Assembly (NCBI GenBank): GCA_963556695.1
Contig: CAUWAG010000020.1
Coordinates: forward strand, 1,426,001-1,490,000
Source of the DNA: Anthostomella pinea
Taxonomy: Eukaryota > Ascomycota > Sordariomycetes > Xylariales > Xylariaceae
Direction of reading: 5' to 3'
DNA: 64,000 nucleotides
Shown in pieces: positions 1-64,000 of this stretch (positions are counted from its first letter, which is position 1; each line of letters begins with the position of its first letter). The translations under genes were made by a program, and so were the position numbers. The notes below the pieces were generated by a model. That model was given only the letters and a program-made list of their open reading frames with translations. It was not told the origin of the DNA and did not search any database.

Positions 1-1293
1 AGATCTTTATGGAGACGCCTGATGGTCTTTTTGACTTCTTTGAGATGTATCCAGATGAGAATATCATCAACTGGAGACCTGGCATGATTATAAAGCTTGC
101 AGAACCGCTATATGGGCTCAAGCAGAGCCCAAAGCAGTGACAGAAACGTATTTGCAGCGTTCTGGAGGACCTTGGATTCGACCCTCTGGTCTCTAACAAC
201 GCAGTCTATCTCAACACCAGCTGTGGCATTATAATGATCAGCTATGTCGACGATTTCCTTATTCTAGAGACTAATCATGACGGGATCGTTGTCTTCAAGA
301 AGGAATTAGGTTCTATATTTGAGATAAAGGACATGGGAGCCGCTGAACACTTTTTATGAGTCCATATTGTCAGAAACCGAGCTGAGAGGGCTTTATATTT
401 CTCTTAACAGATGTACGTGAGAAGAACTGCAGAGGCGTTCGACCAGTAGAACACTGGCAAGATGAATGTGCCAATATCTCCTTAAGCAGTGGAACAGATG
501 GAGTCTCTTGACAATGACCTTGAGATTGATACATGTCCTATTCAGACATACCAGTCCCTGATTCGTTTTGAGAACTTCCCTGCATCATATATGAGACCAG
601 ATATCGCATACTTTATAAGTGTTCTCTCGCGATACCTTCACAACCCTGGCTCAGCCCAATATAAGGCCGTTCTGGGCCTATTTCGTTATTTATGGCACTC
701 TCAAGATCTTGGGATCAAATTTGGAGGTCCTAAATGTATCGGGAAGACCCCCAGGAGGTTTTTGAGATGATTCCGGATCTGCTGGTTGGTTACTGTGATG
801 CCAGCTATGCTAAAAGCATCAATACCAGCGACAAATCCACCTCAGGCTACCTGTTCACGTTTGCTGGGGGCGCTGTTTCCTGGGCATCCAAGCTGCAGAC
901 TGTTGTGGCTCAATCTACCGTAGAATCAGAGTACTACGCACTCTCTAAAGCCGTCAAAGAGGCTGCCTGGCTGCAAGAACTGATGCTGGAACTTAGATTC
1001 ACTCTGAATACTATCAACATCCATTCAGACAGTGCTAGAGCTATTCACTTTGCTCAGAACGCTGAATTCCATCATCGAACTAAGCACATTTGAGTCAAGG
1101 AACACTATATTCGTCAGAAGATCTCAGAAGGCCATATACGGCTCTCTTTTCTTGGAACTAATGAAATATCTGCAGACGGTCTTACCAAAGTTTTGATAAA
1201 GGCAAGGTTCTTCAAGTTTCTGGAGTTGCTAGGACTGGTTCATGTAGAGGGGTGATATTCTGGTTATGTTAATTCCCTCAGTCTGAGAGGGCG
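1..1293 (+). mobile_element. Ty1/copia retrotransposon, decayed 3' part of pol
   Basis: This is the 3' part of a copia-type polyprotein, cut by the window edge. In one reading frame it shows the reverse transcriptase motif LYGLKQSP near base 110 and the catalytic YVDDFLI near 245. The RNase H part is readable at 734-1093, with YCDASYAKS and a later SEYYALS motif. In-frame stops interrupt it near 137, 358, 405, 449 and 483, and there is a frame change near 734, so it cannot make a working polyprotein. The element is a dead copy. I cannot see its 5' LTR, so its age cannot be judged. Confidence 0.9.
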
Positions 1294-1738
1294 TGTTGGA
1301 TTCTGGGCTATGTTGTGCCTTGTGGTAGCGGTATCCAGAATAAGGACCAGGGTCACAAATGGTGGCTATTGGTCTGTATTCTGGAAGTTGCTTGATTGAA
1401 AGAAGGGATGGGTGGTGTCCCCATCCCAGAAGTAGCTATCATCCCAGTTGGGTACGAATCTGGTACAAACGGGTACCAGTTGAGCTCCAAGGTACCTTGT
1501 ACCCTGGTCCGTGACCCATCCATCATTGTGGCTGGAAAATGGGTTGAGGAGCCACAATGTTAGCCCATCCATAGTCATCCTTCAGGATCACCATCCCCAT
1601 TTGTGACTCTGTCACATACGTGGCCAATATAAGGCCACGTATCCTTTCTTTTAGTATCTTAGACATATATAGGGCCACTCTGGCCGCTCCAGAGTAGCTG
1701 GAATTCCTCTCCTTAATAGAACACTTTGAAATCTCACA
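1294..1738 (+). repeat. 3' LTR of the copia remnant (right end approximate)
   Basis: A purine-rich tract (CTGAGAGGGCG) directly precedes TGTTGGATTCTGGG, the usual TG start of a copia LTR. The right border is set at a CA near 1738 after a TATA-containing stretch. It is only an estimate, because the partner LTR lies outside the window. Confidence 0.6.
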
Positions 1739-3188
1739 GATGTTCGCTTGATGTAAAGCCCGTGTCCCCTTGAGTTCGGAATGTGGCTACGGCCTCGCTA
1801 TCATTTTAGCCACCCACGGCGCGCCCGTCTGTTTTTCCTCGGCCATGTACCTGACCCGCGTATTTATGTATGTTTTCGCGTTTTTGATACGCGTCGATAT
1901 TAATATGCAGGTAATAAGGTACGTTAAAATGTTTAATTGATTTTTAAGCTATTGCATAGACATTACTTAAGCCGAAATTAGTTGCGGGAGGCGGCTTTGT
2001 GGATCCAGCTGATTCCAGCTGTCAGGTGTCTTGTCGGTTGGGCCGGATTGTTGCCAAAGGACAAGGTACCGTTTGCACTGTATCTAGACTAAAGAGACCT
2101 TTCGGATGGGACAAGCTCCCATCCTTCTAGACAGCAAGCAGAACATCCAGAATACTAGTCATCGTAACATGGTATTCTGGGCCCCTGCCAGAAGGCACAG
2201 CTTTGGCCTGATATCTAATAGGCTTTGGAGAATGCTTAGCGTCGTGGTCACATTCCGAACTCAAGGGGATACGTAGGAATGGTGTTCTAAGTTGCTTTTT
2301 GAACCTGCTTTGTACCTGAAGGGGTTTGTGCCACTTCGAGAGACGGCGTCCGTGTAGTTGACTGATCCGGCTGAGAGGAGCTACGATCCTCGATAGTGTT
2401 TCAACAAGACTTTGCGAAGGCGACTGGCTCCGTCTGCAGGGCATCCAGCTATGTACGTCGCTATTCAAATATTTAAAGAAGTGGTCTTGTGCAAGATGGA
2501 TTCCATCTCAGCTCTGGCTGTCTGGGTCCAGCCTATCTTTTCTCTTGCCGGGCACCCAGTTCCTCCATGTACTGAAGTATGGTGCCAGGAATCCTTGGTC
2601 TGGGCTTACTAGTAATGGGTTGAGAAGCAAGACAGACTCTTAACAACCGACCGTAAGAGAAAGAGATACTAGCAGGAAGATGGGAAGTCGACCTCGTATC
2701 GTTCATAGCATGGAGGAGAGCGGCACAAACAGGACCTGTCATCCACACGGTAATGTACAAGAAGTTGTATATTACCACCCTGGTACGATGCCTGCAACTT
2801 TGCGGTAATACTGACGCAATGAGGGTCCACGAATTCTATTCACTTTCTCGTCGTCGGCCATTCTCAGCCGAGTCCGGCGGCATCCAACCTGTGTCAACCT
2901 GATATTTGCCCCAAGTTGATACCTCACGCCCTCTCAACGCTCTTCCCGTCCGCCGGATGTCCATCGATCTCTTGTTTAGAACGCGCTGAGAGGCGATCTG
3001 TCGCATGCACCATAACTTGAGAATCTCTTCCCCACGTAGCCTCTACAAAAGCGAGCATCCATTTGGCATCGTCATCTGTCACATGGCCAACCATAGGGGG
3101 GGGAGGGAAATAGTATGTTGTTCTGCAGAGAGGTGCAGTACTAATCAGGCGCGGAGGCCATGTATATGTACACGTATGATCCCTTTGT
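1739..3188. other. Intergenic, no supported gene
   Basis: No convincing coding sequence is visible. The stretch contains a 25-bp inverted repeat (1761-1785 and 2249-2273, 24 of 25 matching) and scattered short ORFs with many in-frame stops nearby. Confidence 0.5.
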
Positions 3189-4316
3189 TCATTGGATGCT
3201 TCCTGACATCATACCGTCCCTGTGGCTCCAAGATTTTGCTGCTTCGTGGGCCAGATAGAAGATATGATGTGACTGGGACCATGGATTTGAGCCTGTCAGC
3301 CACCTTCGCATTGAACTTTGAGGATCATGATCGACAGTTCGGAAGACCGAGAGCAGAGGGTCGGCCGTAGGATGGTTAGGGTGATTCAGCCACTGTATTG
3401 CGACACTAAAGTCCGTCAAGAGCCCGGGGTGAAGGGTGCGACGATAGGTCTTTACACAACGTTCGAAATTCTCACTCGTAACCGGAACCGTCTCCCAAGC
3501 ACCGGTGATAATGGTCCAAGCAGCTACTATCGGCACCGCAGCACGTAGACGGAGACCACTTTCATCCAGGAACCAGGAGAAATAGCTTGTAGCAGCGTCA
3601 GCTGACCCATCAGGGCTCCAGTGCAGTAGTGCTTGTATAATCCGAGACAGCACAACGCCCTTCCTCTTATGAAGGTGGTGGATTTCTTTCTTGGTAACAG
3701 TCTGTTTGCTAGTAGATGGCTGAACACGAGTCCAAACTTCAAATGGCTTGACTTGGTTCGCGCCTACCAGGATGCTTGCCACTGATGACAAAAGAGTACT
3801 GCAAAGACGTGTTAATGCAATGCCATATAATGAAAACTGCACAGGCTTGCCGACGCACCGATTATCTGGGTGATTGGACTCGACGCTGTGTCGGACTAGA
3901 GGCTTCGACACCCACTGCCACACCCTTCGTGCGGCGTTGTCGACAGCGAGTACGTCACGTGCTTCCTCGATAGAGAGTGAATTGAGACGATCGCAATAAG
4001 CTTGCAAGCAGGTTATACCTTTTGAGACCATGAGGTTGGCGTCGACGTCGTCGAGACCCTCCAGGACGTCTAGAGCCCTGCGCCCGTTCTCCCGTGATGC
4101 TTCAACCTTGACGCCCATGAGCTCCGAGTGCTGGCCATAGTAAGCATCTGTAGGCGGATGTGGCTCGTCTGGCTGTCGGCTGCTGTCTTTGCCTGCGACG
4201 CTATAGGAATAGCAGAGTTCCATCGAAGGTGTTGCTGACGGCCTTGCGAGGGTAGGCTCGGTCCACGCGGTCGTAGTGCGAGACGCGCCGGGACCCGTAA
4301 GCACCCGGTGGCCCAC
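3189..4316 (-). CDS. Hypothetical protein, start uncertain, one probable intron
   Basis: A 375-codon open frame runs on the minus strand and I do not recognise a family. Its first codon is GTG; the first in-frame ATG lies at 4221-4223, giving about 344 residues. A 60-nt segment at 3799-3858 has GTGCGT at its 5' side, a GCATTAAC branch-like sequence and TTTGCAG at its 3' side. It is a multiple of three, so the frame stays open with or without it. Removing it joins PDNR to TLLSS. An overlapping frame at 4070-4351 begins MIARSTSALTRQ and is rich in Arg, Ser and Ala like a mitochondrial presequence, so the true first exon may use that frame and another intron. Treat the gene as plausible but unverified. 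Confidence 0.4.
   Translation of the reverse strand: MGHRVLTGPGASRTTTAWTEPTLARPSATPSMELCYSYSVAGKDSSRQPDEPHPPTDAYYGQHSELMGVKVEASRENGRRALDVLEGLDDVDANLMVSKGITCLQAYCDRLNSLSIEEARDVLAVDNAARRVWQWVSKPLVRHSVESNHPDNRCVGKPVQFSLYGIALTRLCSTLLSSVASILVGANQVKPFEVWTRVQPSTSKQTVTKKEIHHLHKRKGVVLSRIIQALLHWSPDGSADAATSYFSWFLDESGLRLRAAVPIVAAWTIITGAWETVPVTSENFERCVKTYRRTLHPGLLTDFSVAIQWLNHPNHPTADPLLSVFRTVDHDPQSSMRRWLTGSNPWSQSHHIFYLAHEAAKSWSHRDGMMSGSIQ
3799..3858 (-). other. Candidate in-frame 60-nt intron
   Basis: GT-AG borders (GTGCGT, TTTGCAG), a GCATTAAC branch-like site and typical fungal length. Because 60 is divisible by three, the reading frame cannot decide whether it is spliced. Confidence 0.5.
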
Positions 4317-5096
4317 TGCCGGGTGAGGGCCGAAGTGGATCGTGCGATCATGGTGTAGCTTCCGGTCACACTGATCTAGACCGAGTGCCGTTGCTCGTCA
4401 CAGCATGTTGCGATAGGAAGTGGGTATCAGTACGTAGGCATGAATCGCTGCAATTAAATGCAGTTGAGAAGGCATGTTGCACTGAGACCTGAGACCACAG
4501 AGCGGTCGGCAACGGCATTATCAGACGCCTCACGCATGGGTTACCACCATGTCGGGTGTAGATACATACTTTACCTACCTATGCAGGTGAACCCCCGGCG
4601 ATGAGTGGAAGCCTTGCATTTGTCAATCAATGTATGAAAGCACAGGTTTCGTGGTAGAGGAGCAGACACTTAGGTAGGTAGACACCTCGGAAGACATGAT
4701 GGCGCTGGGAGAAACAAGTACCGAATGATTGTGTAAGGTAAGGGGCACCTGAAAGTGTGAACATGGAATCGAGGTGCAAGCCTTGAAGGCGTGAAAGGGT
4801 GTCGAGATGATGCCCCACTGTATTCAGTGTGGCTGTATCGTCTCTGTGGCTGGTGTCCTCAAGGCTGTGCAAGCTGGGCTGGCTGGATCGAGAGAGCTCT
4901 CGATGTGTGGAGGCTGCTCACCCTGTCCCACTCATCAACAGGCACCACCTCTCCCTGCCCTGACCTTGCCGCGAACATTCGCGCCCGGTGACGATATTCG
5001 ATACCGGCGATCCGATGGCATGTGAGGCATTCTACTGAGGTCTCAAAGTAATTGTCTGCCGGGTACCTACCACCGACCCTTCCCGCCCGACCCGCT
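4317..5096. other. Intergenic, divergent promoter region
   Basis: This lies between the minus-strand hypothetical gene and the plus-strand VPS35 gene. I see only short overlapping ORFs and no recognisable element. Confidence 0.4.
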
Positions 5097-7949
5097 ATGT
5101 CGACAACTCCTGCTCCGCCTGAGGACCAGGCGAGGCTACTGGAGGATGCCCTGATCGCAGTGCGCCAGCAGACTGTGCTCATGCGCAAATGTCTCGATAC
5201 CCATGGCAAGCTTATGGACGCGCTCAAGTGCTGGTACGTTGGCTGCCATCACCCTCTCGAGAAGGAATACACTGAAACCAGCTGACTCTCTGTATGATGC
5301 AGCTCCACACTGGTCGCTGAACTGCGCACGAGTAGCCTGGGACCCAAACAGTACTACGAGCTGTACATGTCCGTCTTCGATGCCTTGCGCTACCTGTCCG
5401 TACACCTTCGAGAGAACCATCCCCATAATCACCTCGCCGACCTCTACGAACTCGTGCAGTATGCTGGCAACATCATCCCCCGTCTGTATCTTATGATGAC
5501 AGTCGGGACCGCCTACATGGCTATCCCCGAAGCTCCGGTCAAGGAGTTGATGAAGGATATGATGGACATGAGCCGCGGTGTGCAGCACCCTATCCGAGGA
5601 TTATTCCTGCGCTACTACCTATCGGGTCAGGCCAGGGACTTCCTTCCCGCTGGCGAGGGTGATGGCCCCGAAGGCAATCTCCAGGACTCAATAAGCTTCG
5701 TTCTCACCAATTTCGTCGAGATGAACAAGCTCTGGGTACGGTTACAACACCAAGGCCATTCGAGAGAACGGGAACAAAGGACCAGGGAGCGCAAGGAGCT
5801 GCAGTTGTTGGTGGGCAGCAACATCGTGCGATTGAGTCAATTGGTAGATCTCGAGACGTACAGCAACGGAATTTTGGCGCCACTTCTTGAACAGGTAGTC
5901 CAGTGTCGGGATGTGTTAGCACAGGAATACCTCTTGGAGATCATCACGCAGGTGTTCCCTGATGAGTTCCACCTACATACCCTCGACCAATTTCTCGCGG
6001 CGGTGTCTCGGTTGAACCCCCATGTCAACGTCAAGGGAATCGTCATTGGCCTCATGGACAGGTTGTCCGCATATGCCGAACGGGAATCGCAGGAAGACGA
6101 CTCAGAAGACAGAGGCAAGCTGGAAGAGGAGGCCTTGGTGAACCTGTTGGAGAAAATCCGCCTGGGCCAGGAAGCACAGGAGTCGAAGCCAGAGCCGACA
6201 GAGCCGGAGTCGGACACGAATGGTGAGCCTACGAACGGCGAATCCGCAGATTCTGCTGAAAGCAAGGCTTCGGAATCTGAACCTGCTCCCTCGGTCGCAG
6301 ATACGGAGGCGACCGCTGTCGATGGCGAGCAAGAGCCAGCGACACCCACACCGAAGAAACAGCGTGGAATCCCTCCTCACGTTAAGCTTTACGAGATATT
6401 CTTCGACCAAGTCAACAACCTCGTCAGCGCGCAACATCTACCTATTCAGGATACTATTGCCTTGCTGGTGTCCCTCACCAACTTGGCTCTAAACATATAC
6501 CCTGATCGGCTCGACTACGTTGACCAGATCCTGGAGTATGCGAATCGGAAGGTCAAGGAACACGCAAACAGTGCGGATCTGCATTCGGCTCCGGCGCAGC
6601 AGAGCTTACTCGCACTCCTTCAGGCCCCTCTGAAGAGATATGTCTCACTATTCACAGCTTTATCCCTACCCACCTATGTCCCCCTCTTTCAATCTCAGAC
6701 GTATCCTACGCGACGAGCTGTTGCTGGTGAAATCGCACGGAGTTTGTTGCGTAACCAAACAGTGATTTCAACCACGACGCAACTGGAGGGTGCTCTGGAA
6801 GTACTGAAGGTACTCATCAAAGAAGGCTCGCAGCCTCCTGCTGGATATCCTGGCGGCCCGCAACGTAGGCCCATGGAAACCGACGAGACGATGGAAGAGC
6901 AGGGATGGTTGGCACGAATCGTCCACCTACTCAATAGCCAAGACAACGACACCCAATTTCGGTTGCTTCAAATGGCTCGCAAAGCGTTTGCAGAAGGAAA
7001 CGAGAGGATTCGGACGACCACGCCGCCGCTTATCACTGCTTCCATGAAGCTAGCCCGTCGCTTCAAGGCCCGGGAGCACTACGATGACAACTGGGAAACA
7101 CAGTCGAGCGCCTTGTTCAAGTTTATGCACTCGGCTGTTACGGCATTATATGCAAGAGTGAACGGCGCTGGTGCTGCTGAGCTTGCCCTTCGATTGTTTT
7201 GCGCCTGTGGTCAGACAGCGGACATGGCAGGATTCGAAGAAGTCGCTTACGAGTTCTTCGCTCAGGCTTTTACGGTCTACGAGGAGGCAGTGTCTGATTC
7301 CAAGGCGCAATTCCAGGCAGTATGTATCGTTGCCAATGCACTACACCAGACACGAAACTTTGGCAAGGAAAATTACGACACTCTCATAACGAAGTGCGCC
7401 CTCCACGGCAGCAAACTTCTCAGAAAACCGGACCAGTGCAGGGCAGTCTATCTGGCCAGCCACCTCTGGTGGGCTACTCCGATTGCCGCTGTTGAGGAGT
7501 CGGAGGAAGGAGTAAGTGTTTTCTTAGTATTGGATCATGCTCTACTTAGTGTTGTTGCTGACCCTTTGACTCAGCTGTACCGGGATGGCAAGAGAGTCCT
7601 GGAATGCTTACAGCGAGCTCTGCGGGTTGCAGACTCATGTATGGAACAGGCCACATCGATCGAGCTATTTGTGGAGATCCTAGATCGCTACGTGTACTAC
7701 TTTGATCAGTCGAACGAATCGGTAAGAGAACACACCCTAATGCTCTCAAGAGGCACCAGACGCATGTGCTAACAGCTCCAGGTCACTACCAAGTACATCA
7801 ATGGACTCATCGAGCTTATCCACTCGAACCTGGGCACCAACCAGCAAGATTCGGCCAATGTCGAGAATAGCAAGCGGCATTTTAAGCATACTCTAGAGAA
7901 CATCGCAGGAAGGCAGTATGAAGGGGTGGTACTTCAACCGCAGAAGTGA
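5097..7949 (+). CDS. VPS35: VPS35, retromer cargo-recognition subunit
   Basis: Vps35 is the scaffold of the retromer coat, which returns cargo receptors from endosomes to the Golgi. Four exons can be joined: 5097-5233, 5303-7511, 7575-7721 and 7782-7949, giving 886 residues in one frame. The N-terminus has KLMDALK, ELRTS and YYELYMSVFDALRYL, followed by the family signature PRLYLMMTVG and RGVQHPIRGLFLR. These match the Vps26-binding end of known Vps35 proteins. A Glu/Pro/Ser-rich acidic insert lies around residues 250-330. The C-terminal half is helical, with GKRVLECLQRAL and LFVEILDRYVYY. Human VPS35 is about 796 residues, and the extra length here is mainly the acidic insert. Intron 2 (63 nt) is in frame, so it would be missed by frame alone. 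The next gene downstream also acts in endosome/vacuole sorting. Confidence 0.96.
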
Positions 7950-8858
7950 GCATACTGCGCTATGATGTTATCACATTCGGAGCCGATGGGGTATACCCCC
8001 CGCCTGCGCGTCTCGAGCCTCAGAAAGCCGTCGCTCATTCCTGCGTCGTGGCTCTTTGACATGTCGGTTCGACACAGCGAGATAAAGCAGAGCATTCTTG
8101 TGTACATATGTATATCCCAGGCTGTTTGGAACATGAGCGAGTTGGGACTTCGAGAAAGGGGGTGCTACTGCGGATCAGTCAGATCTCAAGGCCCATGTAA
8201 GAGCTCGTATGAATTAATTGCAGTCATCAGTGCCCAGTGCCTCTAAAGAGATCAGAATAATACGTCTTCTATCGTTGTTCAATCATAAGCTAGAGCCAAG
8301 TGGTTGTCTTATTATGTTGTCTACTTGGCAGCTTGATTTGCATTTGAGGTAATGATAAGACTGATAAGATAGGTAGATAAGTGGGAAGAGCCCCTGAATG
8401 TGGCTGTGCATCAGTGACTGTGCAGGAACCTCCAGACTGCCAGGATCTCCCGCTTACAGTGGACGCCTCATGTTCCAGCCCCAGGTCTGGAATCGAGCCA
8501 ACAACCCCATTGAACAACCGACTGTCTCGACTGTCGAACGCACCCAGATCACCACTCACCGTTCACCATCCCGCTGCGGTTCAGCATCTTGTTGCACTGT
8601 AATACCCTTGCTCAACCCCATTCTCTTTTTCGATGCGATCTGCACCGGTGTCTGGACATATGCTGTCATCCTTCCCCTGCTAGACTTCTTTTCCCTTGTT
8701 CGAGGCGATCCGCTCCTTTATCGTGTCTCGATTCGTAGCCTCGTAATCACTTCACAGGCCGCCTACGATCGCATGTATTTGTATATCGCAACCCAGTTTT
8801 ATGAACCAGCTACCCCGATGACCCGGTCTTGAACTGCCGATGAGCTTGGTGTGTCAAG
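7950..8858. other. Intergenic / 5' leader of the downstream peptidase gene
   Basis: There is no supported gene. The ORF at 8398-8832 lacks an ATG that fits a known family and probably lies in the promoter or leader of the gene starting at 8859. Confidence 0.5.
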
Positions 8859-11613
8859 ATGCCGTCCGAGAAGTCCCATTACGTGCCTGCGCCGCCCATA
8901 CCATCATACGATGAAGCCACCGGTGGCAACTCCTCCTCCTCCCGCCCAGACTGGCCGCCGCCACCATCGCCGATACATACGAGACCCGACCACGAGACCG
9001 AAGCACAGTCGCTCCTCTCCTCACATACCCGCCAGCCTGAGCCATCGAGACGGGCTCCCGGAGGCTATCGGCCTCCCTACGTCGAAGATGACGACGACGG
9101 ATCGGAATGGAGTCTCGAAGATGACGATAGCGACGGTCACGGAGATTCGCGAGCGCGGCGCGCGATGGAAGAGTTGGAGATCGAAGACCCATTGAACGGC
9201 TCAAGCTCCAGGTCTTCGCCATCGTGGACGAAACGGATAGGCTTCGCATTGCCGCAGTGGAAGTGGAGATGGCGGCTTCCCAGACTTACGGTGCGCCTAC
9301 CGCGCGAGGGCGACAATATCAGCAACGAGCAGGCCGAATCCAGCGCGACGCGGTGGCGATGGAACATGCCGAAACTCAACAGTGCGGCCGCCCTGCTGTT
9401 GGTTGGCAGACTACTCGCCGTCTTCCTCGTTCTCGGCTTCCTCTACCTGATATTCATGAGCGACATCTTCACGAGCATGTCGCGGCGCATTGGTGGGCAG
9501 ATGTTAGATCCCGAAGCGGTGCGACAGTTCGTGCAGATGCATGTCGATACGGTGCGGATGAGGGACACATTGAAGCATTTCACAGACTTTGCGCACATCG
9601 CCGGAACAGAGGGTGACTATGCGCTGGCAATGGATGTGCACAGCAGTTTCTTGAAGAATGGCCTGGATGAGGTCACCGTCGACAACTACTACGTATACCT
9701 CAACTATCCGAAACCCGGCGGTCGAGCGGTGGAAATAATGTCGGAGGACGGAAGCAAGGCGGCGTGGACCGCAGCGCTGGAAGAGCCGGAAGTTGGCGGT
9801 GAATCAGCAGGTCATCAGACCTTTGTGTTTCACGGCCACTCCAAGTCAGGTGACGTGAAGGGACCCCTGATATATGCGAATTACGGGTCTAGAGATGACT
9901 TCAAGAGGCTGTCGGAGAAGGGGATAGATACGAAAGGTGCGATCGCAATAGTCCGCTATGGCGGTACACAAGGCGATCGGGCTTTAAAGGTCAAAGCGGC
10001 CGAGATGGCCGGGTTTGCTGGTTGTATCATCTACAGCGATCCAGCCGACGACGGTTTCCTCAAAGGTGACACCGCGCCGGGTGGTCATTACATGCCAGCC
10101 GACGCCGTCCAGAGGGGATCAGTCAGTCTGATGGGCTGGGTCATAGGAGATGTGCTAACACCTGGGTGGGAGAGTAAGGAGGGTCAACCGCGGGAAACCC
10201 TAGACCAGACTCCTGGTCTAAATAAGATACCCAGCATACCGCTCGCCTGGCGGGATGCAAAGGTGCTTCTACAGCATATCAAAGGTTTCGGCGAGCGGTG
10301 CCCTGAGGAGTGGCGTGGCGGAGTGCCCGACGTCGAATGGTGGTCAGGAAACTCGTCATCCCCGATTGTACGATTGAAGAACGAGCAGGATGAGAACGAG
10401 AAGCAAGAGATTTGGAACGTGTACGGAAAGATTGCCGGCATCGAGCAAAGCGAGAAGTCCATTATCATTGGCAACCATCGTGATGCCTGGGCCTTTGGCG
10501 CAACAGACCCGAATTCAGGCACTGCAGTCATGCTGGAAGTCTCACGAATCTTTGGCGACCTTGTCACCAGAGGCTGGCGGCCCCTTCGTACGATCGAGTT
10601 CATGAGCTGGGACGCTGAGGAGTACAACATGATTGGCAGCACAGAGTTCGTCGAGAACAATCTCAAATCTCTTCAGAAGGATGCCTTTGCTTACATCAAC
10701 CTCGACGCTGCTGTCTCGGGGCAGGAGTTCCACGCCGCGGGATCCCCAATGTTCCGCAAACTAATATGGAAGGTCCTCGACCGGGTCACGGACCCAAACT
10801 TCAACACGACGCTTCTCGCTCGTTGGGATGAGCGTAACGCGGAACTCGAAAGCCTTGGATCGGGGAGCGATTATGTTGCCTTCCAGGACCTAGCAGGCAC
10901 CAGCTCGGTCGACATCCGCTTTGGTGGTGCCGCGCACCCGTACCATTCATCGTACGACAACTTTGACTGGATGCAGACTGTCGGAGACCCCGATTTCGTA
11001 TACCACGGTCTACTTGGCCAGGTCACTGCGCTGCTCCTTCTTGAGCTCTCGGAGAGGCCCATTCTGCCTTTTGATATGGGCAACTATGCGCTAAGCCTCG
11101 GACGATATCTGGGCAACTTGTGGCACTGGGCTGAAGATAAGAATTTGCTCGAGGGCGAGAACAAGAAGATCAACCTCGAGCCTATAAAAGAGGCTGTCCA
11201 AGAAGTTGAAAATGCAGTGGCGCAATTTGAGAAGTGGGAGCCCTACTGGGAGCAGAGTGTGGTCGCTTCCAACGGGTGGGAACCTAATGGGTTGGGATCG
11301 AGGAGGTGCGACTACAACGCGCGCATGGCAAACTTTGAGGCAGGCCTGCTGGATCTGGAGTTCGGCGGTGGAGTGAGTTGGCCCCTGTCCATGCAACTGG
11401 GAACCGCTTACTGACAAGGACTTATAGATACCGAACCGGACACAGTTCAAGCACGTCGTCTTCGGCCCAGACCTCTGGTCCGGCTACGACGAAGCCTTCT
11501 TCCCGGCGATCCGCGACGTCATCGAAGTGGAGGACTGGCCGCTGGCCCAAAAGATCATCGACAAGACAGCGAAGATCATAAGCGACGCAGCCACCGCGCT
11601 GACTGCAGTGTAG
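8859..11613 (+). CDS. Transferrin-receptor-like M28 membrane peptidase (Tre1/Vps70/GCPII type)
   Basis: This is a type II membrane protein of the glutamate carboxypeptidase II / transferrin receptor family. Two exons, 8859-11372 and 11428-11613, are joined across a 55-nt intron and give 899 residues. A long acidic and proline-rich cytosolic tail starts with a PxPSYDEA motif, close to the PPxY signals that recruit Rsp5-type ligases to yeast Tre1/Tre2. A single membrane helix lies near residues 178-198. A PA domain follows (GDVKGPLIYANYGS, then KGAIAIVRYGG), then the M28 domain. The expected zinc ligands are present in NHRDAW, ATDPNSG, SWDAEEYN, INLDAA and AHPYHSSYD, so catalytic activity is possible. 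A helical dimerisation-type domain ends the protein. Likely sites are endosome or vacuole. The exact substrate cannot be read from sequence. Confidence 0.93.
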
Positions 11614-12944
11614 AGATACCTCTTCTCACTTTTTTTCTTATCTTTATATGTGTATAGGATAGTCGTCCACGGGGGCTCATTGATACGCTGGCTGCACTGC
11701 ATTGCTCGGCGTTCATGGTGCTTGGTTTCTATCATTGTATCAAGTGGATGTGGGTCGTCCAGAGGACTCGACCTGCTTCTAGCTTGGGTACTTGATAAGT
11801 CAATAGGTCGTTACGGGGTAGGGTATGGTATATAGGCCGTTTATGAGGCACTCTTGGAATGCAGACCTCATGTTCATTTGTATATGTGTTTGATGTATTC
11901 TTCGTGCGTGACTTGGTTAACCTTTGATGGTCTTGTTACAACTTATTGACTTGTCTCTGGAGGGTTTCTGGGGCAGGTCGTGCACTGTTTAGGGTCTGGC
12001 TAACTCTGGAATAAGCAGCTGCTGATGTCGTGAGCTTTCAAATGCAGCTTATACCGGTGTTTATTCCAGGTGCCATGATTGTTCTTGAACAGCGTCTCTT
12101 AGGCGAACGATGTGATATTAGGAGGCTAACCCGGCTGCACGTTTCGATCCATTTCCCCTGGTCACAACGGCGTCTTACCGCCAAAGCGTTTGCATGGAAC
12201 GAAGCTGACATAAGACATGCCATGGCGGTGTTGTCAGCTTTGAGTTTCGGATGGAATCCCGGCACAGATGGCGCGCCGAGTTGTGGGTCGGCCCCTGTGC
12301 TGACCCCTCACCCAAAACCTCCATCGTTCAACCGTTCGGGGAGGAAGTTCGAGCTTTGGCTTTCTCACCCCTGGGTGCGCTTTCGGAAGGGCTTTAGAAG
12401 ACAGCGTATGATCATTGATTCTGGTTGGAAAGTTCCTGCTGACTTCAATCTCTTCTAAGCCATCCGACTGTGGATTGACATGTGGTCCGAAATCTGACAG
12501 CGCCGCTTGGAAACGCGACGAAGCAGGCTACGGACATGCTGTGCCACACACCACTACTTACGAGATATTGAGCCGGAAATAGAACGACGCCATGCACCTG
12601 CAGCCAACAGTTCCATGCCGCCCAGAGCCTTGGGGGCTGACTCCGGGCTTGAGGACCTGGTTGGTTCGCATCGAGGACCTTGTTGGTCCGTTGGTAGGAT
12701 GACTGCAGATGGCTGCTCCTTGGGAGGGTGAGACAACAAACCCGTGCCGATGTCATACTCTCAAATTCTGACAATTCTCTCGGGTCTGGTCTCCTTCCAC
12801 TTGGTTTCTTCAATGCTTCTATCTTGGTATAAGTGCGGATTAACAACCATCGGACCACCCGATCTCAAGCATCGTCATATACAGCAGGGCTGTTAGTCGC
12901 AATAAGGTTGGCAAGATTCGTCCGCACCATACTTTCACATAAAG
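11614..12944. other. Intergenic, with a possible degenerate MITE core
   Basis: No gene is supported. At 12007-12070 the motif GGAATAAGCAG and a facing TTTATTCCAG resemble the core of the MITE family found at 13.8, 15.8, 21.9 and 24.1 kb, but no terminal repeats are visible here. Confidence 0.4.
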
Positions 12945-13721
12945 ATGGAGTCACCGCTCATGTATGTGCCCGCCGAAGTGCGGTTGATGATCTACGAACA
13001 CCTCTTCAACGACGACGGGAACCAATACCTTTCCATCCGCACCGCCACCGCCAACAAGCTACCCCAAACAGCCACCAGGACCCGCAGCCGCTACTACGTC
13101 CTCGACCGCTCGCCGCACCGGCGCTGCCACAAGACGACATACCACCTCGCCACCAAGACGGTCCGCTTCTGCGCCGCCCTGATGCAGGCCAACCGGACGA
13201 TCCACGAGGAGACGTCGTGTCTGCTCTACGGCGGCCACGCCTTCGATTTTGGGGTTGACATCGAGGCCATTCAGCCGTTCCTCTCGGACCTGACGTCCGC
13301 CAGCCGCGCCCTCGTGTCCGCCGTCTCGCTCACGAAGCGCGGGCCCGCGGTGCCGCTGTACTGCGAGAGCGACCGCGCCGACTGGCGCACCGCGTGTCGG
13401 TTCCTGCGCGACCACTGCGGCGCCTCAATCCACAAATTACGGCTCGTCGTGCAGGGTGAACGGCCGAGCGGGCCTTCGGATGGGCCGGCTGAGTTTTCGG
13501 CGGATGATTTGAGGCTGTTGGCCGGGATCCGACATGAGAGTCTGGAGTGGGTGGGCGAGCTGGCGGCGCTGAGGGGACTAAGGGAGCTGGAGGTCGTGGC
13601 GGATGTGAGGGCTTGTCCGGCGCCTGTTACTTCGGATATGGTGGTTTTCGCGGCGTTTTCGGCTTCGATTGAGAAGGGGTTGACGGAATTTTTGAGGGAG
13701 CGGTTGGGGTTGTTGTCGTAG
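12945..13721 (+). CDS. Hypothetical protein with F-box-like / DUF7730-type N-terminus
   Basis: A single exon of 258 residues. The first residues, MYVPAEVRLMIYEHLF, match the short PxEhRxxIYxxLh motif of the large fungal F-box-like/DUF7730 families. The central LMQANRTIHEETSCLLYG is typical of these proteins, where a resident list of helices precedes a variable C-terminal half. Such proteins are numerous and mostly uncharacterised; some act as substrate adaptors of SCF ubiquitin ligases. The C-terminal half contains a run of amphipathic leucine-rich helices (LRGLRELEVV). Base composition is GC-rich like neighbouring housekeeping genes, and no transfer or truncation is evident. Confidence 0.75.
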   Translation: MESPLMYVPAEVRLMIYEHLFNDDGNQYLSIRTATANKLPQTATRTRSRYYVLDRSPHRRCHKTTYHLATKTVRFCAALMQANRTIHEETSCLLYGGHAFDFGVDIEAIQPFLSDLTSASRALVSAVSLTKRGPAVPLYCESDRADWRTACRFLRDHCGASIHKLRLVVQGERPSGPSDGPAEFSADDLRLLAGIRHESLEWVGELAALRGLRELEVVADVRACPAPVTSDMVVFAAFSASIEKGLTEFLRERLGLLS

Positions 13722-13842
13722 TGATAGTGGTTGAGAGAGGGCGGGCTAGATGGAGATGGAGTTGAGTCAGTCGCAATGTGATGAGCAGCAAATTGGGGCA
13801 TATTTCTCAATGGTATCTAGTATAGCTCCCTCTGCCAAGGTA

Positions 13843-14051
13843 GACTCAGTCCTCACAAGTCTCCCTACGTCTATGTTGGCAAGGTTCCAGGTCACATTTA
13901 GAAATCTGGAAATATTGGAATAACTATACATGAATAAGCAGTTTCAATTTAATACACCACTTCCAATGCTTATTCCATCATGCTTATTCCGATTGATGAA
14001 TACCGTTACGTGCTGTATGGGTGGTGTACGGAGACTTATGAGGGTTCAGTG
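13843..14051. mobile_element. MITE copy A (TA-flanked, Tc1/mariner type)
   Basis: A 209-bp element bounded by TA on both sides. Its left end has CCTCACAAGTCTCCCTAC and its right end, read on the other strand, CCTCATAAGTCTCCGTAC. The core has GAATAAGCAG facing two TGCTTATTCC blocks. It has no coding capacity. The TA flanks suggest mobilisation by a Tc1/mariner/pogo-type transposase. Confidence 0.8.
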
Positions 14052-14409
14052 TAGTTATGTCGGTCTCGATGCCGATTATCCATAGGCTCGCAGAGAGCGA
14101 CGGAGTTATCTACCGCTGAATCGACGGGGTCATCTAGATCCATGCACATTCTTCAGTCAAGCGCTTTTCGCGGGTTTGCATTTGGGTATGAGTGGAGATC
14201 ACGGTTTGCCAGATATGTCACGTTTGTTTTTAGAGAAGATGAGAGCGTGTTGCAAGTATGTAGACTACTGGTACATCGGACTGGAGGCCTATCCCTTTCT
14301 ACCTTTGATCGCATGCACGCGAAAATGGCCAGGGAATATCCTCTTGCAACTCCTGTTGTTGACCTCTCTCTTGCAACTCCCGTTGTTCACCTCTTCTTTT
14401 GCTCAATAT

Positions 14410-15688
14410 TCAGTCCAGTCGAATTACCTCTCCGCCTTGAGTCATTGCTCGGCTCTGAATTTCCAACTTGAAGTCATCCAGAGTTGGATACTGTATGGGC
14501 TTCGTGTGCCAGTTTTCGCATGTTGTGAAAGCGCCGTGAATGTATCCCTTGTGGCCGAACCGGTGGTAAAATTCCGGGTCCAAGCTAGCAAGTCCCTCAT
14601 AGACGAGGTCGTAGAACCAGACTTCGAGTTGCTCCAGGTCTGAACCGCCGTATTTCTCTATGAGATGGTCGATGTCGAGAGAGTGAGTAGTGGGTGGAAG
14701 GTTCGTGGGCTCAAGTGGGTGAAGCCAGATATGGTGGCTGCTTTGAACCACATAAAGATCCCGGTGCATTACTTCCCATCGATCATGTATCCATATGTCG
14801 AGCAGCAAGTGGATGATCTCGTTCGGACATTCCATTGTCTTCAGCCCTGCGTGAAGAGCCACAGCAAGTATGGTAGCTCCTTCCGCTGTATACCAGTCAT
14901 CAGTATCAACGATGGCTAACAAGGCGTCGAGATAAGTGGGCTCTATCAGTTGAGAATGATCGTCTGGATGTTTTGTCCAACTTTGGACAACTTTTTTGAG
15001 CGTCAGTAGAATGTTGATTGCGGAACGAATAGTACATGGACATACGATCATCTAATTGGTAGTTTATGTGCTTGAGCACATGCTCGTATTGAAAGAGCTC
15101 CCAAGGGGCAAACTTCTTCCAGAACGATGTCCAGTCGATATCGAATCGCATGTTCCATCGCTCGTTGGGGGTGACAAGATCCAATGGAAGAAGGATGCCG
15201 ACAAGCTCGTAGAAGTATAAGGTCTTGACCACTCGGCCGAACTCCTGACTGCCCATTGCAGTTACATAGAGTGGTGCGTACAGTTCCTTCTCGTTGTCGA
15301 TTCCCTTGACGATGGATGGAGCAAAGCCTAGGACGCATGAATGAAAGTTGGACAGTTCGGTCACAAACTCCAGAGAGAAGTGGCTAGTGGGAATAGCGAT
15401 CTTGGTTTGCTGGTCGGCCAGGTGCTCGTCGCAGAACTGAGCCACATGCTCCTGGTACTTGGTGAGGTTGTCGGGGAATCGAGGTGGTTTCTGTAGTGTC
15501 CAGGGCATGGTAGTTGCTTCAAGGCGTGCGACCGCAGTCGGAAGGTAGACACCAAGATCATTGGTGATAACAGCTCTGGAGACGGACGAAGGTGCCGTCT
15601 GGAAAGCAGATCGCATGTCGCGGCAGGAATGAGTGTAACGCATCAGTGTCGCGACGTCGCGGAGGTACTCCATGATTGACTGGTGCAT
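14410..15688 (-). CDS. F-box-like hypothetical protein, spliced; natural start may be lost
   Basis: Two exons (15688-15046 and 14990-14410) are joined across a 55-nt intron with GTATGT and a TACTGAC branch, giving 407 residues from the ATG at 15688. Just upstream and in frame the sequence reads LTLPPE, so the full motif LPPEMHQSIMEYL looks like an F-box start. That upstream frame also has ATG at 15751, but its fifth codon is TAG (15737-15739), so translation from there would stop at once. The gene therefore either starts at 15688 with a shortened F-box or has been damaged. The remaining protein is hydrophilic and helical with no further domain I recognise. MITE copy B lies 50-200 bp upstream of the ATG at 15751, in the likely promoter. 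Confidence 0.7.
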
Positions 15689-15799
15689 CTCGGGCGGTAG
15701 AGTGAGGATCGGCGGCTGTCGCGCAGCCTCGTCCTCCTAAGTCGCCGCCATGGCGAAGGTCGGAAAGAGATTCGGGTTGTTGCCTGGGTGTGGGTGTCA

Positions 15800-15956
15800 G
15801 TCGGATCGTTGGAAATATTCGAATAACACCCTGGAATAAGCGTTAGGGATGGCTAATAAAGATCTAACTGCTTATTCCGGTGTGCTTATGTCGATTTCAT
15901 GTTTTTACCGTGGTTTGCTGGAAGGGTTGTGTACGGAGACTTATGAGGGCTCTGTG
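15800..15956. mobile_element. MITE copy B (left end degenerate)
   Basis: The core CACCCTGGAATAAGCG faces GCTTATTCCGGTGTGCTTAT, and the right end has ACGGAGACTTATGAGGG followed by a TA. The left terminal repeat cannot be recognised, so the start is approximate. It lies in the presumed promoter of the F-box-like gene on the minus strand. Confidence 0.65.
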
Positions 15957-18500
15957 TAGGCGGGAGAGAAAGGTGAGGTAGGCGGGCGAGTGGTCAACAG
16001 AGGAATCTGCAGAAACGCGTCGCAAAGGCAGTCCAATTACCTTGGGTGCAACTGACTGGAATGGTTACCAGATCACTGCTCTTCCATTGCGAGCCTGCTG
16101 CACAGTTGCATGTGGCGAGGAGGAGGTGGAGGAAACATTTGGATTGCACTTACTGGTTGGGGTGGTGCAGGAGGGAGAGGTAAAGGTTGCAGCAGCTGCA
16201 CTTGATGGTTGAGATGGGTCAGGTATTTATATGCAAATAATAATGATCTCCGCAGAAAAAAGCATTGGGCACCTGGTGCACAATTTTCAGACACCAGGCA
16301 TCTATGAGGTTTGAAGAAGACCTGTGTTCGCACTGCATCTGACGACGGGAGAGCCTCTAAGGATGCCAAGGGGTCCAGGGAGGAGGAACTACTATCGGCA
16401 TGGTAAGGCAACATTCTAGGTTAAAATTTGTACATGAGACTATCAACAAGCACATTTGAAGTGCTGGTCTGCTGGTCATCCCAGCCGTACTGCACGTATA
16501 ATGCTTGCTATGGCAATCCGAAGAACCGCATACATCAGGACGAAATATAAGTTATAGTTTGATTGAGATGCCACCAACGGCAACAGCCCGATGGATGCGT
16601 CACTGCTCTCCCACCGTGCAGGCAGCAAGATATCAGTTTCATGAGATGACAGCCGCAATCAGACAGTGAAATAAAATCTTCGGCTGGGGAGTACACTACC
16701 AAGTACCAGCGTTGAGACTCGCGTCTCCGATACCTTCTGTGTCACGGGTATCGTGAAGGCATACACTGAACCCCCAGAAGTGGCCAGACACCCCTTAAGC
16801 AAGTACCTGGAATTGTGAAAAACATTGAAGCATCCTGGCACAAGCATATACAATGATGAATGAAATGTAGGTTCTCATGGTAGGGCGCTTATTCGAGACA
16901 ATATATGCCTGTAGTTTGGATTGCATCAGAGTGCAGTGATGGAGACTTGCAATGGTTGATCGTAGGCGTAGGTAGGTTTCTCCCCGCTTGCATTGGTCGA
17001 CGTACTGCTTGCCTCTGAGTCTGATCCCAAACCAATTGTCATCCCTTTAAATCATCGTGCCCGGTTTGTCTTCCCAAGATGTATGTTGGTCCTTCATTCC
17101 CTCCACCGAACAGTGCGTGCGGCCAGAACATTGCTAAATCTAGACAGCGATACGGAACAGGAACAGATTCAGTCACCCCCAGCGGATCAAATCGATACCC
17201 ACACGTGACTAGCCGAGTTCCATGTCTGGTATCGAAAAGACCGACAATGGGTAAGACGCAGACTGAGGTGGCCAGCTTCGGTGCGACTGAGGATGACCAC
17301 ACAACAACCGGACAACAACCACATAGTGGATCTTCTTGTGAGCTGAAAGCCATGATGTAATCTTATCATGGAATATGAAATTGAGACTGAGATCTCGAGG
17401 TTGGACCAACCAATGTTCTTATGAATGGATGAGTCGCGCTCTCACCTAGGCTACTCACGGGTTTAGCCACAAACTGAGATCAGAATCAGATTGAGGATCA
17501 AAAAACCTGATTCACGCTTTCGCTTTGGATCCCATCGCCCCGAATGAAACCCATGAGAGTTTCTCTGTTCCTCTAGTAGCGCGCGTGGCCCAGTGTGGCG
17601 ATGAAGGGAGGCGATGTCACTCATTGGCGCCTCATGGCGATCACAGATTCACATGGCTTCAGCCAGTGCTTGATTAGTGACACACAAGTGGAAGTGGCTC
17701 TAGCAATATCAGTGCAAGAGGAACCTTGAGAATATGCATCCAACCAAACTCATATGTACTATACGGCACCCACGCGGAAGATTGACGCGCTGGTCCTGGC
17801 AGACCAGATTGTCAGATTGGAGGTTGAGTACGGTTCTGGAATCTACAGCTCCAGCCTCAAAGCTGTGGCGTCACGCTTTGAGAGCTGTGGCTGACGGAGA
17901 TGCACCACTTCAGAAATGAGTAACGGTTTGCGGTGCAACAGTCACCAATGTTGTAGCCCGGCTAGTCACATCAGATGTTGCGCCGTCACACCGTTACAGA
18001 TCCAAATCCTTGGATGGCCCTCCTCATTTGGTAGGCAGTCGACCAACGGACAAAGGTAACGAGTGTGAAATGGATGCACCAAGTTCAAACATCCCATGTG
18101 CACACATGGGACCTGTTTCTTTAACGTAGACGTGGTATTACTAACCCATCCATTGCGGTCTACGGTCGGGGTCTTCAAGAAGGGGCCTTTATGGAAGAGT
18201 GCTGCAAGTCATGGAGACGCATAGGAAAGAGCACGTCATTTCCGACGCTAGAGATTCACAAGCCGAGCAGATCTGCTAGAAGACAAACAGTCACTCTGAT
18301 GATAGACTTTGCTTGTTTATGACGGCTTTGGTGGCTGAACCTACATGTAGAGGGAGTTCTATTATTAGAACGCGGGATTTCCCGCCCCGGTGCCCTGTCA
18401 TGCCGGTGGATGCTGAGGGGTATCTCCACAGCCCTAACCGCCCAGATGTGACGTGTGTATATGGAGCATCGTAGCAAACTTTTTTCCCATCAGCTGATAC
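15957..18500. other. Intergenic, no supported gene
   Basis: About 2.5 kb with only short ORFs. A 45-codon stretch ending near 17897 (MYYTAPTRKIDALVLADQ...) reads like protein but has no start context, partner exon or recognised family. Nothing else is supported. Confidence 0.4.
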
Positions 18501-18627
18501 AGCATCTTGGCGCAGCGGAAGCGCGGTAAGCATTCAATGTCTCTCTTCGCATACAAGATTATCCACTAACACAACAGAAGCCGGGCTCATAACCCGGAGG
18601 TCCTCAGATCGAAACTGAGAGATGCTA
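18501..18627 (+). tRNA. Initiator tRNA-Met (CAT) with a 55-nt intron between positions 26 and 27
   Basis: Exons 18501-18525 and 18581-18627 together make a 72-nt initiator tRNA. The acceptor is AGCATCT with AGATGCT, all seven pairs perfect. The D arm is GCGC-AGCGGAA-GCGC. The anticodon arm is CCGGG-CTCATAA-CCCGG, with anticodon CAT. The variable loop is AGGTC, and the T arm is CTCAG-ATCGAAA-CTGAG. The AUCGAAA T loop, the GC-rich anticodon stem and the A1-U72 pair are hallmarks of eukaryotic initiators. The A box (TGGCGCAGCGG) and B box (GATCGAAAC) are intact and an oligo-T run follows. The insert is not at the usual 37/38 site. Every stem is intact, which argues for a functional gene rather than a pseudogene. 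Confidence 0.88.
18526..18580 (+). other. Intron-like insert inside the initiator tRNA gene
   Basis: It begins GTAAGC, contains CACTAAC near its 3' side and ends ACAACAGAAG, a NAGNAG 3' site. These are spliceosomal-type signals. Only the distal AG (18580) restores an exact 72-nt tRNA; the proximal AG (18577) would leave three extra bases. Confidence 0.75.
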
Positions 18628-18634
18628 TCTCACA

Positions 18635-18639
18635 TTTTT
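18635..18639 (+). terminator. RNA polymerase III oligo-T terminator
   Basis: Five T residues lie eight bases after the last tRNA base, as expected for a Pol III transcription unit. Confidence 0.75.
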
Positions 18640-19036
18640 GCTGTGCTACATGATGTAGTCGCTGTATCAGATGAAGGGTTTGGGGGAAATGGTATGCATT
18701 AAATTTTTTTCCTGTGCCTCCTTCCATTCTGCTGTGGTTCTTGCATCGTCCCTGATATGAGCTGGCAAGTCGACACTGCGTTGTGGGAGTTGGACAGGAA
18801 TTTCCAAGGGGATGCAATCCTCCGTGCAAGTCCGGGGCGCCGGTGAACCGGGGTTGCCGGAAACCGTTCACGTGACAGCCAGAGCGCACGCTCCATCTCA
18901 GCTGCTTATTAATCTCTAGGCATATGTACATATTCCTGAATGCGGCGTTTGTTTGTACCGTATGCTTCTCGCAGATTTCGATTTTCACAGTGTCCAAGAA
19001 GGTTCTCTTGGCCTCGCTGCACACCACCCACACACA

Positions 19037-20932
19037 ATGTGTGGCATCCACGCAGCCATCACCACGACCATTCCTGCGAGCCTCCCTCCACACTTGAGAC
19101 AGTCGCTTGCAAACCGCGGTCCTGATCATTTTGGTCAAATCCACCGCGAGATCCCCAGCGATAAGGCAACCCTCCCGATTCACCTCCTCTTCACCTCCAC
19201 TGTCCTGGCACTGCGAGGAGACCATATTGCAAAGCAGCCCCTGGAGAGCTCCCCGGATGAGTCGTCGGTCCTCTGCTGGAATGGCGAAGCTTGGAGGTTC
19301 AATGGCGAGTCTATCGATGGCAATGACGGCGAAACGATCATTTCCAAACTTCAGGCTTCTCAGGCCTCTTCGCCTGAAGTCCGAGAGACCCATGTCCTTG
19401 AGATCTTGCGAAGCATCGAGGGGCCATTCGCATTCATCTACTTCGACTCTACGAGTAGCCGGCTGTATTACGGCCGAGATCGCCTTGGCAGGCGGTCACT
19501 CCTGCTGAAGCGCTCGTCAGACGGAGACTCGATCTCACTATCAAGCATCGCGGACGTGCCGACTGCTGGCTGGGAAGAAGTCGAGGCCGTCGGCATCTAT
19601 GCTCTACATTTGGGAGATCCCGAAGACTCGTCGGATGGGCTCTGCTCGGAAAGCCGTATCGCCAAATATGACTGGCTGCCATCTGGCAGAGCCGAAATGG
19701 TAGGTTGGCTCTGAGACACTACACCCAATTCAAGTGTCAGCTTTCAACTGATTTTCGCAGGTCTCGAGTATCGGCGAATTCAACATGTCATTACCGCCGC
19801 AAAATCACAGATTGGACTTTGACTCGGCTTCACTGGGTATCCTTAAGCACTGGCTGGTTGAATCGCTTAGGTTGCGGGTGTTGAACGTCCCAGAGCCGCC
19901 TAACCCAGCTTCCGACGTCGACATAAGAATCGCTGTTCTCTTTTCTGGTGGTATAGATTGCACCATTCTTGCGAGACTTGCTCACGACTTACTACCCCCA
20001 AACCAAGGCATTGACCTCATCAACGTTGCCTTCGAGAACCCACGGCAGGTTTCGTTAGAGAAGCGACAGCCGCATCTCCGCGCCGCAGACATATATGAGG
20101 GTTGCCCTGATAGAGCTACTGGGCGAAAAGCGTTCGCGGAGCTTAAGGCTACCTGTCTAGGTCGATACTGGCGATTCATTGCGGTATGCCCTCAATGTTC
20201 TTCGCGACCAGGACGTGCACTCATCTAACGTGTGTGAACAGGTCAATGTCCCATTTCAAGATGCCATGGCGCACAAGACAAAAGTCATGTCCCTTATCCA
20301 CCCTCATGACACTGAGATGGACCTGTCCATCGCCTTCGCGTTGTACTTTGCAGCAAGAGGCATGGGGGACGGCTACACTGAGAATCCCGATTGGCAACCA
20401 TCACCACCAGTCGTCACTACTCCTGCACGCGTTCTTCTCTCTGGTCTCGGTGCAGATGAACTTTTCGGCGGTTATTCAAGGCACGAGGCGGCATTCAAGA
20501 GAGGAGGCTACCCCAGCTTAATCGACGAACTGAAGCTGGATGTCAGTCGCATCGGGCAGAGGAACCTTGGTCGCGATGATCGGATCATGGCTCATTGGGG
20601 CAAGGAAGTACGCTTCCCGTATCTAGATGAAGAGTTCGTCAGATTTGCCATCGGCAGTCCAGTATGGGAGAAATGCGATTTTCAGAATCAGTTTCACCCT
20701 GCTGTCATCGACCCTGCGAAGCGGATACTCAGACTTATGGCTGATCAGCTTAGCCTACCAATAGCTGCACGCCAGAAGAAGAAGGCGGTAAGTCGCATCC
20801 TCGTCCAGTGTTCTGCAGTCCACTGACAACTCGCAGATTCAATTCGGCTCGCGAACTGCAAAGATGGAGAGCACCACCGGCAGAATCCGTGGCACAGCGC
20901 CCGTCACCATGAACGGCTCTTCTGATACCTGA
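19037..20932 (+). CDS. Asparagine synthetase domain-containing protein (ASNSD1 / YML096W type)
   Basis: Four exons, 19037-19699, 19761-20183, 20242-20787 and 20837-20932, give 575 residues. The protein starts MCGI, so Cys2 can be the N-terminal nucleophile of a class II glutamine amidotransferase, followed by SLANRGPDHFG and the LYYGRDRLGRRSL motif. The second half is an asparagine-synthetase fold with a PP-loop (LFSGGIDCTI) and GLGADELFGGYSRH, and a C-terminal KKKAIQFGSRTAKM that is typical of this subfamily rather than of true asparagine synthetase. Introns are 49-61 nt. The metabolic role of the ASNSD1 group is unclear. The ATG at 19037 is chosen because it places Cys directly after Met. 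Confidence 0.92.
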
Positions 20933-21943
20933 ATACAACGTAAGTCGAATCTCGTTATTACATACGCCCTGACCTGCTGCGACACACATACTATGGCGGT
21001 GATGTATACATCAGATACTTCCGAGTTGGTGTCACTTCACAACCTGACCTACCTCCAACTGTGCGTTTCAGCATTCTGCTGTAACCCTTTGGACGTGAAG
21101 GATCGGTGTGTTCCCAACAATGACGACGTAAAGGCATATCTGAGCCATAGTAGTCGCAGCCTAGTGTCCGAACGGGCTCGATCCCAATTCAGCCAATGCG
21201 TGGCCTGTTAGCCTACTGTTATCTTTCGTACATGAAGCTCTCACTGACATCATTGCTCATAACTTCGCAGCATGAGGATGATTACCCCCGGAGGTATGCT
21301 TGCAACCCAAGTCGGCTTGCCCACCGGCAAACGAGACGAAGCTTAGAGGTGAAAGCCCTTTGCCATTGTAATCTCATGCCAACGTCCAATCTACTCGAAG
21401 GTGGCAAGCTACGACGATGGTCAGAGGACCTGCGGAACTGCCTCTGACGGAACCATCGCCACGAGGACGTCAGCACGCGGTGAACAATACTGTGCATTCA
21501 CCCAGTCGCTAGCAACTCTAATCAGAAGATTCGAGTGGTGGGTATACATTCACGATGTTGACAACTCCAGCCGTGGATGGTTTCAGAATGGATTCCTCAC
21601 GCCGATGCACAGCCTGTACGAGACCTAGCAGCAAGTCACTGACGTGCGGAAGCGTGGTCATGCTCGAATGAGGAGTCTCAGTGGCCCTCGCGCTGGCGCG
21701 ATCCTGAACCATCTATACCTGCATTCGTCGATTCGCTGACGAGAATGAGCACTTCCTCAAATCAGTTATTCGGAGATATAAATTGCAACGTTGCGGAGAT
21801 GTTCTGCCACAGGCCGCAGCATGGCCTCCTTCCCTCAACCCGCCTCTGACGGAGTCATATATGGGGTGTTTAGCCGTCAGCATCGACGATGTCGTCGCCG
21901 ACAAGAGCGCAATGACAAAGTGGTTAGCGGGTTTTTCTTCGTA
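20933..21943. other. Intergenic, no firm gene
   Basis: A plus-strand frame at 21401-21628 reads TCGTASDGTIATRT with a later EQYCAF, which hints at a decayed small protein. No start, signal peptide or splice model could be defended. Confidence 0.35.
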
Positions 21944-22142
21944 TACTGAACCTCCAGGAGTCTCCGTACACCATTAGTTCACCAAACGAACATGTACTTG
22001 ATATAAATGGAATAAGCATCAAATGTGGCTAATTAGATCAAACGTGCTTATTCCAGGCTGCTTATTCCATTAATACGAATCTAGCATCAACGTTCAAGTG
22101 TTGACAGAAGCATGAGGGACGGAGACTTATGAGAGGTGACTG
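21944..22142. mobile_element. MITE copy C (TA-flanked)
   Basis: A 199-bp element. The left end TACTGAACCTCCAGGAGTCT continues to CTCCGTACA, and the right end read on the other strand gives CCTCTCATAAGTCTCCGT. The core GGAATAAGCATC faces TGCTTATTCCAGGCTGCTTATTCC in two blocks. It has TA on both flanks and no coding capacity. Confidence 0.82.
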
Positions 22143-22535
22143 TACTCTACAATATCGCAGAGTAAGGGAGATAGTACCCAATGAATCAAATCGAGTTGAA
22201 GGGCGAAGTGTGTTCCTCATGTGGCAAGTCGTCGTACACGAGATGGCATAGAGCTTTCTATGGTTGTGTAATGTTGAAAAAAACCATGTCACAGATCTCA
22301 CGATACCAACCACGTGCGGCCAAGATGTCCCCTGCCTTTCATCCCCTCATCCCGTTACCGATGGTATTGCTTCTCAACGCAGTTCTAGCAAAGCACGAGC
22401 TTCCGCCCGTCTCAAGTCGGCAACCCTCGATCCGTCCATTGCATGCCGGTGACATACGCGTAGAGCATGACTTCAATTCGAGCAGAACACAGCTGCGGGG
22501 CTCGCGGTAGACCTGCAGGTGAGCCTGGGCGACTT

Positions 22536-22800
22536 TCACGCTCTCGCATCACGCTGGTTCACGAACCCCGTCCCCGTCTTGTCGGACAGCCGCTGCGCGA
22601 TATTCTTGTCATCGTTGAATCCGACCGAGAACAACGCGTCGATGCCGTACGCCTCGCCGCCGCACAACACGGCCAGCTAGCAGTGGTCCTATCGTTGCCC
22701 GCTGCCGATCGCCTCTATCAAATACTGGAGGCGCTACCTGCGCGTTGTCAGTCCCACGAATGGCTTCATTGCCGCGATAATCTGAGCTGTGGTTGATCAT
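22536..22800 (-). CDS. Possible short gene or gene remnant, unknown function
   Basis: An ATG at 22800 opens a 21-codon exon (to 22738). A 61-nt GT-AG segment (22737-22677) separates it from a 47-codon exon ending at 22536 that starts LAVLCGGEAYGIDALFSVGF. The second exon has good coding character. The product is only 67 residues, so this may be the 3' end of a larger decayed gene. No family recognised. Confidence 0.28.
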
Positions 22801-23081
22801 TACTCACTCCAGAGACATCCATGTGAGATGAACCGCTGAGCTGATCTGACAGATACTTGTCTTTATGGCAATAATCGTGCGACATCATCCCCCTTGGTGT
22901 GGTGCTACCTCATGACCGCGAAGGTTTCCCCAGGAAAACGTTCGAATGACATCACAGTGGTGCGGGGCCAGCAGCGTGTTGACCCCAGCAGCAACAACAA
23001 CAACAATAACAACTACCTTCTGCCCTGTTAATATCCCTCCTTTTCGATGGCCAGTACATTCTCAAGACCGCAACAAGTCAA

Positions 23082-23957
23082 ATGATCCCAATGGCTAGTT
23101 ATCTGACGCGTTTCGCGATACCGGCGTCTGCCGTGCCGGTGTTGGCAGCACTGCCGGCAGAACAGAAGCCTATCGCCGTGCAAGTGCCAGGCTCCGAGGC
23201 GTACAAGGTTCAACATGAGTACGTGATCTGATCAACCATCTATATCTCGTATGCAGGCTGACTGGAGCAGATTGAAGAAGGCGGAAATCATACCTACAGG
23301 TCAGTTTCTGACCCAACATGTTTCCAACTAGACAGTCGGGTTGACTGACGCAAATCAAGTCATCAACGAGTTCCTACCCTCCTTTGTTCTTGATGCGAAG
23401 TGGTCCTCAGATAACTACGCAGACCTCGGCAACACATTGAAAGTGGACGCCGCCCAAGATGAACCTAGCATCAAAATACATCCTATTTCTGGCTCCAGTG
23501 CCCTGGCCGACGACGTGACCTACACAATCACCATCACCGACCCCGACGCACCGTCGCGGGATGACCCCAAATGGTCTGAGATCTGCCACTTCATCGCCAC
23601 AGGTGTCAGTGTATCCACCAATATCAGCGACTCCTCGTCAGAGTCAGTCACCCTCTCTGGTCTGAAGGAGATCATGCCGTACAAGGCACCAGGACCACCA
23701 CCGAAGACCGGGAAACACCGATACGTCTTTTTAGTTTTCGCGCCGGCCAATGGCACCTCGGACTCGCTGAATTTGACCAAGCCTGCGGACAGGAAACATT
23801 GGGGTACGGGGAAGGAGGGAAATGGCGTGAGAGACTGGGCTCTGGATAATGGGCTTGAGCCTGTTGGTAAGTCTGATTTCTTTACTGCCGACTAATGATC
23901 TTGGCTGATGTTGCGATAGCTGCGAACTTCATATACGCGCAGAATGAAGAGCAGTGA
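23082..23957 (+). CDS. PEBP family protein (TFS1 / carboxypeptidase Y inhibitor-like)
   Basis: Four exons, 23082-23218, 23271-23299, 23360-23866 and 23920-23957, give 236 residues; the second exon is only 29 nt. The phosphatidylethanolamine-binding fold is recognised by TITDPDAPSRDDPKWSEICH and by GPPPKTGKHRYVFLVF, the two halves of the ligand pocket, and by the C-terminal NGVRDWALDNGLEPVAANF. The closest characterised fungal members (yeast Tfs1) inhibit carboxypeptidase Y and bind phospholipids. An N-terminal stretch of about 40 residues with a short hydrophobic segment (AVPVLAALPA) precedes LKKAEIIPT and may be a targeting sequence. The ATG at 23082 is preferred over one at 23047, which reads into a stop. 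MITE copy D begins about 150 bp downstream. Confidence 0.92.
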
Positions 23958-24106
23958 CCACGGAGCTGGGTGTTGAAACGTATACGGATTTCTGGAATGA
24001 CGCGACTATGTAGGCGAGTCCTACAAACTCTATTGACCGAGAAGAGGGACGTGGAACTCATCCAGACGTTCCACGGGCCACCAGCTATCCCTCGAGCGCA
24101 CATTTA

Positions 24107-24322
24107 CAACCATCCACCATAAGTCTCCGTCCGGCACCCCTCTTTGAAGTCGAATATGGCAGTGTTATGCTCATATTAATTGTATAAGCACCCTGGAATA
24201 AGCATCATCAATTCAAAAAACCATCTTTGGTGCTTACTCCAGAGTGCTTATCCCATTATAATGGAAATATCCCTCGCTCGCTGAACGGTGGATGCACGGA
24301 GACTTTTGGAGGTTCAGCCCTG
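24107..24322. mobile_element. MITE copy D (TA-flanked)
   Basis: A 216-bp element with TA on both sides. The left end reads CCACCATAAGTCTCCGTC and the right end, on the other strand, CCTCCAAAAGTCTCCGTG. The core ACCCTGGAATAAGCATC faces GGTGCTTACTCCAGAGTGC. It has no coding capacity. Confidence 0.82.
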
Positions 24323-25629
24323 TAGCTAGGTTTACCCTGGCCACCGAAAGTGAGTTTACGTGAAAATGAAATCATCCTCGCTTGAAGAAGAACCTACGCG
24401 GACGGCTGAAGAAAGAATGATAATATGCCTTCATGGGTCAAGATGCAAGTGTACATCTAGAGTCCAGTGTATTGGAACAAGTACGCGTCTCATCGCCCGC
24501 AACGCATTCCTCGACTTGGAGTCCCTGCAGTCGATAATATGATTCCCATTTCACAGGGTTCGCTTACCCGTTGCCTGGACTTCTTACCGCCTTCAGGACT
24601 CGCAAGAGGTCCTTGTGCCGAGGATTCGTCCGTAGCTCTAAGACGGTGCGTGTTGCACCCCCATCAGCCGACCGAGAGACTTAGAAGTCCGAGACATCTG
24701 GCTTCCGGGCGTCATTCTAGGTGTATGTAGGTAAGTGTCTAGGCTGGGATTGGAGCGCAACTTCTTTTGGAAGAGCGGCCGTGAGACTAAACTTTGACTG
24801 AATGATAGCAGCCGGAGTTCTGTTCTCAAGTAGCGCTCGGCCAAAGCGGGTCACTTGTTGGAAGCGGGAGAGTGTTGGGGTGACACTCGGGCAACAAGTT
24901 GGAGGCTTTGGTATTCTCCACGACCATATTATCGGAGTGTAGCAATTTAGGGTCCCTTGAACTAGTGCTGTAAGGTAATGAGCAGTAACGTGGAGGCGCA
25001 TGCTCTTTCAGACATCTTGTTCCCCAGACAGATATGGGTCGGTGTTGAGCAGCGGAGATAAAGGGATATACCGGGCTATACCGGGGGTAACGGTTGGGCA
25101 CCTTTAGCACTCCCGGTCATCACTAAACCACCGGGCTTCATTCGCCTGATGCCATAAGAAGCTATTCCAACCTCCAGCCGATCTGTGAAAGCAGCATGTC
25201 TTTTGACCCCCGCCTCGACTGGTACTCCTGACTCCATGTGCCTTCCAGCCATTGCAGATCTGGAACCTCCGCAAAGAATCCTCGGCGTTGGTCGGTATGC
25301 GGCGTCTGGAGAAGACGCCGAGGCGGATTGTATACCCTGTCGCAATGCGGGGAACCGAGGCGTGTTGGCGCAGGGGAAAGGAACAGAGATGAAATGTGGC
25401 AGTGCAAATTTGCAGTGTGATCCAGCATGGTTGAGGCCGTGATTCGTCTTCATCGAAAACGAGGATATCTTCACCAAGCTTCTTATGGTTGAATGGGGAC
25501 TCCGTTTTCGAAGGCACCCTGTCTATGGACGGTATTTGAATCGTGAGAAACCCTTGAGCTCTTGTTCACTGAGGCCTGCGTGCAAGTCCTGGTGCGGAAC
25601 TCCTGCACGTAGTATTGAGAGCGCTCAAG
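24323..25629. other. Intergenic, promoter of the ligase gene
   Basis: Overlapping ORFs occur on both strands around 25.1-25.5 kb, but none shows a family, start context or splice model. I see no element here. Confidence 0.4.
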
Positions 25630-27680
25630 ATGGCGACTACGGTTGAGCGCACTCCTGATGGCATCATCTACAATCCGGCCGAAGTGCGTCATGTTCCCGA
25701 CATCGACTTGATGACTCTGCTGTTCGGTGAGTGCGACAATAGCCGAATGTCGTCAACCTGCATGTATGGCCAACAAGACTGACTTTACAACAGAGTCGGA
25801 AACCTGTCGCGTCCCGGAAGACAAGGTCATCCACGCCGATGCGGCGGAGCCCAGTCACAATCTCACCAAGGGGAGACTACGCCAGCTGTCCCAAAGGGCG
25901 GCCCATGTCTTTAGACATCAGTATGGTATCGGCGCCCAGGGGGAAAACAAGGACGTGGTCTTCATGATCTCGACGGGCCACTTCATGACCCCACTCATCT
26001 TCTACGGCGCCATCATGGCGGGGGGCATCTTCTCATCCACCAACCCGTCGGCCACCCCGGGTGAGCTTGCATATCAGCTGCGACAGACGAGCGCGACCGT
26101 TGTGGTCTGCACCCCGGACACGAAGGACGTCGTGTTGGCAGCAGCGAAGAAGGCTGGCCTCTCAGAGCGAAACATGCTTCTATTCGGTGGAACGAAGGAC
26201 CTCGAGTTCAAGGAAGCCGCCTCGGGAGCCCGGGTGCCTATCTCGAATCAGGAGCTTCAATGGAGACGGATCACTGACCCCGTCGAGCTCGACAACAGCG
26301 TCATCTGCCTCTTATTCTCCAGCGGCACGACAGGCCTGCCGAAAGCCATGCCGATATCCCACCGGAACAGCGTTGCGCATTGCGCGCTGGCCCAGGAGCC
26401 GACTAGGGAATACAACAAGGCGACTAAACCTCTGGGTTATGAATATCGAATGATAGCGCACCTACCGACCGCTCACGTCGCCGGCGTGCAAGTTTACCTT
26501 GTCAACAACTGCTATGTCGGCGGCTGCTGCTACTGGATGTCGCGCTTCGATTTCCCCAAGTTCTGTGAGTACGCCAAGAAGTACCAGGCGACCACCATGT
26601 TCACGGTGCCGCCCATCTACCTTCTGATAGCCAAGTCGTCGTTGGTCAAAGACCACTTTGACACGTGGCAGGAGGCAATTGCGGGAGCGGCGCCGATGGG
26701 ACCTGACCTCGAGGTAGAGGTGGCTAAGAAACTTGGGAAGGGCGCTACGAAATTGCGGCAGACCTGGGGATTGAGCGAAACGGTATGTATTCCTAGATCC
26801 TTGTGAGAGCAGGCTTTCAACATCGGTCAAAGTTACCAGCGAAGTCCTTCGGCTCGCAAGTCGTGGGTCTTTGAATCCTGGCTTCGCAGCTCCGCAAGTC
26901 GCTTCAGAGAAGGAGACGGAAGTGCTAATATCGGTGACTGCAGTGTGGTACTTTCACAATCAGTCCAATCGACCCGGCCCAGTCGGCCCCGCCAGGCTCA
27001 GTAGGTGCCCTGATAGCGAACTGCTACGCCCGGCTCATCGACGACAACGACAAAGATGTCGATCCGGGCCAGCCTGGCGAAGTGTGGGCGAAAGGCCCGG
27101 TAGTCACAAACGGGTACTGGAGGAACGACAAGGCGAACAAGGAGTCGTTCAAGGACGGTTGGTTCTGCACTGGCGACATTGCCGTCTTCAAAGACGGCTT
27201 TTTCTTCATCGTGGATAGGAAGAAGGTACAAACAGCAGCCAATAGTGGTGTTGTCTGAACACACGCAGAGACTGACCGACGACAGGAACTCATCAAGTAC
27301 AAAGGCAACCAGGTTGCCCCTGCAGAGCTCGAAGCCATGCTGCTCTCACACCCGAAAATCCTCGATGCGGCGGTCATCGGCGTCCCTGGCGATGGGACCG
27401 AAGTACCTCGGTAAGCCCAGATACCCATCCCACTCTGGTTCTACATTACCAATCCGCCGGCTAACTAATGCCGCATAGCGCCTACGTCGTTGCAGACCAG
27501 AAGCAGATCACCGGACAGGAGATAATGGATTGGTTCAAGAAGCAGGGCCTCTCGCATTACAAGCAGTTAAGAGGAGGTGTAGTGTTCCTGGAGGCGATCC
27601 CAAAGAGCCCGTCGGGCAAGATCTTGAGGAAGATACTGAGGGATATGGCAAAGAATGAGACGCCGTTGGCTAAGATATGA
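25630..27680 (+). CDS. 4-coumarate-CoA ligase-like acyl-activating enzyme
   Basis: This is an ANL-superfamily enzyme that would activate a carboxylic acid with ATP and transfer it to CoA. Five exons, 25630-25726, 25794-26782, 26944-27225, 27286-27410 and 27479-27680, give 564 residues. The P-loop-like motif is [15 protein letters not shown], the adenylate motif is QTWGLSET, the hinge region contains [10 protein letters not shown] and [14 protein letters not shown], and the C-terminal catalytic lysine lies in [10 protein letters not shown]. The protein ends in Ala-Lys-Ile, which fits a relaxed peroxisomal PTS1 signal. A P450 remnant lies directly downstream on the opposite strand, so this may once have been part of a small metabolic cluster. 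The acid substrate cannot be deduced. Confidence 0.93.
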
Positions 27681-28030
27681 GAGTTACTTCTCGCTTGTGA
27701 TTTCCTTATGTTGGGCCTGAGTGATGGTAGTGCTTAGCGAGGTTGAGCTTGGGTCATTAACGAGTGCCAGCATATTCGGGAGTATGCTGACCGTGGGCTT
27801 TGCTGCCATGCCTACTAGTCGACCGAAGGAAATGTACAATCCCCTTCTACGATAACACACCCCGCATCACCGCAGCCGTCATGCATTCCGTGGGCCCGAA
27901 CCTTGCTGAAGTCATCTTCCAGATTCATAGCCCCGATCCAACCTAGACTGATGTTTTGTGAGCTACTGTTAGGTGCATCGTGGCTCACAAGTGAGTGGTC
28001 ACCTTGCGTGTCAACCATAGCCGTCATATG

Positions 28031-28392
28031 TCACTCCGCGGCATCAATAGCTTTGCCAGGTTCAGAGAAATAGACATACCACCTTTTCGTATCTCTCGGG
28101 ACAAGGGTGACACCAAGATCGTGTTTTGGGAGGCGGAAAGCAGCGTTCGATTCCGCGTAGCCGCCAGTTGTCCAGGAAGCCGTCATTGGTTTCATATCGA
28201 AGCGCAGTATGACAGCGCTGGCAGTGCCAGAATCTCGGTTGAGGCAAAGTGACGACCGGGACAGAGTGTGGCCCCGCCACCAAATGCCCGGAAAGCTACT
28301 GGGTCATGTTTCTTGACTCCGGGTTGTTTTAGAAAACGCTTGTGATAGAACTCGTTCACGTTGGGCGCCATGCGAGAGGCGAACTGTGTTGC
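28031..28392 (-). pseudogene. Cytochrome P450, C-terminal remnant with frameshift
   Basis: On the minus strand the sequence reads NEFYHKRFLKQPGVKKHDP and then AFGGGATLCPGRHFASTEIL, the P450 haem-binding loop with its cysteine ligand. After ALPAL the frame breaks; one base over it continues as ILRFDMKPM and runs to a stop at 28031. The I and K helices and everything upstream are missing, so only about the last 100-120 residues survive. It sits tail-to-tail with the ligase gene. The upstream side merges into AT-rich transposon-derived DNA near 28.4-28.9 kb, which probably removed the rest. Confidence 0.85.
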
Positions 28393-28931
28393 ACTGTGCT
28401 GGGAATGAGGATGTATAGGTGTTAGGTACGGAGGTACCTCCTAGTGGGCTGAGTAAGGGCTGAGCACAGCGGCTATGCCTAGACTACAGATCAACCGACC
28501 ACTTGAATTCCCAAAGGGGTAATAGGGTCAGAGCGCCTGTCACTAAGCCCAAAGGAGCCCAGCTGCAGCGATCTCAAGTGCCCTAAATGCCCTGTAACTT
28601 CCACACTGTATGCTGTAAGACAGCTAGCAGCGCTGCACCACTGACCAAAATATGGGTGAGTACTCACTGACCAGATAGACAGAAATACTTTGAGATGGGT
28701 GTATGTTAGGTGCACTGGCAAGTACTACTGTTGTAAAGACCTGATATAACCTACTATTAAAAAGTAAAGAAATAACAAAATATACATATATATCTTTTTA
28801 CTTCATAATCAATTACTAAGTATTTAATAAATATGTAGCTATGTTTCACTACGTAAAATACTAAGGTAGATAAACAACCAGTTTAAAGCTAGATTAATAA
28901 AAATACATTTTAATTAATATATATTAAGTAA
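28393..28931. other. AT-rich transition into the transposon block
   Basis: No gene is seen. From about 28735 the sequence becomes strongly AT-rich (runs such as AAAATATACATATATAT), as expected for old repeats mutated by a RIP-like process. Confidence 0.5.
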
Positions 28932-29005
28932 CGTAGGTCACAAGTGAGCAGGACACACATGCAAGCGAGACACTTTTACCAACCTCCCAATTGCCATGTC
29001 AAATA

Positions 29006-31240
29006 CCATCCGACCCCCCGAACCGGCACACCCCCCCAACCGGCACAGCCAAACCCCACAATCACCACCAAAAGTCCCCTTACTCACTTACACGGATTAC
29101 AGCCCTTTTTGAGGGTATCTAGACTTTCTTTAGATGGTTAGATAGCCCTTTTCTTGGTGTTTAGCGGAATATAGATTATTTAATTGCTGGGCCATCGGTA
29201 TCGGCATTTAGCAGCCTCCGTGCCCCGCCCTTAAATGCAAATTTGCTGTAGAATTCTCTTTGTGAGCCCCTGTCCCTCATGCACCACAGCATCCTGAAGC
29301 CAGCCACGATGCCTCCGCCCACGTATACAGAGGATGATGTGGTGGATGCCTACCTAGATGTCACAGATAATAGCATGTCCGTGAGAAAATCCAGCCAAAA
29401 ATACGGCGTCCCGGCCAGCACGCTGTCAGCACGCATAAGGGGGAGAGGGACTAAAACGGAGGCTCACACCACCGAGCAGAGAATTTCTCCCGAGCAAGAA
29501 AGCAAGGTAGCAGCCTGGATATTGCGCCAGGAGACTTTGGGGCTTGCCCCTTCTCACTCAGCCGTCAGGGAAATTGTGGTAGAACTCCTAAAAAGAAAGG
29601 GGGATTTCGCACCACTTGGGAACCACTATATGGACAGCTTTAAACGACGCAACCCTACCATTCAGACTAAAATCGGCAAGCGAATGGAATCCGCTCGGTT
29701 TAAGGGGTTTACCCCTAAGTCTGTGAACTGGTTCTTCAACATCTTGGAGGACTACGGCTGGGTGAAGCCAGAAAATACGTATAATGTCGATAAGGGCGGC
29801 ATCATGTCGGGTTTTGGTAACTCTTTCGAGCCCCCTACCCTCACAGTTAACTAACTACCTTTATAGGCATCGATTCCCTAGTTCTAGGAAGTTCTGAGAT
29901 GAGGAAAGCTTTCCTAAAGAGCCCCCAGGGCCGCTCGTGGACATCTTTCATCGAGACCATTTCAGCTACCGGTAGAGTACTCAAACCAGGCTTGATTTTC
30001 AAGGGAAAAGATCTTCAAGCGCAGTGGTTCCTCGAGGAATTCCAGAAGATAGCCGACTGGTACTATATAACGTCGGAAAACGGCTGGACCAGTAACGATA
30101 TCGCCTGCCAGTGGCTTGAGCACGTTTTCATACCACAAGTAGATGAAATTTGTGGCCAGGAGCAGTGGGAACCAGTCCTTTTGATCCTAGATGGCCATGG
30201 TAGCCATACCTCCGTACGTACACCAATTTTTTCTATTTTATTTACTGGTTATTTAATTTATTCCGATTTAAACAGCAACTGACTGTAGAAAGGACGAATT
30301 TATGATGCGGTGTTATTTTGCCAACATCTTGCTATGCTTTTTCCCAGCACATACCAGCCATGGAATGCAACCACTGGATAACGGCCCCTATAACGCCCTC
30401 AAGTCCTACTACCAGAGATTCCTCACCCAGTTAAATTCTCTGACTGATTCCTTTCCTGTTAACAAGATCAACTTTATCCGCTGTTATAGCAAGGCAAGGG
30501 ACATGGCGTTTACGCCAAAAAACATCCGCTCGGGCTTCCGAGTAACGAGGTGCTACCCAATTAGCCGCAAAAAGTGTCTAGACCATCCAGAAATCTAAGA
30601 AGACAAGCGGAAGACCCCCGAGCCGGAAGAACAGGAAGACTCGGAGCCGGAGGACCAACAGACCCCTACCACGAGGCGGCAAATCCGGGATTTCAGGAAG
30701 AACCGATCCCCAGCCACTCGGCTGAAGTTCCGGAAGATCTCTTATGCCTTTGAGAACCAGGAGACGGAACTGGCCATAAAAGACCAGAAGATCAGGGCCC
30801 TGGAGGCTGAACTGGAGCGGCTACGGCCCAAGAAGAGGAAGAAGATACTAAATCCCAACAAAAAGTTCATGATAATGGTAGAAATACTAGCCCAGGGTGG
30901 TAATCCGTTAGTTCCGGTTGCTGTAGAGTCTTCTTCTTCTTCTTCAGAGTCGGAGGTTGTTGAAGACGGGGTGGAGGAGGACGAGGAGGTTGCGGACGCT
31001 GAGGAGGCTGTAGAAGCCCCTGTTGCAGAAGCCAAGATGACTAGATCTGGGCAGTCAATCTGGGCGCCGGCTAGATACGTCGATTGAGCAGCCAAAACAC
31101 CACAGAATGATAATTTTGCTGATTTTTTCGACCCTATACAGCCTCAAATGCGTGTAAGTGAGTAGGGGGGTCTTTTGGTGGTGGTGGCGGGGTTTAGCTG
31201 TGCCGGTAGTGGGGGTGTGCCGGTTCGGGGGGTCGGATGG
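29006..31240 (+). mobile_element. Fot1/pogo-type DNA transposon, nearly intact
   Basis: A 2235-bp element flanked by TA on both sides. Its terminal inverted repeats are about 90 bp, starting CCATCCGACCCCCCGAACCG, and match closely at the two ends, including the CACCACCAAAAG and ACTCACTTACACG blocks. It carries one transposase gene in the middle. It is inserted at a TA of an older pogo-type element, and the empty site can be read from the related copy at 39.9 kb. Confidence 0.92.
29279..31087 (+). pseudogene. Fot1/pogo-type DDE transposase, one nonsense codon
   Basis: The gene has three exons, 29279-29816, 29867-30217 and 30276 onward, with introns of 50 and 58 nt. Exon 1 has a psq-type helix-turn-helix (YTEDDVVDAYLDVTDNS, then YGVPASTLSARIRG) and a CENP-B-type DNA-binding domain (GNHYMDSFKRRNP). 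The three catalytic aspartates appear in TYNVDKGG, LLILDGHGSH and GMQPLDNGPYNALK. A TAA at 30596-30598 interrupts the frame, which then continues open for 163 codons of acidic, Ser/Glu-rich and coiled-coil-like sequence to the stop at 31085-31087. The catalytic core lies before the TAA, so a shortened product could still be made. Whether it is active is unknown. Confidence 0.85.
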
Positions 31241-31795
31241 TAACTTAATCACAACATATTGAATTCAATCTAATCAATCAGATTCCTCTTTTTCAGACGT
31301 TTCTATCTTTATTGTACAAGTTCGCATATTATGGCCAGTGTTACCGTAAACGCTATAACGTCGCTTACGCACTACCGCCCTCCTTGGATGATAACTACCT
31401 TCACTCATTTCCTGTCTTACCAGTTTAGTATTGTCCTTTGTAACCTTAAGACCTATTATATCTTTAACAGAAAGTACTCCTCCTTTTATTAGATATTTGT
31501 TTCTTGTTTTCTGGCATTTATTTAATAAGTGATTGCCTTCTTTTAGTTTGCGGACCCGGGAATTAATCAAAGCGACCTTATGCATAAGACTATATGTAGC
31601 CTTTGAAAATGAGCTCAGTGCATCAATTATTGATGTAGGTGAGCTTTCCTGGTAGTTTTTGACTCGATTCAGGATATTGACTGACTGGTTTACCGCTTCG
31701 TTAATAGTGATAGACATTTTTAAAGTCAAAATAGTGGGTGGCAGATTGGGATTTGACAACGGTGTTTGTATGACAGCGACAATATTGTCAGATGC

Positions 31796-32259
31796 AGCCG
31801 TTAGGCAAAAGAGATTGACACTAACATCAAGTCAGTGCTTATATTTGACACACCCCCGCAGCTTGAGTACGGAGCCATACTGCTGTGCAGTGCGAAAGCT
31901 GGATGCTGTTCTTACTTGCGCTTTGGCTTTGTTCTAACTTAATTCTATCCAGTCGCGGCTTCTACGAGACTTAAACCCTGTGGGTGGCTGGTTGGTAGTC
32001 TGCTCTAGCAGACATGTATCTATTAAATTCTCCAGTGAGCTAGAGAGACGATGAGACTCTTAATTGTTGAATACGAGGGTCAATTGATGACTGTATTATG
32101 ATGTTGTGCTTGAGCACTGTCTATCTGTGTACGAGTTTTCAGTACTAGTTTTGCCCTGGTGGCTGGTCGCAGTCTAGTGCGCTGTCATCCACGTGACATG
32201 GTCAGTGCATGGCCCAAATGGAGCGCTGGTATCTGACATTAAACTCTTGAACTTTGGTG
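31796..32259. other. Repeat-derived sequence, probably LTR remains
   Basis: This lies between the truncated pogo-type element and the copia pol remnant, and probably includes the decayed 3' LTR of the latter. No clear borders or gene are visible. Confidence 0.35.
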
Positions 32260-33215
32260 CTGCGAGGGCCTTGGTGAGGCCGTCTGCCAGCATCATCTCG
32301 CTTCGGACGTACTAAACGTCTATTCTCTCCTTCTGGTGAGCTTCTCTGAGCCAGTGGTTGTGGATGTCGACGTGCTTAACCTTGGTCTGAAGAGTGGCGA
32401 TATCTTTACGCACTAACTTGATGATTTGCTGATTGTCACACTATATGCGCAGTGATGGGGAGTCTATCAAGACGCCGATCTCCTTGAGTAGACAGTATAC
32501 GAATATTATGTCTTTGGCAGCTTGGGCGAGGGACAGCAGTTCTGCTTCTGTTATTAAGGTCGTTATTGTATCTTGCTTGTTCGCTCTCCAATCAATGATC
32601 CCACTGAAGAGCTTCATTATGTATGCTTGTGAGCTCTTTTGATCGAGGCTATTGTCTACAAATGAGGCATTGTTCTAGCATTCGAGTAGATCTTCACCCC
32701 CTAGTTGAGGAGCGAAAGATCTAGTTTTTTTCAGGTACTCCAGCACGTGTTTAGCGGCTTCAGCATGAGTGGAGTTTGTGTTGGTATTAAAGAGCAATAG
32801 TCTGGAAGCAGCAAAAGTGATATCCAGGCGTGTGATGACTGTGGCGTACAGGATCGACCCCGTCTTCTTCTGGTACTTATTAGCTGACACTGGTGAGGCG
32901 AGTTTGTCGCTTGGGAGCAGCTCAAACGGCTTCATCGGAGTGTCTGGCAGCTTCTTGTTTTGGTCGATATGGCTCATGATCTTGTTAATATACGATGCCT
33001 GCGATAGCCAGATAAGGTATTGACTGCAATCCCTGATGATCTCTATTCCCAGAAACCACTGCAGGGGCCCTCTTGTAAGTGTATAGATGGCCTTGATCTG
33101 CTTCATAGTAGCCTCCACTGCTTTGTGATGGTGTTGTTTAAACGCCACCATTATATTGTATACGTAGAAGAAGATGATCATGCCATCCTTGGTGAAACAG
33201 CAGGGCTCGTGAGAG
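32260..33215 (-). mobile_element. Ty1/copia pol remnant (end of RT plus RNase H)
   Basis: Minus-strand frames encode copia reverse transcriptase and RNase H fragments: FFYVYNIMVAF replaces the usual YVDD catalytic box, followed by GPLQWFLGIEI and SYINKIM. The far 3' end near 32265-32300 reads ADGLTKALAAP, the conserved copia terminus. Several stops separate the parts. The 5' side is cut off at the microsatellite, so it is a fossil. Confidence 0.85.
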
Positions 33216-33217
33216 AC

Positions 33218-33407
<190 letters not shown>

Positions 33408-33410
33408 TAT

Positions 33411-33614
33411 TGTTGGATCCATGCGATTCCAGACTGCAAACCATCTATACCAGGACCCACATGTATGATTAGATAAGATAAGATAGTGGATTGAGAGGGC
33501 ACTTGGCCAGACCTTCGAGTCCAGCTAGATTCCTCTCAATCCAACCATCAGCAACATCATGACCTTGACCCCATACTCGAGTATTATGATTGATCGTTCA
33601 AGCCTGTTCCAACA
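33411..33614 (+). repeat. 5' LTR of the copia element
   Basis: It begins TGTTGGATCC and ends TTCCAACA. It matches the 3' LTR at 202 of 204 positions. Confidence 0.95.
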
Positions 33615-33730
33615 CTGATCAGTGTTGTCTCCCAAGGCAACACAGATAAGCAAGAAAAAGAAGAGGTCTTACTGTATCAACGTTCCTGACACGAGACTCG
33701 GGATACAGCCAAAGATCTGGATCTTCTGTC

Positions 33731-33818
33731 GCAAACGTTCCTCAAGAGGCGATTCGAGGCACAGCACGAGATCCGAGGTTTTCTACTGCAAACGTTCCTC
33801 AAGAGGCGACTCGAGGCA
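33731..33818 (+). repeat. 31-bp direct repeat in the copia leader
   Basis: The block at 33731-33761 (starting GCAAACGTTCCTCAAGAGGC) recurs at 33788-33818 with one mismatch. It lies in the untranslated leader between the 5' LTR and gag. Confidence 0.9.
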
Positions 33819-33894
33819 ATAGATTACGCTGCAATCACAGCAATACTCATATCCCGCGCGGCAGCACAGACTGTTGACAGAACCCTCCCCCACA

Positions 33895-34090
33895 CATCCA
33901 TCCGACGCCCATCCGACACATGCCAGATTGTTGACAGAACCACCTGACACACATCCATCCGACAAGCCCATCCCACACGACTATCCCACACGCCCATCCG
34001 ACACGTGCCCATCTGACACGTCCATCCGACACGTCCATCCGACACGCCCATATCCAACACAAGTACATCCGACACGAGTACATTCGACAA
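33895..34090 (+). repeat. Degenerate minisatellite in the copia leader
   Basis: About a dozen imperfect units related to CCCATCCGACACG occur in tandem up to the gag start codon. Confidence 0.85.
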
Positions 34091-34091
34091 G

Positions 34092-37000
34092 ATGGCCTCC
34101 AGCAATGGCAACAGCAAAATCCAAGTCGCTCAAGACCCTGCAGACATTATGAGAGACGAGAAGCTACGATATCTTAGCGACCGCAACCTACATGTCAACC
34201 TTGTCGACCTCATTGATCTTGATCGCATCAAATTTGGAAAACAAGTCGACCTTGAATATGGCGAGGATACCCATTTCAACTCGTACACCTTGTCATGTAT
34301 CGACCGCTACAACAATGCTAAGACGCCCGTCCCCTTTGAGATTCACGAGACATTCCAGATGGACTTTGAGAACTGGACAAAGACAGACTTCGAGAAGGTT
34401 GAGCGCACCATACGAGGCATCTTCAAGAAATGCCTCAACTCCAAAGGAATCTATCTAGGCAAAGCAAACCACTCCATCATAGACGCCCTTGCCAATCTTG
34501 TCACCGCAGAAGACCTCCCAACCTGGGATAAAGTCTTACTTGACAGAATAAGAACTACTTATCCACACCCAAATGTCTGGAAAATTGTTGATGTCTGCAT
34601 GGCTACACAGACTGATGCTCCCAATACTGATACCCCAGATTTGATTGATTCTCATGATGACATCCCTTCTGTTACCACTGAACATGCATCACAAAAGACT
34701 ACCCCAGATCTAAATCTAGCCCAGTACCGGAATCCCTCACCACCGCAAATCCCAACGGCATATGCAACCGGCAACTTCATGCCCGATCCTCGGCACATCG
34801 CTATCACACTAGACCCTGGCTTCGGAACATACCAGCAGCACAACCAATGGCTACAGAATCAACCACCTGATCCATATACCCAGATTCCCCCTATCCCAGT
34901 GCCCAACGAGGACCTAGCTCCTGGAACAATCGTAACATTTGCCAAGATCTGGAAAGAGAAGAACTGCTACTCAGGACGACCCTACAATATTCTGGATGAC
35001 AAGATACGCTACTTTCTAAACACATGTTCTACCATTGGCATCAAACCTGGCCAGTTCCACGCAGTATTCCCCCAAGTCCTCACTGGCACAGCTCAAGAAT
35101 ACTTCATGCACCATATCAGCCGTCACTCGATGTTCTCAGACATGTACAACCGTCTCAAGGCACATTTTGACACGGAAGTCAACAAGACTCAATATCATCG
35201 CGATTGGTCAGCAATCACCTATATCAACATGAAGGCACGACCTGAGAACGCTGGCAAGACCGGCATAAAGATCCTTGAGGCACTCCTTGGCAAACTGCAA
35301 CTCTGTCAACGTGCCCTTGGCCCTTCGTACCTAGGCGAGACACAGCTAATTGCAGCTGTGGAACGTGCCTGCCGTGGTATCAAAGAATTTAATTATGCCT
35401 TGTTCACTCCTTTACACACGTTTGAAGCTCTTGCTTCAAACCTCTGATAATCACTCCAGACCTCTGAAGACTCAGCTGACAGCGCCCAGCATACTACCAA
35501 TCAGTACTTTACTAATCGCAAGTTTCACCGGCGGAAAGACAAGCAATACGGTAAACGAGATGGCAACGTTACCAGACGTTGTTACATCTGTAGTGACGCT
35601 GACTGTCGATCGTGGAAGCATTCTCCAGAGGAACAACGGAAATTCAAAGAGAAATGGCGACACGATCAACAATTCCGTGGACGACCGACCACAGGCCCTG
35701 CCTACATCCATTTCCTGGCAGACTACGAGCCAGATCTTGACTCAGACCCTGATGATACGCATGACCAATACGTCATGGATTCCAGAAGCGACAGCAGTGA
35801 CGATGCTGTCCAATATCTCACAGCCACCTTACTTAGCGACCGAGCATTCCAACATTCAATCACTGCCACGGACAACTTGCAAGTTGGATTCGAGTCTGAC
35901 AGTTTCACACTGGATAGATACGCCAGTTCTACATTCCAAGGAATTATACCTGATTCTGGCGCTGCTTCTGTTTCAACAGCCGGCAAGGGTCAGTTCCTAG
36001 CCTTACAGCGCGAGCTACCCTCAGTTTTACTCGATAAATCACGCGTTGGAGAAGCTACAGTTAAATTCGGTGGAGGACAGCCTTTAAATTCCCTCGGCAC
36101 GATCCATGTTGACACCACCATTGGAGACGTAACGTTTCACGTCGTTGACACCCAAACTCCCTTCCTCCTCTGCCTGAAAGACTTCGACAAGCTTGGCGTA
36201 ATATTTGACAATATTACCAATAGGATGATCCGACTGCGAGATGGCAAGTCCATCCCGATCACCTGTAAATGGGGCCACCCCTGGTTCTTCCCCTCAGCAA
36301 TGACAACCGTATCAACCGGTGTGTTCCTGACAGAAGCTGAACTACGACGCGTTCATACCCGATTTGGACACCCTTCTGTCGGCAAGCTTTACAAGCTCCT
36401 GGAGAAATCTGGCAACGAAGCTGATCGAGATGCCATTGCAATGATCAACAAGTTTTGCCATCATTGCCAGATCAAAGGCCCGTCACCACAGCGGTTCAAG
36501 TTTTCCATCAAGAAGGATATTGATTTCAACTACGAAGTCATTGTTGACGTCATGTACTTGGATAGCAAGCCCGTCCTTCACTGCGTTGACGCCGCCACAG
36601 CGTTCCAAGCAGCCCAATTCCTCCCTAACCTGTCTGCCAAGGAGACCTGGGAAGCACTGAAACGATGTTGGATTGACACCTATCTTGGCCCTCCAGATGT
36701 CCTAACGCACGACGCTGGTACCAACTTTGCAGCCACAGAATTCCGAGCTGAAGCCCGATTGCTTGGAATCACCTGTCATTAGATTCCCGTCGAAGCTCAT
36801 TGGTCGATTGGCAAGGTTGAACGGTATCATACCCCCATTCGACGCTCTTACGAGATCATCCGAGCCAAATCATCCGGGATCTCTCGAGAAGCTGCCCTGC
36901 AGATGGCAGTAAAAGCCGTGAACAATACCGCCGGTCCTGATGGCCTTGTACCAACACTCTTGGTCTTTGGAGCCTATCCACGCGTTACAATGGATTCACC

Positions 37001-39161
37001 CCCGTCACAATCGCAACTTCAACGTGCCCAGGCCCAGGCCAAAGCAATGACCGAACTACGTAAGCTTCAAGCCAAGCGCAACGTTCAAAGTGCTCTAAAC
37101 ACAAGGAACGGCCCTGATACAACCCCAACACTGCCTCTCTCTCTTCCCATCGGCAGTGAGGTCCTTATCTATCGCGAAAAAGACAAATATCAAGGCCCGC
37201 ATAAGGTTCTATCGGTAACAGACCGAGAAGTGACCGTTGAGATAGTCAACGGACCAACCCTATTCAACCGCACGCACGTCAAGCCGTACAACCGTCACCC
37301 TGATGCGATTCTCGATACTGACAAGGTCGACAACCACGGTACCCCCGTTCCGTTTGAATATCCTGAACCGACACTCCCCCGTCGTCGCGGCCGCCCTCCA
37401 AAGCTCCCTATACCCATCCAAAGCACGAAGCGACCGCGAGGCCGACCCAGAAAAATATACGTGGTACACATGGCCACTACGACTACAAACGAAGAAGAGA
37501 ACTTCGCTGGCTCCTTCGTCCAGCAAGATGAATATGGCATTTTCCTCTCGCACAAGGAGCGTGCTGACCACGCTCTCGCCCTGAAACTGCGCACTGAAAG
37601 CAAGATCACAGCCCCTGGAGCACCCTTCGAGCAATCCGATGTCCTTAAGATTGAGTCTCTATTTGCCGATGAAGTGCTTGTCCCCATTCTGTTCGACAGC
37701 AAGATTCATAGCGATACCCAACTGTTTAACTCTCGTCTTGTCCGCACTGTTAAAGGTGTCAATGACCGCCCTTACGAGAAGAGCAGACTCGTCGTTCAAG
37801 GATATAACGATCATGAAAAGCACGATATCATGGCCCAAGCTCCGACGATCATGCGATGCAGCCAACGACTGGCAATGGCCCTGACACTGTCTTTACGACG
37901 GCTAGGATGCCTCGCTGCCTCTCGAGACATCACCATGGCCTATACGCAGTCACGACACCCTATGAATTGTCTTGTCCTATGCAAGCTGCCCATTGAACTA
38001 AAGAAGAAGTATCCAGAGGGCATGATTCTTCGCGTCAACAAACCCCTATACGGAATCGCAGAAGCTGAGAATCATTGGTATGACACATACTCCGTACACC
38101 ACAAGGAAAGACTAGAGATGGAGACATCCGTATACGACCCTTGTTTATTCATTACAAAGAAAGGCAACGACTTTGCTATTGCAGCCCTTCAAACTGACGA
38201 CACCTTTGTCATTGGCACTACCGGCTTCTTAGAGAAGGAAGAAGACGAAACGAGGAAAGCGGGCTACAAGACGAAGCCACGAACCCAGTTTGATACTGGT
38301 TCTTCTGGCGACTTCAATGGATACCGCCTAGAATTTCAGACTGAGAGCATGACAGCGACTCAAAAGGGACAAGCTGACAAGCTCGTCCTGATTGACATGA
38401 GTGACAAGGACTACAAGCAGAGATTCGTTGAGCAACGAGCAAGAGGCGCCTACATTGCCTCTATCTGTCAACCAGAAGCCGCATTCGACTATTCTATCAC
38501 AGCCCAAGCCCAAGAACCCTCCGATAAGGACGTCGAGATGCTAAATAAACGCATTCAGTGACAACTAGACAACAAGTCACGTGGACTTCGATTCGTGATG
38601 ACTGATCTGTCTACTGCTAAACTCTTTGTGTTTGTTGATGGATCATTCGTCAATAACAAGGACCTATCATCACAGATCGGATTTGTCATTATCCTCGGGA
38701 GTGAATCATCTGGTAATGGTAAGACATTCACATTTGATCTGACCGGAAACATTGTTCATTGGTCCTCTACCAAATGCAAGAGAGTCACACGGAGCGTTCT
38801 GGCTTCTGAAGTATATGGCATGGTTGCTGGCTATGATTACGGATACGTGATCCACCGTACACTGGCAACTATCTGCCAACGCCTTGAAGTACCTATGATC
38901 CCCCTGATCCTCTGCACGGACTCATACTCGCTATACCAGTGCCTTGTCAAGCTCGGCACTACCAATGAGAAGCGCCTGATGATCGACGTCATGGCGCTCC
39001 GGCAGTCATACGAGAATCATGAGATCACAGAAATCCGATGGATCCATGGTGAAGACAACCCTGCTGACTCGATGACCAAATCGTCTCCAAATAAAGCTCT
39101 TCATAGTCTTGTTTCTAATAACAAGACAACGGTTCGAGTTGAAGGCTGGGTTCAGCGTTGA
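34092..39161 (+). pseudogene. Copia gag-pol polyprotein with four nonsense codons
   Basis: Gag occupies 34092-35444. TGA and TAA follow at 35445-35450. The same frame continues with a Cys/His knuckle-like CYICSDADC, a protease (IIPDSGAAS, catalytic DSG), a GAG-pre-integrase zinc motif (HTRFGHPSVGKL, FCHHC) and the integrase core (VDVMYLD, then THDAGTNF). TAG at 36780-36782 falls between the second Asp and the catalytic Glu of the integrase. Reverse transcriptase follows (SRDITMAYTQS, KPLYGIAEAENHWY) with LQTDDTF in place of YVDD, as in many fungal copia elements. TGA at 38559-38561 separates RNase H (FVFVDGSF, LASEVYGMVAGYD). All domains are otherwise intact and in a single frame, which argues that the stops are recent. 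Without suppression it cannot make full-length Pol. Confidence 0.93.
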
Positions 39162-39217
39162 GATCACCTGGAAAGACGGTTTGATGGAATCGCAACCATG
39201 AAAGAAAGAGCATCCTG

Positions 39218-39421
39218 TATTGGATCCATGCGATTCCAGACTGCAAACCATCTATACCAGGACCCATATGTATGATTAGATAAGATAAGATAGTGGATTG
39301 AGAGGGCACTTGGCCAGACCTTCGAGTCCAGCTAGATTCCTCTCAATCCAACCATCAGCAACATCATGACCTTGACCCCATACTCGAGTATTATGATTGA
39401 TCGTTCAAGCCTGTTCCAACA
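39218..39421 (+). repeat. 3' LTR of the copia element
   Basis: It begins TATTGGATCC (TG changed to TA) and ends TTCCAACA. A purine-rich GAAAGAAAGAG lies just upstream. The only other difference from the 5' LTR is a CA to TA change. Confidence 0.95.
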
Positions 39422-39561
39422 ATTATTTTTATTAAAAAAATAGGTTTTACTTAAAATAAAATAAATACAGCAAGTAAATGCAGTATAAAAATAAAATGAA
39501 CCTTTTTAAATAAATCATATATTTCATACTCGCTTAAATCATTAAGACTTTAAGCCGGATG

Positions 39562-39765
39562 TGTTAGAACAGGCTTGACCAATTAATCATAATACTCGAG
39601 TATGGGTCAAAGTCACGATGTTGCTAATGGGTTAGATTGTCAGGTCAAACTGGATCTGAAGGTCTGGCTAAGTGACTTCGTAACCCGGTATCTAATCTCT
39701 TATCTAATCAAACATGTGCGTCCTGGTATAGATGGTTTGCAGGCTGGAATTATATAAATCTAACA
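39562..39765 (-). repeat. Solo LTR of the same copia family, inverted, with target duplication
   Basis: Read on the minus strand this 204-bp sequence is clearly related to the neighbouring LTR (same length, shared CTCGAGTATT and TATACCAGGA-type blocks) but more diverged. It is flanked on both sides by GGATG, a perfect 5-bp duplication. It arose from an independent, older insertion followed by LTR-LTR recombination. Confidence 0.9.
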
Positions 39766-39878
39766 GGATGGCTAATAATCTTTAAGAATAGCTAATAAAT
39801 TTTTAAAAACAAAATTACGCTTTTTTTAAACGGGTATATAATAAGAACTAATTATAACTCTTACAATAAATTTACTTA

Positions 39879-41724
39879 GAACGTAGCTGATAAGTGAGTT
39901 GGCATTTCAAGCGAGTTGGCACTTGTCATCAACTCTCTAACTGCCATATGAGATAACTTTATCACAACACATTCAATTCAATTCAAACAATCGGGTTGCT
40001 TTTTCTCAGAGGTTTCTATCTCTATTTTATAAGTTCGCGCATTATGGCCAGTGTTGCCGCAAATGCCACAACGCCACTCACGCGCTGTTGCCCTTCTCAG
40101 AAGACGACTACCTTCACTCAGTTCCTGTCTTGCCAGTTTAGTACTATCCTTTGTAATGTGAAGACCTATTGTATCTTCAATAGAAAGTATTCTTTTTCTT
40201 ATTAGATATTTATTTTTGATTTTCTGGTATTTATTTAGTAAGTGATTGGCCTCCTCTAGCTCGCGGACCCAGGAATCAATCGAAGCCACCTTGTGTATAA
40301 GACCATATGTAGTCTTTGAAAACAAGCTCAATGCATTAATTATTGATGTAAGTGAGCTTCCTTGATGGTTTCTGACTTGATTTTAGATATAAACCGATTG
40401 GTGCACCGCTCCGTTAATGGTGATAAGCGTCTTTGAAGTCCAAGTAGTGGGTGGCAAATTGGGGTCTGGTGACGGTATTTGTATATTAGCGACAGTATCT
40501 AGCTTTAAAATGACATTTTCTGGGTCAAAAGGAACAAGATCAGTAGCACTAAAACCTGCTCGAACATTTTCTGGTGTTATGGCAGCGTTATGTGCTTCAC
40601 AAAACGTTGCACGAAAGTCCTCTTTTAAAACATAGGTTATATAACGTTGGATAAGATCCTTAATTGAGCGACCATAAGCTCGTTTAAGCGGGCTAAAACA
40701 ACTGATATTTAAAGGCTGGAACCTGTATAACGACTGAAGAGACATATAAAAAGTAATGATACCATTATTCTAGTAATAATTCTTAAAGACCTAGGAATGG
40801 TGGCTTTTGTGACTATCCAGGATAAAAAGCCGTTTACCGGCAGTTATACACGGTCTGATATACTTATCAAAATACTGAATCTATTTCAAACCGATCTTAT
40901 TTGTAGTCCATTCGTTGTCAGACACAACCATCTTCTCATCGCATGGTAATGTCGTGTCATAATACTATGACACGAGATAGGTTTTGCCCTGTAGAATAAT
41001 GAATGGTGGGACTATCTAATTATCAGTATTGATAATAGAGATTATTATAAACTATTGTTATTGCCTTACTGAGCTTATTTAGGCCTGTTATGTCTTTTGT
41101 CACTTATAATAATCATGCTGGACTTAATAATGCCCATCATAAACCCAGTCTCATCAAAGTTATAAATATCCGCGTCTTGGATACCATGTTTCACGATTGC
41201 TGCCGCAACTTAGCAAAACCACGCACGATATGTGTCTAGATCTTTGTTTAAGACCCTCTGGTAGTCCATCCTCCGATAAAAACGCGTCTAGAGGCCTGGT
41301 GTGCGTTTAATGAAGTTCCGCGTCCAGTTCTTTTTAATACGTCTAGCACCACGTGCTGCTAATAATTAATTCGCCATATCTTCAATATAACTGTGCTGGG
41401 GTGGAAATGCTTGCGTATTTAGATCGAGAACGAAGGAAAGAATGGCATTCTTTTCAGAAACCGTAAGTTTGAAAGTATTGGGATTGCTGTCGTGTTGTGA
41501 TGGCATTACTTTGATTCTATTACTCAAAGTGGAACAAGGGATGTTGAAGAATTTTATAAGCTATATTATAGAAATATGAGGGTCACGTTATTTAGCTTGG
41601 ACAGCTAGTTGTAAGTCTGATTCGTTATAACGAGGTGCTATTGTTGTTGGTGAAGATATAATGGTTTGAATTGTGTTGGTTAGAAAGTTCATAACGAGTG
41701 CCAACTCGCTTATCAGCTACGTTA
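39879..41724 (-). mobile_element. Decayed pogo/Fot1-type element
   Basis: Its ends carry an inverted repeat, ACGTAGCTGATAAGTGAGTT on the left with a near-identical copy on the right, and TA-containing flanks. It holds a minus-strand transposase: the C-terminal half is open at 39978-40331 and 40383-40745, and the first catalytic aspartate region reads IYNFDETGFMMGI near 41150. Numerous stops and AT enrichment show it is dead. It is the reference copy that reveals the interrupted relative at 28.9-31.8 kb. Confidence 0.85.
39978..40745 (-). pseudogene. DDE-1 transposase C-terminal half (pogo/Fot1 type), broken
   Basis: Two consecutive frames separated by a stop near 40382-40386 encode the region after the third catalytic Asp (SCFSPLKRAYGRSI, then FCEAHNAAITPENVRAGF), then the tail with CGICGNTGHNARTYKI, a zinc-knuckle motif with the last Cys changed to Tyr. 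The upstream DNA-binding and early catalytic parts are damaged. Confidence 0.8.
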
Positions 41725-42450
41725 TACAACTTTGTTATATTTATAAATCTTTTTTACAGATCTTTACTTTTATATATCGTAATCGTTTTTAAAAGCGTGC
41801 TATATCCTTTTATAGTATACATACCGTTACTTACATAATAATATCGCTTATAAAACGTTTATCTTTTAAGATTTTATTAAGCTTTTAACGCCTTTTGGAA
41901 CTTTATAACGCCTTATATACCGTACGTTAAAGCCTTGTTACTTACTATGCTTATTTTCAAATAAAGAAATTCCAATAGTTTTGTAATTAACGCTTTAATA
42001 AAATTCAAATTAATATATATCGAGAAATATAATGCAGTAATCATAATTATTAAGTTTAAGCATTATAATCGTAATTGTATATAGTTTAATTATAATAAAA
42101 TTTTAAATATCAAAGCTTTTATAACTTTTAAAATATTTTAGAAAATAACGCTTACATATAGATTAATTAATAACTTACCACCCGTTTTTAACTTTAAATA
42201 TCTACTTATTATCGCGCGACTTTACTTACTGCTATAAATAGCAGTTGGCAATTGCTACTATATAGCTAGCGTAATTAGGTTTAAATCTTAAAGCCCTGAC
42301 CACCTGCGACCCTTTTAGAAATTTAAGTGGTTAGTTGATCTGCATTCACGCTATGCCTACCATAAATATCCTGCTATGCCCGCGCTGTTTATCAGTCCAT
42401 CATCCATCCTCTCTCCAACATGCCTGTAGCAACGTCCGATATCAGCAACC
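41725..42450. other. AT-rich, gene-free border of the transposon block
   Basis: Very AT-rich from 41725 to about 42280 with no ORF of note, consistent with old repeat DNA. The last 170 bp return to normal composition as promoter and leader of the HET gene. Confidence 0.55.
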
Positions 42451-44805
42451 ATGGCCTCTCAAACGAGCAGAAAGCGCAAGGCGATTGAGCTGGAAACCGA
42501 CAAATCAACCGGATCGCCAGATGATCAGGACACCCCCTACCTCTACGATAGACTTCCCGATGGCTTCTGTTGGATTAAAGGTGAGCCCAGAGGGCACCTT
42601 GATAGGTAGACACCGGAACCTAGTTGTTCCGTCCCGATCCAGCCCCCTCTGGCACAAAACTGCCACGGTCGCACGAGGACACTCGAGAGAGACAGAATAC
42701 ACAGACACACTTCAACCTCACGATTGGCTCAAATCTGACAGCTTCATACGGATCTTGATACTTCAGCCTGCAGGCGACTCCGATCCGGATATTCCGCTTT
42801 GCGCCTCATTCGAGGCCCACTCTCTGGACGACAAGCCGCGGTACAAGGCAATCTCCTATGCCTGGGACCTCCCGGCTGACGTCGGTCGCATGCTAGACGC
42901 CGACTCGGCTGATGATACTTCGTTTTTGAGCGGCGTTCTCGCTGTTTCCCGCATAAGCTTTATCTCCCCGGCGGTATCCTATGGATCTCGGAATCGCTCA
43001 ATGCCGCATTACGCAGGTTCCGCAATCACATCCAACCTGTGAGGCTATGGGCCGACGCCGTGTGTATCAATCAAGCTGCTTTGGTCGAGCGTAACGCCCA
43101 AGTCACCATGATGGGCAAGATCTATGCCAAGGCAGAAGAGGTTTTGGTCTGGCTTGGGGATGCAGAGCCTGACAGTGCTGCAGCTTTCTGGCTGGCACGC
43201 TACATATTTGATTATGCTGTCCAGCACGACATAGATGACAAAAATTGGGGACTTGGACACCTGCGCGACATCGCGACTCGGACAGCCCAGTTGGACTGTG
43301 GCCTTCATTGCCATTGTTGCTCCGAGTACTTCGCCCCTGAGAACGACAACCTGATGCGTTGTATACGCGCACTTGACTCCTTGTGGTCTCGTCTCTGGTT
43401 CCGCCGTCTTTGGGTCGCACAGGAATACTTACTGGCTACGCAATGCACATTCTTTTGTGGGACTCACCATGCTTCTCGGGAGCAGCTGCGGCATGCCTAC
43501 ATTGTTCACCTCAGAATTGACATTGCGGGTGTCACTGGTCTCCCCCAATCTCACCTGGATCAACTCAATTTGCTCTTTGGATTTGCTAAACCCGCCTTCG
43601 AAACAGGAGACATAGGCACCGTGATCCTTGACGGACTTTGTCACGGTACGTCGGAACCAAGAGACCGCCTTTATGCTATCAAGTCACTGTTTGCCGACCC
43701 TTCTGGGCTTCTAGAAAGGTCGCTACCCACTGATTACTTGGTGCCGACTGAAGTCCTATGGAGCAGATTAACGGTATTCTGGCTTGAACATGACGTCCCT
43801 GAGACACGCTTTGTGGTACTTGCAATTGCAGGAATGCAGCATTGTGGCATCCACCGAAATCTGCCAACATGGACACCAGACTTCCAGACACTAGAGTCCG
43901 CCTTCTGCTTCCGCAAAAGTGCGTACTATATGGTTCCGATTGATAATGAACAATTCATATATAATCCCGTTTTTGAGGTACGAGCAAACATACATAGCGG
44001 GATTCCGGCGGCACCTTCGCACACTCTGGAAGTACGTGGCAATATGATTCCAAGGCTAGTGCAAGAAATTCTTCCGGGGTCGCAGCTTCCTATCAGCGCG
44101 GTGGGGGGCTCGCGGGTTATGGATGACGACATTGTCGCTCATGCTCGATTGAAGCTACTTCCGTGGTATCTCAAGTGCCACGGCTTTGCTTTTGCGGAGG
44201 CCTCTTCCGCACCGTCCGCGGAGGACTTTGGAACACTTCTGCGACATGGATCGACTGCTGGAGGTCTGGCTGACATCTATATCGGCAAAGAGGCATTACG
44301 AGAAGCTGCCAGAGAGTTCTTCGTTATTGGAGAGGTTCCAAATACTCTGGACATGGAGCGGCAGGTTGACCACATGCTCGACAACATTCACCAACGCATT
44401 GACCAACTGTGGGATGATCTCCATCTATACTTGAGAAATTACCTGTATACATACGATATTGACCTCACGCAGATCATGGCCCGCTTCGACGACGACAGTC
44501 TTGGATGGGTACCGCAAGCAACCGAGCCCGGGTATCGCGTCTGTCTGTTCGCTGCCGCACCTTTCCCGTTCATCGTACGGCCGGCTGGAGAGGGACGGTA
44601 CAAGCTGATGGGGGATAGTTACGTTCAGGGTATCATGGATGGTGCATTTTTGATGGACGAAAAATCTTTGCGAGAGTCCTATACAAGAGATCTGGAGGGT
44701 GAGGCCGGGGAGGGAGAGACCGGGATCGCAGACAGCGAAGGTGACTCCCAAGTGGTGGAGGGCGAAAGCGAACAGACAGATGTTGAATGGATATGTTTGA
44801 TATGA
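42451..44805 (+). CDS. HET-domain (heterokaryon incompatibility) protein
   Basis: Fungal HET-domain proteins trigger cell death when unlike nuclei meet. The ATG at 42451 gives MASQTSRKRKAIEL and then YLYDRLPDGFCWIK. A 115-nt intron (42581-42695) joins this to EYTDTLQPHDWL. The HET core follows: RYKAISYAWDLPAD, SESLNAALRRFR, LWADAVCINQ and MGKIYAKAEEVLVWLGDAE. Between AISYAW and SESLNAAL the frame changes. Either a 50-nt weak intron at 42881-42930 is removed, giving 729 residues, or one base is missing in a run of five T at 42923-42927. After the HET core the protein runs about 550 residues without a domain I recognise and ends acidic. Its place at the edge of the repeat block and beside a dead PKS fits a fast-evolving accessory region. 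Confidence 0.82.
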
Positions 44806-45275
44806 GATACTCATACCATATCCACTACCTGGCAGCAGTAACGAGCATCATTGTTCGAGCTCGAAGTTGAGCTGCATACCGACATCGCGCGCCTTACGTC
44901 AGTGGTGCCGTCCTCTAGGGCCAGGAGGATTCTCCGGCGCACAGGTGGGAGGGGAGTGGAAGTAACTCATGGGTATATCTATCAGGATCCTGGTGACCAA
45001 CTCGTCTTTCACACCAGGCGACCTGCGTGGAGGTGCTTCAGGATCGCGAAGTGCACCCGCAAACACTTCAGCTTGGGCAACATGCCTGGCAGGCACCTAC
45101 ATACCAAGGTAGCTAGCCCACTTCTTTTCCCAATCACTAAAGACTCAAAGTTGCATTGTGCTCCATGGCGCTATTGCAACTCTCTCGTTGGAATTCTACC
45201 AGCACTTCACACCAACATGGGCTTGTTGAAATTACCATTCTTGGAACTGAGCTTTACTAACTTTGGTATCTGCAG
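44806..45275. other. Spacer, no supported gene
   Basis: There is no recognisable coding sequence. The last 25 bases (ACTAACTTTGGTATCTGCAG) are a well-formed 3' splice site leading into the PKS remnant, but no matching upstream exon is found, so a rearrangement has removed it. Confidence 0.5.
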
Positions 45276-45451
45276 GATGGACCTTTTGAGTCCATGACCC
45301 TTGCCGAGTATCATAGGGCTGTCCAGTACAACACCCGGGAAACGGGGAACTTACAAGGCGGCCGAGTCCCTTCAACTCGACCTCGACTCCTTCACAGTGC
45401 TGCTGTCTTCGCTCTCCGGGATCATCGGGCACATTGGACAGGCCAATTATA
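45276..45451 (+). pseudogene. Polyketide synthase ketoreductase exon, left half
   Basis: The frame starts DGPFESMTLAEYHRAVQYN and ends in ETGNL, after which a one-base shift is needed to continue LDLDSFTVLLSSLSGIIG and GQANY. These are the ketoreductase (KR) signatures of fungal highly reducing PKS. The exon breaks off at the Tyr codon of the catalytic motif, where a TA-flanked transposon is inserted. Confidence 0.85.
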
Positions 45452-47153
45452 CCATCCCCCCATAGAAGTCGGCCACCCCCACTAGTCGGCCAGCCAAACC
45501 CCACTATCACCACCAAAACACCCCCTTATTCACCCACATGTAAAAGAAGTCATTTATATCGGTGAATCTTAGCAATATTGTGATGGTTCCACCATCCATC
45601 AGGTCTAGCGATGGTCCCTATGGTCCCCGGGTCACGTGACTGAGCACGTGACTGATCGGACGATAGGTTGATCCATGCCCTGGTGGGTCTGGTGGGGGAC
45701 GACTGCCCACATCTAGCTGCCCACCAATTCGGGTGTATCTCCAGATCTTTCTTTTCCTTTAACCAGAGTTTGTTATACGTCAATAGTTAATAAGGGTCCT
45801 GGTATCCTTGGAATACATTTACGGAATTGTGACACCCCTTGATAAACTATTGAGGTTAAAGGTCCTCCCTTTTAAAGATAATGCTTAGTTGAAAGATTTT
45901 TAAAATATTAAAAAGAAATCAAAAAAAGAAATCCACTTACAGCCTTAAAGGCTTTTTAAAAAGGCCTTTTTAATAACAGAACTACTTAGGATATAAAAAA
46001 TCGATACTTATAAATGTAATTTAAAAAATTAAATTAAAAAGGTAAATAAGGTTATTAAAGCCCGATATTGTCACAGCGAGCATACTGGGAAGCTGGGACA
46101 TGGCCTGCAGCAAGCAGCTATTACTCTATTGACGAGAATATCAAGACTAGAAAGGAAAGGAAGAGAGAGAGAGAGATAGGTACAGCGGGAGGTTGCCCCT
46201 TTAAGGAGATCCTCTGGTCAGATCCTTCCCTTATTGGGAAGTATTGGCTTGTCATTTGGGAAGGTCTGTACAGGCCGTCACAGATATAATGACACCTTTA
46301 TTAACTTTGTAAGTGTTTTTTTTAGCTTTACCTAGCCGTAATTTTCGAGAATTTTAGAAAACCACTTAACTAATTTAAGCATAAAGCCTTTAAAGCGTGC
46401 TGCTTTTATCTTTTTACTAATCTTAGTCTTAATTTAAAGGTTATATTGTTTAAAGCCTGTTATAAAAGTACTTTTAAAGGGCCCTTTTTAATACTTTTTT
46501 TAGTCATCTTACGGATTAAAAAGTGTAAAAGAGCCAAACCTAGCTTTTTTTACAGTAAAATCCACTTAATCATAATCGTTTTTTATACAAAAAGGGTATT
46601 TTCTACTAAATATAGGTTTTAGTTTTAATCAGCTAGGCCTAAGCAAGCTTAGCAAGGCAATAAGGAGTAGTCTATAGCAATCTCTGCTATCAATGTAACG
46701 GCCTGCACAGACCTTCCCATATGACAAAGCCGATACTTCCTAATAAGGGAAGGATCTGACCAGAAGATCTCCTTAAAGGGGCAACCTCCCGCTGTACCTA
46801 TCTCTCTCTCTCTATTCCTTTCCTCTCTAGTCTTGATATTCTCGTCAATAGAGTAATAGCTGCTTGCTGCAGGCCATGTCCCAGCTCCCCAGTATGCTCG
46901 CCGTGACAAGCACTATAAATTTTTCATTTGAAGTAAAAAGCGCAAGGTAATTAACAGCTAATCACGTATACTTTACAAGGTAAATGTAGCATTATAAAAC
47001 TTCACGATTAAGGCTATTTAAAACATTAATTACATTTTAAGTAACTTCAATATCAAGCTAAAAGCATACAAGTAAACATAAAGGGGCTTAGGTGGTGGTG
47101 GTGGGGTTTGGCTGGCCGACTAGTGGGGCTGGCCGACTTCTATGGGGGGATGG
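45452..47153. mobile_element. Non-autonomous Fot1/pogo-type element inserted in the PKS
   Basis: A 1702-bp element flanked by TA. Its inverted ends start CCATCCCCCCATAGAAGTCG, run about 85 bp, and share the CAGCCAAACCCCAC and CACCACCAAAA blocks with the transposon at 29006. The interior has no transposase frame and is AT-rich, and it contains a fold-back element at 46069-46909. It presumably depends on a transposase from a related element. Confidence 0.88.
46069..46909. mobile_element. Fold-back element with ~215-bp inverted arms
   Basis: The arm at 46069-46283 starts TGTCACAGCGAGCATACTGG and recurs inverted at 46693-46909 with few differences; both contain a GAGAGAGAGA run and GTACAGCGGGAGGTTGCC. 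The 409-bp loop is AT-rich without an ORF. No clear target duplication is seen. Confidence 0.82.
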
Positions 47154-47660
47154 TACTGCCGGTAGTGTGTTCTTGGACGCATTCGCCCTACCGCAACGCT
47201 CGTGGCCAGTCAGCTTGTTCCATAGATCTTGGCATACGCGAGGATGTCGGCGCCATCCCCGAGAGCACCAAGATCAGAGATTCGACCAATTCAAAGAGGT
47301 ACAAGGGTTTGATCCAGGGGCAGCTGCGCAAGTTCTTGTATTTACACTGCTACAAGACAAGAAGGTTAAGAAGCAGCAGCCACCTCGGACACTCTTGCAG
47401 CTGGACAAGACCTTGGTTATTCTCCCATGGTCGACCTGGGAAATGGGTGCTTTATGCGAGTCCTGCGCCTTTCCGAGCCTATGGATCCAGGACGGCCGAT
47501 CATAATCTACAGGACCACCTCCCTTGTGTCGGTCGAGGTGCGCAACTGGATTATGACCGAGTTGGGGGCGCTCGCCACGGCTCTGGATATCATGAATGCC
47601 ACCTCGCTGACGTCATTTTACCACAAAATTATTGCAAAGCTTCTGGCAGGAACGGCTTGA
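47154..47660 (+). pseudogene. Polyketide synthase 3' end (KR end and ACP), frameshifted
   Basis: Directly after the transposon the KR reading resumes as TAGSVFLDAFA. It then needs a one-base shift to read YRNARGQSACSIDLGIREDV, and another to read DQRFDQFKEVQGFDPGAAA. A final frame gives the acyl-carrier domain, SLVSVEVRNWIMTELGA and ALDIMNATSLTSFYHKIIAK, to a stop at 47660. In the phosphopantetheine motif the usual Asp before Ser is Thr. Several frameshifts show that the gene was dead apart from the insertion. No upstream PKS domains (KS, AT, DH) occur in the window. Confidence 0.85.
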
Positions 47661-48856
47661 GTGGGTTTAGAAGATACTAGACTGATATATGCGTTGTGTT
47701 GAGACACGTGGGCTGTTGGCCTCGGATTAATAAGGGGTTCCGATAAATCAGCCGCTCTTCAGCCTGGGGAACTCTTTGCTGTGAGCTGAGTCAATACTGT
47801 GGTCTGGTCTTTGAATTAATGATTGATTCTGCCTTTGCTTTCAGAAGAAGCAAGGCACTTTCTAGTCCTCACGGTCAGATTAGACATTGGTATCGAGATT
47901 GTTGATGGTGGCCCCGAGTCTCCTTGTTAGTGTTTATGATCTCATGGTCATCGTCCTAATCCTCACTTTCCCTGTCAACGACATGAACATATCAGATAGT
48001 CTTTCGTGGCTGGCAGTTCGTTTTGTGAAAACCCCTGCTATATACACGACACTGGTAAGCTTACAATTATCCCTATGCCCTTTATTCCTGGTCAGGTTCA
48101 CCGGCCCCTCAGTGTGAGGTTCAAGCACGGCAGGTCGACGCCTTCCTCATGGAGCTGATGGCTTCGTCAATGTACTAAGCCAAGATGTCGTCGCTCGAGC
48201 TGTTAGAGCGGATGTTCCTGAGAATAATCGGCGCCAACAGCAAGTTTGGATACTTCGTGCCCACGTTCGAGACCGGCCGCACCGCCTGTTTTTAACGTCC
48301 CAACTGCTTTGGTACAGGGTTTACAGACGAATTCACTGCCGCGTCTCTCCCGTTACTTAGATCAACGGCAAGTCGTCGCCCCAACGTCTACACAGAATAT
48401 ATCACCTGGAACCTCACAAGTTTATCTGCTGTGCTACCTGGATCGCCCACAGAGTCACGGATACATCTCCTAGGAAACCCTAGTTGTTGACCGCATCCCA
48501 CCTTGAGATCGACCACACATGCATATCCGAGCTCTGCTCCTTCCAATACCTGCCGCCCAGCCCAAAACATAACTGCAAAAAAAGGATTCGAAGATCCTCG
48601 CCTTGGAACGAGTCGCCAAGGACCCGTAGTAAGTTTCTTCACCTTTGAAAGCATCCAGCATCCCGTCCCCTCGGTATTTCCTTCCACTTTCCTTCCCACC
48701 ACCATCCATCTCACAACCATTCATTTCAAACGAAATTTATCGCTGCGTACCTCAACAACTGCAGCTCCAATCGGTTCCCATTCCTTTACTGACGAATGCA
48801 CGCGGCAGCGAACCCACAACTTCCGTCAACCAACTCGACCAACCCAACCCATCACG
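47661..48856. other. Intergenic, possible further gene debris
   Basis: A frame near 48143-48300 reads HGADGFVNVLSQDVVARAV and looks protein-like, but it has no start, partner exon or family. From about 48500 on it is the leader of the next gene. Confidence 0.35.
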
Positions 48857-49428
48857 ATGGCGCCTCCCACTCCCCAAAAGACCGACGCGCTCGACATGAA
48901 GCCTCGCGATGCCGAGATCATGGTCGCTGCTTTCAAGGCAATGGTGGAGAACCCCAAGGTAAGCCAAGCACGCGGATGCCATCACCGTCATCTCGCCCTT
49001 CCTCCACAATTCACTCCGTGGCATCGCGCTTACCAACATCTCATCAGTTCAACTACGACAAGCTCGCCGAGCTCGCGGGCTTCAACGGCAGCGCCTCCGC
49101 TAACGTGAGCTGGAACAACGTCCGACGCAAGTACTCTCTCTACCCCAGCGGAGTCAACCCGAGCTCGCCCGCCGCGAAGGGCAAGAACAGTACTCCCCGC
49201 AAGCGCAAGGCGGCGGGTTCCAACTCCACTCCTTCCAAGAAGCAGAAGTTCGGCGCGCATGGCTTCGACAACGCTGTTGATGACGACTCCGACGCCGACA
49301 CCAAGGCGAAGATCGAGATCAAGGACGACAGCGACGACGACACCAAGAACGGTATCAAGAACGAGACTATCATCAAGGACGACAGCGACGACGATGTCAA
49401 GGAGGTACCGAAGCCGGAGGGAAAGTAG
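48857..49428 (+). CDS. Small Lys-rich protein with acidic tail, nuclear type, unknown function
   Basis: Two exons (48857-48958 and 49048-49428) joined across an 89-nt intron give 160 residues. The first 70 residues, MAPPTPQKTDALDMKPRDAE and later FNYDKLAELAGFNGSASANV followed by SWNNVRRKY, match a recurrent fungal pattern of small proteins with a short helical domain. The middle is basic (PRKRKAAGSNSTPSKKQK, a likely nuclear localisation signal). The tail repeats IKDDSDDD-type acidic blocks three times. A chromatin or RNA-associated role is a guess. The ATG at 48857 follows a CACG context, and splicing is needed to join the two conserved parts. Confidence 0.8.
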
Positions 49429-50576
49429 AAGCCTGAGGTAACTTTCTGGGATAGGAAGACACATTGCGTCAGCCATTTTACTGCTTGGGCTCACATTAGG
49501 GAGAGATAACTGCAACTAGCACTTGGGCGCCTACATAACGATTGGACATAAAGTTCATCGTCGCATTGCATTGAGGTAATGCCTTAGAGACACTTAGGAT
49601 CAATCAAGGACCCGAGATCGGTCATGTCCCACACATGTACCAGTCTTACTGACTGATGCATCACCTACCAGAGGTGACAACCTAAATGATGACGTGAATT
49701 GGTTGGCCCGTAAGGCACCACATTGGCACGTACACTACAACAAACATGGGAGTCAACACATGCAGCAGCTGTCACCCTGCCAGTGACTAAGTCAGTGTTC
49801 ATGTCGAGTGCTGAGATTGTCCATGAATTAAGGTACCTCCAGCTCAGCGCGATGCCTGAGGTACGAACCTTGTCCTGACATTTGACATTTCACAAACCCC
49901 CTACCAAGCCTTGCACCAGCCCCCCTTTTCATAACAACCGTACTTGTCAGGCTTCGCGACATCAACACCTTTTGAACTGGACACAACCCATTCAAACAGA
50001 AATACTAATCGGCATAGTTGCCAAGCTTCGTGACATTTAGACGCGCCAGAGACACTACTTCGTGACCCCTGCCCTCCTCCATATATAACCGCAAGCGTAT
50101 ACACAATCCGAATCCTCCCACTCCGATACGAAAGACCCGCTTATCAGTCGCACTTTGGCACAGGCGAAACTGACATTATACGTCCCAACCACCTCAGCGA
50201 CCACATACCGCCGATCGCTGTACCTTGTTCCCGCCCGTACGCCTCTGTTGGCGACACCGCGCTAGGCATTATTGACCAGCTGGCACACGGCGCGGCTGTT
50301 GCAAAACTCACTCAAGCAGTAAAATCGTCTTTCAAATGTTGCCACAGTGTTAACAAATACTTCCAATTGAAGCGTGATCGAAGCGAACGGCGACAAATAC
50401 TCGTCGGGCCTTCTGTCCAAGCAACCCTAAATGTATCATAAGATCTGTAAAGACAGTATCCTGTGCTGAATATATCGAAAAACCGTTTCCATTGGTATCT
50501 CTATTATACCCTTCCAATAACCCAAATCCAACCTGTGACCCATCACGATAACCCAAAACCCAAGACCCAAAACCCA
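49429..50576. other. Intergenic, convergent 3' ends
   Basis: No gene or repeat could be supported in this 1.1-kb stretch. The genes on both sides point towards it. Confidence 0.45.
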
Positions 50577-53087
50577 TCAAGACTTCTCCGTAACAACACC
50601 CTTCAAGCTGTCCCTCTCATCCCAAACAGCCCTTTCCAGCGACGGATACACGACATCCGCACCATCATCCTGCAGCCCATCGGCATCAACCAAATTCCAC
50701 CTAGCCCTCTCAAACCTATGCCTTACCTTCGCCGTCAAGCCCACCATTCTCACCTGCACGCCGCGCCCCAACTGGCGATGGATATCGTCCTTCAATTCCG
50801 CCAGGGCCGTGACGCCCGTCACATCAACGAACGGCACGAGCGCAAAATCCCACACGACGACGCTCAGCGGCATGTCCTTGACCGCGACGTTCCGCTCGCG
50901 CCGCAAGCACGCCAGCCGCCGGTCTGCGGCCACGCTCCACGAGCGCTCCGCGTCCGCGCTGTAGTGCGGCGACTCGACGGCCGGGTACACGAGCTGGATC
51001 GCCTCGAGGGCGCGCGCCTTGTTGCGCGCTGCGTTGGGGAAGAAGACGGCGTCCGAAAATCGCACCACCGCCGTGTCGTCTGGGATCGTCATGAGGCCGC
51101 CCGCGTTCTCGGTGCCGGCGCCATCGTGCGTCGCGGCGCGCGCGAGAAACTGCGGCGGCTGGTGCGTCGTTGTGGAGGGGCTGGAGGAGGATTGCTGGTG
51201 CTGGCTGGTGGACACGGACGGGTTGGTGAAGGCGGCGCGCAGGAGCGTCCAGAATACGCTCCAGGCTGCGGCGGCGCCGATGCCGATCTCGGACGAGACG
51301 AAGATGGTTACCCACTGAGGAATGATAATCAGTAATCAGTGATGCGTATGGTGCGAAGGGCTTGGGGATTGACGATGGGTTTTCTTTACATGGGGTTCAT
51401 GAGCTCGTTCAGGCGAGGCGACCTCGTCATACCCCTTCGGTGGGACGCACGAGCAAGGTCCTAATTATATATCGGGGAAGTAAATAAAGGGGTTACCTAC
51501 GAATGCCACCATGCAGGCGATGAAATCAGCCAGGGAGACACGCCAGTACCGCCACACCAGCGAAAGCGGACCGAACAAGTGGATGACAGCCATGATCTGT
51601 GTAGCTGTCAGTTAGCACAGCCGCTCCCCCTCCTCTTGCCATAAGACACAGACAGAAATGCACCTACAATAATAGCAGCCAGCGTCGACTTGGGCAGCCA
51701 GTACAGCGCCGGCGAGAAGACAAACAGCGTCAAAATGATCCAGGCGGACGTGACGATGCCGTTCAGCGGGCTGCGGACGCCGCACTCGGAGTTGACGGCG
51801 GTGCGCGACATGGCGCCGCCGACAGGCATGGCGCCGAAGAAGCTGTTGACGATGTTGGTGACGCCCAAGTAGTTGAGCTCCTGCGTCTGGTCGATTACGT
51901 AGTGGTTGCGGCGGCCGAAGGCCTTGCCGACGCCCTGGTGCTCGAGCGTGCCGGCGATGAAGGGCGCGATGGCGCGGACGGCGACTTTCGATATCAGCCC
52001 GGCCGCGGGCGCCCGCGGCGTCACGATGCCGTCCGTGTCGACCTTGCTGATGCTCCACAGCAAATCGTCCGAGTCGCGGTCCTTGTTGACGCCCCACGAG
52101 ATGAGCGTGAAGAGCGCGAGCACGATGATGGCGCGGCTGGCGCCCAGGTACTTGATGGCGAAGTGGCGGTTCCCCCAGCGCTTGCCGACCTGCTCGAGCC
52201 CCAACAAAATCACGATGGACCCGATGCCGATCCCGCACGTCGGGCCGTCCCAGTGCGGCAGGCGCCGCAGGATGTCGCCGATCTGGTTGAAGACGCCGTC
52301 GGGCACGTCGCTGAGACCCACCAGCGAGCCTACCTGGCCCATGCCGATGGTCAGCGCCGTCGCCGAGATGAAGCCCGTCAGCACCGGGATCGAGACGTAG
52401 TCGAGCAGGAAGCCGAGGCCCAGCAGCCCGACGGCGAGCGCCCACACGCCGACCATGAGCGCCAGGGCCGACGCGACCTGTGCGGCGCCGTATTCGTCGC
52501 CCAGGTCGGCGACGACGTCTCCGGTCAGGAGTCCGAGCAGTGAAGTTGGTCCGGTTGAGAGGTCTGTCATGCGTGCGTTAGTTGTCGCCTTTGGGGGATG
52601 CTTGGCAGGGGGCCGACAAACCCTTTGATGTCCCCATGAACACTGCCACGGCGGCTGGAACCCAACACGAGTAGAGACCATTCTCAATGGGTATATTGGC
52701 GATCTTGGCATAGGCTAAGCCTTGTGAGATGAGCATGACTCCGATCGTGAGACCGGCCACTGTGAAGATAGGAGTCAGTAAACCCCTTTTTCTATGTGTG
52801 TTTGAAAATCGCTTGACATTGAATGCTATCGTGGTGCGTAACTGTAGCTGCTGTGCCACTAGACGTGATGTTCAAAGAAACTAATGTGGTTGTTGCTTAC
52901 TGAAGTCTGAAGGTAGCCATGATGCCTGGTATCGTGGGAGCCACTGAACAATGGGTAGCTTATCGAGGAGATACTGCTTAGCAGCAGATGGCAGCTTTCT
53001 CGGAGTCGTTCGAGCGTACTTGACGACCCTGTTGAGAGTGAAATCTGTCTGGATCTCCTTTCTGAGAGCATGGGCGTGTTTCTCCAT
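50577..53087 (-). CDS. SulP/SLC26-family anion transporter with STAS domain
   Basis: Five exons on the minus strand, 53087-52901, 52759-52622, 52563-51668, 51596-51501 and 51314-50577, give 684 residues in one frame. The SulP signature is complete: WLPSDFMAGLTIGVMLISQG, LAYAKIANIP, LYSCWVPAAVAVFMGTSKDL, STGPTSLLGLLTG and, later, GGAMSRTAVNSECGVRSPLNG. About ten or more membrane helices can be recognised. The C-terminus is a STAS domain (VVRFSDAVFFPNAARNKA, VVVWDFALVPFVDVTGVTAL) with a Ser/Thr/Gln-rich linker before it. Members carry sulfate and, in some cases, oxalate or other anions across the plasma membrane. Introns are 58-186 nt. The next gene but one is an oxalate decarboxylase, which makes oxalate transport worth testing. 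Confidence 0.94.
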
Positions 53088-55941
53088 GGTATCAACTTCG
53101 AGAACGACTGAGTGAAGGCAAGGTGCCTGTTGTCCTCTCGTGGCGAAAGACAGTTCACGACGAGGCGGTCGTGATATCAGACTTTTAAGCTAAGCCTACT
53201 CATACAGTAGTTGTTCTCCGGCATCAGATGGTTGCGTCCCCAAGGAGAAGGTTGTCCCCTACTACGTGCGGATTGATGCTGGGTTAGGGCTGAGGTAGCC
53301 TCGATTTCGCAAGATAGACTGCTTCTATCGACATGATCACACCCCCCTTCGGTGTATTCTCGCAGTCTGTCGGCATCACAGGCACTCTCACGTCACGGAA
53401 ATTCTATTGGGAGTTCTATTCGGTCCCTTTGTGATCGAATCCGGGTGGGATGTTTGTGGCTGACATGGGGAAGACGGCCGTCAGGGTAGGCCTCGAGCTG
53501 TCAGGGGTTACCCAAACACCCCCAGCGCTCGCAGCAACCGGTCAGCCAATGGTCCCGGGAGAATTTGGAAGAGAGACAGCAAGAGTCAAGCGCTGGTCTG
53601 TATGGGCGCAGAGAAGCGGTCACCCAATCGCATCATGATACTAACGTGGGAGTCGAGCCGGGTGGCATCCGGAAGGCGGGGTTGGGACCAACGATACCGA
53701 TCAGTAGAACACGAGAGTGAGCCGATGAGGGAATGCTATAGGTTCTGGAGCGAGGACGAACAGGTATTCTAGCCTGATCTGTCCACGAGATGGTAGCGCA
53801 TCGCTGATTCCGTCCCATAACGGGTGCCTCTTGTAGTACAGCCGCTATGCAGCACGCGGCAGCCAGCAGCACCAATGATATTACTGTCTGGGAAGCCTGC
53901 GATGTTGGCAGCGTTCCAAGATCTACCCTAGATTGGAGAGTACTAAGGTCAGGGTTTGATATGGCCAACCCTAGCAACCTCTAGCGATGTTTTGACGACC
54001 AAGAACTTGATGGAATTGGTTGCGTGAGTATGGAGCACCGGCATGTCTGCTCACGAACTTCGTGATATGATCTCATATCCATGTACAGCCTCGACCAATA
54101 TAGGGCTTTGCGCCGCCCTTCCGCATGCTGGCGAGTGATCGTAATCTGGAGCCAGGATTGGACCCGAAGCATACCTGCCGGTGCTGAGTTGTTGAAACCC
54201 ATGCAGTCGAACATATCTGCCAAGACCTACATGTAGTAGTCGTCCGAACACTGAACCGCTACTACAAATCCAGTACCGCTCTATATGTAAATCATGACCA
54301 AAAGCGGTATACCGAACCTTCCATATCCCAGACGTCCCCGGACAGAGGTTCAAAAACAACAAGCTTCGCGTGGTGTCGCCCAAGTCGCAGAGATCAAGCA
54401 CACCGCAAACAGCCTGACTTTGTGACGCGGCCAAGGTCGGAGGCATAGAAGCTTGTCAGCAGCCCCAAGATGCATGCGTGACCCGGCGTGACGGCTGCAC
54501 TGCAATGACAAGCAGCTTGGCATCGTGGCCCCTGTAGACTGTAGTTAACCAAGACCTTGGCTATCGTGGGCGGCGCAGTGATAATCTGCGCCAAGGGCGC
54601 GACACGTCGATCGCCGCTGAGCGCATCTGACGACGTTTCTTGGCCATGACCGCGCAGAAGAGGCATTTCGTAAGGTATATATATATATATAGTCCCTTTG
54701 TGATAAACTGCGGTCGATATCGATCACCCTCTTTACTTGTGCATTCTGCGAAACCGACGATGGTCGCAACACGTGCGGAGGAAGAGTCGCAGCAATGTAC
54801 GGGCACCATGGACGAAAAGCCGGTCACAGCGAGCAACCACCATTGTCGGACTCGAAGCCACATTCCCAAGTAGGCAACCCGGATTCGCACCAGTGGCCTT
54901 GGTCCTTGGAGGGAGTGATGATGTGCTGGGCGTGTTTCTTCGCAATCGCAAGCTGCTCCCAGGCCCTGTTACTGTAGGTCAGCGTCTATCTATCAGGACA
55001 CTGCCAAGCCTCCCGGGGTCGCTGTCGCGGTTCGGCATGGGCGTGGCTGCTTCAATGCTTTCCCCCTCCCCTGGGCTGATTGCCAGGCTTCAACCCAGAT
55101 AAGGTATCCTGAGTAATAGGGAGCTGTACGAAGAGTCTACCGTGCTAGTTCACCGCCTACCTGTCGACTTAGGGAGATAGTGTGCGAGTAGTTGGCAACT
55201 TGTCAAGGGCAGTTCAGGACAACGACTGGACAGCCTGGATGGGCAATGATGTTCGATATAAGCGCTAATGAATTAATAGTCGAACTTGGGCACCCCAGCA
55301 GCTGCCCAGGTTCCCCGCGATAATGAGGCCCGACAGTTCTGGACAGTCCACTTCCCGTGACAGCCGTAGCGATTAGTGCCCGTCGCCTACTGACGGGCTA
55401 CTGTAGGGAAGTGGGCATGGTGGGTGGGTTCCGGTCAGAAGTAACGTCGACAGGGAGGGAGATATGGATATCAGCTGGCTGGCAGTGTGTTGTAGATGGG
55501 TAATGCCGCGACTATGCGGGGGAGGGGAAACCCTAGAGTGACTGTTTGCCTGTGTTAGGTCCAGTGAGACGAGTGCAGATAAGCTACATACGTAGGAGCA
55601 CGATTTGAAGCGACGGGGTGTGGCTTAGAAGGTTAGAAATATGCATAGAGTAGGTAGGATTCCGATTGCGTTCGCTATCATCCACCCTAGACACGTCCAT
55701 AATGCAAAAGTGACATATATGCTGCAACACTCGATGCCAAAGCTTCCTAGAGGAAGGGAGGTGAAATGACTTCTACTCCTAGGGTAGGCCTATACTGTAC
55801 AGGTAGCCTTTTTGGTCATCCCCAACCAACCGTCAACGGAGAAAGTTCAGACAATATGCACTTAAGATTGAGCTTCCACGATAACCCGGCCAGTCAAGAT
55901 GCGCGACACCAAAATAAGAAGAAAAAGCTAATAGGCCTAGA
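53088..55941. other. Long intergenic stretch without supported genes
   Basis: 2.85 kb with only scattered ORFs (for example 53633-53977 minus and 54737-55102 plus), none with start context, splice sites or a family. A short TA run occurs at 54678-54691. It probably includes the promoter of the transporter gene. Confidence 0.45.
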
Positions 55942-57470
55942 TCACAGCTCGCGAGCATCCGACTCAATCTCCAGCTCCTCAGCGTCGGGCATAGTGACCT
56001 CATCCTTTTCGGCGCTCTTGACCTTGTTCCAGAAGATCTCGCCGTTCTCCGGGTCGTCCTGGAACAGGTGGTCGACCACCAGCTTCTTCGGGGTCTCGCC
56101 CATCCACTGGAACAGCGAGAAATCCCTGAACTCGTCCGAGCGGAACACCTCGAGCATCTCGATCGGCTCGTCGCCGATGTTCTCGACGAAGTGGCCCATG
56201 TTCCTGGGGACGATGCCGACGTCGCCGGGGATGTAGTCGAAGGTCCGGGCCGTGCCCTCGGCCGCGAAGATGGTGACGCGCGCCCGGCCCTTGAGGAAGA
56301 AGGACCACTCGTCGGCGTTCGGGTGCCAGTGCATCTCCCGGATGGCACCCGGCTGGATGGTGACGTGGGCGGCTGCCACGGTCTTGGAGATTTCGAAGTT
56401 TTTGGAGTCCGTGATGCGGACTTCGCCACCGGTAGTCAATTTGGGCTCCTGGTCGAGCATCCGGTGGGTGAAGTTGTACTTGGACTTCTTGACGTTCTTG
56501 CCGGTCGGCTTCTCGTCTTCGATCGAGCCGGGGAGGGAGCCCTGGAATATGTACTTCTCCTTCTCGGGAAGATGGGCGAAGACTTCAGGTGCGAGGTTGA
56601 AGTTCTTGGAAATCACCGACTTGGGCGTATGTGCTGTACCAATGTCAGCGCACGAATGGCGGACTACCACTCAAAGACGAAGACTTACCCAGCCAGTCGG
56701 ACAGAATGAAGGTCGACTCCTCAGAGAAGTTGCCGTCGTCAAAGATCAGGAGGAACTCGGTGCCGTTCTCGCCGAGACCCTGAAGCGAGTGCGGGACACC
56801 GCTAGGGAAGTACCACAGGTCGCCCTTCTTCAGGTCATCCATAAAGTTGCCGCCCTCGTAGTCAATTGCGGTCACGCGGACCTCTCCGTCAAGCACGTAC
56901 GCCCACTCGGCCTCCTTGTGCCAGTGCAGCTCGCGGATGGCGCCCGAGTCGAGTCGCATGTTCACGCTGGCAAGCTCAACGCTGGAGGGCATCTCTCGGA
57001 TTGTAGTCTGACGCGTCCATCCACCTTCCTGCGATGCGTCAGTTGGTTAACTTAGAGAACAGGAAACCGGGATTCTGTCTTACCTCGATTCGCACATGCG
57101 AGTCGACGAAACTCCAGCGCATGTTCTGCATGTTACCATGGTCGGTGCTGGGCGGGCGCACCAGATCCGGGCTCTGTCGAGCGCGCTCCCAGTTCCACGG
57201 GCCCAAGACAGAGGCGCCCAGGCCATTGCGGTAGGGCAGTGGATCGAGCTTCTCGCCTATAGCATCATGAGCGCGATCGAGCGGGTCCTTGTAGTCCGGG
57301 TCGTAGGGGGACTTGGTCTTCTTGTTGTACGTGGCGGGGAGGTCAAGACCTGCTAGAAGATACTGCCTGGGACTATCCTCGACGGGGATGGCAAGACCCG
57401 AGCTGCTCAGTGCGAGGCCGGCGAGGAGGATGCGCAACGCTGATGCGCCGCCGTGGTTTTGGAGCTGCAT
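55942..57470 (-). CDS. Secreted bicupin oxalate decarboxylase
   Basis: This enzyme converts oxalate to formate and CO2 with manganese. Three exons, 57470-57084, 57028-56689 and 56633-55942, separated by two 55-nt introns, give 472 residues. A signal peptide is clear ([14 protein letters not shown]). Cupin 1 has [17 protein letters not shown] with the metal ligands His, His, Glu and a later PHSLQG. Cupin 2 has [18 protein letters not shown] and MGHFVENIG. The lid loop reads [13 protein letters not shown], keeping the Glu that distinguishes decarboxylase from oxidase. The ATG at 57470 is preferred over upstream in-frame codons because it directly precedes the signal peptide. In fungi such enzymes protect cells from their own or from plant oxalate. 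Confidence 0.96.
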
Positions 57471-58462
57471 GTTGAAGTAGTCGCTTGTCAATTGAGCGCA
57501 AACAAGCTGCAGATTGATATGGCGATACGCTGAGCTGCCGATTAAGACAACCTGCAACGAAGAGTAGGAAAGAGAAATGCGACTGCGACTGACAAAAGGT
57601 CAGGCGAGACGACGGACTGGACAAGAAGCTCGAAAGAAGCTCGAACGTGAACGATGTCGGCAAGACTGCACGGAGCTCGGCTGCTGGCCTGGTCCACTGC
57701 AAGTACCTCGTAGCACGGTAGAACCCTGCTGAGCCATAAAGTTCCAATACTGGCATGCGAAGCTCCCCCAGAGGCTGTCCAGGGTGTTTGCTCTGCAACG
57801 CCGAACCAAAGCCGAGTTACCCGGTCTTGAACGGTTGGAACCGTCTCACCGCGCGTAGACAACGTTGACAACCTGGCAGGAACCTGCCGTCACGTCTGAA
57901 TCCAGGGTGTTGAATGGCGCCAAGGAGGCTCTGTCACACTCCTTGTCGAAGCTGCCGAAGACTTCACTGCTTCAGCGGTAGATGCTGGTCCGGGGTTTCG
58001 GCATTGGTCTCAGTGAACGCGGTAGAAAGCTTGGAATGGCTGGGGAGGATTGTCGATGGTGTTGTGAAACCTCCAACCTCGATGCTACGACTGGGATTCC
58101 TGCCTGTTTTGGCTACCATGATGCGCTCGGTATACTGTACCTGGCTTTGAACAGGCAGAAAGCATCGTTACAACGGACAGGACGGCAACACTTTCTCCAT
58201 CTAATAGCGCTGGCGTCGGTGACTCGGCATTTCGTCATCCGCGCTAGACCGCTCTTGGATGCCCTTCCCGGCCCGCCGATCAGCTATCAGCAGCAGTTCG
58301 GAAAGGGGCGGATTTAGATCTCAAAGTCGCGCGCTCATCGCGACATAATCAATTCAACCATCTAACGCTCTCTCATACTCTTTGAAACGTCTGTTCTTGC
58401 GCCCGTAATTGGCCGTCGACACCCCATTCCTTAGGTCTACGGCTCTCACCGGTGTCCCCTCG
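57471..58462. other. Divergent promoter region
   Basis: This lies between the minus-strand oxalate decarboxylase and the plus-strand DUF1275 gene. I see no gene or repeat in it. Confidence 0.5.
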
Positions 58463-59353
58463 ATGGCTTCTTCGAATGGATATGGTGCCCTCAACGGCTC
58501 GGGCCGGGACAGCAGCGCCGCAGAACGTGGTGACGAAGAGCAGCCGCTCCTTGGGGGTCGACCATCGAAGCCGGGATGGCGCAAACTCATGACCATGGAT
58601 GTCTGTCGAGACTGGGCTGATCTAGTCTTGCTCTTATGCTACATCATCACCGGCCTGCTGGACAGCGCTTCCATATCGACGTGGGGGTCTTTCGTGTCCA
58701 TGCAAACAGGTCAGTCTCACCCTCCAACACCCACCCACACTAGCACATCATTCGAGGTCGGATACTAACTGCGCGCAGGCAACACGGTATACTTCGGCCT
58801 CGGGCTAGCCGCACCGCACGAATCGACCCGCTGGATCAAGTCCGGCACGTCCCTCGGCTGCTTCTGCGTCGGCTCCGTCTTCTTCAGTCGCTTCCACCGG
58901 CTCTTCTCGCCCAAGCGGCGCTGGGTGCTCTGCGCGTCCTTCGCGATGCAGATGCTGTTCATCGTCTCCGCCGCCGCCATCGTGACCTTCGGCCCGCAGA
59001 CCGCCGACGCAAAGGAGGCCATCGGCTGGCCTGAGCTCGTGCCTATCGCACTGGTCGCCTTCCAGAGCTGCGGCCAGGCCGTCGTCAGCCGTGCGCTCAA
59101 GTACAATGCGCTGACTAGCGTCGTGCTGACTAGCATCTACTGCGACCTGTTCTCCGACGCCGAACTCCTGACTGTGCACAACCCCGAGAGGAACCGCAGG
59201 GTCGGGGCACCGGTGCTGCTGCTGGTCGGTGCCGTGTTGGGTGGACTGCTGGCGCATAGCTCAGTCGGCACCGCGGGCGTGCTGTGGATTGCGTCTGGGC
59301 TGAAACTGATCGTCGTCGTGGCGTGGTTTGTCTGGCCAGCAGAGAAGGAGTAG
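58463..59353 (+). CDS. DUF1275 / YoaK-family membrane protein
   Basis: Two exons (58463-58709 and 58779-59353) are joined across a 69-nt intron with a perfect GATACTAAC branch and give 273 residues. The family is recognised by the first helix LLLCYIITGLLDSASISTWG, the motif MQTGNTVYFGLG at the splice junction, and the pair QAVVSRALKYNALTSVVLTS and YCDLFSD. About six membrane helices are visible. The function of the family is unknown; bacterial YoaK-type and fungal members are small integral membrane proteins. The N-terminus is a cytosolic Ser/Gly-rich stretch with EEQPLLGG, which resembles an acidic dileucine sorting signal. The ATG at 58463 is used because the open frame further upstream begins without ATG. 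Confidence 0.88.
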
Positions 59354-60377
59354 CCTTGGTCTTGTGGCCGTCGGGTATGTACTGGACATCGATCACTGCG
59401 CTGCTTCAAGGCACCTTAGACTCTGGGATCGATGGAATTGACGATCACCGATCGACTGCCCTGGAAGATGTAGCACCTACTCTGCTGGGTCGATCTGTAG
59501 ATGTTGATAGTTCGAACTTGCAACAGCGAAAAACTTGGTCGAATCTCTGACACTGCCGGTCTCGCGCTCGTTTACAGCCGTTGTCGGTATATAAGCCGTT
59601 ATCGGTATATATCGATTGACTTCGATTCACTTCGCGTAAGCATATATAAGGTATGTTGCGGTGGCATAAGCACCCGGGACCGCCAGCAGCCGTAATTCAG
59701 CAGGCAAGTCTACGTGCCTATCCCGCAGTGCTTATTCCGGTCACACCAGACCGCGAGTGCCTACTAGTCACCTTGGGTTGGTGGGTGTACTCAGATTCAG
59801 GTGGTACTGTAACGCAGAGGTTTGTAGGAAAGGTTCGAGCAAGATCGGGCTATTTGCGTAATCCTAGACTCGGGATCACTGACATATACCGGGTCCCATG
59901 TCACCTCTCTGGCGAGATGCCATGACTATTTCTACGTCCCTTGATGTCAGTACGCGGATGTCCTTGAGCTTATGAACGAGCTATCCCAACTGGTGGTCTT
60001 GTAAGGATAGTTCTATATACCAATACTAACCCTACGGTAGTATGCTGTGCATAGGCTATTGCTGGGTGGACATTTCGCTGCGCTTCCAGGGACAGCTGCA
60101 ATGAGATTCATAGTCTACCATCCAACACACCAGCAAAGGTCCTGACCCGCCAGCCCACTGTGGCCATTCGATTGGCGATTTTGCCTCTCAGTGCCAACCG
60201 TAGACTGACGGGTCAAGTTACTAGTAGGATACCCGACGATACAAAGCAGCGGTTTATCACCATGAACTCCTCCGTCTCATACCCACGGATGGCCCATTCC
60301 AGTATACATGCGGCCGACATCGAAGACTCGACCTGTCTTCGCAACAGAGGTATCGGGGGGTTCGCCGGCCTAGTGAC
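59354..60377. other. Intergenic, with a possible degenerate MITE core
   Basis: No gene is supported. At 59661-59740 the motif GCATAAGCACCCGG faces GTGCTTATTCCGG, similar to the core of the MITE family at 13.8-24.3 kb, but terminal repeats are not recognisable. Confidence 0.35.
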
Positions 60378-60864
60378 TCAGAACGGGCTTTTTTCGAAAC
60401 AACGGACCAAACCGTCGCAAGACTTCAGCTCACAGAACTCGCCACAGATCTTCTTCTTGCCCACGTAAACGTTACATCCCCGAACAATCATGTCTCCCTT
60501 TTTGTCGGTCCCCAAGCTGCAAGTGTCATCGTCCACGCATTCCTGCGAAACTATTTAGTGTGTGAAAAGGACGAAAGCGGAAAGCCCTCATGGGTCGGCA
60601 GCTTGGGTGGAACTGTCTTACTCCATCAATACTTTCACCCCGGGCGACCAATGCGCCATGTAACCGATGTTTAGTGTTGCACTTGTCGCCCTCCCCGAGG
60701 TCCGACTCCGACGATGAGTGGGATCTGTCATCTAAGGCTGTTGCGCTCTTCTCCAGCAGCTCGTGCGACCGGACCCCGACGTCCCCCATTGATGGTGTTT
60801 CAAGCACGGCTGCTTGAATATGCAGGGCCAGAGCAGCAATGGCGGCAAGATTGGACAGCTTCAT
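60378..60864 (-). CDS. Small secreted cysteine-rich protein (effector-like)
   Basis: Exon 1 (60864-60622) and exon 2 (60542-60378) are joined across a 79-nt intron (GTAAGA, branch CACTAAA, TTTCGCAG), giving 135 residues. The N-terminus MKLSNLAAIAALALHIQAA is a clear signal peptide. The region up to the splice site is low in structure and has one Cys. Exon 2 adds seven cysteines in short spacing (ECVDDDTCSL, RGCN, KKICGEFCEL, KSCD, VRCF), a total of eight, enough for four disulfides. Both exons are in phase and the stop follows cleanly. No family is recognised, as is usual for lineage-specific fungal secreted proteins. The function is unknown; effector, antimicrobial and surface roles are all open. 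Confidence 0.75.
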
Positions 60865-61192
60865 GATTGATGAGAGATACGACGTGATGAAATACCAAAT
60901 GGTAGAATTGGGGAAGTTAACGAAGACTTGGATCTGGGGGCTTTGAGATTGTGCAGATGATGGATGGTAGGTAGTGCAACAAGTTGTGAGACATTTCAAT
61001 AGTATTCGAACGTCCACGGCACTTAAGTATTCGTACAAAATAAAAGCTCAAGGCTTTGGCCATATGCCTAACATTCATCGGAGTGTTTAATAATAATGTA
61101 TGACATACACTCGGTAAGGAAGAGGCAAAATACTCAATCGGGAAGAAAAAGGCCAGTGAAACGGGTGGCTAACTGTGGGGATTCCCTGTCTA

Positions 61193-61420
61193 CTAGAGGA
61201 TCCTGGAGAAGGGGTGGACCCCCTGACCGCGGCTGGCGCCTAGAGGGATCAAAGACCATGACTGTGCTAGGCCTTTAACGTAGTTGTTATATATATATAT
61301 AAACCCAGTTTCGTACTTTAAATAAATTACTAAGTTTACAAGGTATACAACAATAGTTTAAGTGGTTCTTCGTATACTACCTAGAAATAAAGAGTCCACC
61401 CCTCCTCGAGGATCCTACAG
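61193..61420. mobile_element. Second MITE family (TA-flanked, 228 bp)
   Basis: The left end CTAGAGGATCCTGGAGAAGG and the right end, read on the other strand, CTGTAGGATCCTCGAGGAGG continue into a shared GGTGGAC. TA lies on both sides. The interior is AT-rich with no ORF. The ends are unrelated to the other MITE family. Confidence 0.75.
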
Positions 61421-62313
61421 TAGGCCACGGGCCGCTGCCTGATAAGTTAGGCCTTATAAGTCTATGTCCGCCCCGACTTGCGAGGCGGGTGTCATTGGTT
61501 TTAGACGTGGGATGCACACCCATAAACAGTTTCACTCTATCAAGTCATGCTTGACGCTTATGGCACCGTGGTTACTCACAGATCCAAAACACCGTTGAAT
61601 AGCTACCTGTTTAGGACCTCGCTTGAGGGTGTGGGTACGAAGACTTCTGGGGGTCCAGTGTACCTCAAGGTCATTCTTTTCGGGTAAGAACAATATCGAT
61701 AATAGGCAGAAGGGGCATCCAAGCACCCTTTGACTGTCTGTCGGCAGCTCGCCTGCTAGTTGGAGGCTTCACTACTCAAAGGTCGGCAGTGGTTTGCTAG
61801 GAGCAGAATTGAACCTTTGCGAAATATAATGCTAAGCAAGGTACGACTTTGTGATTTTAAGCAGACTATACAGAGGAGTCCGACTATTTGCACCTTGAGA
61901 GGTAGGTCTCCCACCTGCTATGCTAGCCAGTTGTAGCCACCTGTCTCAGCATACCAACCTCGATCTGATCCGCTAGCCTAAATGGACACTACGATCGGGT
62001 TTCGTACAGAGATGCCATACAGTTATAGATCATTACGTCCCTTACAGCTAGATACGTTAATCTGCTTAACGAGATAGCCATCGGTCGCGTCAGCTCTCAT
62101 GGTGGTAAGCTTGGTGATCAGCCTGCTGCCAGCTGCCAGCAAGTGAGGGATCCACTTAAGGCGCAAATAGAGGTTTGCGCCCCTTCGAGAGACGGTGGTG
62201 CAAATAGTAGGACTCATACAGGGGCTCTACACACAGAGTTGCTTGTTCTGTTATCTTGACCCAGAACTTGAAAATCGCATCGAGCACACGCTGTTTCAGT
62301 CTTGCCAGTCTAC
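61421..62313. other. Intergenic, no supported gene
   Basis: Only short ORFs. A weak B-box-like GGTTCAATTC on the minus strand near 61810 does not come with tRNA stems. Confidence 0.4.
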
Positions 62314-62665
62314 TTATGCATGGGCGACGTTCCGGAATTCAGCGAATCGACGATCCACCCACCCGACCGGTAGTTTCATGAGCTTCACTGCACCAACGAT
62401 CTGGTCCATCAGCTCTCTGCGGATCAAAGAATCGCCTAGTATATGCATCACCTGCGCGTCAGCGTGTTCGGGTGGACTCATCAGGGACTGCAACCTCATA
62501 CTGCTGTGCGGTTCGGTATGGATCACAAGGACTTGGGATGAGTAAGTGCATAGCAGTCTCATGAGTTCGTCTTACTACGCAGTCATCGAACCAAAGAAGC
62601 GAGGCTCGTCCCCTTTCCCTACCAAAGAAGACCGCGGGGTCAAGGTCAACCTCCTCCGCCTTCAT
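62314..62665 (-). CDS. Possible short spliced gene, unknown function
   Basis: An ATG at 62665 opens MKAEEVDLDPAVFF. A second frame, 62314-62530 region, reads HTEPHSSMRLQSLMSPPEHA and ends EFRNVAHA. A 91-nt GTAGGG...CCCAAG intron would join them in phase as FFV-LVIHTEP, giving about 87 residues. The splice signals are weak and I recognise no family, so it may be a gene remnant. Confidence 0.3.
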
Positions 62666-62959
62666 CTCCTCACACTAGGCAAACGACCCCATACATGACT
62701 CAGGCTGTTGAGACCAGTCTCAGAATGTTGCGGGGCCCCGGGCAATCAAAACCCCTTCGCTTCGGAAGCCGGTTGCCGACGGCGCTCCCGGCGCCCTCTA
62801 TTAGCGCCGATCCATGCGGATTGGCAGGCTGGGTGACCTTTTTTCCGTCAGTCAGTCATATATCCACGCGATGTCACCCTGCAAAGATGGCCGCCATATC
62901 CTCTGGTTCCCGAAATCTCAGGACTGACAGCAGGTTCACCATCGCCGTCGAAGAAGAAT

Positions 62960-64000
62960 ATGGGATCACCAGGCCCTCAGCGTGCGCGGTCAGCTGTTGT
63001 CGACACCGAGAAAGCTGAAGAGGCGGGAAGGCCGCAGGGGCTCGAGATCGCCAACGCAGGCGAAGCGCCGCCGGCTTCGGCAGCGTCCAGGCCGATTACG
63101 ATTGGGCGGGCGGGCAATGAGGATGAGGATGGCGAAATCAAACCCAAACTTCCGTTTTCCAAGGCGAGGTCCATCGCCCTGGTGGCGACGGTGACGGGCG
63201 CGAGCTTCTTGAATGTAGGGGTTACTGGCAAATCTCTTGTCTCCGCAGTTTATTGACGACAGGCAGACCCTTTCGATTCAATCCGTCGTCATTATCCTGC
63301 CGACCATCGGCCAGGACCTCAACATCCCAGATAGCAGACTGCAATGGATCGTCTCGTCCTACGCGCTCAGCTTTGGGTGTTTCCTGCTGCTTTGGGGCCG
63401 CATCGCGGATATATACGGCAAGCGCCGCATCTTCATCTGGGGCAGCGGCTTCGTGGCCGTCACTATGATCGCCAACCCCTTCTTGCCGAACGAAATCGCC
63501 TTTGACCTGTTCAGGGGTCTTCAGGGACTGGTGCGTTATGTGAGATCTTAGTCATTGTGATGAGTATTGATGAGGATTAGGGTGCCGCTGCCAATGTGCC
63601 GACAGCAATTGGGATTCTGGGAACGACCTTTCCGCCCGGCAAGGCAAAGAACTACGCCTTCAGTGCCTATGGTGAGTTCACCTCGGCCACGTCATATCCA
63701 TCGCTAACAATTAATTCAGCGGCCGGGGCGCCTCTCGGGAGCGTTTTCGGCAACTTGCTCGCTGGCTTCATCGCCTCCTTTGCCAATTGGAAGTGGGTGT
63801 TCGGCGCCACTGGCGGTCTCGCGATCGTGGTCACGGCTGCTGGGATCTTCTTCATACCGCCTCCCCCAGCTCATCTCACATCGGGTAAAGACAGCGCCGG
63901 CTTACTGAGGTCGGTAGACTGGATCGGCGGGTTCCTCGTGACCGCAGGCATCCTCGCGCTGCTATTCGCGCTCACGGAGGGCAACACCGTAGGGTGGGAC
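62960..64000 (+). CDS. MFS drug:H+ antiporter (DHA2-like), 3' end outside the window
   Basis: Four exons are visible: 62960-63214, 63267-63530, 63581-63671 and 63720 to the window edge, with introns of 48-52 nt. The N-terminus is hydrophilic and Ala/Glu-rich. The first membrane helix leads into SFLN-TLSIQSVVIILPTIGQ. The conserved MFS loop follows as LLLWGRIADIYGKRR, then FRGLQGLGAAANVPTAIGIL (the motif C region is GAPLGSVFG), typical of the 14-helix DHA2 branch. Such transporters export drugs or secondary metabolites at the plasma membrane. The third exon is only 91 nt. The last visible residues are TEGNTVGWD, so roughly half of the protein lies outside. Confidence 0.9.

Follow-up and report, generated by a model that had tools for sequence, protein, structure and literature searches.

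How is an initiator tRNA made from a gene that is split between tRNA positions 26 and 27 by an insert resembling a spliceosomal intron? Introns of nuclear tRNA genes are taught as a class apart, with a dedicated enzyme and one fixed position: they lie at 37/38 and are removed by the tRNA endonuclease, not by the spliceosome. The gene in question belongs to the xylarialean ascomycete Anthostomella pinea (assembly of 53,736,082 bases, or 53.7 Mb, in 16 contigs) and lies within a stretch of 64,000 nucleotides of contig C16, hereafter the window. The initiator tRNA-Met gene was confirmed to single-base level at 18501-18627. Joining its exons, 25 and 47 nt long, yields 72 nt, and the 55-nt insert between the D arm and the anticodon stem carries GTAAGC, CACTAAC and CAGAAG, as the first-pass annotation had described (Table 1). 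With the joined 72 nt, ARAGORN returned tRNA-Met(cat), in which the acceptor, D, anticodon and T stems are all complete and the T loop reads ATCGAAA, a sequence that marks eukaryotic initiator tRNAs; A1:U72, the anticodon CAT, the T-loop residue A54 and the cloverleaf are likewise those of a eukaryotic initiator. The two-exon structure was thereby borne out, and the oligo-T terminator claimed for the gene was present as a T5 run. From the unspliced gene, ARAGORN made no call without its intron option and miscalled a tRNA-SeC with it. No tRNA was found in the window by default ARAGORN, and Rfam reported none in the window or at either of the two initiator gene loci considered below.

Table 1 Coordinates of the initiator tRNA-Met gene and its associated signals in the window
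Feature	Position	Strand	Remarks
TATA-like upstream element TATATGGA	18458..18465	+	at -43; putative function
Exon 1: acceptor 5' strand, D arm, G26, A box	18501..18525	+	25-mer identical in the C4 gene
55-nt spliceosome-type intron, tRNA 26/27	18526..18580	+	unique in the genome by blastn, E 10
5' splice site GTAAGC	18526..18531	+	hexamer common to the C4 gene
Branch-site motif CACTAAC, presumed branch A 18569	18564..18570	+	ACTAAC in the C4 gene
Proximal CAG, 8 nt past branch A	18575..18577	+	use leaves 3 extra nt (75-nt product)
Distal AAG, 11 nt past branch A	18578..18580	+	acceptor required for the 72-nt tRNA
Exon 2: anticodon arm CTCATAA, variable loop, T arm ATCGAAA, acceptor 3' strand, A73	18581..18627	+	
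T5 run, Pol III terminator-like	18635..18639	+	T6 after the 3' end of the C4 gene

A second initiator gene was located on the minus strand of contig C4 (C4:260136-260316, with exon 1 at 260292-260316), and its joined exons are identical to those of the window gene (72/72). It is also interrupted at 26/27, by a 59-nt insert that is unlike the window insert and contains GTAAGC, ACTAAC and a single TAG acceptor, the latter 11 nt past the branch A and thus at the distance of the window AAG. The element TATATGGA stands at -44. The C4 gene has a further insert of 50 nt in the anticodon loop, which we placed at 37/38 because the loop then reads CTCATAA again, as in the window gene. In the predicted fold of the gene, the anticodon CAT pairs with an ATG inside this 50-nt insert. 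Given the C4 gene minus its 26/27 insert, ARAGORN put the 50-nt intron at 33/34 instead and called a tRNA-Ala; with either placement, the C4 gene needs two removals. Beside this gene we observed a 25-bp tandem repeat and a long inverted repeat (MIR1222, below the Rfam cut-off), at 1677-1775 and 1829-1974 of the extracted sequence, respectively.

Whether all initiator gene copies carry the insert had been proposed as a check, and both copies found do. Across the whole assembly, the exon-1 25-mer with up to 3 mismatches gave 2 matches, both exact (control, 1), and a 28-nt pattern running from the T arm to the acceptor, again with up to 3 mismatches, matched only the window and C4 genes (control, 0). 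A contiguous pattern of anticodon arm plus T loop, which would detect an intact initiator gene with other stems, had the window gene as its 1 match (control, 0), and a blastn search of the assembly with the spliced 72 nt returned no contiguous copy. These three patterns and blastn thus uncovered no uninterrupted initiator gene in the 53.7-Mb assembly, and the insert must therefore be spliced out if the genes are used. Both loci could in principle be pseudogenes, with an intact gene outside the assembly, for example in a gap, as this is a long-read draft (published BUSCO of 97.9-98.1% in the available part of the source). However, exons and intron signals remain perfect in both copies, and the three patterns, directed at different gene parts, match nothing else in the assembly; we regard such a hidden gene as highly improbable. 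The raw reads of the genome are given as ENA PRJEB67537 in the accessible part of the genome paper.

The signals at the 26/27 inserts are those of spliceosomal introns. In both genes the donor GTAAGC agrees with the fungal GT consensus, a CTAAC branch motif follows, and 11 nt separate the branch A from the AG that is needed for a correct tRNA, which is the single TAG in the C4 copy and the distal AG of the tandem CAGAAG in the window copy. It is mainly in these splice signals (GTAAGCAT, ACTAACA and the AG 11 nt past the branch A) that the two inserts are alike, and the similarity of their interiors is not clearly above chance, with 19 of 300 shuffles scoring equally high. We then asked of shuffled inserts that they start with GTRNG, end with AG and contain CTRAY 6-36 nt from the end. 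Only 9 of 500,000 shuffles of the window insert and 38 of 500,000 of the C4 insert qualified, and a chance origin of the splice signals was rejected on these counts. An introner-like mobile intron was rejected as well, because a blastn search of the genome (E 10) found each insert at a single place.

Verified introns of the same genome gave a reference for these signals. Three introns of the Vps35 gene in the window, for which the exon joins reproduce the A. pinea protein, have the same kind of signals, with 17, 13 and 9 nt from branch A to acceptor. The published range for this span in fungal introns is 6-36 nt, as cited in the available text of PMC5832005. Ab initio scans for introns, covering 264 kb, were also run: one kept 7 introns without a decoy, and another kept 2 against 1, 0 and 0 with decoy donors. 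At threshold 4 the scan gave 50 against 44-58 with decoy donors, and at threshold 0 it gave 61 against 48, 63 and 75; filtering of the latter left 22 against 6, 7 and 12, with branch-to-AG distances of 6 to 38 nt. As these scans are noisy, the comparison of signals relies on the three Vps35 introns. Elsewhere in the window we observed retrotransposon-like adjoining open frames (34017-38561), one of which encodes a reverse transcriptase domain (RVT_2) of the kind present in copia elements, and a gene for a HET domain (heterokaryon incompatibility) protein (42916-44805).

A tRNA endonuclease of unusual specificity might instead cut at 26/27, as happens at ectopic introns in red algae and nucleomorphs, the GT-AG appearance being due to chance. 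The available passages of PMC3978253 offer some precedent in the atypical tRNA introns of unicellular algae and of the Guillardia theta nucleomorph. Those ectopic introns likewise interrupt the tRNA away from 37/38 and are discussed there as BHB-mediated, many of the Guillardia ones having no defined BHB; unlike the A. pinea inserts, they are described in those passages without spliceosomal signals. The same source, as far as its accessible text goes, says that the eukaryotic tRNA endonuclease co-evolved with position 37/38. The C4 gene does carry a probable intron of the canonical kind, namely the 50-nt insert in the anticodon loop, predicted to pair with the anticodon, and this would suit an endonuclease reading. 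The 26/27 inserts differ from it in their site outside the anticodon loop, in their GT-AG ends and branch site, and in not being loop introns paired with the anticodon. Cloverleaf-enforced folds of the two genes (two sequences) contained no bulge-helix-bulge joining the 26/27 junctions, and BHB splicing at this site was rejected on that basis. Moreover, two different inserts have a common donor, branch motif and terminal AG. Taken with these observations, cutting by the endonuclease at 26/27 appears very unlikely, and spliceosomal introns are the reading that we retain.

We also examined other small structured RNAs of A. pinea for introns. A search with RF00026 (47 of 2,591 candidates scored) gave at least four U6 matches. 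The U6 gene from C16:2508026 (1501-1772 of the extracted locus) bears three GT-AG introns, one of 49 nt after ACAGAG, one of 55 nt after GGATGACAC and one of 53 nt after CAAAGA, and Rfam aligns the gene through the first intron as an insertion (39.9 bits, cut-off 44). Among the U6 matches listed, three have no interruption and a more diverged core (C4:1043101, C2:7777208 and C16:2928728); compared with 51 nt of the Rfam consensus, they scored 35, 27 and 22, and the intron-bearing gene scored 42 with exons 1 and 2 joined. An intronless U6 may nevertheless be in use as well, because the best uninterrupted U6-like locus, C4:1043101, passes the Rfam cut-off with 65.5 bits whereas the intron-bearing gene falls below it. 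This locus adjoins a short tandem repeat. Two U3 genes matched RF01846, C2:2094376 with an apparent intron of 108 nt and C14:739964 with one of 80 nt. Both stretches run from GTGAGT to CAG with a branch motif, lie between ACGACAAT and ACTTCAGAG, and are placed just 5' of the RF01846 matches, overlapping these by 4 and 8 nt. Read from the sequence, they are putative GT-AG introns near the 5' end of U3, and we took them as introns in line with what the available text of PMC5832005 documents for U3 of Pezizomycotina.

Such introns have a background in fungi. A passage of PMC5832005, with the citation that it gives, states that fungal U6 genes carry spliceosomal introns. As in the initiator genes, these combine GT-AG ends with a branch site and interrupt a small structured Pol III transcript, but there the host is an snRNA of the splicing machine and here it is a tRNA. 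For U3, the accessible text of the same paper reports interruption of 138 of 310 fungal genes, GT-AG ends in 136 of the introns and RCTRAC in 129 of 138. The two U3 genes found in A. pinea appear likewise interrupted, the host RNA being a snoRNA. The paper stated in 2017, in the part available, that apart from U3 and U6 no small structured RNA was yet known to be interrupted frequently. Spliceosomal introns in small RNAs transcribed by Pol III are already known, and what would be new is one in a tRNA. An incomplete literature search that covered few subscription journals returned no report of a nuclear tRNA gene with a spliceosomal intron; being incomplete, it makes the absence of reports no proof of novelty.

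The two initiator genes may not perform equally. The first-pass annotation had pointed out that the NAGNAG acceptor of the window gene demands the distal AG, and this concern is real for the window copy; the C4 copy, with its single TAG, is unambiguous. One of the verified Vps35 introns skips an AG at 3 nt and uses that at 9 nt, the smallest distance verified here, and for this reason the wrong CAG of the window copy, 8 nt past the branch A, may be used part of the time. The resulting 75-mer was still called tRNA-Met by ARAGORN, with a distorted D arm. Of the two genes, the window copy may then be the weaker. A stronger form of this view holds that the window copy is dead or dying and that only the C4 copy makes initiator tRNA, for which the tandem acceptor with its proximal CAG can be cited. 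Against it, the window exons are unchanged over 72 nt, the T5 run is in place, the TATA-like element is positioned as in the C4 gene, and the AAG lies as far past the branch A as the C4 acceptor does. We consider loss of the window copy unlikely, and it would leave the main claim intact because the C4 copy also has a 26/27 intron.

Further tRNA genes of this kind were sought in the same assembly. A pattern for tRNAs with GT right after position 26 and a TGGC start had 6 matches, 2 of them the initiator genes, with 3 in the control; its TAGC-start version had 2 against 7 in the control. When ARAGORN was run on 600 nt around each of the 6 non-initiator matches, no tRNA was found in 5. At the sixth, an overlapping 84-nt tRNA-Asn(gtt) was called on the minus strand, which may be spurious; the call (about 1431-1514 of the extracted locus) begins inside the pattern match and hence has another register. 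With RF00005 (63 of 2,100 candidates scored), neither initiator gene was among the 66 matches listed. In viral and prokaryotic contigs, exact-pattern scans with the donor had 0 matches, and donor-less scans gave 18 and at least 118 stretches. Of 137 donor-less places examined, the surrounding 250 nt contained CTCATAA or ATCGAAAC in 5 cases and the two together in none. As a separate observation, AT-rich, mitochondrial-looking tRNA clusters with equal spacing are repeated on C1, C2, C9, C13, C15 and C16, and are either nuclear mitochondrial insertions or assembly artefacts.

Judging from sequence features, the window locus is very probably a working nuclear initiator tRNA-Met gene with an ordinary U2-type spliceosomal intron at 26/27. 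As both initiator gene copies found are interrupted, the spliceosome probably has to process a tRNA in this fungus. The suggestion that a Pol III transcript is cut by the spliceosome thereby gains support from the inserts in both genes and from the apparent introns of U6 and U3. In the proposed pathway, Pol III would use the internal A and B boxes to transcribe the pre-tRNA, and the spliceosome would excise the 26/27 intron to leave the exact 72-nt tRNA. For the C4 gene, the tRNA endonuclease and a ligase would remove the separate 37/38 intron, and the tRNA derived from it would thus pass through two splicing machines. The two genes probably go back to one intron gain in an ancestral gene followed by duplication, after which the intron interiors would have drifted while splice signals and exons were kept. 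Reverse splicing, put forward in the first-pass annotation, may have been the route of the gain.

We think it likely that all initiator tRNA of A. pinea depends on a spliceosome for which one U6 gene itself holds three introns, and that one initiator gene uses both machineries. If this is true, the spliceosome can accept tRNA precursors made by Pol III, translation initiation is tied to splicing, and intron gain in a non-coding RNA becomes testable in a culturable fungus. Since both genes escaped Rfam and default ARAGORN, other genomes in which initiator tRNAs seem to be missing may conceal similar cases.
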